Origin: a virus
Reading direction: 5' to 3' (one strand)
Virus record (IMG/VR): IMGVR_UViG_3300008107_000266
Coordinates: 1 to 32,583 of that record
DNA: 32,583 nucleotides
Shown: positions 1 through 32,583 of the stretch, in pieces
How positions within the stretch are numbered: the stretch's first letter is position 1
Layout: every line of letters begins with the position of its first letter
Made by a program: the position numbers and the translations under genes
Notes under the pieces: generated by a model
What the model saw: only the letters and a program-made list of their open reading frames with translations
What the model was told of the DNA's origin: nothing
Databases searched by the model: none

Positions 1-78
1 TTCAATATAATACATCAGCACAGGCTCGTTGTCAACGAAGACATGCTTTCTTGTGATGGTGTATCTGAAAATTGCCAT
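1..78 (-). CDS. Partial hypothetical protein, N-terminal 26 residues
   Basis: An open frame begins at an ATG at 78 and runs off the left edge of the window. It starts MAIFRYTITRKHVFVDNE and has no recognised domain. A purine-rich AAGAGA lies about 10 nt upstream of the start. A consensus-like promoter (7-35) lies inside the frame, so the stretch could instead be regulatory. The start sits 44 nt downstream of the tRNA-Leu gene on the same strand, so it would be cotranscribed with the tRNA cluster. Too little is visible to assign a function. Confidence 0.45.
   Translation of the reverse strand, partial: MAIFRYTITRKHVFVDNEPVLMYYIE
7..35 (-). promoter_or_regulatory. Candidate sigma70-like promoter reading off the left edge
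   Basis: On the minus strand TTGACA (30-35) is followed after exactly 17 nt by TATTAT (7-12). The match is as good as the other early promoters in the window. It lies within a short open frame, so it may be coincidental, or it may start transcription of a gene to the left. Confidence 0.4.
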
Positions 79-122
79 TACATTTGATCTCTTACAAGTT
101 CCTGTTACTATTTACACAGGAA

Positions 123-195
123 TACCCGTGGTCGGATTCGAACCGACACTGGAGGGATTTTAAGTCCCCTGTCTCTGCCGTTGGACTACACGGGC
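123..195 (-). tRNA. tRNA-Leu(UAA)-like, with short variable loop
   Basis: The minus strand folds into a full cloverleaf. The acceptor is GCCCGTG with CACGGGT (G-U at 1-72) and discriminator A. The anticodon arm is GGGGA, loop CTTAAAA, TCCCT, giving anticodon UAA. The T arm is GTCGG, TTCGAAT, CCGAC. The variable loop is only 5 nt (CCAGT), which is class I, whereas bacterial tRNA-Leu is normally class II with a long variable arm. No CCA is encoded. It is the last of three clustered tRNA genes. The fold and anticodon are clear; the charging identity is less certain. Confidence 0.85.
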
Positions 196-199
196 AAGG

Positions 200-272
200 T
201 GCTCCTTGAGGGGATCGAACCCACCTTAGGCGAATTATGAGTTCGCTGCATTCACCAGATTGCTAAAGGAGC
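200..272 (-). tRNA. tRNA with CAU anticodon (Met or lysidine-type Ile)
   Basis: The acceptor is GCTCCTT paired with AAGGAGC, discriminator A. The anticodon arm is GCGAA, loop CTCATAA, TTCGC, giving CAU. The T arm contains TTCGATC with one U-U mismatch in the stem. The G1-C72 start argues against initiator tRNA. A CAU tRNA can be elongator Met, or Ile2 if C34 is modified to lysidine; the sequence alone does not settle which. It lies 4 nt from the preceding tRNA on the minus strand, so all three are probably processed from one transcript. Confidence 0.88.
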
Positions 273-274
273 AA

Positions 275-363
275 TAGGGGTGTAGGGAATCGAACCCTAA
301 CACGGGACTAATCTGGTCCACTTGGGCTTATAAGACCCACGATGCTCCATACATCACACCCCC
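275..363 (-). tRNA. Class II tRNA with apparent UAU anticodon
   Basis: The acceptor GGGGGTG pairs with CACCCCT (G-U at 1-72), discriminator A. The D arm is GATG with CATC. The anticodon arm is TGGGT, loop CTTATAA, GCCCA, giving UAU (Ile codon AUA). The T arm is TAGGG, TTCGATT, CCCTA. The 23-nt variable region holds a 4-bp stem (GGAC/GTCC), as in Leu, Ser or Tyr tRNAs. Anticodon and variable arm therefore disagree. It may be a Leu/Ser-type tRNA with a changed anticodon, or an unusual Ile tRNA. Confidence 0.75.
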
Positions 364-368
364 AACGG

Positions 369-857
369 TCAAAAATAATTGAAGTTTATAGCAACTCGTA
401 CTTTCTCATCTGTACAAGTTGCTCCTGTGTGATATTCGTGCGAATCGAATATCACAATCCTATTCGATATACTATCGACTTTAGATCCTTCAGAGAATTT
501 TGTGTAACCGTTGTTGGTGTTGACATAGTAGATTGCAACTTTTGTCTGATTAACGTTATCAATATGATAACCATGCTCGATGGTTTTGTCAGTCCTAGGC
601 AGTAATATGCCTTTTATTCTGGTGATTGCTATTGGTTTTAGTTTTTCTATAATAGGTATTAACAGTTTAGCAAATTCACTTTGAAATGCATAGTCTCTAT
701 AAAAACTATGTCCAAATTGAAAGTTGTACTGCTCTTTGCAAAGTAGATCTTTTGATACTACTGAGTTTGCATAATACCAGGGAAAATTAGCACTTAAAAG
801 AGTATTGTGTATCTGAGTAAATTGCTCTTTCGATAAAAAGTTGTCAATTACTTGCAT
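369..857 (-). CDS. 2OG-Fe(II) oxygenase
   Basis: This 162-residue protein has the jelly-roll dioxygenase signature. An HxD iron motif occurs in GYHIDN (about residue 98). A distal histidine occurs in EYHTG, followed by an arginine in KVRVAINF that would bind the 2-oxoglutarate carboxylate. The family couples decarboxylation of 2-oxoglutarate to hydroxylation; the substrate is unknown here. Such genes are common in T4-like cyanophages. The ATG overlaps the end of the 42-aa ORF by 10 nt, and the stop lies just before the tRNA cluster, so oxygenase and tRNAs probably share the promoter at 1003-1031. Confidence 0.85.
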   Translation of the reverse strand: MQVIDNFLSKEQFTQIHNTLLSANFPWYYANSVVSKDLLCKEQYNFQFGHSFYRDYAFQSEFAKLLIPIIEKLKPIAITRIKGILLPRTDKTIEHGYHIDNVNQTKVAIYYVNTNNGYTKFSEGSKVDSISNRIVIFDSHEYHTGATCTDEKVRVAINFNYF

Positions 858-976
858 ACTGCTAACTTATTTTTAAGTGCCTGTCTACGAGCTTTCGCCT
901 GACGTATCGCCTGAGGTTTCAGACTACGCTTCTGTTCTTTTTTACTGTGATGTTGCCAGTTGGGAAGCGTTGACAT
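848..976 (-). CDS. Small basic protein, 42 aa, hypothetical
   Basis: An open frame starts MSTLPNWQHHSKKEQKRSLK and ends LAVCK, with about 30 percent Lys/Arg. It is the first open frame after the promoter at 1003-1031, has a purine-rich GAAAGAAG just upstream of the ATG, and overlaps the oxygenase start by 10 nt. The composition suggests a nucleic-acid-binding or other positively charged microprotein, but no family is recognised. Confidence 0.6.
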   Translation of the reverse strand: MSTLPNWQHHSKKEQKRSLKPQAIRQAKARRQALKNKLAVCK

Positions 977-1002
977 TCTTCTTTCGACCTCTGTACTTAT
1001 GT

Positions 1003-1031
1003 ATAATACCCGATCAAGCAACGATTGTCAA
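1003..1031 (-). promoter_or_regulatory. Early sigma70-like promoter for ORF42, oxygenase and tRNAs
   Basis: TTGACA (1026-1031) and TATTAT (1003-1008) are separated by 17 nt on the minus strand. Transcription would begin near 996, about 20 nt before the 42-aa ORF. This is the host-RNA-polymerase type of early promoter. Confidence 0.8.
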
Positions 1032-1038
1032 GGGACAT

Positions 1039-1060
1039 GTGCCAGTTGATTTTCTGGCAC
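1039..1060 (-). terminator. Hairpin after the split oxygenase (weak terminator candidate)
   Basis: GTGCCAG and CTGGCAC form a perfect 7-bp stem with an 8-nt loop. It starts right at the stop of the split oxygenase and lies just before the next promoter. No T tract follows on the minus strand, so it may be an RNA-stability or processing hairpin. Confidence 0.4.
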
Positions 1061-1636
1061 TATCGTATGATTTGCTTTTCGTAGTAATTATCTCCAAATT
1101 CACCTTTTAAAGAATAATTAAATACGATATTTAATCTATCTTCATTACTCAAATTTGGTGGTGTACCATGTTGAACAAATCCTGGAAATATTACTATACT
1201 ACCAGGATTTGGTTGAATATAAACTTCATTTGAAGTATATGGAGTATTTTGTTTAAGATTTGGTTTAATCGATGGCAAAATCCAGGTGTATCTCGATGGT
1301 TCACAATAAAAAGTAAGTCCACCACAGTTATCTGGCATTTTTGTATAGAAAATGCCAGACCACAAACAGTTTTCATGAGAATGTTGCCTGGAATAATCGC
1401 CATTTTTATGAAGCATACTAATTAATGACCATTTTAATGTCACTAAATTCTGGCAATTTTAAAATATCTTTATTACACGTTGTTGATCCTTTTGGTTCAT
1501 AGTAAGGATTTGGATTTTTAACTCTTTCCCACTCCAAGTTCATTAACCTTTTATTGATATCATCTAAATTTAAATTATACTCTTTAGCACAATCAAAATT
1601 TAAATATAAAGGTATCGCAAACAGTGGATGTATCAT
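1060..1636 (-). pseudogene. 2OG-Fe(II) oxygenase, reading frame broken
   Basis: Two overlapping frames together resemble one oxygenase. The first (1418-1636, from an ATG) encodes the N-terminal part, starting MIHPLFAIPLYLNFD and reaching LKLPEFSDIK before a stop. The second (1060-1443) lacks a convincing start and encodes the catalytic core: GDYSRQHSHENCLWSGIFY (HxH-type metal region and the typical SG-Y stretch), a distal histidine in GFVQHGTPPN, and DRLNIVFNYS with the 2OG-binding arginine. The junction is at 1418-1443. From memory of the family, about 35 residues usually separate the two parts, so a small deletion with frame loss is likely. Sequencing error is possible. Confidence 0.65.
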
Positions 1637-1773
1637 TATGCAGGACGAACTGGAGGACTCGACAACTGAATAATCGATTGTTGTTTGACGAATGCTTTGA
1701 GCTCAGGTGTCTCATTCCATTCCCAAATTTCTTTGTGACCCTTGCTATCTATACGCTCAAATGTTTTTTTCAT
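1636..1773 (-). CDS. Small hypothetical protein, 45 aa
   Basis: The frame begins MKKTFERIDSKGHKEIWEW and ends SSPPVRPA. It overlaps the 66-aa ORF upstream by 17 nt, and its TAA shares one base with the ATG of the split oxygenase (TAATG), the coupling pattern of genuine genes in this genome. No function is recognised. Confidence 0.65.
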   Translation of the reverse strand: MKKTFERIDSKGHKEIWEWNETPELKAFVKQQSIIQLSSPPVRPA

Positions 1774-1957
1774 TTGCAATTTCCTCGAATTTATCTAACA
1801 TAGTATCAAACGAACCGATGTTCTCAATATCACTAACCATTCTAGCAATTTGAGTGCATACAATCGGTCGCTCTTGCCTTGCGGCAAACGCTAAAGCATT
1901 TCTAAGAGACGCAGCAGCTTCTTGAAGGCTATCTGCAACTGATTTTGATAAGGCCAT
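1757..1957 (-). CDS. Small hypothetical protein, 66 aa
   Basis: This is a mostly helical protein beginning MALSKSVADSLQEAAASL. It starts at an ATG preceded by GGGGAG. It is the first gene after the promoter at 1984-2012 and heads a short operon with the 45-aa ORF and the split oxygenase. No domain is recognised. Confidence 0.7.
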   Translation of the reverse strand: MALSKSVADSLQEAAASLRNALAFAARQERPIVCTQIARMVSDIENIGSFDTMLDKFEEIANEKNI

Positions 1958-1983
1958 TACTCCCCTGAAACTCGAACATAGTT

Positions 1984-2012
1984 ATTCTACTGAGTTTCTG
2001 AGGATCTGTCAA
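1984..2012 (-). promoter_or_regulatory. Early promoter overlapping the stop codon of the upstream gene
   Basis: TTGACA (2007-2012) and TAGAAT (1984-1989) are spaced by 17 nt on the minus strand. The TGA stop of the 105-aa gene (2009-2011) is inside the -35 hexamer. Transcripts would start about 20 nt before the 66-aa ORF. Confidence 0.75.
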
Positions 2013-2326
2013 TCCCTTTGGCGCCAGTCCTCTGGTTTGTCTTGAGTGAACCACTCGGCAATATCATCAGGACCACTAAATCCAGTTTTTTGACTGGTTG
2101 GATCTGGATCTCCAATATCCAAGGCATTTAGGAAATCATCCAGACCACCCTCTGCCATATTTGGATTAGCAGCACGTCTTCTAGACTGTCTAAGCATCGT
2201 TGCAGCAGTTCTATTATGCTTTGCCAACTTTTCCGCCCATATCATGTCTTCTAATTTCACTTCCTCGTGCTTAGAAATTCTTTCACATATGAATTCCATT
2301 CGCAGACGGTAGTTTGTTGACAGCAT
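2009..2326 (-). CDS. Conserved T4-like cyanophage protein, 105 aa
   Basis: The protein begins MLSTNYRLRMEFICERI, is rich in charged helices in the first 70 residues and has an acidic, aspartate-rich C-terminal part ending PEDWRQRD. I recall similar proteins beside the hub genes of cyanophages but know no function. It lies 22 nt after a late-promoter box embedded in the stop of the spike gene, so late expression with virion genes is likely. A role in tail or baseplate assembly is inferred from position only. Confidence 0.75.
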   Translation of the reverse strand: MLSTNYRLRMEFICERISKHEEVKLEDMIWAEKLAKHNRTAATMLRQSRRRAANPNMAEGGLDDFLNALDIGDPDPTSQKTGFSGPDDIAEWFTQDKPEDWRQRD

Positions 2327-2348
2327 AAAGTCTCACCACAACTAAGTT

Positions 2349-2355
2349 TATTTAG
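2349..2355 (-). promoter_or_regulatory. T4-late-like promoter box CTAAATA
   Basis: CTAAATA on the minus strand, 22 nt before the ATG of the 105-aa gene. Its TAA is the stop codon of the spike gene (2352-2354). The same box recurs before several structural genes. Confidence 0.6.
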
Positions 2356-3434
2356 TTCAGTAGAATGAGAGCGCCCTTGATATTTACGTTTCCTACACCA
2401 ATAATATTAACTGCACCAGCAGCAGTAACGCTTGCGGCGCCACCAGCAGCCATAGATGCTGCACCTCCAGCGTTTGCCGAGAATGCCCCGCCTGCCTTGA
2501 TTGCATATGCTCCAGCAACATCAGCGTTATATGCACCACCTGCCTTGACATCAATAGCTCCACCAGCAATTTCGCTGATCAATCCGCCAGCCTTTCTATT
2601 AATAAAGTCAGCGGCATCATAAATTTGACCACCAATTAATGTCTTAACAGAATATGCACTATCTCTTGCCTTAATTAGTGGTATATTAATAGGATTACCT
2701 GCTACAATATGTTGTTCAGCACCACCAATCCACTGTTTATAATCACCCAGAATAGACCAGTTAATATGTCCAGGAGAAACGATGTTAGAAGATGCTCTAG
2801 GATCGAAACTTAGAGTTGTCTTTTCAGACACGCCAAATTCTAGTTTTTGTCCTATAATAATCTCCTTATCATTACTGGTGTATTTTTCAATACTACCAGC
2901 ATTCATAGTGATGGTTCCGCCACCGCCTCCACCAGCCTGAATAGTAACTTGTGTTTTTCCAACTAGCATCAATTCTTCCGATGCTTCGATCACAATCTTT
3001 TGTGCTCTGATGTATCTGGTCCCACCAATTGTTTGCTCAACTACATCACCATAGGCAACCATGTTTAATGCTTGATTTTCTGTATCATCTCCAGATGAAT
3101 ACTCTATATTCGTTCTTCCTTCGTGCTTTTGCACTTGTCCAAATGTGTGAACATATAATCTTCCACTACCAGGACCAGTTTCTTTATCTCTAACCCCAGT
3201 AAGAAGTCGTATAGATCCTTTGTTATCAAGTACAATTGCTCCATCTGATGGACCATCAATACGAAGAGCTGTAGATTCGCCATCTGGTAGAACTCTTTCG
3301 TAGATTTCAGATCCAGTTAAAGTTCCTTTGTACCAAGTATGAAATCTAGGTTGATCCTTCAGCTCCTGTACTTCACCAGAAGTTGTTGGTTTAAAAATAT
3401 AATCAGGATATGTATATGCAGAAAACTGTGACAT
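2352..3434 (-). CDS. Baseplate central spike with C-terminal beta-helix (gp5 C-terminal-like)
   Basis: A 360-residue protein whose last 90 residues are short glycine/alanine repeats (AGGAIDVKAGGAYNAD, AGGAFSANAGGA and similar). This is the roughly octapeptide periodicity of the triple-stranded beta-helix that forms the T4 gp5 membrane-piercing needle. The first 200 residues are beta-rich (DGAIVLDNKGSIRLL, GTRYIRAQKIVIEA). The start is the ATG that overlaps the TAA of the gp5-like gene (TAATG); an upstream TTG is less likely. In T4 the OB-fold, lysozyme and needle are one polypeptide; here the needle is a separate gene directly downstream of the OB-fold protein. Confidence 0.8.
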   Translation of the reverse strand: MSQFSAYTYPDYIFKPTTSGEVQELKDQPRFHTWYKGTLTGSEIYERVLPDGESTALRIDGPSDGAIVLDNKGSIRLLTGVRDKETGPGSGRLYVHTFGQVQKHEGRTNIEYSSGDDTENQALNMVAYGDVVEQTIGGTRYIRAQKIVIEASEELMLVGKTQVTIQAGGGGGGTITMNAGSIEKYTSNDKEIIIGQKLEFGVSEKTTLSFDPRASSNIVSPGHINWSILGDYKQWIGGAEQHIVAGNPINIPLIKARDSAYSVKTLIGGQIYDAADFINRKAGGLISEIAGGAIDVKAGGAYNADVAGAYAIKAGGAFSANAGGAASMAAGGAASVTAAGAVNIIGVGNVNIKGALILLN

Positions 3435-6346
3435 TATGGACAATCAACGTAACGACCCGTTCCAATCTTGGTAGAACCAATTGTGGATAGTGCTTCAGTA
3501 TCTAGGCAAACTAGAGATGGGATAAGTTTTGCACCAAATCCATTTCCACCAACAACTAAGACTCTTGGAATAGAACTAAAGGTTCTTTCTCTATCCAGTA
3601 TGCGGGCACCGATTACAAAACCATCTTCATTTATAATTGCTTCTGCAACTCCTAGTTCATCATTAACATATACCTTTGGAGGCTCTGTGTATCCTTCACC
3701 TGGACGAATGAGTGTAAATGTATCGATAATGCAACGTAAGTTTTTGGTTTCTGGTAGATTTACTTTGTAACCATATCCGCCAGATTTCACACGAATCTCT
3801 GTCAGTAATCCCTTTTCGTCTAGTAGAGCTGTTGCGGTTGCGCCCACACCTTCTCCGCCAATTGTGACATATGGAGGTTCTGCATATGGAGATCCAGGCT
3901 TAGAAACTGGAATTGTAATAATAGATCCATTCTCATCAGTAATAATTTCATCTGGATTTACTACTGGAGGTTCGAAGTTATCAAAATCTGTCTCTGGAGT
4001 ATCGCCCTCGCTTTCATCATAATCACTCTCAGTATTATCATCAGCATCTATAATAGTTACATCTGCATATGCCGCTGTTCCGTTAATAGAAAATCTAAGA
4101 ACTTCGAAATCTTCTACAACACCATCATCTTCTATTCCGACAGTTACTTTTGCTTCACCAGAATTTATTACAAAACTTCCAGTTAAAGATCCACCAATAA
4201 TATCTTCTGGCTCTATTTCATTTCCGAGAAGAGTGTAATATAATACTGTTCCATTTTCTACATTTTCTGTGCTGATTGTAAAGACGACAAACTCATTTTC
4301 TCTTACAATTGACTTATCAGCCAACACAGAATATCTCGGCAATCTTTCCGAAGGAGGAGTATTTGGATCATCGATGGTAATGTCAGAATCTTCACTATCG
4401 GGAATTCCATCACCATCTAAATCCTCAATATCAACTTCATCTGGTGGGAATACATTATTGAGACTAGTTAAAGGATTAAGTGCTGATCCTCCATATGGAT
4501 TTCTATTGCGATCCTTAACATCTCTCTCAGTTATTGTACAAATTCCAATATTTTTAACAAACTTCGAAGAAACACCACTTCCAGAAACGGGCGAATTCGT
4601 TCTCAATACTAGTGAAAAATCTTCTGGTCCTTCCGATAAGCTATCGTAAAATGTTTTGACAGTAATTGTTTTTGTTGTTTCTCCTGGTGCAAATCCTAAA
4701 ATGTCACTTGTCTTTAAATAATCAACATCTGCTTCCGCTCCATCTTCAAATGAAACTGTTTTATATCTAACAGAAGATGATGAACCAAGATATCCACTTC
4801 TTGTTACTGTGAATATAGCATCTTCACCTTCTTCTACTGTAATATCTTGAATGTCATAAGTAATTCTCTTTGTTTCAGATCCCACCGTTGTTGGGTCCGA
4901 TCCAGGAATATTGCCATTAGTTCCATCAAATAAAGGAACTCCACCAACAAATCCAACTGTTGTGATTTCTAATGGTCTTCCAGTATAAGCGTCATCACAT
5001 GTGTACTGAGTATAATCAGCTCCAGTTGCTGGGAATAGATTATCAATACTTCCCAATAGATCATCTAAGAAATCTCTATCATTATCCTTTTCTTTCTCTT
5101 CTCCACTTGTGCAAACTTGCTTATACTTGCTGCAAGTTTTATCTGGACCAGAGCAAGTAATGCCAAGAAGTTGCATTACAAAATTAATAGCGCCACCAAT
5201 CAAATTTAATGGACCAGCAATTGCTCCAAGAATTTCTTGAAGTGGTCCGAGAATTGATCCCAGTAGTTCCTCCATCAAAGAATTCATCTTAGAGATGATT
5301 CCATTAACAAGTTTATCAATCTGACAAGCAGCTGCTCTGTAGATCTGATTAACGAAGTTCATTAAAACATTTGTCAACCACTTTGCCAGGCGATCACCAA
5401 GATCTGCCATCTGACATCCGAGGTTCTTCAATAATCTATTAAACCATTCAGTTACTGGTGTAAGTGCGTTACCAGTTTCCGATGGGAATAGTAATGCTTG
5501 GATTAAATCTTTGACACCAGCGGTCAGTTTTTCGATAATAAATCCTTTTACTTTGGCGATAAACTCGCGTACAACTGAAATGCCTTTATTGATGTAGTTT
5601 CTTGCTATACCAATTCCGTCATTTACTGCACCAGTTGCTTGACTAACAAGATATGTTCCAATATTTCCACCGCTGCTTTGAATTGCCGCTAATAGTTCTG
5701 CAAGAATGTTTCCCATCTTGCTCTTAATGTCGATATTATCACACTTCTCTGCAACTGATTGACACCACTCTTCGGAATATGGATTGCCCTTCTTTAAAGG
5801 ATTGATCTTTCTCTGTGGTACATTTACTCTTGGATTTCCATCACCATCTTTAGATCCATCTGATAATCCACCTGTTGCTGTGTTCTTATCAGTTCCTTCT
5901 TGCTTTGGAATACCAGCAGTTTTTGTATTAATATTTGATGATATTGCAGTAACAAAAGGTTTTGTATCTGGAGTTCTCTCGACAAATACTTTAGTTGCAC
6001 CAGGAGTCTGTCCAATAGACCCCATAATAATTGGTTTTTGCTTTTCGGTATCCATATAGAAACCGACAACCCAACAACCAACTTCTAATTGTGGATGTGC
6101 GCCTCCAGTATTGCCAGGGACAAATGGAACTGTCACAGGCATCACAACGTTAGCCCATGGCAGATCCTCAGTAGCAAGAATTTCTGGATCTCCTGGGTGA
6201 TCTCCAACAATTCTTACCTTAAAACGATAACCGCCTTTGTTATTTACTTCTTCTCTGGCGGTTCCTTCAATTTGTCCTACCCACCAAGAAAAACCATCTT
6301 GACCTATTCTTGTAGTGGGTACAATACTGGATATAATTTGATCCAT
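3434..6346 (-). CDS. gp5: Baseplate hub protein with gp5-type OB-fold and Calx-beta domains
   Basis: About 970 residues. Residues 15-120 match the gp5/VgrG OB-fold (WWVGQIEG, ending VGFYMDTEKQKPIIMGSIG). Residues 200-410 are hydrophobic helices with several cysteines. Residues 500-610 and 675-772 are two Calx-beta-like domains (DITVEEGEDAIFTVTRSG; KSIVRENEFVVFTISTE). Between them DLDGDGIPDSEDSD resembles a thrombospondin type 3 calcium loop. The last 170 residues repeat a YAEPPYVTIGG / YTEPPKVYV beta motif. The protein should form the hub collar that carries the needle; the calcium-type domains probably add adhesion or stability. No lysozyme domain is seen, unlike T4 gp5. The ATG at 6346 is preferred over a TTG 9 nt upstream. 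Confidence 0.8.
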   Translation of the reverse strand: MDQIISSIVPTTRIGQDGFSWWVGQIEGTAREEVNNKGGYRFKVRIVGDHPGDPEILATEDLPWANVVMPVTVPFVPGNTGGAHPQLEVGCWVVGFYMDTEKQKPIIMGSIGQTPGATKVFVERTPDTKPFVTAISSNINTKTAGIPKQEGTDKNTATGGLSDGSKDGDGNPRVNVPQRKINPLKKGNPYSEEWCQSVAEKCDNIDIKSKMGNILAELLAAIQSSGGNIGTYLVSQATGAVNDGIGIARNYINKGISVVREFIAKVKGFIIEKLTAGVKDLIQALLFPSETGNALTPVTEWFNRLLKNLGCQMADLGDRLAKWLTNVLMNFVNQIYRAAACQIDKLVNGIISKMNSLMEELLGSILGPLQEILGAIAGPLNLIGGAINFVMQLLGITCSGPDKTCSKYKQVCTSGEEKEKDNDRDFLDDLLGSIDNLFPATGADYTQYTCDDAYTGRPLEITTVGFVGGVPLFDGTNGNIPGSDPTTVGSETKRITYDIQDITVEEGEDAIFTVTRSGYLGSSSSVRYKTVSFEDGAEADVDYLKTSDILGFAPGETTKTITVKTFYDSLSEGPEDFSLVLRTNSPVSGSGVSSKFVKNIGICTITERDVKDRNRNPYGGSALNPLTSLNNVFPPDEVDIEDLDGDGIPDSEDSDITIDDPNTPPSERLPRYSVLADKSIVRENEFVVFTISTENVENGTVLYYTLLGNEIEPEDIIGGSLTGSFVINSGEAKVTVGIEDDGVVEDFEVLRFSINGTAAYADVTIIDADDNTESDYDESEGDTPETDFDNFEPPVVNPDEIITDENGSIITIPVSKPGSPYAEPPYVTIGGEGVGATATALLDEKGLLTEIRVKSGGYGYKVNLPETKNLRCIIDTFTLIRPGEGYTEPPKVYVNDELGVAEAIINEDGFVIGARILDRERTFSSIPRVLVVGGNGFGAKLIPSLVCLDTEALSTIGSTKIGTGRYVDCP

Positions 6347-6351
6347 ATTAT

Positions 6352-6564
6352 TCAATCATCATATACTCTACACTCTAATGCTTCTGGATTGCTATCACAA
6401 AATAGTTCCAGAGAAGTTGGATCTTTTTCTTCGTTTGGATGATTTGCTTTATAAGTTTCGAGCTGTTCTAACTCTCCCTCAATATGACGGCGCATCTGAG
6501 GAGAAACTGTAGGGTCGCTCAGAATTTCTTTATCTTTTTCAATATGCTTATCAATACTTTCCAT
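6352..6564 (-). CDS. Conserved small cyanophage protein, 70 aa
   Basis: This highly charged, helical protein begins MESIDKHIEKDKEILSDP and ends ALECRVYDD. The ATG has a strong GGAGG site about 10 nt upstream and a late-type CTAAATA box 22 nt upstream. It ends just before the gp5-like gene and so is a member of the hub operon. Function unknown; it could be a hub-assembly factor. Confidence 0.75.
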   Translation of the reverse strand: MESIDKHIEKDKEILSDPTVSPQMRRHIEGELEQLETYKANHPNEEKDPTSLELFCDSNPEALECRVYDD

Positions 6565-6585
6565 GTTTAGTTACCTCCGTATACA

Positions 6586-7971
6586 TTATTTAGTGCCATG
6601 ATTGGATTCCACATCTCCGTAGGAATCTCGCATTAGGCGTAAAGTAGTGAAGAATCTTCCATTCGTCGATTTTGTACTATCATATGAATGAGTGACTTCT
6701 TGTATTAGATAAGTTCCACTACTTTCTTGATCGTATGGTTCTTTTGTAATTTCTGCATTTGGTAACTTGTTTACTAATTTAATAGTAATTTTATCACCAG
6801 CACAAATTTCAGAATTGCCTGGAATTATTATAGTTGCTAATTGATGTTTTAGCAACTCATATCTCATAATAGATTGTCCAGCAAAGTGTTTGTGGAAATC
6901 ACAAAACTGACTTGGACTATCTGACCCATCTTCCTGTTCAAAAGATGCAATCCCTGGTTTATTATACCAACTTTCATGATCAAGTAACACAGATATTATT
7001 CTAGTGGGATAATCTGATAATGTTTTCCCGTCTGCAGTTTCTATGATAGATGGAGTATTCTGTGCTCCAAGATGCTTCATATCTTTGTAAGCATCTGCAA
7101 GACTATAATGATATTCGTTATACTGTCCAGTAGAATGATTGAAGAATATCATTAGAGAAGAATATTTACCCTTTCTTAGGGATGTCATCACATCAACTTC
7201 TGATTTGAATGTAGCTTGAGATATGGTAAATCTGTCGTCTGCTCCATCATCTATATTTGCTGGTTTCTCGATATATGGTCCCCATGGCTTAGTTTTATCA
7301 TCTTCAGATAGAAGTTTATCCACAGAGAAAAAATTGTATCCTCTCTTAGTTTCCCAGAAAAAGAATCCAGCACTACCAGATACTTTTTGCCTTTCATTTT
7401 TTGCGGAAGATTTGTTGCTTGATGTTAATCCCTTGGCAACACTTTTTACTGCAATAGAAGATATAACATCAAAAGGTCTTCGATTTGCTGGAATCAACTT
7501 CATTTCAAATTCTGTTGACTCTGAGAAAAATTCTTTGGGAGATTTTAAGTCCTTTTGTAAAATTTCAGCAACAATTTTATCACCAGTTCCTTTGAGTGGT
7601 TTAATTAGTCTGAAATATTCATTATTCAGGGCTTCTTCTGATATCAGTCCTAAAGTATACGACTGTGCGTTATTTTTGACGTATCTGTTTCCTATCTTCC
7701 AAACTAACATCTTGTATTCTTGTGGTTGCTCTGATGATGAAGTTTGTACCGTAATAATAACTGTTTCTCCACCCTGAATTGGAAGACTATTTAATAGTCC
7801 AGCACTATCCACAACAACTAATGTTGCTGCAATAAAAGGACTGGTAATACTTTCCACATACGAAAAAGTACCAACCATTTGTTTAATTTCATATCCCTCG
7901 CTTTTATCTCCAAGGGCAGAAATTTTTACACTTTTGAGAGAAAACTCTGCAGAGTTCTGAAATTGTTCCAT
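6586..7971 (-). CDS. Baseplate hub protein, gp27-like
   Basis: 461 residues. The N-terminal region is beta-rich (GYEIKQMVGTFSYVESI, ATLVVVDSAGLL). The middle contains GSAGFFFWETKRGYNFFSV and the C-terminal part has ICAGDKITIKLVNK and TYLIQEVTHSYD. This pattern is typical of gp27/gpD-like hub proteins, in which two tube-like beta domains sit above the gp5 trimer. Length (T4 gp27 has 391) and position beside the gp5-like gene support the call, but no diagnostic motif is available. The ATG overlaps the TAA of the upstream gene (TAATG). Confidence 0.65.
   Translation of the reverse strand: MEQFQNSAEFSLKSVKISALGDKSEGYEIKQMVGTFSYVESITSPFIAATLVVVDSAGLLNSLPIQGGETVIITVQTSSSEQPQEYKMLVWKIGNRYVKNNAQSYTLGLISEEALNNEYFRLIKPLKGTGDKIVAEILQKDLKSPKEFFSESTEFEMKLIPANRRPFDVISSIAVKSVAKGLTSSNKSSAKNERQKVSGSAGFFFWETKRGYNFFSVDKLLSEDDKTKPWGPYIEKPANIDDGADDRFTISQATFKSEVDVMTSLRKGKYSSLMIFFNHSTGQYNEYHYSLADAYKDMKHLGAQNTPSIIETADGKTLSDYPTRIISVLLDHESWYNKPGIASFEQEDGSDSPSQFCDFHKHFAGQSIMRYELLKHQLATIIIPGNSEICAGDKITIKLVNKLPNAEITKEPYDQESSGTYLIQEVTHSYDSTKSTNGRFFTTLRLMRDSYGDVESNHGTK
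6587..6593 (-). promoter_or_regulatory. T4-late-like promoter box CTAAATA
   Basis: CTAAATA on the minus strand, 22 nt before the ATG of the 70-aa gene. It overlaps the TAA stop of the gp27-like gene (6586-6588). Confidence 0.6.
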
Positions 7972-10871
7972 TATGCTAATGCCCTAATTCTTAGATCTTG
8001 GAAGACAGCAGTTCCAGTTTGCTCCATACCAATACCAGGAGATACTCCATTTCCATTTATTCCTCCCTGCTGATTTCCACCTCCACCATAATAATTATTG
8101 ATGATAGTTGCACCACCACCTTGAGTTGTGAGTCCCATAGTATTCATGGCAACTTGCTGAGACGCTGCCATCATAGGTGTTCCAGTATTTGGATTGGCAG
8201 CAGATGCTTGTAATGCTCCAGGAGAAACACGACTAGATGCTCTTGGACTTGTTCTTGTGGCAGAAGTCTGTCCATTACGCTTACTTGGATCTGGTTTACC
8301 GTTTATTGAAAGTGGTTGAGCTGGAGCTGCAGATACTGATTGATTTCCTCTATTTCTTGCTATTGTGCTGCGACTTGCCCCACCAGGCATTCTATAAATT
8401 TTTCCTTGTCCACCATAATATGCGTTATATTCTTCGGGTGATGCTTCCCATGAAAATTTTGCTTTGCTTGATGAATTAGAAAGTATCTTTCCATTCTGCA
8501 GGACAACACCAATATGTGCCTGTGGTGGAGATTGTCTATCATACATTACCATTACATCTCCAGGTTGTCTCTGACCATAACTGACCTGTTGATACCCAGC
8601 ACCAACCATTTTCTTTTCTGCATCTGGAACATACATCGATGCTCCCCATGGTGGAGTAATTCCCGCAGCCTTATATACTTTATTTACAGCCCAAACACAT
8701 CCATTTTCTCCCCCACCTGGAGCCTCTCTGGATGACATTCCCTTCAAACGCTGAGCAGCACTTGCTAAAGAAGATCCAGATCCACCACCTCTACCTGGAC
8801 CGCCACCACCAGTTATTTGTCGTGTAGCAAGTGTATTTGCATTTCTAATTCTACTATCATATCCAGCTTGTCCTGGTTTTTCACCAGATCTCTCAAAATC
8901 CTTTACGAATAAAGCAGCTGCTTCTGCTGCTGTTTTTGTTTTCTTGAATCGTTCGATTCCAAGACCACCAGATCCAGTTCTCATTTCTTCCATGATCCAC
9001 TGGAGCTGCGCTTCTCTGGTATTTACATCCAATCCCTTTTGCTTTGCCCATTTCTCGAAATTTGCCCATCTATTTTTATCCCACTGAGCAAGACCTCTAT
9101 GACCAGTTTTGTTTTTTGCCATGGGATCTAATCCAGCGCCAGATTCTTGCATTAAGTTACCGACGATACCCGCTGCTTGATCTTTTGTCAATCCTTGACT
9201 CATAAAATAATTCATAGCTTGATCTTGACCACTAGATCCAGAAAAATCTCCACCGCCCAAATAATCTGCAGCTGGATTAAACTCGGCAGCATTAGCAGCA
9301 CCACCAAATAAAGAAGCAATACCACCAGCAAGAGATTCGAAAAAGCTTTTTAGACCTTCTCCCATTTTCTCAAATCCACCTTCTCTTTCATAATATTGCT
9401 TCATTCCCATCGCCTGCATCTTAGCAAAATCTTTATCATTTTTCTTCTGTGCTGCGAATACTCCTTCACCGAACATCTCAAACGTCTTTTTACCTCTAGT
9501 TCCTTCGAGTGGGAAAACACCTTCATTTCCAGCTTCCCCAATCAATCCAGTAACTGGACTGGTGATAATACCGCCATTTGCAAATGGAGTTAATCCAGCA
9601 TCTCTCGCCATCAATCCAGCATCAATACCAGTAGATACGGCAGTTCCAATACCAGGAATAATAGATGCAATACCAGAAAGTAGTTCGCCACCAGCGCCAA
9701 GCCAGTCTCCACTCATCGCTCTTTCAGCAGCAAAAGCACCTCCAGCAAGAGCTCCCAATACAGGAATCTTCTTCATAAATCCCTTTCCGAGTCCCTTTGC
9801 CACCGCTTTTCCAGCACCTCTACCACCAACCTTAGTTGCGAGTCTAGTTGCCCTTCGTGCTCCGCCTCCTCTGCGGGTCACAGAAGCGCCTCCACCAAGT
9901 CTGCTGCCAGGACGGCGGTTCATGCCTCTCCACTCGTCAACGTAGTCTGGAATGGGCAATCCGCCGCCAGGAGCGCCTCCTAGGATAGAACCACCCCCAC
10001 CAGGACCTGGCATGAAAGGACTGCACCCACATCCTTCATCTTTCTGAAATGGATTTGGTCCTCTAAAAAATTCTTTTAACTTACTGCCAGTTTCTTTCTT
10101 TTCTTCATTCTTTTTTCTCTTGGCAAAATTCTCTGGTGTCATAAATCCAGAGAGATCATTACCTTGTTCTAAATATTTTTCTTCTTCTCTAGATGCTGCC
10201 CTGAGCATCAACTTTTCAGTTGATTGTTGTTGCTTTTCCGATAGTTGTACTTCTGTCTTTGTCTGTTCTTTTACAGCATCAACTAAAGACATTATTATTT
10301 GAGTATTCTTATTAACCGCCGCAACAATATCAATTCCACTTTCTGGTGAAATTGGAGGGGCGGCTGCAGAAGTGGTTTTTACAGATTCTTGGCGAGATTT
10401 GATAAATGCTTCTCTTCTCTGTGCATTTGTCAGATATTCACCAGAGGGCCCAACTCCAGTAGTTGCTTGCTTAAAAAACGTTTCAGCGTTTAATCCACCA
10501 CCAGAAGAAATTCCTGGAATATCGGTAAATGTTCCCCCAGGTCTTTTAGCAATTCCTCCATCTGTTCCACCAGGAACTGCTAATGGTTCCTGTTTAGTAA
10601 TAGCAGTTGTTCCTGATCCCAACATTTTTGGTTGGGATCCAGAAAACATTTTTTTAGCTACTGGTTCTGCCTTAGTTACGTCCTTAACCGTAACTCCCTG
10701 AGCATTAGCTTGATACTGTACTTGTCCACCAGAACTTTTTACTAAAGCACCGCTGGTTTTCTGAAATTTGCCCCATAAACCTTTAAGTCCTTCTGCTAAC
10801 TTTTTCTTAGCAAAATTAACTAGAGGACTTTCTCCCGATACTGGTTCATAAGCTAGAAAACCGTGTGCCAT
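7971..10871 (-). CDS. Tape-measure-like hub protein with tail lysozyme and NlpC/CHAP-like peptidase
   Basis: 966 residues. Residues 370-420 are hydrophobic and glycine-rich. Residues 428-458 carry the tape-measure signature (PFANGGIITSP, GLIGEAGNEGVFPLE). Residues 548-685 look like a phage tail lysozyme (Phage_lysozyme2): NLMQESG with the likely catalytic Glu near 576, then HRGLAQWD. Residues 720-830 look like a cysteine peptidase: GCVWAVNKVY (Cys near 725), QAHIGVVLQNG (His near 786), ILSNS. The C-terminus is low-complexity glycine/asparagine. It would cut both glycan and peptide of peptidoglycan at injection, replacing the lysozyme domain missing from the gp5-like protein. It begins at TAATG with the end of the frameshift frame. 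It could correspond to T4 gp29; no ortholog claim is made. Confidence 0.75.
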   Translation of the reverse strand: MAHGFLAYEPVSGESPLVNFAKKKLAEGLKGLWGKFQKTSGALVKSSGGQVQYQANAQGVTVKDVTKAEPVAKKMFSGSQPKMLGSGTTAITKQEPLAVPGGTDGGIAKRPGGTFTDIPGISSGGGLNAETFFKQATTGVGPSGEYLTNAQRREAFIKSRQESVKTTSAAAPPISPESGIDIVAAVNKNTQIIMSLVDAVKEQTKTEVQLSEKQQQSTEKLMLRAASREEEKYLEQGNDLSGFMTPENFAKRKKNEEKKETGSKLKEFFRGPNPFQKDEGCGCSPFMPGPGGGGSILGGAPGGGLPIPDYVDEWRGMNRRPGSRLGGGASVTRRGGGARRATRLATKVGGRGAGKAVAKGLGKGFMKKIPVLGALAGGAFAAERAMSGDWLGAGGELLSGIASIIPGIGTAVSTGIDAGLMARDAGLTPFANGGIITSPVTGLIGEAGNEGVFPLEGTRGKKTFEMFGEGVFAAQKKNDKDFAKMQAMGMKQYYEREGGFEKMGEGLKSFFESLAGGIASLFGGAANAAEFNPAADYLGGGDFSGSSGQDQAMNYFMSQGLTKDQAAGIVGNLMQESGAGLDPMAKNKTGHRGLAQWDKNRWANFEKWAKQKGLDVNTREAQLQWIMEEMRTGSGGLGIERFKKTKTAAEAAALFVKDFERSGEKPGQAGYDSRIRNANTLATRQITGGGGPGRGGGSGSSLASAAQRLKGMSSREAPGGGENGCVWAVNKVYKAAGITPPWGASMYVPDAEKKMVGAGYQQVSYGQRQPGDVMVMYDRQSPPQAHIGVVLQNGKILSNSSSKAKFSWEASPEEYNAYYGGQGKIYRMPGGASRSTIARNRGNQSVSAAPAQPLSINGKPDPSKRNGQTSATRTSPRASSRVSPGALQASAANPNTGTPMMAASQQVAMNTMGLTTQGGGATIINNYYGGGGNQQGGINGNGVSPGIGMEQTGTAVFQDLRIRALA

Positions 10872-11059
10872 TACCTTTGTGCTGCTTTTTGTTGTTCTTG
10901 TTTGACCTGTTCCAAATGTTGCATCAAGAGACTAGTGTAAACTTGTCTCTCCCAAGGCATCATATTCTCAATTTCACTCAAGCTATATTTATGGTGCTGC
11001 ATCAAGGCAAAGTTGGTTTTATAATACCCTTCCAGCGTATTGTGGAAGAGTGCTACCCG
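10871..11059 (-). CDS. Minus-one frame extension of gp26 (62 residues), expressed by frameshifting
   Basis: This frame lies -1 relative to gp26 and starts at the slippery site with no initiation codon. It reads RVALFHNTLEGYYKTNFA and continues through LMQHHKYSLSEIENMMPWER to EQQKAAQR, then TAA, which shares one base with the next ATG. The residues before the first ATG already look like conserved protein, so entry by frameshift is the simplest explanation. The layout matches tail-assembly chaperones such as lambda G/GT. The extension may play the role of T4 gp51, whose gene neighbours 26, but this is inferred. Internal initiation at an ATG near 10999 is an alternative; it would yield a shorter product. 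Confidence 0.75.
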   Translation of the reverse strand, partial: RVALFHNTLEGYYKTNFALMQHHKYSLSEIENMMPWERQVYTSLLMQHLEQVKQEQQKAAQR

Positions 11060-11065
11060 AAAAAA
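11027..11065 (-). promoter_or_regulatory. Programmed -1 ribosomal frameshift signal
   Basis: On the minus strand the heptamer T TTT TTC (11059-11065) is in the X XXY YYZ phase of the gp26 frame. The spacer GGGTAGCA (8 nt) contains the gp26 stop TAG. Then CTCTTCCA (11043-11050) pairs with TGGAAGGG (11027-11034) as an 8-bp stem with one G-U and an 8-nt loop. Heptamer, spacing and stem fit known -1 frameshift signals. Confidence 0.8.
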
Positions 11066-11766
11066 TTGGACAATCCTGCAATAGTAACCTCATTCATGAC
11101 GCCAGTATTTGGATTTTTCACTTTTATAGTGTGTTCTAGAACTGGAGATTCATTAAAGAATTTTTGAATATCTTCAAATTGCTTATTTGTGAGTTTTTCT
11201 ACAAATTCGACGAATTCTTTCTTAGAAGTTGTTGAACTGTCATACACATCTTCTCCATCAAAAATCTGATCAATACAACTTGCCATAATTTCAACAACAC
11301 CATCAGCAGTTGGTGGTTGACCAATAATTGAAACTTTGACAAATTCGTTAAATGATGGATATTTCATAATCACGCCCATTTTATCAGATAGCATGATTTT
11401 GTTGCTATGTCCATCTGGTTTACTGACCTTAACATCTGTTAGATTCAGATTATAGCGAACTTGAGTGACTCCATCATCTTCGCAAGTAATATTCATTTCC
11501 ACAATTTCGCCAACTGATACTGCACGAATATTAAGGAAAATATACTCTAAATCGAAAATTGCTAATTCTTCCAATTTTACGCGAGATTGGATGCAACCCT
11601 TCAATAGACTTTTTACAGCATCTTCAATCTGTTTTTCGTCATTTGTCTCTAATGCCAGTAAAAGTAGTTTTTCCTCTTTTACCACAAATGGACGATATTT
11701 GATTGTTTTGCCACTAGACGGAATTTCCAACTCATAAGTTGGGAGTACAACTTCTGGTAATGCCAT
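11053..11766 (-). CDS. gp26: Baseplate hub / tail-assembly protein gp26
   Basis: 237 residues beginning MALPEVVLPTYELEIPSSG. The start (IPSSGKTIKYRPFVVKEEK) and length fit the T4 gp26 family (T4_baseplate, PF12322; T4 gp26 has 208 residues). The protein is needed for hub assembly. The zero frame ends SNFFG at a TAG located inside a frameshift signal, so a fraction of ribosomes should make a 299-residue fusion with the downstream frame. A late-type CTAAATA box lies 24 nt before the ATG. The gene follows the tail-tube-like gene on the same strand. Confidence 0.85.
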   Translation of the reverse strand: MALPEVVLPTYELEIPSSGKTIKYRPFVVKEEKLLLLALETNDEKQIEDAVKSLLKGCIQSRVKLEELAIFDLEYIFLNIRAVSVGEIVEMNITCEDDGVTQVRYNLNLTDVKVSKPDGHSNKIMLSDKMGVIMKYPSFNEFVKVSIIGQPPTADGVVEIMASCIDQIFDGEDVYDSSTTSKKEFVEFVEKLTNKQFEDIQKFFNESPVLEHTIKVKNPNTGVMNEVTIAGLSNFFG

Positions 11767-11790
11767 TATGCTCAGATCAGATCATATGTA

Positions 11791-11797
11791 TATTTAG
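11791..11797 (-). promoter_or_regulatory. T4-late-like promoter box before gp26
   Basis: CTAAATA on the minus strand, 24 nt before the gp26 ATG, in an AT-rich 101-nt intergenic stretch (11767-11867). That stretch also holds a degenerate relative of the terminator region at 15.43 kb. Confidence 0.65.
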
Positions 11798-11867
11798 CGC
11801 GACTTTTTGAGCGATTTTTTGGCGGAAAAAATTTTTCTACTTTTATGGAATCGAAAAGTCAATTTTG

Positions 11868-12542
11868 CTATTTGTATAGCTTTTTTAGATCATTAATATT
11901 ACCTCGGAAGGAAGTAATATCATTTTTAATTACATAATGTCTCATGTACGAGAATTGAGCAGTCACCTGAGTTACTTGGCTCGATCCAAATTGAAGTGGC
12001 ACAGCATCTATAGCAAAAGGATATGCTTTCTCTAAAATATATGTAATTGATGTTCTTTCCGTTGGAGACTTAGATCCACTTTCTGTTTTACTTATGGCAA
12101 TATTACAAGCATATTGATCTCTATACTTCAGTCTAACATTTCTATTTTCATCTCTGATTGGACCATATGCAAGCGACTGCATTTGAGATAGAGATTTTGC
12201 TGTTTGATCGCTTCCTTGCTCACTAAAAATATAATCAACCCAGTCTTGCAAAAACTTTAGGGCAGACATATTAGCATCACATAAAAATCCCAACTGTATT
12301 TCTGTGAATACTCTGGTATGTGGATATTGAATAGTTCCACTACCAGTATAAATTCCGTTTATCTGTCCCTGAGCGGTATTAGTGTTTGGGAGTTGAGCTT
12401 CACTACAAAAATACTCAAAGTAATCTCCTGCCTGCCCACCTGGAGGAGTAATAGGTGGGTTAAGGAATCTTACTACAAAATTATTTGAGTACGACATGCC
12501 GCCATTAGCAGCAATAGTAGCAAGAAAACTATCTACAGACAC
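11868..12542 (-). CDS. T4 gp19-family tail-tube-like protein (possibly gp54)
   Basis: 224 residues from a GTG (no ATG before residue 16; an upstream in-frame stop limits the choice). The start MSVDSFLATIAANGGMSYSN followed by NFVVRF and the C-terminal pattern YPFAIDAVPLQFG then VTAQFSYMRHYV are typical of gp19-type tube proteins. T4 gp54, the initiator of tube polymerisation on the baseplate, shares this fold and is encoded in the hub cluster, so gp54 is a reasonable guess; a true gp19 cannot be excluded. It is divergent from gp4 across a short shared promoter region. Confidence 0.75.
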   Translation of the reverse strand: MSVDSFLATIAANGGMSYSNNFVVRFLNPPITPPGGQAGDYFEYFCSEAQLPNTNTAQGQINGIYTGSGTIQYPHTRVFTEIQLGFLCDANMSALKFLQDWVDYIFSEQGSDQTAKSLSQMQSLAYGPIRDENRNVRLKYRDQYACNIAISKTESGSKSPTERTSITYILEKAYPFAIDAVPLQFGSSQVTQVTAQFSYMRHYVIKNDITSFRGNINDLKKLYK

Positions 12543-12543
12543 A

Positions 12544-12550
12544 CTAAATA
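12544..12550 (+). promoter_or_regulatory. T4-late-like promoter box before gp4
   Basis: CTAAATA on the plus strand, 23 nt before the gp4 ATG and just outside the divergent tail-tube-like start. Box-to-start distance matches the minus-strand examples. Confidence 0.65.
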
Positions 12551-12573
12551 CCTATGTTGGTCCAACTATATTT

Positions 12574-13005
12574 ATGGCGTACTCTGGATTATACAAGCCT
12601 GTAAATCCTGAAAAGTATCGTGGAAACCCAACTCGTGTTATCTATAGATCATTATGGGAACGGAAGTTCATGGTGTTCTGTGATAACAATCCCTCGATAA
12701 TAGAGTGGGGGAGCGAGGAGATTATTATCCCCTATCGTGCTCCCGATGGCAAGGTGAGAAGATATTTTCCAGACTTTTATATCAAGGTTCGTGAAAAAAC
12801 TGGTAAGATTACCAAATATATTATCGAGATTAAACCCAAAAAACAAACACAACCCCCGAATGACAAAAATAAACGTAGTACTGCCTACCGTGATGCAGTT
12901 TTAACATTCGCAAAAAACCAAGCTAAGTGGTCTGCTGCGCGTGAGTATTGTGAAGACAGGCAGATGAACTTCTTAATACTTACCGAAGATCACTTAGGAG
13001 TCTAA
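12574..13005 (+). CDS. gp4: Head completion protein gp4 (PD-(D/E)xK nuclease fold)
   Basis: 143 residues from the ATG that gives MAYSGLYKPVNPEKY; a longer upstream frame overlaps the divergent gene and is rejected. Motifs VIYRSLWERKFMVFCD, SEEIIIPYR, YFPDFYI and YIIEIKPKKQ are those of T4 gp4, whose fold resembles TnsA/Holliday-junction nucleases with an Asp and an ExK. Length agrees with T4 gp4 (about 150). It acts in completing DNA-filled heads before tail joining. It heads the plus-strand operon gp4, unnamed, gp48, gp53. Confidence 0.9.
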   Translation: MAYSGLYKPVNPEKYRGNPTRVIYRSLWERKFMVFCDNNPSIIEWGSEEIIIPYRAPDGKVRRYFPDFYIKVREKTGKITKYIIEIKPKKQTQPPNDKNKRSTAYRDAVLTFAKNQAKWSAAREYCEDRQMNFLILTEDHLGV

Positions 13006-13007
13006 AG

Positions 13008-13697
13008 ATGGCAAAAGGATTTGCTGCAACAGCAGCAACAAAAAAACCAAAGAAAGAAAGTGGATATAAAACTCTTTTTGAAAGAGTGTCAGAAAAAGCG
13101 GGGGGAGAAAAGAAATCTCTCTCATGGTATCGTGCTACAGTAAAAGCAGAAGCAAGTAGATATAATACAAATCTGGAAAAATATGTTCTAGATGAAAAAA
13201 GAGATCGTGGTGGTCTTGCCAAAGAACAAGACACTAACGAACTAAGGAGATATGTAGTAGAAGGTCACCTCTACATGTTTGAATATAAAGCAAAGATGAG
13301 ATGGTTACCTTACTATGATAAGAACCCTCTAGTTTATGTGATAAAATCAAACAAGAATGAATTTTGGGGAGCTAATCTACACTACCTATCTCCAAAGAAA
13401 AGATTACTAGCAACACAGAAGCTAATTAAAGGAAGAATTGACATACCCAAGATATGCTTCCATAAATATATTCACGACCATGTAGAAGGATTATATCTTG
13501 ATCTTGCTGCAGCTGAATGGGATACTGCCATTCTCCTACCTATTGAAGATTTTGTGAAGAACATGAACGGCATGTTATTTCCTATTGATAAACAAACAGT
13601 ATGGGAAGAAACTGACGAGAAATTCTACGATAAGATTATGGGACACAGAACCATAAAAGGATACGGCACAAAACAATCTAAGGAGATGGCTAAGTAA
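13008..13697 (+). CDS. Conserved T4-like virion protein, 229 aa, function unknown
   Basis: This is a lysine-rich basic protein beginning MAKGFAATAATKKPKKESG. The core includes HLYMFEYKAKMRWLPYYDKN, PLVYVI and GANLHYLSPKKRLLA, a combination I have seen in structural proteins of T4-like phages without a settled name. It starts 2 nt after gp4, with GGAGTCTAAAG before the ATG, and ends TAATG with gp48. Its place between head completion and baseplate genes suggests a virion component. A DNA-end-protecting role like T4 gp2 would fit the basic composition but is not supported by motif. Confidence 0.8.
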   Translation: MAKGFAATAATKKPKKESGYKTLFERVSEKAGGEKKSLSWYRATVKAEASRYNTNLEKYVLDEKRDRGGLAKEQDTNELRRYVVEGHLYMFEYKAKMRWLPYYDKNPLVYVIKSNKNEFWGANLHYLSPKKRLLATQKLIKGRIDIPKICFHKYIHDHVEGLYLDLAAAEWDTAILLPIEDFVKNMNGMLFPIDKQTVWEETDEKFYDKIMGHRTIKGYGTKQSKEMAK

Positions 13698-14791
13698 TGT
13701 TCGCACCAGGAAAGCCAAACAAAAGAGGAAGTAAAGTAGGAGACACTACTTATACTAGTGGATTTGGTTCCTTCAAATATTGGGAATGGAATGGAACTGA
13801 CTGGAATGAAATAACTAGAGATAAATGGAAGGGGGCAAATCCTGGAGGGACAGCTTACACATCTATCCAAGTTCCAGCAGGAGGAACAGCAACGGGTGCT
13901 CTCAGGTATCCAGCAAACGTTGCGATGAAAGAGAATTCTGACTACGTAATGTTTGAATTTTATGAATATCAACCACCATTCCAAGATATAAACCGAAGTG
14001 ATACAGAAGCAAAAGCAGGACCACTAGGAGCATATAACGAAAGTGTATTGTCTTCAAGATTATACGACAAAACATCTGGAAAAACTATAGTCCTTTACAT
14101 GCCAGAAGATATTTCTACTGGATACAAGGCTAATTGGAGTGGAAAGGCATTTAGTAATATCGGCAGAGATATATTGACTGGTGCTGGATCTGCAGATCTA
14201 GGACAACAATTTTCAAATGGAACAAATGCATTTGAAACGATGATTGATCAAATAATTCCCAATACTGGAGCTAAAGTAATCCAAGAAGTTATTGGAAAAA
14301 TAACTGGGGAATCGATTGAACCAAATGACATCTTTGCTAGTACTCGTGGAGTTATTTTAAACCCAAACGTTGAATTGCTGTTTAGTGGTATTGATTTAAG
14401 GAATTTTTCTTTAAACTTTAAGATGGTTCCCAGAAATGCAAATGAAGCAACGATGATCAAAGACATCGTAAAGGAATTTAAAAAAGCGATGCTTCCAAAA
14501 TTTGCAAAAGGAACTGAATTACCAGTATCAACTTTACTAGCTTCTCCTCAATCAATTGCGTCGAACTTTATTAGAGTTCCAAACGTTTGCAGAGTTTCTT
14601 TTATGAGAGGAGGAGACTTAAATACAGATGTTCCACAATATAAAATGTGTGCCATCACACAAGTTGATGTGAATTACACTCCAGACGGTGCTTATGCTAC
14701 ATATGATGATGGTAGCATGGTCGCAATCTCATTATCATTATCATTCCAAGAAACCAAACTCATATTCTCAGAAGAAGCTGACAAATACTAA
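13697..14791 (+). CDS. gp48: Baseplate tail-tube cap protein gp48
   Basis: 364 residues, the length of T4 gp48. The core GVILNPNVELLFSGIDLRNF followed by SLNFKMVPRNANEA is the gp48 hallmark. The C-terminal region (CAITQVDVNYTPDGAYATYD, ALSLSFQE) is the gp19-type tube fold. The protein caps the baseplate hub and, with gp54, starts tail-tube growth. The middle (residues 140-215) is alanine/glycine-rich and probably helical. It overlaps both neighbours by one base (TAATG). Confidence 0.88.
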   Translation: MFAPGKPNKRGSKVGDTTYTSGFGSFKYWEWNGTDWNEITRDKWKGANPGGTAYTSIQVPAGGTATGALRYPANVAMKENSDYVMFEFYEYQPPFQDINRSDTEAKAGPLGAYNESVLSSRLYDKTSGKTIVLYMPEDISTGYKANWSGKAFSNIGRDILTGAGSADLGQQFSNGTNAFETMIDQIIPNTGAKVIQEVIGKITGESIEPNDIFASTRGVILNPNVELLFSGIDLRNFSLNFKMVPRNANEATMIKDIVKEFKKAMLPKFAKGTELPVSTLLASPQSIASNFIRVPNVCRVSFMRGGDLNTDVPQYKMCAITQVDVNYTPDGAYATYDDGSMVAISLSLSFQETKLIFSEEADKY

Positions 14792-15420
14792 TGTACTTTT
14801 CACTAATTCCAGATATCTCGTATGACGAGAAACCAATTAGTTATCCATTTTCGGAATCTGATTTTATAACTGCGAAGAATTTTTTCCGTAGATATAAAAT
14901 TAATGATGATGTCTTTTCGTATGCTGTTATCTTCAACAAGTATACCATAACAGATGGGGAAAGACCAGATACATTAGCGAAAAAAGTATATGGTGATCAG
15001 TTTTATGATTGGGTAATTCTTATTACCAACAACATGGTAAATGCTCAGTATGACTGGCCCATGTCAAACTATACGCTGTATAAAACTCTAGAGTCTGAGT
15101 ATGATGATCCATATGGAACTATCAGACACTACGAAACCTACGAGATCGGTCCATACCCTGCAGGTTTGCGCGTAGACGAAGAGTTCTATAATAAAACACA
15201 CAAACTAAACATCAACGGATCTATTGTAACCAAAGCAGGAAACACAATCTGCAGACCAGTTACTATTGCCGAGTATTATGCAGACGAGAACGAAAAGAAA
15301 AGAGAAATTTACTTACTAAAACCAGCATACTTTAGGCAGTTCGTTGATGATTTTAGAAAGAGAAATCTCTATAAGAAATCAGATAGCTATATTAGTCAGC
15401 GTCTTAAGAAGACTGGTTGA
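14791..15420 (+). CDS. gp53: Baseplate wedge protein gp53
   Basis: 209 residues (T4 gp53 has 196). The region FFRRYKINDDVFSYAVIFNK, then YTITDGERPDTLAKKVYGDQ and FYDWVILITNNM is the highly conserved LysM-like core of gp53, which binds the hub and joins neighbouring wedges. The C-terminus (LKPAYFRQFVDDFRK) is also typical. Last gene of the plus-strand operon; it faces gp32 across a 72-nt intergenic region. Confidence 0.92.
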   Translation: MYFSLIPDISYDEKPISYPFSESDFITAKNFFRRYKINDDVFSYAVIFNKYTITDGERPDTLAKKVYGDQFYDWVILITNNMVNAQYDWPMSNYTLYKTLESEYDDPYGTIRHYETYEIGPYPAGLRVDEEFYNKTHKLNINGSIVTKAGNTICRPVTIAEYYADENEKKREIYLLKPAYFRQFVDDFRKRNLYKKSDSYISQRLKKTG

Positions 15421-15433
15421 CGCGACTTTTTGA

Positions 15434-15468
15434 CAAAAAAATTGGCGGGAAAATTTTTCTCCCGCCAA
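15434..15468 (-). terminator. Rho-independent terminator of gp32
   Basis: TTGGCGGGA (15442-15450) and TCCCGCCAA (15460-15468) form a perfect 9-bp stem with a 9-nt loop. On the minus strand a run of seven Ts follows. On the plus strand no T tract follows, so it serves gp32 rather than gp53, although the hairpin could protect both 3-prime ends. Confidence 0.9.
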
Positions 15469-15492
15469 CGAAATCAATATGTGATTTTGGAA

Positions 15493-16398
15493 TCAGTCTT
15501 CTTCAGCGAGACGAGCGAAGTAACTGAGAGCATCGTCATCATCAACAACTGAATCTTCCCTCACAGGAATAGGAGCAGCAGAGACGCGACTGCGGAACGA
15601 AGAGGGTTCATCTTCCACGATGGGTTCGAACTCTTCATCATCCACAGAAGGACGAGTGGCAGGACGGGAAGTAACACCAAGCACAAGGTTCAGACGTGCT
15701 TCCAGTTCCTCGTAAGTCTTGAACTGATCCTTGTTAGTGAAAGCTTCCAGAGAGTACTCTTGCTTCCACACTTTTTCCAGTTCATCATCATCTGCACTCA
15801 GAGCAGACACACTATCGAACTCAGAACTATCGTAGTTCCAGTAACCAGCAACCTTCTTGATCTTCAGTTTGAAGTTAGCACCTTCCCAAAGATCAAAGAC
15901 ATTCACGGGGTCTTCATCCTGAAACTCAGGTTGCATGGCGGCAAGGATCTTATCATGGATCTTCTTACCGTACTTGTAAAGGAACACTTTACCTTCGTTC
16001 TCAGGATTCTTAGGATCCTTTACGACATAGATGTTGCTGTAATACTGGAGCTTGCGCTTTTGTTTACGAGCAGTCTCTTTATCTTCATCACTACCGCTGT
16101 TCCACAGTTTGCGGTTGATCTCACCAACAGGATCTTTTTCGTTCAGGGTGGTGAGAGAGTTTTCGATGTACCAACCACCAGGACCTTGGAAGGCGTGGGA
16201 GTACACTTTTGCCCAGGGCACCGTCTCCCCTTCAGGAGCGGGCAGGAAACGGATAACAGCGTACCCGTTGCCAGAAGCGTCAACCTCGGGCTTCCAGAAA
16301 CGTTCGTCAACTTGCTTGCCGCTAGCGGACTTTTCAAGTTCCTTCTGGAGGAACGAGAAGTTGTTCTGGGATTTACGCTTCAGATCTGCGAAAGACAT
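15493..16398 (-). CDS. gp32: Single-stranded DNA-binding protein gp32
   Basis: 301 residues from the ATG giving MSFADLKRKSQNNF, preceded by GAGGAAA; a longer upstream frame is rejected. The basic N-terminus drives cooperative binding. The OB core includes GYAVIRFLPAPEGE, VYSHAFQGPGGWYIEN and YSNIYVVKDPKNPENEGKVF, which align with T4 gp32. The C-terminus is strongly acidic, the part that contacts partner proteins. The T4 zinc-binding cysteines are absent: after WYIE the sequence is NSLTTLNEKDPVGE. It coats ssDNA in replication, recombination and repair. It has its own promoter and terminator. Confidence 0.95.
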   Translation of the reverse strand: MSFADLKRKSQNNFSFLQKELEKSASGKQVDERFWKPEVDASGNGYAVIRFLPAPEGETVPWAKVYSHAFQGPGGWYIENSLTTLNEKDPVGEINRKLWNSGSDEDKETARKQKRKLQYYSNIYVVKDPKNPENEGKVFLYKYGKKIHDKILAAMQPEFQDEDPVNVFDLWEGANFKLKIKKVAGYWNYDSSEFDSVSALSADDDELEKVWKQEYSLEAFTNKDQFKTYEELEARLNLVLGVTSRPATRPSVDDEEFEPIVEDEPSSFRSRVSAAPIPVREDSVVDDDDALSYFARLAEED

Positions 16399-16452
16399 AG
16401 GATTTCCTCGGATTAGTTTGGATTTGGTCTGTGATGCCCTGACCACTTAGAC

Positions 16453-16482
16453 ATAATAACAGGGCACAGGGTCGGGCGTCAA
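16453..16482 (-). promoter_or_regulatory. Early promoter of gp32
   Basis: TTGACG (16477-16482) and TATTAT (16453-16458) are spaced by 18 nt on the minus strand. The TGA stop of the upstream gene is inside the -35 element. The leader to the gp32 ATG is about 50 nt. Confidence 0.75.
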
Positions 16483-16493
16483 CCCCCTGTGCC
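16463..16493 (-). other. 9-bp inverted repeat across the gp32 promoter
   Basis: GGCACAGGG and CCCTGTGCC flank a 13-nt loop that contains the -35 element and the upstream stop codon. As RNA it would be a hairpin at the end of the upstream transcript; as DNA it could be an operator. No T tract follows. Confidence 0.5.
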
Positions 16494-16820
16494 ACTTTGC
16501 AGTTTGTCCTTCATGAAGCGGACACGCTCCAGAAGTTCGTCAAACATACTTTCAATAGGTGTCTCTGGAGTAGCACCTAACATAATAATACCACTCTTTA
16601 GTGTTTCCAAAGCAGATTTTGCTTCTGGATCTTCACTTAATTTAATACGATAGTAAAAGATCTTTTGCTTTTCTACTAGAGTTTCTAGAGCTTCGAAGTA
16701 TTCCAACTTTCTTTCATCATCAAGAAGAACAAAGTTCATGGCAGATCTAAAGCAAAACTGCTGAAGATCTACCATCTCTTGGATGTCACCACGGACTAAT
16801 TCAGATTTAAAGAAGCTCAT
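16479..16820 (-). CDS. DUF1825-like protein between gp32 and gp33
   Basis: 113 helical residues starting MSFFKSELVRGDIQEMVDLQ. The pattern FFxSELV at the start, EALETLVEKQKIFYYRIKLS followed by EDPEAKSALETLK, and FDELLERVRFMKDKL at the end resembles cyanobacterial DUF1825 (FFNSEIV, LMERYKIFMKRFELSED, TLERMK, from memory). If correct, it was acquired from or shared with the host. Its place between gp32 and gp33, overlapping gp33 by ATGA, suggests a job in replication or late transcription. Homology is judged by eye and function is unknown. Confidence 0.7.
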   Translation of the reverse strand: MSFFKSELVRGDIQEMVDLQQFCFRSAMNFVLLDDERKLEYFEALETLVEKQKIFYYRIKLSEDPEAKSALETLKSGIIMLGATPETPIESMFDELLERVRFMKDKLQSGTGG

Positions 16821-17038
16821 ACTAGCATCAATTTGGCACGACTTGTTTTCTTCATGAAGTTGAGTTGCTGTGCCTCATGACGGAGTTTTTCCTTTAGAGG
16901 TTTGCTAATCAACTTACCAACACTATCTATTTCAATTTCATTTGTTTCGCAATAGTGGATAACCGAATCAATATAATTCATATCTGGATTGTTGAGAGCA
17001 ATCCTCTCCACTTCCTGCGAAAACTTCGCAGATGTCAT
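16817..17038 (-). CDS. gp33: Late-transcription co-activator gp33
   Basis: 73 residues from the ATG giving MTSAKFSQEVERIALNNPDM, with GAGG about 9 nt upstream. The segment MNYIDSVIHYCETNEIEIDS, then VGKLISKPLKEKLRHEAQ and LNFMKK is the form of gp33 found in marine T4-like phages, shorter than T4 gp33 (112 aa). gp33 bridges RNA polymerase, the late sigma gp55 and the sliding clamp gp45, switching on genes with late boxes such as those seen here. gp55 and gp45 are not in this window. Confidence 0.75.
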   Translation of the reverse strand: MTSAKFSQEVERIALNNPDMNYIDSVIHYCETNEIEIDSVGKLISKPLKEKLRHEAQQLNFMKKTSRAKLMLV

Positions 17039-17042
17039 AAAT

Positions 17043-17741
17043 CTATCCTCTAATAATTGTTTTTTCTCCATATCGTTCCTGGTATTCGTCGATGTAACTC
17101 ATTAGTTTGACAAAGAATTCTTTCTTAGGTGGAAGCACCTTAACTTGAGTTTCGCCGTTTTCGCAAGCAACGATAGTTACAAGTTGTTTTACGCTCAATC
17201 CATATAGTTCTTGAAGCATACATGCATATGCAGTTTCTTGAACAAAGTAGTCGTAAAGATATTTCTCACGCTTAGGTTCGGCAGCAGTCTTGAAATCAAT
17301 AATAGATAACACACCGTCGAATTCAGCGATACAATCTACACGCCCAGCAAGTTCAAGGTGTCTTGAATAGAGCGCCGCTTCCTGTAAGTATATGTTATTT
17401 ATGCGGTTCAAAACATCCTTAGAATGCTGGAACATCAGAACAGGAAGCGGGAACTTTTGATATTTTTTTAGATCCAGATTATTGTTGAAGTAATCTTCTA
17501 CAATAGAATGATATTTGGTTCCTCTATTAGTAGAGCGAGAAGAAATATTGTTAGCTTTCTCCTCGCCCACACGCTGGCGCCATCTAGCAATACCAGCCAT
17601 CTTTTCTCGGTTGTTACTAATCACGGTGGTGACTGACGGGAACTTGTCTCCATCTGGTGTTAGATAAACACGCTTACCATCCACCATCTCAGCAGACATT
17701 TCAACTGGTGTCAGAGCACCAACATGATTAAACAATTTCAT
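17043..17741 (-). CDS. PD-(D/E)xK exonuclease (MGME1/RecB-like)
   Basis: 232 residues. Motifs are KFPSVTTVISNNREKMAGI near the start, GTKYHSIVEDYF (motif with His), GRVDCIAEFDG followed by SIIDFKTA (catalytic Asp then DxK), and VQETAYACMLQELYG. This order fits the MGME1-type single-strand exonuclease branch of the PD-(D/E)xK nucleases common in cyanophages. It probably processes DNA ends during recombination or host DNA breakdown. It is translationally coupled with phoH (ATGA) and followed by gp33. Confidence 0.82.
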   Translation of the reverse strand: MKLFNHVGALTPVEMSAEMVDGKRVYLTPDGDKFPSVTTVISNNREKMAGIARWRQRVGEEKANNISSRSTNRGTKYHSIVEDYFNNNLDLKKYQKFPLPVLMFQHSKDVLNRINNIYLQEAALYSRHLELAGRVDCIAEFDGVLSIIDFKTAAEPKREKYLYDYFVQETAYACMLQELYGLSVKQLVTIVACENGETQVKVLPPKKEFFVKLMSYIDEYQERYGEKTIIRG

Positions 17742-18493
17742 AGGCCAAGATTGATTTTGTTGATAATGTAAGACTTGACAAGACCAGAGCGCACAATATC
17801 ATCGATACCGAATTCAATTAGAGAGAACTCGGGCATCGCTTGAAGGATACGCTGGAAGTCTAGAATACCAGAACGCTCGTTGATCTTTACAAGATCAGTT
17901 TGAGCTGCATCACCACAGAATACAATTTTAGTATCCTGTCCGACACGAGTAATGATACTATCAAGTTCGTGGAAATTCAAGTTCTGACACTCATCAATAA
18001 TAACGATAGAGTTATCAAGAGTGGTGCCTCGAATGAAACTTGTACTCCAGAAAGAGACGGTCTCCTGTCACTTCAGGTTATCATACAGCATATCGTATGA
18101 ATTGTCATCGGGCATCTCGAACATAGATTGAACCATGTTCTTGTATGGAATCTGATAGAGAGAAGATTTATCTTCATGGTCTCCAGGAAGGAAACCAATC
18201 TCTCGTGTGGCAACAAGAGAGCGAACAATATAAACCTTCTCATAAGGAGTGTATTCATTCAACACATCCTTGAGTGCCTTATAGAGAGCAACGAATGTTT
18301 TACCAGTTCCTGCTACACCATAGGCATAGATCATTTGCCCTTTGTCCCACTCATCAAAAAAGAGTTGTTGATTGTGAGTGAGAGGTTCAACGTTAATCAT
18401 GTAAGCTTCGTCAATAGGCTTGCGACGCTTACGTTGCTTAGCACTCATGCCTTGTCCAGGTGCTTTATGTTGAGTCTTCTTTCTTACTGGCAT
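17738..18493 (-). pseudogene. phoH: PhoH-like ATPase, interrupted by an in-frame TGA
   Basis: A single reading frame from the ATG giving MPVRKKTQHKAP runs to 17738 with one TGA at 18068-18070. Before it are the Walker A GVAGTGKT and VYIVRSLVATREIGFLPGD. After it, in the same frame, QETVSFWSTSFIRGTTLDNS, Walker B IIDECQN, then LDSIITRVGQDTKIVFCGDA. From memory, intact cyanophage PhoH proteins have a Ser at the stop position; one base (TCA to TGA) explains it. The base after the stop is C, the leakiest context for readthrough. Candidates are a mutation, a sequencing error or genuine readthrough. The frame is otherwise perfect, arguing for a very recent change. Confidence 0.85.
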
Positions 18494-18494
18494 A

Positions 18495-18758
18495 TCAGTT
18501 ATATTTTTGAGTGATACTATCGTTTGTTGGTGCCTTGGGGGCAATTTTGTTCTTCATGATGTCATAGAACCCAGGATGGGTTCTTGACAGTTTAGAATAT
18601 ACGTCCCCGATCTCACCAGATGAAGGACAAGTAGATGGATCGCTCCAATCTCTTGTCCAGTCTGGGTTGTCGATCTTCCACTGGTCCCAGTCATGGACAC
18701 TAACCACGACTTCTTTTTGTTCGCCAGTTTTAGTATTGATAACAGGATAAGTAGCCAT
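18495..18758 (-). CDS. Conserved small cyanophage protein, 87 aa
   Basis: It begins MATYPVINTKTGEQKEVVVS and contains NPDWTRDWSDPSTCPSSGE and HPGFYDIMKNK. I recall related proteins in this position next to phoH in T4-like cyanophages. The ATG overlaps the thyX stop (TAATG). No domain or function is assigned; the start resembles that of short zinc-ribbon proteins, but no paired CxxC is present. Confidence 0.78.
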   Translation of the reverse strand: MATYPVINTKTGEQKEVVVSVHDWDQWKIDNPDWTRDWSDPSTCPSSGEIGDVYSKLSRTHPGFYDIMKNKIAPKAPTNDSITQKYN

Positions 18759-19408
18759 TACTTCCACCCCAACGCTTCAGCACAAATAGGAAATTGCCCA
18801 GCAAAGATGCACTGACATTCTTTAGCGATGTCCATGTGCTCTTTTTGAGTACCGTTTGCCGTTCTCAGTTCTATATAGTGGATCCATGAACGAACAGAGC
18901 CAGTCATGTAGATTTTTGTTGGAGTTGCTAATGGTAGGACGAATCTCGCGCATTCCTTAGCAACGCCCTGGCGAAGGAGTTCGTTATAGAGATCCATCGC
19001 TGAAATAAAGTGGCGATTAATACACGCTTGGAGATCTTTTTTTGTTTCGGGAGAGATATCATCAATAGAATTTTGTCGGTTTTTATGATCTTGACTGCGG
19101 AGATCTGGAACAGGGATACCACTCTCCAACCAGTTTACATCAGCATAACGCTGTGAAAATTCTTGATATGTAAACGAACGATGGCGCAAAATTTGAGCTG
19201 CGATACCACGATTCGTTTCAATCTCAAGAGTCATGTGTGCTTGCTCAAACACAGACCAGTGGTTATGCGTGATGCAATACTTTAGAAGTCCTGCTACGTT
19301 AGGATTCTCCTGATTCTGTGGGTTGCTCACTCTCGCTACGTACCCCATCGTCTTCTCCGCTTCGGGAGTTACTGATACTAGTCGTACTGGTCCATGTTGC
19401 TGCTTCAT
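18758..19408 (-). CDS. thyX: Flavin-dependent thymidylate synthase ThyX
   Basis: 216 residues. The ThyX motif appears as RHRSFTYQEFSQRY (about residues 75-88). The start VRLVSVTPEAEKTMGYVARV and the C-terminal SVRSWIHYIELR and EHMDIAKECQ segments, the latter near the expected catalytic region, fit the family. It makes dTMP from dUMP using methylene-tetrahydrofolate, FAD and NADPH, feeding phage DNA synthesis. An AAGGA site lies 8 nt before the ATG, within the overlapping upstream ORF. Confidence 0.95.
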   Translation of the reverse strand: MKQQHGPVRLVSVTPEAEKTMGYVARVSNPQNQENPNVAGLLKYCITHNHWSVFEQAHMTLEIETNRGIAAQILRHRSFTYQEFSQRYADVNWLESGIPVPDLRSQDHKNRQNSIDDISPETKKDLQACINRHFISAMDLYNELLRQGVAKECARFVLPLATPTKIYMTGSVRSWIHYIELRTANGTQKEHMDIAKECQCIFAGQFPICAEALGWK

Positions 19409-19574
19409 TCTTGAATCCTTTACTCATAAAATCACGTTTACGCTTGAGATCCTCTTTTGCTAAGCGTAGTGCTCGCTTCATGTAAATGATCTCTTCATTA
19501 GTATACAGCATCGGGTTCTTTTCCGCAAGCTTAATCGCTTTTTTTGCTGCTTTGATAGTGTCTTTAATTCTCAT
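19299..19574 (-). CDS. Conserved small protein, 91 aa, overlapping thyX
   Basis: The N-terminal 55 residues are basic and helical (MRIKDTIKAAKKAIKLAEKN, ALRLAKEDLKRKRDF) and look like a conserved cyanophage protein. The last 37 residues (SNSRSGEDDGVRSESEQPTE) are low-complexity and lie in another frame of thyX for 110 nt, much longer than the other overlaps here. The tail may be the result of a lost stop. The start codon forms ATGA with the upstream gene. Confidence 0.7.
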   Translation of the reverse strand: MRIKDTIKAAKKAIKLAEKNPMLYTNEEIIYMKRALRLAKEDLKRKRDFMSKGFKNEAATWTSTTSISNSRSGEDDGVRSESEQPTESGES

Positions 19575-19789
19575 CAATAAACCTCTTTATACTTGTTGAA
19601 TTCTTCTAAGATTTGTTTGTCAACTGTGTGCAGAGATGCCAAGTCAAATTGATATCCTTTACTAATAATATAATCACAGAATTCATAGACTTCTTTTGTT
19701 AGTGGTATTTTCATACGAACAAAACCACTCAAGATGAACGCTCTCTTCTGAAAGTTTTCGTCTTTTTTATATCTAATCGGGGTAGCCAT
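19574..19789 (-). CDS. Conserved small protein, 71 aa
   Basis: It begins MATPIRYKKDENFQKRAFIL and has FVRMKIPLTKEVYEFCDYII. Two further starts lie 6 and 9 nt upstream (ATG 19795, GTG 19798); 19789 gives the most natural N-terminus. It overlaps the 52-aa gene upstream by 17 nt and the 91-aa gene by 1 nt. No family is recognised. Confidence 0.72.
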   Translation of the reverse strand: MATPIRYKKDENFQKRAFILSGFVRMKIPLTKEVYEFCDYIISKGYQFDLASLHTVDKQILEEFNKYKEVY

Positions 19790-19931
19790 CGTCATCACTT
19801 TCGTTTGAATAAGTATTTCCAGATCTATGCTCTACCTTGTAGGCAGTCACGTCTGAGTACACTTCAGATTCTAATGATTCCACCAGGAGTTTCAAGTTTT
19901 TGACGATAAGTTTTAGTCTTTCTTTATCCAT
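19773..19931 (-). CDS. Small conserved cyanophage protein, 52 aa
   Basis: The frame begins MDKERLKLIVKNLKLLVESL, a coiled-coil-like helix, and ends in an acidic SNESDDDGYPD tail that I associate with a recurrent cyanophage microprotein. It is the first gene after the promoter at 19954-19984 and starts the operon running through thyX. Function unknown. Confidence 0.75.
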   Translation of the reverse strand: MDKERLKLIVKNLKLLVESLESEVYSDVTAYKVEHRSGNTYSNESDDDGYPD

Positions 19932-19953
19932 GGTAGCACAGCGTACACTACTA

Positions 19954-19984
19954 ATTATAGCACAAAAAAAGGGAGGTTTTTCAA
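19954..19984 (-). promoter_or_regulatory. Early promoter overlapping a terminator
   Basis: TATAAT (19954-19959) is preceded after 19 nt by TTGAAA (19979-19984), which lies in the terminator hairpin. The -10 context GTGCTATAATTAG recurs as GTGTTATAATTAG at 20.37 kb. Confidence 0.65.
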
Positions 19985-19990
19985 CCTCCC
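19964..19990 (-). terminator. Rho-independent terminator of the DUF4278 operon
   Basis: GGGAGGTT (19971-19978) and AACCTCCC (19983-19990) form an 8-bp stem around a 4-nt loop. The minus strand then has seven Ts. It ends the 28-aa and DUF4278 genes. Confidence 0.88.
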
Positions 19991-19995
19991 TAAAA

Positions 19996-20082
19996 TCACA
20001 TTCTCATAGCCATCGCAAGTTGTGCTTGCTTCAGTTTATTTTGTTTTTGAATTTGAATACGAATCACATTTAACCAATTCAT
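19996..20082 (-). CDS. Microprotein, 28 aa
   Basis: The frame encodes an amphipathic, basic helix beginning MNWLNVIRIQIQKQNKLKQA. The ATG has an excellent AGGAGG site and overlaps the DUF4278 stop (ATGA). I recall peptides of this style in cyanophages. The ribosome site and coupling are the main evidence. Confidence 0.72.
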   Translation of the reverse strand: MNWLNVIRIQIQKQNKLKQAQLAMAMRM

Positions 20083-20237
20083 TTTGCTACCTCCTGATTT
20101 TTGCAGGGACGATAGGCAACACCACGATAGGTATTAGATGGATGAGCTGGTGCATGAGTTTCACAATACCATTTCTGATATTCTTGCTTGGGGATGTCAG
20201 TATTATACTTGCATCCACGGTAAGTTGCGATTGACAT
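20079..20237 (-). CDS. DUF4278-like small protein, 52 aa
   Basis: The protein has two YRG boxes (ATYRGCKYNTD and NTYRGVAYRP) typical of the cyanobacterial DUF4278 family, with KWYCETHAPAHP between them. AAGGAG precedes the ATG. It lies behind a leader with several hairpins (20289-20352) and a TATAAT promoter. The host-type family suggests transfer from a cyanobacterium; function is unknown. Confidence 0.78.
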   Translation of the reverse strand: MSIATYRGCKYNTDIPKQEYQKWYCETHAPAHPSNTYRGVAYRPCKNQEVAK

Positions 20238-20288
20238 TAGGGTTCTCCTTAATTTTCAGGCTAAAGAGCGTTCCTTCAGTCGTTTGCG

Positions 20289-20352
20289 TTCGCTATTTGC
20301 AAATAGCGAATGAACGATCCGTTCCGCGACTTACTTCCGTCGCCTTAGGCGA
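20289..20352 (-). other. Hairpin-rich leader with a 22-nt perfect palindrome
   Basis: The stretch 20238-20372 has no gene. It contains the perfect palindrome made of TTCGCTATTTG and CAAATAGCGAA (20289-20310). It also has GAACG-ATC-CGTTC (20312-20324), GCGAC with GTCGC (about 20327-20342) and TCGCC-TTA-GGCGA (20340-20352). The last two share bases and are mutually exclusive. All would be in the 5-prime leader of the DUF4278 transcript. Confidence 0.65.
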
Positions 20353-20366
20353 TGAACGTATATCTA

Positions 20367-20372
20367 ATTATA
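20367..20372 (-). promoter_or_regulatory. Promoter -10 element for the DUF4278 operon
   Basis: TATAAT in the context GTGTTATAATTAG, nearly the same as the promoter at 19954. No good -35 hexamer is visible at 17 nt. The implied leader is about 120 nt. Confidence 0.55.
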
Positions 20373-20410
20373 ACACAGATTTTGTAAAATAAGATACCGT
20401 TTTACGTATT

Positions 20411-20677
20411 TTAATTTTCCGAAAGATAAAATGATTCCCCCCTTGCACGACACACTCTTCTAACTCTTACGTTGTACTTTGCTTCTGGCTCTTCTGTAAG
20501 TAACTGTTTTGCAAAGTCAAATGCCGACTGATACTTTGAAAATTTGAATACTTGATCATAAGTTTTCGCAGAAACAAGAACGCCATCGCTACGTTGTAGT
20601 TTCATAGTATGCCAAGATGTTGGATCTGATGTTTTACAATAATGAATACACCAGTTACCATTTGAATCTGAAATCAT
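20411..20677 (-). CDS. Hypothetical protein, 88 aa
   Basis: The start giving MISDSNGNWCIHYCKTSD is chosen because it makes an ATGA overlap with the upstream gene; an ATG 33 nt further upstream would give a 37-nt overlap. The protein has mixed alpha/beta character (FKFSKYQSAFDFAKQLL, YNVRVRRVCRARGES). No family is recognised. It is the last gene of its operon. Confidence 0.7.
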   Translation of the reverse strand: MISDSNGNWCIHYCKTSDPTSWHTMKLQRSDGVLVSAKTYDQVFKFSKYQSAFDFAKQLLTEEPEAKYNVRVRRVCRARGESFYLSEN

Positions 20678-20928
20678 TTCTTTTTCTTTGTTGGTTGTTG
20701 ACTTCCCCATAGTTTGGGATTGACACGACCTTCAGTTTGTTTGAAACTGATAAGACCTTCTCTATATCTATCCCAATAATAATCAAAGATATCTACTTTT
20801 TTATTGCAGATTACTATATCATAACAGATATCATCATCTTCGTACTCAACAATATAAGCAGTATATGGCAGAGACTTGTCATCTGCCAGAGAAGGATCGC
20901 AATTTTGATGAAGAATTTTTACGCTCAA
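20674..20928 (-). CDS. Hypothetical protein, 84 aa, TTG start
   Basis: The likely start is TTG at 20928, giving MSVKILHQNCDPSLADDKSL. It has a strong GGGGAGG site 6 nt upstream and overlaps the DUF6433 stop as TTGA. A longer version with an ATG at 21024 would overlap the neighbour by 100 nt. The protein contains YTAYIVEYEDDDICYDIVIC and ends in a lysine run. Function unknown. Confidence 0.7.
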   Translation of the reverse strand: MSVKILHQNCDPSLADDKSLPYTAYIVEYEDDDICYDIVICNKKVDIFDYYWDRYREGLISFKQTEGRVNPKLWGSQQPTKKKK

Positions 20929-21356
20929 CTGCGACCTCCCCACTTGATCTGAGGATATGCCTCCTCCACACACTGCTTGGTGATCTTCCAACGCTTGCCA
21001 AGCTTCTTGTCTTTCATTAAACATAGAACTTCCGCTTCACCGCTATGAAGACCCTCAAGAAGTTGAATGAAGAGGGTTTCACGACGGTTCTGAGAAATGT
21101 TTGCACCGCCTCTGAAGAACAGATAAAGCTTGCGGTACTCATGAATGAGTTTAGTATGCTCTGTGTCCTCTGGGGCGGCGTTGGATGTGTAAGGAACATC
21201 ACCTTCTGGAAGCATCGAGACTACACTTTCATCGAAGTTAGCAATCAGAATTTGTCTGAGTGCTGGAGTGTTATACTCCTGTAAAAGTTTGATCTTTTCT
21301 GCTTTAGTTTTTGCGTTGCTTACTTTTTGTAGCACTTCATGGATTAATAATTGCAT
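20925..21356 (-). CDS. DUF6433-like conserved cyanophage protein
   Basis: 143 residues beginning MQLLIHEVLQKVSNAKTKAE. The pattern KLLQEYNTPALRQILIANFD, ESVVSMLPEGDVPY, EYRKLYLFFRGG and FIQLLEGLHSGEAEVL is one I recognise as a family (DUF6433) widespread in T4-like marine phages. Function unknown; mostly helical. A late-type CTAAATA box lies 22 nt before its ATG, in the stop of the upstream gene. Confidence 0.82.
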   Translation of the reverse strand: MQLLIHEVLQKVSNAKTKAEKIKLLQEYNTPALRQILIANFDESVVSMLPEGDVPYTSNAAPEDTEHTKLIHEYRKLYLFFRGGANISQNRRETLFIQLLEGLHSGEAEVLCLMKDKKLGKRWKITKQCVEEAYPQIKWGGRS

Positions 21357-21378
21357 AACCTAATTTGTATCATATGTG

Positions 21379-21385
21379 TATTTAG
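21379..21385 (-). promoter_or_regulatory. T4-late-like promoter box CTAAATA
   Basis: CTAAATA on the minus strand 22 nt before the DUF6433-like gene. Its TAA is the stop codon of the upstream membrane-protein gene. Confidence 0.6.
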
Positions 21386-21615
21386 TCCTCGTAATCTTCG
21401 TCGTAATCTTCATCGACAAAGCGTACTGATAGGAGTTCTTCGTTGATCCACTGACCATCTCCATCAAGCATTTCTGGATGTACGTTTTCTGCTTCCAGTT
21501 TGCCGTACATAAACTCATGTAGCTTTTCGTTTGCTGTCCATCCAGCAATCACTCCAACACACAGAAAGATAAATGAAACTGTTGCTGAAAAGTAAACGAT
21601 TGTTGCTTGCGCCAT
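21382..21615 (-). CDS. Small single-span membrane protein, 77 aa
   Basis: Residues 5-27 (TIVYFSATVSFIFLCVGVIA) form one membrane segment. The rest is soluble and ends in an acidic tail (RFVDEDYDEDYED). GGAG lies 8 nt before the ATG. It probably sits in the host inner or thylakoid membrane with the acidic tail free. Family unknown; neighbours are glutaredoxin and psbA, so a host-takeover role is possible. Confidence 0.75.
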   Translation of the reverse strand: MAQATIVYFSATVSFIFLCVGVIAGWTANEKLHEFMYGKLEAENVHPEMLDGDGQWINEELLSVRFVDEDYDEDYED

Positions 21616-21630
21616 TTGTTCAACTCCGAA

Positions 21631-21798
21631 CTAGTCTTTTTCCTTGCCCCACCTAATTTCTAAGTTGAAGTAGACTTTTCTTCTTAGGAGGGTGAATACC
21701 TTATTAATGAGCACACCATGCTCTGGTTTTGGTTCTTCCTTCGGTTTAGCCCCCCTAAGCATGAGCTCCACACCTCTATTTATTTTGAGTTCAGACAT
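21631..21798 (-). CDS. Small hypothetical protein, 55 aa
   Basis: The frame begins MSELKINRGVELMLRGAKPK and ends VYFNLEIRWGKEKD. It overlaps the glutaredoxin stop by 8 nt (ATGTCTGA), the same arrangement seen between the oxygenase and sulfotransferase genes. Basic, no domain recognised. Confidence 0.68.
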   Translation of the reverse strand: MSELKINRGVELMLRGAKPKEEPKPEHGVLINKVFTLLRRKVYFNLEIRWGKEKD

Positions 21799-22045
21799 TT
21801 TTCTTGGATGATACTAATCCTTTTTCTAAAAATAGTTTTGCTGTCTCTACTAATCCCCCAACATGTTCTCCGTCTATAATAACATATGGATACCCAGTAC
21901 AATCAGGAAATTTATTTAAGAATTCTTCTCGTGTCAGATCTGTTCCAACAGAAACCATAGTGTATTCTACATTTGCGCGAGAAAATAATTCTTTTAGTTT
22001 CTCGCAGTAGAAACACCCTTCGGTAGTAAAAGCAGTTATTTGCAT
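21791..22045 (-). CDS. grx: Glutaredoxin (CFYC)
   Basis: 84 residues: MQITAFTTEGCFYCEKLKEL with a CFYC dithiol site, then GYPYVIIDGEHVGGLVE, the cis-proline and glutathione-binding GG of glutaredoxins. It reduces disulfides with glutathione, for example to support phage ribonucleotide reductase. The ATG follows the psbA terminator T tract directly, so the message from the promoter at 22071-22099 would start with the terminator hairpin. Confidence 0.9.
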   Translation of the reverse strand: MQITAFTTEGCFYCEKLKELFSRANVEYTMVSVGTDLTREEFLNKFPDCTGYPYVIIDGEHVGGLVETAKLFLEKGLVSSKKNV

Positions 22046-22068
22046 AAAAAAAGAGGGTCTTTCGACCC
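22046..22068 (-). terminator. Rho-independent terminator of psbA
   Basis: GGGTC and GACCC form a 5-bp stem around GAAA on the minus strand (22055-22068), followed by TCT and a run of seven Ts that ends at the glutaredoxin ATG. The -10 of the next promoter lies just upstream. Confidence 0.85.
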
Positions 22069-22070
22069 CC

Positions 22071-22099
22071 AGTATATCAGATTGTATCTAACTTGTCAA
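22071..22099 (-). promoter_or_regulatory. Early promoter for glutaredoxin, inside the psbA end
   Basis: TTGACA (22094-22099) and TATACT (22071-22076) with 17 nt spacing on the minus strand. The psbA stop TGA (22096-22098) is in the -35 hexamer. The transcription start would fall at or next to the terminator stem. Confidence 0.8.
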
Positions 22100-23175
22100 C
22101 CGATTGCAGGTGCAGTAAGAGCAACAGGAGTGCTATCAGCAGCAGCAAGATCGAGGGGGAAGTTGTGAGCGTTGCGCTCGTGCATCACTTCAAAACCGAG
22201 GTTAGCACGGTTGAGAATGTCTGCCCAAGTGTTAATCACACGACCGTTGTTGTCAAGCAGAGACTGGTTGAAGTTGAAACCGTTGAGGTTGAAAGCCATG
22301 GTGCTAACACCAAGAGCAGCAAACCAGATACCAACTACAGGCCAAGCAGCAAGGAAGAAGTGGAGACTACGGGAGTTATTGAAGGAAGCATATTGAAAAA
22401 TAAGGCGACCGAAATAACCATGAGCAGCTACGATATTGTAGGTCTCTTCTTCTTGACCGAACTTGTAACCGTAGTTCTGGGATTCTACTTCTGTGGTCTC
22501 ACGAACGAGTGAAGACGTAACCAAACTTCCGTGCATAGCACTAAAGAGACTGCCACCAAATACCCCAGCCACGCCAAGCATATGGAACGGATGCATAAGG
22601 ATATTGTGTTCTGCTTGGAAGACGAGCATGTAGTTAAACGTGCCCGAGATTCCGAGAGGCATACCATCAGAGAAGGAACCTTGACCGAAGGGATACACAA
22701 GGAACACAGCAGTTGCAGCAGCAACGGGAGCAGAATAAGCAACGCAAATCCAAGGACGCATACCCAAACGATAGGAGAGTTCCCATTCACGACCCATGTA
22801 AGAGAAGACACCGATGAGGAAGTGGAATACCACTAGTTGATAGGGACCACCATTATATAGCCATTCATCGAGTGAAGCAGCTTCCCAAATGGGATAGAAG
22901 TGGAGACCGATGGCGTTGCTAGAAGGAACAACAGCACCAGAGATGATGTTGTTTCCATACATTAGAGAACCAGCAACAGGTTCACGGATGCCGTCAATAT
23001 CGACGGGAGGTGCAGCAATAAAAGCAACGATGAAACAGATAGTAGCAGCGAGAAGAGTTGGAATCATTAGGGTTCCAAACCAACCAACATAAAGACGATT
23101 GTTGGTAGAAGTCACCCACTCGCAGAACTGTTCCCAAGTGTTGCTTCCACGCTGTTGAGCGATGGATGCAGTCAT
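22096..23175 (-). CDS. psbA: Photosystem II reaction-centre protein D1
   Basis: 359 residues, full length, uninterrupted (no intron). Visible are the five-helix D1 sequence from [20 protein letters not shown] through [20 protein letters not shown], with the manganese-ligand region (HERN, LDLA) and a C-terminal extension ending LTAPAIG that would be cleaved after Ala344. Residue 130 is Glu (MGRE), as in high-light D1 forms, rather than Gln. Phage D1 keeps photosystem II working during infection. It has a consensus early promoter and its own terminator. Confidence 0.99.
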
Positions 23176-23257
23176 AGTTATTAAGACAGTAAGGTTTACA
23201 TGTAAGAAAACAAACGTAACGAAATGTGAGGATCTCGTAACATTTGTTTACCTATTT

Positions 23258-23287
23258 ATTATAACCCGTGCCCCTTTCGGTTGTCAA
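23258..23287 (-). promoter_or_regulatory. psbA promoter
   Basis: TTGACA (23282-23287), 18 nt, TATAAT (23258-23263) on the minus strand: perfect hexamers. The leader is about 75 nt and no clear ribosome-binding site precedes the psbA ATG. The 149 nt between psbA and the 56-aa gene (23176-23324) hold this promoter and a plus-strand TATAAATA box. Confidence 0.88.
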
Positions 23288-23301
23288 GGGGCAAAGTCGG
23301 G

Positions 23302-23309
23302 TATAAATA
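23302..23309 (+). promoter_or_regulatory. Consensus T4 late box on the plus strand (antisense)
   Basis: TATAAATA, the T4 late consensus, read on the plus strand. No plus-strand gene follows; a transcript would run antisense to the 56-aa ORF, hli and ferredoxin. It may be chance in an AT-rich spot. Confidence 0.4.
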
Positions 23310-23324
23310 CTCAATTGCGCCAGT

Positions 23325-23495
23325 TCAGTAACTGGCCTCGTTGTACTCCACCTGACACGGCTGGATCTCGTGGATACTCATGTCAACAGACTTGTCAACC
23401 AGTCTCTGCTCCAATTCGTCAACCGACAGACTGTGTGCTACTACTTCTGTTGAACTAGAATTTTTTTTATAAACGTGAAAAACTTGATCGTTCAT
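23325..23495 (-). CDS. Small protein upstream of psbA, 56 aa
   Basis: The frame begins MNDQVFHVYKKNSSSTEVVA, contains LSVDELEQRLVDK and ends HEIQPCQVEYNEASY. AGAGG precedes two adjacent ATGs (23495 and 23498); the second gives better spacing. It lies between the hli terminator and the psbA promoter, in the photosynthesis island. I recall similar peptides with a VHEIQPC motif in cyanophages, function unknown. Confidence 0.72.
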   Translation of the reverse strand: MNDQVFHVYKKNSSSTEVVAHSLSVDELEQRLVDKSVDMSIHEIQPCQVEYNEASY

Positions 23496-23514
23496 CATAT
23501 ACCTCTATGATAAA

Positions 23515-23554
23515 AACAAAAAAGGGACCATCCTGTTATTTGGCAGGGGTCCCT
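23515..23554 (-). terminator. Rho-independent terminator after hli
   Basis: AGGGACC (23548-23554 side) pairs with GGTCCCT (23523-23529) and an inner CCTG/CAGG extends the stem. On the minus strand a T-rich tract follows. It separates the ferredoxin-hli operon from the 56-aa gene. Confidence 0.85.
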
Positions 23555-23588
23555 CTGGCTTGCGCCGACGATATTCAATTGTTATTTA

Positions 23589-23708
23589 TCAAAGAACACC
23601 AGGGATAATTTGACCCGTGGTGAGATAAGTTCCAACAGCAATTACGAAACCTAGCATAGCAAGACGTGCGTTGAGGATTTCTGCCTCTGGGGTAAAACCG
23701 AATTTCAT
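23589..23708 (-). CDS. hli: High-light-inducible protein (HLIP)
   Basis: 39 residues starting [20 protein letters not shown] and ending YLTTGQIIPGVL. The helix AEILNARLAMLGF is the chlorophyll-binding signature of one-helix light-harvesting-like proteins. It is thought to protect photosystem II under light stress. AAGGAG lies before the ATG. It overlaps the 71-aa gene by ATGA and ends at the terminator at 23.52 kb. Confidence 0.93.
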   Translation of the reverse strand: MKFGFTPEAEILNARLAMLGFVIAVGTYLTTGQIIPGVL

Positions 23709-23920
23709 TTTTGTTCTCCTTGATATAAATGTTTTTGTTTTAGTTCGGGGTTGGGATTACAAACCACCTTTTCTTTTAGAGGTTTGATTACGATAAACTT
23801 GTCACTCTTGAGGGTGCCAGCGATCTTAACTTCCAGATCTTGTCCGTTAGTCCAAGCACCACTCTCTACCAATTCTTGAAGGGCAATACTGAGTTGCCCT
23901 AACATATCACCAGTACTCAC
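23705..23920 (-). CDS. Hypothetical protein after ferredoxin, 71 aa, GTG start
   Basis: The start GTG at 23920 is chosen because it makes GTGA with the ferredoxin stop and has AGGAG 5 nt upstream. It begins [20 protein letters not shown] and contains [20 protein letters not shown]. No family is recognised. Between petF and hli it may assist electron transfer or pigment-protein assembly, but this is only from position. Confidence 0.72.
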
Positions 23921-24210
23921 AAGTTCTCCTCTTGCTCGGTCAAAATGACACAATCGCTAGTGGGATATGCTACACAAGTTAGCACCCAACCATCTTCAAG
24001 TTGATCATCATCCAAGAACGATTGCTCCTCATTATCTACTGTACCAGAGATAATCTTACCAGCACAGGCAGAGCACGCACCAGCACGGCATGAAGAGGGG
24101 AGGTCGATGCCTGCCTCTTCAGCAGCCTCAAGAATATACATGTCATCGGGGCACTCGAAAGTGGTTTCGGTGCCATCAGGGGATTGCAGGGTAATGTTGA
24201 AAGTGGTCAT
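23917..24210 (-). CDS. petF: Plant-type [2Fe-2S] ferredoxin
   Basis: 97 residues. The cluster ligands are in [12 protein letters not shown] (CxxxxCxxC) and the fourth Cys in LTCVAYP. The acidic composition matches photosynthetic ferredoxins. It accepts electrons from photosystem I and could feed phage enzymes such as bilin reductases or nucleotide metabolism. It shares one base with the 28-aa gene upstream (TAATG). Confidence 0.97.
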
Positions 24211-24296
24211 TAGTAAGTCTCAGCGAGCTTCTCTACAGCATAGCACAGGGTCACCAAAAAGGCAACCGATGTCAGGGTCCAAACAAATTCAGTCAT
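24210..24296 (-). CDS. Membrane microprotein, 28 aa
   Basis: [20 protein letters not shown] then VEKLAETY: one membrane helix with a short charged tail. It overlaps the hli-like stop by one base and the ferredoxin ATG by one base (TAATG). The size and context recall small photosystem or cytochrome b6f subunits, but no family can be named. Confidence 0.68.
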
Positions 24297-24475
24297 CAGA
24301 AGACCCCGAAGAATAGATTACCTGTGAGAGAATAAGAAATAGCCCAGCGTCCATTATACATCTCCGTAGATTGCATAGGAGTCAAAAGACCCTTACGATT
24401 GTATTCTTGGTAGACCATGGTTGGCTCCTTTGCCCACATGTTCTGTTGTCCATGCTCATTTGTTGTTACAGTCAT
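24296..24475 (-). CDS. Divergent HLIP-like protein, 59 aa
   Basis: The N-terminus MTVTTNEHGQQNMWAKEPTM resembles cyanophage HLIPs (NMFAKEP form). The helix STEMYNGRWAISYSLTGNLF keeps the E-NGRWA core of the chlorophyll-binding motif but departs after it, with no AMxGF. An internal ATG (near residue 20) has a better AAGGAG site, so a shorter product is possible. First gene of the photosynthesis operon, 27 nt from the -10 element. Confidence 0.75.
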   Translation of the reverse strand: MTVTTNEHGQQNMWAKEPTMVYQEYNRKGLLTPMQSTEMYNGRWAISYSLTGNLFFGVF

Positions 24476-24501
24476 TTAGTTTTGTAACGAATTACGACAC
24501 T

Positions 24502-24530
24502 AGTATATAGGATTTCAAATCGTATGTCAA
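24502..24530 (-). promoter_or_regulatory. Early promoter of the hli-like / petF / hli operon
   Basis: TTGACA (24525-24530), 17 nt, TATACT (24502-24507) on the minus strand. It drives the hli-like gene, 28-aa gene, petF, 71-aa gene and hli up to the terminator at 23.52 kb. Confidence 0.88.
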
Positions 24531-24551
24531 GAAATAAAAATGAGCATACGA

Positions 24552-25283
24552 TCACAATAAAAAATCTTTGAGTTGGGGAAATAGATTTTCTATTTTCTCA
24601 ACTCTTTTTTGTATGTCTGGATCATACAAAGCCATCTTAGTTTGAATTAATCCATATGAAGGAAATGTATATTCTATATGTTCTGTTTGACTGAACGTAT
24701 CAATAACAGTATCATCTTTTCCGTTCAATCGAGTTTTCTTTACATCAATATCACAGAAAGAAAAGTCAGTTACTTCTGGCAAATTAAAATGATTACATAC
24801 TCGTTTCAAAGTTTCTTTCTTATCTTGTAGAAAATCATTCGTAGTTACCCATAAAACATTTGAACTATCCAGCATACGAAATACGCTACACAACCAAACG
24901 TATGTTACTTTGTCAAGTTCATCTTCTGGTTTCCAATTGATTGATGGATGATTGTGATTGTTCAAAATATAATCTGTTTTTTGTAATCGTTGCTTGACCC
25001 ACATAGGATTAACAGATTTAATTTTACACAGATGCTGTGCTAAAGGTCTGTATAGAAATACTTTATTGCCTGGAAAGTTTGTTTCAAAACAAGTAGTCAT
25101 ACTTGGAAACTTAACAACAGACCCATAGAAATTTTCCATATTTTTGTATGGATCTGTTCCAAGCAATAAAGATTTTGCCCAGGATGGTTCGGCATAGGAT
25201 TTACATACTGTAGACAATAATGAGGTTATTAATGTAGAACCACACCTTGCCACATGATAGATTTGATGTATTTGTTCAGACAT
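24552..25283 (-). CDS. Sulfotransferase-like protein
   Basis: 243 residues. YHVARCGSTLITSLLS near the N-terminus is the 5-prime-phosphosulfate-binding loop of PAPS sulfotransferases (xRSGST type). NKVFLYRPLAQHLCKIKSV and WLCSVFRMLDSSNVLWVTTN are compatible with the rest of the fold. It may transfer sulfate to a protein or glycan. Its start overlaps the 2OG oxygenase stop by 8 nt, so the two enzymes are coupled downstream of fibre genes. Confidence 0.75.
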   Translation of the reverse strand: MSEQIHQIYHVARCGSTLITSLLSTVCKSYAEPSWAKSLLLGTDPYKNMENFYGSVVKFPSMTTCFETNFPGNKVFLYRPLAQHLCKIKSVNPMWVKQRLQKTDYILNNHNHPSINWKPEDELDKVTYVWLCSVFRMLDSSNVLWVTTNDFLQDKKETLKRVCNHFNLPEVTDFSFCDIDVKKTRLNGKDDTVIDTFSQTEHIEYTFPSYGLIQTKMALYDPDIQKRVEKIENLFPQLKDFLL

Positions 25284-25893
25284 AATTATCGCTATTTTTT
25301 ACACTCATAAACTGAGATATACAATATCTCCCATCACCATTCCAATAAGCACTATCATCTATCGATACTTTCTTTACTCCATGCTCTACATATCCTGGTA
25401 ATAAAATAAAAGTATTATGTGAGCATTCCACTTGATAATTGTATTGTGGAAAATATAATTCTCCCCCACTAAATTTTTTTGGTATTGCGTGAAAATACGA
25501 GAAGGTTAAAAACTCATGTCCAATATCTGTATGTGGTTTATATCCTTCGTTATTGTGATAATATCTAACTTTTGTAATGATGGTATCGACATATCTAAGA
25601 CGTAGTAAATGAGGCCATTTATTTACTATTGTAGATATTAAAGGAGCGTCAAATGTTTTCTTTGTGACTTGTAGAATATTTGATAACTCTGGTATAGTAT
25701 ATGCTTTTTCTAAATGTAATGCTCTACTTTCAGTAAGTCCATTCATACTAGCATGATGAACTCCTGGTTTATATAATTTGTTTGGATAGGATAAAAATTT
25801 AATTTCTTCTTCAATTAATTTTAATTCTTTTTCGTCGTAAAAATTTTCTATTAATACATGAGGAAATGGATTGTCAAGTAATTCTATATTCAT
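25276..25893 (-). CDS. 2OG-Fe(II) oxygenase (prolyl-hydroxylase-like)
   Basis: 205 residues. Iron and cosubstrate motifs are GYKPHTDIGHEFLTFSYF (HxD) and FSGGELYFPQY, then TFILLPGYVEHGVKKV (distal His). The start PFPHVLIENFYDEKEL is common to P4H-like phage oxygenases. Expected to hydroxylate a protein or small molecule; a fibre residue is a possibility given its neighbours. ATGA overlap with the upstream gene. Confidence 0.85.
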   Translation of the reverse strand: MNIELLDNPFPHVLIENFYDEKELKLIEEEIKFLSYPNKLYKPGVHHASMNGLTESRALHLEKAYTIPELSNILQVTKKTFDAPLISTIVNKWPHLLRLRYVDTIITKVRYYHNNEGYKPHTDIGHEFLTFSYFHAIPKKFSGGELYFPQYNYQVECSHNTFILLPGYVEHGVKKVSIDDSAYWNGDGRYCISQFMSVKNSDNYV

Positions 25894-26144
25894 TCGTCTC
25901 CAATAAGAATAACAAACTCATCAATTATTTCGTCATAATACATTCCAATACCAGCATACCTTCCTCTAATGTTTCCATTATATGAAGTTTGCTTCCAGTT
26001 AGTATTTTCTCCCTGTAGCATTTTACAGAATTGAACACCAATCTCTTCCGATTCTTCTCCATTTTCATCAATAATATCATCATTAGATACTACAATAACT
26101 TCAATTACTTTATTGTTTTCGTCTAGTTTAGCAAAGTGTGCCAT
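25890..26144 (-). CDS. Conserved marine-phage protein, 84 aa
   Basis: It begins MAHFAKLDENNKVIEVIVVS and continues to TNWKQTSYNGN, RGRYAGIGMYYD. I recognise this as a family found repeatedly beside tail-fibre genes of marine phages; it may be a small fibre-associated or chaperone-like protein. It starts 2 nt before the end of the glycine-rich gene's intergenic gap and couples to the oxygenase. Confidence 0.75.
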   Translation of the reverse strand: MAHFAKLDENNKVIEVIVVSNDDIIDENGEESEEIGVQFCKMLQGENTNWKQTSYNGNIRGRYAGIGMYYDEIIDEFVILIGDE

Positions 26145-26146
26145 GA

Positions 26147-27082
26147 TTATAAAACAGTAAATGTATTAGAACCTGTGAAGGTATGTATAACGTAAGCAGT
26201 TCCGCTAATTGTTTGGTATGTAATTGTTCCTCCAGTTGCTTTAGCAACAGTTCCAGGATAACGAATTACAACTACACCAGAACCACCAGTAGCTCCTGTA
26301 GCACCAGCAATATCATTTTGACCACGAGCACCACCGCCACTATTTGCTGGGGCATTTGATATCGTAGTATTATTTGGATCTCCATTATTTCCTGTTGTAG
26401 ATGAACCGTTGCCACCGCCACCCCATCCAACATAAGTATTAGAAGTTGTAGAAAATAATATTAAATTATATCCAGCGCCACCATTACCGCCAGTACCAGA
26501 ACCAGCGTTGCTTCCTCCCCCAGTAAATCCACCACCGCCGCCTGCTGCCGCAGTAGATGTTCCAAGCGTACCACTAAAACCAGTACCACCATTATTACCT
26601 TGTCCAACAATTCCTGTTCCTGCTGTATTTCTTGCTGCGGGCCACGTTACAGTAGGTGAACCTGAACCACCTCCACCAGAACCTCCATTTTTGTCTGTTG
26701 AAGAACTACCACCCGATCCACCACCCGATGATGTGAGAACAGCAGCTCCACCAGAAGTTAAAGCATAATATGTATCACTTCCTTTTCCAGTTGAGTCATC
26801 AGCAGCGGCACCACCCGCTCCAACAGTAAGATATAAAGAACTTCCATTTGCTGTGGTTCCACTTGTGGTCCTTACACCACCTCCACCGCCACCACCAGAA
26901 CGAACTGGATCGTAAGAATTATCATCTCCCGCAAATCCCCAAGTATATCTATCAGGAGCATACGTTCCACCACCGCCACCAACTAATAGCATTTCCCAAT
27001 CCAAAGGAACTGCTAAAGGAACAGTACGTTTTCCGATACCAAATGCTTTTGAACTACCGATACCAAATGCTGTTGGACTCAT
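26147..27082 (-). CDS. Glycine-rich fibre-like protein
   Basis: 311 residues from the ATG giving MSPTAFGIGSSKAFGIGKRT with GAGGTG upstream. Residues 35-260 are dominated by polyglycine and Gly-Ser-Thr runs. The C-terminal GSGVVVIRYPG, then TYQTISGTAYVIHTFTGS is a module I have seen at the end of phage glycine-rich proteins. Glycine-rich phage tips can form polyglycine II sandwiches that carry receptor-binding loops. It follows the large fibre gene, so an adhesin or fibre tip is the likely role. Confidence 0.75.
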   Translation of the reverse strand: MSPTAFGIGSSKAFGIGKRTVPLAVPLDWEMLLVGGGGGTYAPDRYTWGFAGDDNSYDPVRSGGGGGGGVRTTSGTTANGSSLYLTVGAGGAAADDSTGKGSDTYYALTSGGAAVLTSSGGGSGGSSSTDKNGGSGGGGSGSPTVTWPAARNTAGTGIVGQGNNGGTGFSGTLGTSTAAAGGGGGFTGGGSNAGSGTGGNGGAGYNLILFSTTSNTYVGWGGGGNGSSTTGNNGDPNNTTISNAPANSGGGARGQNDIAGATGATGGSGVVVIRYPGTVAKATGGTITYQTISGTAYVIHTFTGSNTFTVL

Positions 27083-27090
27083 ATTACACC

Positions 27091-30000
27091 TCAACTAAAG
27101 TTTGTATTACCTGAACCAAATACGTTGATGGTTCCTGCACTATCTTTAACAATAGTAAATGTAATGATATCAAAGTTATTTGTTGCCGTTGGAGCAGAAC
27201 CACCAGACCATTTGACTCCACCAGAAACAGAGGAACCATTAACACTACAAGCATCACCATAAGTTTGTGCTGTATCCCCATCAATAATTAGAGTTACTGT
27301 TGTTGCTTTGCTGTTTGCTGTTGGAACGTTAGTAAATGCCCAAGTAGTTACAGAAGCATTAAGATCTCCAAGAACTACAGTTCCCGCTGATGTATCTACT
27401 GTGAGTGTTCCAGATGAAGGAGCAAGTGTAGTATTGAAAGCATTTACTACTGTTTCTGTAATCTGATTTAAATTAGTTGTTCCACTTACAGTTAAACTAG
27501 TTAGAGTTCCAACAGAAGTCAAACTGGAACTTGTAACAGCAGCACCCAAACTGAATGAACCAGTTGAAGGACCAATCTGAGAACCGCTGGCAATCAATAC
27601 GTTACCTATACGATATTGCTTACCAGATGCTAAGTCGAAATGTTCTGTTGATGTCCACGCATCAGTTGCATCTGTCCAGGTAATAGATTTATTGGTTGTT
27701 CCGAGCAAACGAATACCACCACCATCAGCTGATGTATCAGAAGGACCAACAACATTAAATGTTGCCTGACCACTACTGCCATTTACATTATTATCGAGAG
27801 TAATTGTCTCAGCAACACTATCAATAGATAGAATTTTTGTCCCAACAGCAACATTAATACCACTAGTTGAAATGCTAACTACCATTCCAGGAATGACATT
27901 AGCAAAAGAAGATACATTAGAAATGGTAGGTGAACCATTAGTTACATTAGCAGTAAATGTAGTATTTTCTACATTACCAAGATCAATCAGTTTGTCATCA
28001 ACAGTTAATGTACTCGTATTTAATGTTGTAGTAATTCCATTTACTAATAGGTTACCAGTTAAGGTTAGATTACCACCAATACCAACATCATTTAAGAATT
28101 GAACGTTAAATCCACTGTCTCCGCGAATCCAAGTGCCAGTTCCAGAACCAATCACAAGTTGCCTATCTCCACCAGGAGTAGGTGGTCTGTATGTTGCGTT
28201 AGTATCATTCTCGTCATCTGCTGCACCAATCAATACGTTACCGCTTCCAGTTGCACCAGCACCAGCATAGTGACCGATACAAACGTTGTAACCACCACCA
28301 CTATTACCATATAAAGTATTTGCACCAACCGCAACATTCTTGCTTCCAGTAAGATCGCTGTATTGCGAATCTCTACCAACTGCAATATTATAAGTAGCAG
28401 TTCCAGCAGATCTCAGAGCATTATTACCAATTGCTACGTTACCAGCACCAGAATTGAGTGTTAATCCAGCCTCATAACCAAGTGCTGTATTCTGTGTTCC
28501 TGAGGTAATTGAATATAAAGCATTTTCTCCAACACGAGTGTTAGTTGCTAATTGGTTCCCACCTCTACCAACATCAACACCAAGAATACGAATGTCTGAG
28601 TTTACAAATGTTGCTGTTGAGTTGACTGTTAGTAAATCACCAACAGCGTCTCCTAGGATTACCGATCCATCACACTGCAGTTTCATGGATCCGAAAATCC
28701 TTACCGTATTTGCTGGTGTGTTTGGTGTTGCGGGTCTTCCAGCACCGATATGTAGAGTAGTAGCAGCACCAGCGAAGTTAATTAGAGTTGCTGTGCTATC
28801 GATAAGATCGAATGATGCGCTGTTTGTAGTTAAACTTGTCTGAACCTGTGGGCTCAGGTTGAACATCAGACGACCACCAGTTCCAGTTTCATCTGAAATC
28901 TTACCAGCAAGTTGGTTTGATGTCGTTGATGCTAGAGCGTCAATTCTATTGTTCGAATAAATTACAGTTCCGCCAGCACCAAATGAAACTGTTGAATTAT
29001 CTGTTCCCTGGAATGTTAATGTGTTGTTGCAAGTAAAAGTTTTGTTGTTAGCAATTGTAAGAGTTCCACTTACAACCTGAGAAATTGAGAGACCATTAAC
29101 ACTTGTAGCAGTGGCAACTCCAATATTTGGTGTAGTTAATGTTGGTGATGTTAATGTTTTATTAGTTAGAGTTTGAGTTTCTCCTTCAGTTACCAATCTC
29201 TGAGAAACAGAACCATCATATGTTCTCCAATATCCACCATTTTCTGTCCACAAGAGAGAACTATATGAAGTTACAAGTCCAAGAGAGTTAGTAGTTCTAT
29301 TAACTTGAATACCACCATCAGCACCAGTAATGCTAACGCCTCTACGCATCTCAATAATATTATCTTCAATCACCAAAGTCTGTGACTGAACTGTTGTGGT
29401 AGCACCAGTAACGATTAAGTCTCCACCAATAGTTACAGTTGAACCATCATCATTAATAATACTATTCGTAATCTGATTATTTCCACTATCCCACTTAAGA
29501 ACTTTCTGGTTTGTGAAGTTAGCAACGTTCTTAATAGAAAATTCTGTTCCACCAGGAGCACCAGTTGCAGCAGCTCCAGATATTGTTAAACCTCCACCTG
29601 ATAGTGGAGTGAATGTCGTATTAGTATCAACAGAACTAATGGTAATTTCTGGAGCACCTGTTGTCGCGTTAGTTCCCTGAGAAATAGTTGTTGCACCACC
29701 CTGAACAAGGGTAATGTTTCCTGCAGTATATGTTCCTGAAGATGTTCCACGCAGGAATGTTTCTGTGTTAGTGAAGGAAGAAGCAACAGTAATTGTGCTT
29801 CCAGATTGTGTTAATGTTACATTAGCCCCTGGAGCAAAACTAATATCACCAGAAGTGAATGATCCGCCACCAGCACCAGTTGCTCTAACTCTCGTAATGG
29901 TATCAAGAGAGTTGAATGTGAAGGTATTTCCAGACTGAGCAATAGTTAAGTTTGTGCTTCCCGATGCAAGGGTTACATCTCCACTTACATATGAACCACT

Positions 30001-30726
30001 TCCACTAACGTTTTCTCTTACTCTCGTTACAGTGTTTGTATCTTGTCCAACAATTGTAATCTCTTGACCAGATTGTGTAATACTCGTAAATGCACCAGCT
30101 TTGAGAATTACATTACCAGTAACCAGCGTTCCTCCTTCTGCCGATACTCTGGTAATTGTATCCCTATCTTCTGCCGATGCTGATAAAGTAATTTGATCTC
30201 CAGATCTACCGATGTATAAGTTTGCTACTTTATGGTTTGCTGGTAATACACCGCTATACGCAGCAACGGCAAGAGTAACATCATCATCTACACCAGCACC
30301 AAAATTTCCACCAGATGTCAAACGAATAATCTTTGCGTTTGTCGCTCCATCAGCAGCAGAAATACTATAAGTAGTATTATCATTTGGTGTAGTTACACTT
30401 CCACCCAGAGCAATTTCCGTTCCATTAATAGTAATTGAATTATTTACTAGAGCTGCATTTGGAATACTAGTGAATGTATTTGTTGTTCCAGATAAGAAAC
30501 TAGATTCAATAGTTTTATTGGTGATTGTCTGAGTTGCTGTCAGATAAACATCTCCTGGATTATCCCACAATACAGTCGAACCATCTGTTTTAAGATACTG
30601 TCCAGAAGAACCAGTCGATCCATTAACTGAAATTCCATTTCCAGTTAAATCTAGATTATCGCCAGATACAAGTTCTTCAATCTTTTTTGAAACAGCATTA
30701 ACAATTAATGGAAAACGATCAGCCAT
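27091..30726 (-). CDS. Large tail-fibre-like structural protein, 1211 aa
   Basis: The N-terminus MADRFPLIVNAVSKKIEELV, then LDLTGNGI and QYLKTDGS is a virion-attachment start seen in cyanophage fibres. Residues 185-375 hold four related repeats of 40-47 residues (DTITRVRA, SGDVTLASG, LTQSGSTITV). Residues 745-850 hold shorter repeats (NTALGYEAG, NVAIGNNAL, NIAVGRDSQ, NVAVGANTL) like the head repeats of trimeric adhesins. Many segments are Thr/Ser/Gly-rich beta. It is expected to be a trimeric fibre binding the host surface. A CATAAATA late box is upstream. Confidence 0.82.
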   Translation of the reverse strand: MADRFPLIVNAVSKKIEELVSGDNLDLTGNGISVNGSTGSSGQYLKTDGSTVLWDNPGDVYLTATQTITNKTIESSFLSGTTNTFTSIPNAALVNNSITINGTEIALGGSVTTPNDNTTYSISAADGATNAKIIRLTSGGNFGAGVDDDVTLAVAAYSGVLPANHKVANLYIGRSGDQITLSASAEDRDTITRVSAEGGTLVTGNVILKAGAFTSITQSGQEITIVGQDTNTVTRVRENVSGSGSYVSGDVTLASGSTNLTIAQSGNTFTFNSLDTITRVRATGAGGGSFTSGDISFAPGANVTLTQSGSTITVASSFTNTETFLRGTSSGTYTAGNITLVQGGATTISQGTNATTGAPEITISSVDTNTTFTPLSGGGLTISGAAATGAPGGTEFSIKNVANFTNQKVLKWDSGNNQITNSIINDDGSTVTIGGDLIVTGATTTVQSQTLVIEDNIIEMRRGVSITGADGGIQVNRTTNSLGLVTSYSSLLWTENGGYWRTYDGSVSQRLVTEGETQTLTNKTLTSPTLTTPNIGVATATSVNGLSISQVVSGTLTIANNKTFTCNNTLTFQGTDNSTVSFGAGGTVIYSNNRIDALASTTSNQLAGKISDETGTGGRLMFNLSPQVQTSLTTNSASFDLIDSTATLINFAGAATTLHIGAGRPATPNTPANTVRIFGSMKLQCDGSVILGDAVGDLLTVNSTATFVNSDIRILGVDVGRGGNQLATNTRVGENALYSITSGTQNTALGYEAGLTLNSGAGNVAIGNNALRSAGTATYNIAVGRDSQYSDLTGSKNVAVGANTLYGNSGGGYNVCIGHYAGAGATGSGNVLIGAADDENDTNATYRPPTPGGDRQLVIGSGTGTWIRGDSGFNVQFLNDVGIGGNLTLTGNLLVNGITTTLNTSTLTVDDKLIDLGNVENTTFTANVTNGSPTISNVSSFANVIPGMVVSISTSGINVAVGTKILSIDSVAETITLDNNVNGSSGQATFNVVGPSDTSADGGGIRLLGTTNKSITWTDATDAWTSTEHFDLASGKQYRIGNVLIASGSQIGPSTGSFSLGAAVTSSSLTSVGTLTSLTVSGTTNLNQITETVVNAFNTTLAPSSGTLTVDTSAGTVVLGDLNASVTTWAFTNVPTANSKATTVTLIIDGDTAQTYGDACSVNGSSVSGGVKWSGGSAPTATNNFDIITFTIVKDSAGTINVFGSGNTNFS

Positions 30727-30762
30727 TTAACTTACCAAGGATGGATACTAGTGCTCTTGGTT

Positions 30763-30770
30763 TATTTATG
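30763..30770 (-). promoter_or_regulatory. Late promoter CATAAATA for the tail fibre
   Basis: CATAAATA on the minus strand, 36 nt before the fibre ATG and just downstream of tRNA-Gly. Only the first base differs from the T4 late consensus. Confidence 0.65.
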
Positions 30771-30792
30771 CCGCATAAAAATAACGGGAATA

Positions 30793-30864
30793 AGCGGGTG
30801 ATCGGACTCGAACCGACGACATCTAACTTGGAAGGATAGCGTTCTACCACTGAACTACACCCGC
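30793..30864 (-). tRNA. tRNA-Gly(UCC)
   Basis: The acceptor GCGGGTG pairs with CACCCGC, discriminator U as usual for bacterial tRNA-Gly. The anticodon arm is CTATC, loop CTTCCAA, GTTAG (one G-U), anticodon UCC. The T arm is GTCGG TTCGAGT CCGAT. No CCA encoded. It is about 930 nt away from tRNA-Pro on the same strand. Confidence 0.95.
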
Positions 30865-31038
30865 GAGAAAGGGGGTTGTCAATCCCCCGTTGCTAGGCTC
30901 GCCACTGGAACGTATAAACCAGGCGGGAGAGAGTCCCATCCGCACCACCAATTCTTTAGAGAAATTGGAAACTCCAGGGGTCATAAGACCATCCCGACCA
31001 GGGCGCTTTTTACGCCATCCCGAGGCGCGGGTCATTTG
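30844..31038 (-). CDS. Doubtful ORF, 64 aa, overlapping tRNA-Gly
   Basis: An open frame from an ATG with GGAG 4 nt upstream encodes MTRASGWRKKRPGRDGLMTP and continues to VRMGLSPAWFIRSSG. It ends inside the tRNA-Gly gene. The stretch is clearly GC-richer than its surroundings and contains several short hairpins. It could be a real basic protein, a host-derived fragment or a structured RNA. No family is recognised. Confidence 0.35.
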   Translation of the reverse strand, partial: QMTRASGWRKKRPGRDGLMTPGVSNFSKELVVRMGLSPAWFIRSSGEPSNGGLTTPFLAGVVQW

Positions 31039-31078
31039 ACTCCACCAGGATAAGTTTTCAGTCTTTCCAGGACCAAAA

Positions 31079-31085
31079 TATTTAG
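31079..31085 (-). promoter_or_regulatory. T4-late-like box CTAAATA
   Basis: CTAAATA on the minus strand containing the TAA stop of the 79-aa gene. The next possible start (31038) is 40 nt away, longer than the usual 22-24 nt. It could serve the doubtful ORF and tRNA-Gly. Confidence 0.45.
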
Positions 31086-31321
31086 TCCCACTTTCGATAG
31101 GCACCTACCTCAGGATCGGGATCTAACCACTTAGTATACTCAGGATCTTCTAAGCATACATCAAGTTGCATTTGGTTGTCAAGCAAATACATATCAGTAT
31201 AACGTTTGGTCCACTCGTTGAACTTTTGGATGCGATAGTCAGGTTTGCCGTTGATCTCTAAAGTACCACACTGGACATAACGATATGGAGAGCGTTCAAG
31301 GATGACGGTTGGTTTGATCAT
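31082..31321 (-). CDS. Conserved hypothetical protein, 79 aa
   Basis: It begins MIKPTVILERSPYRYVQCGT and contains KPDYRIQKFNEWTKRYTDMY and a C-terminal DPDPEVGAYRKWD. Aromatic and charged, no domain recognised. It overlaps the antitoxin-like gene by ATGA, so both belong to the operon with glutaredoxin. Confidence 0.72.
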   Translation of the reverse strand: MIKPTVILERSPYRYVQCGTLEINGKPDYRIQKFNEWTKRYTDMYLLDNQMQLDVCLEDPEYTKWLDPDPEVGAYRKWD

Positions 31322-31521
31322 GGAGCATCGTTGTGTTCTGTCATCATATTATACCATGCATCCTCGCTCGCGTCACTCACTAAAGGTGACAGTTCACCAG
31401 CTGGCACAGCGACAACTGCCTTACCGTCTGGTTGTCTGATCAAAAACTTTTCCCCACCCTCAATACGATCCATATAAGTATCGAGATTTTTTTCAAAGTC
31501 AGCAACAGTTACTTCAATCAT
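31318..31521 (-). CDS. Phd/YefM antitoxin-like protein
   Basis: 67 residues from the ATG giving MIEVTVADFEKNLDTYMDRI, chosen for its ATGA overlap with the glutaredoxin gene. The pattern VTVADFEKNLDTYMDRIEGG, EKFLIRQPDGKAVVAVPA is that of the Phd/YefM DNA-binding N-terminal domain. The following gene (79 aa) does not look like a Doc or RelE toxin, so the protein seems solitary. It may neutralise a host toxin or act as a repressor. Homology is by eye. Confidence 0.7.
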   Translation of the reverse strand: MIEVTVADFEKNLDTYMDRIEGGEKFLIRQPDGKAVVAVPAGELSPLVSDASEDAWYNMMTEHNDAP

Positions 31522-31763
31522 GGCACACAACAGATTTGTTTTTCTTGCATATAACGGATAGATTCTTGGCAACCACCTAAGTGCAAATCACCAAGAACGA
31601 TTTGAGGAAAAGTGGCACCTTCGCCAAATTCAGCATAGAATTCTTCTCGTGTGAAGTCTCTATCCAGTTCATAAACTACATGCTGTAATTCTTCATGTTC
31701 CACAACTGCGATGAACTTTTCACAGAATGGACATCCTGGTTTTGAGTAAACGGTAAATGCCAT
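31518..31763 (-). CDS. Glutaredoxin (CPFC)
   Basis: 81 residues starting MAFTVYSKPGCPFCEKFIAV. The CPFC site, GATFPQIVLGDLHLGGCQES (cis-Pro and GG) and length fit a monodomain glutaredoxin. A longer frame runs upstream into tRNA-Pro and is rejected. It differs from the CFYC glutaredoxin at 21.8 kb, so the phage has two. The C-terminus ends CCVP. Confidence 0.88.
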   Translation of the reverse strand: MAFTVYSKPGCPFCEKFIAVVEHEELQHVVYELDRDFTREEFYAEFGEGATFPQIVLGDLHLGGCQESIRYMQEKQICCVP

Positions 31764-31794
31764 AATTGGATTGAAAATAATATATATTTCACAA

Positions 31795-31868
31795 TCGGGG
31801 TGATAGGATTCGAACCTACGACCTCCCGCTCCCAAAGCGGATGCGCTACCAAACTGCGCTACACCCCG
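31795..31868 (-). tRNA. tRNA-Pro(UGG)
   Basis: The acceptor CGGGGTG pairs with CACCCCG, discriminator A; C1-G72 is typical of bacterial tRNA-Pro. The anticodon arm is TCCGC, loop TTTGGGA, GCGGG, anticodon UGG. The T arm is GTAGG TTCGAAT CCTAT with a closing G-U. No CCA encoded. Confidence 0.95.
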
Positions 31869-31869
31869 A

Positions 31870-32529
31870 TTAAATGCTCCACATACGGAGCAGGTTGTTA
31901 TGAGACTTACAAATCAAATCAAACTCTTCAGTCTTTCCCTGATTTGCTAACAGAGACATCTTAGCAGAATTCAAATCAAAAAGCAACTCCCTTTGGTAGG
32001 GATCTTTAACTCTACTTTCAACCCAACCGCAACAAACAAGACGAGTTCCAGAAGTAACTTCAGTAACTTCATGTAATGTAGAGGAAGGATATAGAATGGC
32101 GTCACCAGATTTTAACTTAATGCCATCAAATTCTTCAGATACTAGATACCCACCTTCATATTCACTTGGATCATTTAGAAATATAGTGAATGAAAGATCA
32201 GTTCTTCGTCCACTAATAAAAGCATTATCAACATGATCACCATACTTTCCACCTTCAGATGTTTTGCTGAAGATAAAAGAATGAATTTTTTTAGGAACAG
32301 AAAATGAATTGAATAGCAAATTCTTACCAAGAACATGTCCCACAAGTCCAACAAGTTTTTCGTATGCTGGACAAAATTGATTAAGTTGTTTATTCACTTT
32401 TACTTGTGAAGCAGCAATACCAGCTGTAGTAGTGCCATCTTCCCACCACTTAGGATCTTCCTCATCAAGAATTCTGATTGCTTTGTCAAGATCAGTTTGA
32501 CTAAGAAGATCCTCAATCGTCAAGTACAT
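31870..32529 (-). CDS. PKHD-type 2OG-Fe(II) hydroxylase
   Basis: 219 residues resembling PiuC/YbiX-type hydroxylases. KYGDHVDNAF has the HxD iron pair. DLSFTIFLNDPSEYEGGYLV is typical of the family. LHEVTEVTSGTRLVCCGWVE has the distal His and the 2OG-binding Arg. The C-terminal helical region (LNSAKMSLLANQGK) is also usual. Members are known from many T4-like cyanophages and are suspected to act in iron or nitrogen stress responses; the substrate is unknown. It ends directly next to tRNA-Pro. Confidence 0.9.
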   Translation of the reverse strand: MYLTIEDLLSQTDLDKAIRILDEEDPKWWEDGTTTAGIAASQVKVNKQLNQFCPAYEKLVGLVGHVLGKNLLFNSFSVPKKIHSFIFSKTSEGGKYGDHVDNAFISGRRTDLSFTIFLNDPSEYEGGYLVSEEFDGIKLKSGDAILYPSSTLHEVTEVTSGTRLVCCGWVESRVKDPYQRELLFDLNSAKMSLLANQGKTEEFDLICKSHNNLLRMWSI

Positions 32530-32533
32530 AATA

Positions 32534-32583
32534 TCAAAGTTTCAGAGTAGCATCACCTTTGTAGCATACGTGGCGGGGAGCAG
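32534..32583 (-). CDS. C-terminal end of a partial protein
   Basis: A minus-strand frame enters from the right edge and ends APRHVCYKGDATLKL before TGA. Only 15 residues are visible. The sequence reads like protein and the stop sits 5 nt before the hydroxylase ATG, matching the local gene spacing, but nothing more can be said. Confidence 0.4.
   Translation of the reverse strand, partial: APRHVCYKGDATLKL

Follow-up and report, generated by a model that had tools for sequence, protein, structure and literature searches.

The DNA analysed here, referred to as the window, is a 32,583-nt stretch of an uncultivated marine T4-like cyanophage (IMGVR_UViG_3300008107_000266). All of the features described lie on its minus strand, where the gene order is tail tube, gp26 with its extension, and a tape-measure-like gene, as follows:

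12542..11868, minus strand: tail tube gene, upstream of gp26 (PF23849 Phage_TTP_2, E 7.8e-87; phrog_45, tail tube).
11766..11053, minus strand: gp26 ORF, the short form (TAC-N), 237 aa, with stop TAG at 11055..11053 (ORF list, PF12322, phrog_150).
11065..11059, minus strand: slippery heptamer T TTT TTC in the gp26 phase (in 106/116 dereplicated loci).
11051..11026, minus strand: probable stimulatory stem-loop with an 8-9 bp stem and an 8-nt loop, 7-8 nt past the heptamer (recoding test, sister-clade covariation).
11065..10871, minus strand: -1 frame extension (TAC-C, 'gp51'), starting at the heptamer and closing with TAA at 10873..10871 (phrog_634, phrog_150, pN/pS).
10871..7971, minus strand: tape-measure-like gene, 966 aa, with a tail lysozyme domain (phrog_9570, PF18013).

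The gp26 ORF ends with TCC AAT TTT TTC GGG TAG, and the C-terminus of its protein is accordingly ...GLSNFFG*. Within this end, T TTT TTC follows the pattern X XXY YYZ in the gp26 frame, which is the phase required for a tandem -1 slip. An 8-nt spacer, GGGTAGCA, which includes the TAG stop, separates the heptamer from an 8-bp stem. The stem is formed by the arms CTCTTCCA (11050..11043) and TGGAAGGG (11034..11027), which enclose an 8-nt loop; with an extra A-U pair (11051/11026), the stem comprises 9 bp and the spacer 7 nt. The -1 frame reads FF and 62 further codons (RVALFHNTLEGYYKTNFALMQHH...NMMPWERQ...QR) up to a TAA that overlaps the ATG of the tape-measure-like gene as TAATG (10873..10869). 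Fused to gp26, this extension would give a long form of about 298 aa. Counting from the first nucleotide of the gp26 stop codon, the -1 frame has its earliest ATG 53 nt downstream (+53). The earlier note had described the in-phase heptamer, the spacer holding the stop, the hairpin, an open -1 frame beginning before any ATG, and the closing TAATG overlap, and each of these was seen at the positions given above.

The gp26 protein matched PF12322 (T4_baseplate, E 1.8e-71) and phrog_150 (E 2.5e-79), while a search of NCBIfam with it returned no match. The extension matched phrog_634 (baseplate hub assembly catalyst, E 1.5e-28) and positions 231-280 of phrog_150. By these matches, the extension belongs to the gp51 family and the short form contains a gp26-like domain. 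The 966-aa ORF directly downstream of gp26 matched the tape measure family phrog_9570 (E 5.9e-27), with an endolysin family scoring higher there, and carries a PF18013 Phage_lysozyme2 domain (E 2.3e-27). Given the matches of this protein (7971-10871, minus strand) to endolysin families in addition to the Phage_lysozyme2 domain, a single protein may serve as both tape measure and peptidoglycan hydrolase.

The heptamer by itself proves nothing, because TTTTTTC is not enriched in the window (11 seen vs 14.3 ± 3.6 expected). Conservation across relatives is decisive, and the position, the phase, the -1 frame, and the hairpin are kept far beyond chance. About 210 loci from phage records and IMG/VR scans were examined and dereplicated at 90% identity to 116 loci. 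In-phase TTTTTTC was found in 106 of these 116 loci and TTTTTTT in three, and the remaining seven were four Ackermannviridae, Vibrio phage K397, the viral contig L175, and Stenotrophomonas phage IME-SM1. The Phe-Phe codons at the site are spelled TTT TTC in 106/109 cases and are preceded by T in all 109, compared with the same spelling in 4/112 other FF pairs of the same genes (Fisher p 7e-54, which overstates independence among related sequences and is indicative only). The heptamer occupies the identical codon in all 80 of the closest IMG/VR loci and in S-RSM4, S-RIM8, S-CAM9, and P-SSM7. It is also present in the freshwater phage S-CRM01, in ME01 and RB11-B, in S-WAM2 and Desulfovibrio phage 7757, and in Menderavirus, Ceceduovirus, OLIVR6, and Schizotequatrovirus ValKK3, with Oliverocinquevirus being among the distant groups in which the site recurs. 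In Sinorhizobium phage phiM9, the site reads T TTT TTG. The heptamer-bearing loci thus span several T4-like groups, and the conservation of the heptamer, which the earlier note had proposed to check by alignment, was borne out.

The same comparison bears on how the -1 frame is entered. Between the gp26 stop and +53, the -1 frame of 60 window-like loci has a pN/pS of 0.28, indicating purifying selection, and contains no stop before +53, whereas the other two frames over the same bases gave pN/pS values of 1.45 and 1.60 and carry stops in 17 and 57 of the loci. Over the first 16 codons, the -1 frame is open in 101/101 loci, and the +1 frame is interrupted in 96/101. A -1-frame stop lies immediately upstream of the heptamer in 8/101 loci, which closes the frame to entry from upstream. 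In the window clade, the first -1-frame ATG lies at +53 in 32/38 loci and has no Shine-Dalgarno-like motif, and none of 38 window-like loci has a start with such a motif up to +62. The low pN/pS, the upstream -1 stops, and the lack of a start with a Shine-Dalgarno-like motif strongly support that the -1 frame is translated as protein from near the heptamer onward, which would fit slippage rather than internal initiation.

Alternatively, gp51 could be a separate small gene, expressed from an internal start or by re-initiation past the gp26 stop, and the heptamer would be incidental. Public records do annotate gp51 in this manner, from assorted start positions. Overlapping starts (TAATG, TGATG) occur in S-CRM01, ValKK3, and Moby, and coupled re-initiation could yield gp51 in some relatives, where an ATG or GTG lies at or just past the gp26 stop. 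However, the first ATG of the window clade is distant from the stop and has no Shine-Dalgarno-like motif, the residues ahead of it are under purifying selection, and the heptamer is maintained far above the expectation from codon usage. A separate gp51 gene is therefore considered very improbable.

The stem-loop was evaluated by folding the 47 bases past the heptamer and comparing them with recodings that preserve the -1 protein, a control that replaced single-sequence dinucleotide shuffles. In the window, this stretch has an MFE of -13.6 kcal/mol, compared with a mean of -4.8 kcal/mol in the synonymous recodings (z -4.1). Across the 64 loci that group with the window the mean z was -3.5, and across the 37 that group with P-SSM7 it was -2.8; dinucleotide shuffling of the window sequence alone gave a weak signal (z -1.55). 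The stem is kept in the window clade, with 94.9% of cells paired among 37 window-like sequences, in which no compensatory change was found. In a sister clade (GTATGGC...GTCATAC), pair 14-28 varies among U-A (14 times), G-C (13 times), and A-U (6 times), with a covariation score above all 500 shuffles and all slides. A strong stem is absent in a few relatives, including P-SSM7 and Ceceduovirus L089, and the hairpin is therefore common but not universal. The conservation of the hairpin, which the earlier note had proposed to check, was found in its retention, its stability relative to recodings, and its covariation in the sister clade, but not as covariation in the window clade or as presence in every relative. 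These results point to the stem-loop as a probable stimulatory element for slippage.

It is also conceivable that RNA polymerase slips on the run of six Ts, altering the length of the mRNA so that the fusion arises before translation. Such a run exists, but T6 is short for RNA polymerase slippage. Moreover, C almost always follows the T run, the phase matches slippage of two tRNAs in tandem, and the hairpin is conserved at a ribosomal distance, which makes transcriptional slippage very improbable. An assembly error or a decaying gene, with an artefactual stop splitting a formerly single ORF into two frames, might be suggested by the single frame of the 236-kb contig L175 and the apparently missing T of IME-SM1, but was rejected, because the two-frame layout recurs in more than 100 independent contigs and also in isolate genomes.

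Several relatives depart from the common arrangement. Ackermannviridae and Vibrio phage K397 retain a -1 extension without T TTT TTC, and this counts against the frameshift reading. In Ackermannviridae (L092, L093, L095, L198-L215), the homologous -1 extension is associated with the site (A/G) ATT TTC, with conservation of the residues that precede the next ATG. The gp26 stop is overlapped by ATG in Dickeya-type phages and by ATT in Salmonella-type phages. In L175 (L175:701-1591), the gp26 and gp51 parts are fused in a single frame with one PF12322 copy, and the slippery site, TCTTTTTGGTTAGG, has two bases fewer than those of its neighbours, representing either a real fusion or an assembly error. 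The slippery run of IME-SM1 (L197:701-1543) is apparently one T shorter than that of Moby, which is 99% identical, possibly owing to a homopolymer sequencing error.

T4 represents a further arrangement. T4 gp26 and T4 gp51 both match PF12322 over the full length, and phrog_634 is matched by T4 gp51 but not by T4 gp26. Two PF12322 copies were found in T4 and one in each of 17 other records tested. The end of T4 gene 26 spells FF as TTC TTT and has no heptamer; thus, the phage with a separate gene for the long form lacks this site. In T4, the short and fused long forms are provided by the separate paralogues gp26 and gp51, whereas the cyanophage would use one gene and a frameshift. As a tentative scenario, the frameshift might be ancestral in T4-like phages and have been replaced several times: T4 would have turned to gene duplication, L175 to in-frame fusion, and Ackermannviridae to a slip on (A/G) ATT TTC, which is not a standard heptamer.

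The fold of the short form was predicted from the L175 protein, which has both parts in one frame. The alignment for structure prediction consisted of the L175 in-frame fusion and gp26 rows, and extension rows, which were misaligned, were left out. The AlphaFold model has a mean pLDDT of 85.9. For residues 1-86, the top PDB match in VIA-align was the HK97 tail assembly chaperone (TAC) 2ob9, with an rmsd of 4.0 over 84 of 107 residues and a Z of 7.5, which is below 8 and alone no proof of kinship. The top three entries, 2ob9, 3fgx, and 3klu, stand clear of other PDB entries, with Z values (6.8-7.5) that are all below 8. Sequence identity with 2ob9 is 6%, and the T4-like protein, unlike 2ob9, has further domains past residue 88. 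Chaperone matches lead in VIA-align only, as Foldseek found no match in the PDB at E 0.001, and a PDB sequence search found no relative. The prediction suggests a tail assembly chaperone-like fold for the short form.

Lambda and many other phages use frameshifting to make short and long tail chaperones. Lambda gpG/gpGT likewise has its -1 frameshift close to where the short chaperone gene ends, and this gene immediately precedes the tape measure, but the lambda heptamer is G GGA AAG, unlike the T TTT TTC of the cyanophage. Based on the in-phase heptamer, the selection on the -1 frame, the hairpin, the predicted fold, and the gene order, the gp26 locus is very probably a G/GT-type chaperone gene, as the earlier note had proposed, with a short gp26 produced by termination and a long gp26-gp51 produced by -1 slippage. 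Most ribosomes would stop at the TAG and release the short form. Some would slip back one base, with two Phe tRNAs on T TTT TTC and the stem-loop helping, and synthesize the long form (TAC-NC) bearing the gp51 domain. Slippage, its rate, and the roles of the two forms are inferred, as is the fixed ratio between them that the earlier note proposed. By analogy with lambda G/GT, both forms may bind the product of the neighbouring tape measure gene, cover it, and direct the assembly of the tail.

The mechanism itself has already been published for T4-like phages in 2022, and the locus described here adds a further case from an uncultivated cyanophage. Vladimirov, Gautam & Davidson (Virology 566:9-15) reportedly identified the tail chaperone genes of T4-like phages, with gp26 as the short and gp51 as the long form, and their abstract is said to describe frameshifting as conserved in several T4-like groups and genes 26 and 51 as the T4 pair. 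According to a passage in PMC10885494 that refers to Vladimirov et al. (2022), a short gene and a fused long gene replace frameshifting in some T4-like phages. A passage in PMC12846349, citing the same study, mentions poly-T slippery sites in the TAC-N genes of T4-like phages. No direct report of gp26/gp51 frameshifting in cyanophages turned up in the literature searched. What the present analysis adds is the statistics on the signal, the covariation of the hairpin, and the exceptions, all of which may overlap with Vladimirov et al. (2022).

In its passages on gp51, Sullivan et al. (2010, PMC3037559) described the cyanophage gp51 as only about 20% as long as its counterparts elsewhere, with approximately 200 N-terminal residues missing, and these passages mention no frameshift at gp51. 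The comparative evidence presented here supports the cyanophage 'gp51' as the frameshift tail of gp26 rather than a gene of its own, and as the end of a frameshift fusion it would have appeared about 80% too short in 2010. Among the annotated records examined (L001-L004, L087-L097, L228-L232), gp51 is annotated from varied start positions and is uncalled in S-WAM2. None of these records contains a frameshift join at gp26/gp51, and as annotated they consequently omit or truncate a morphogenesis protein in its long form. The gp26/gp51 pair offers a clean case in which one frameshift gene in some lineages would correspond to two paralogues in another.
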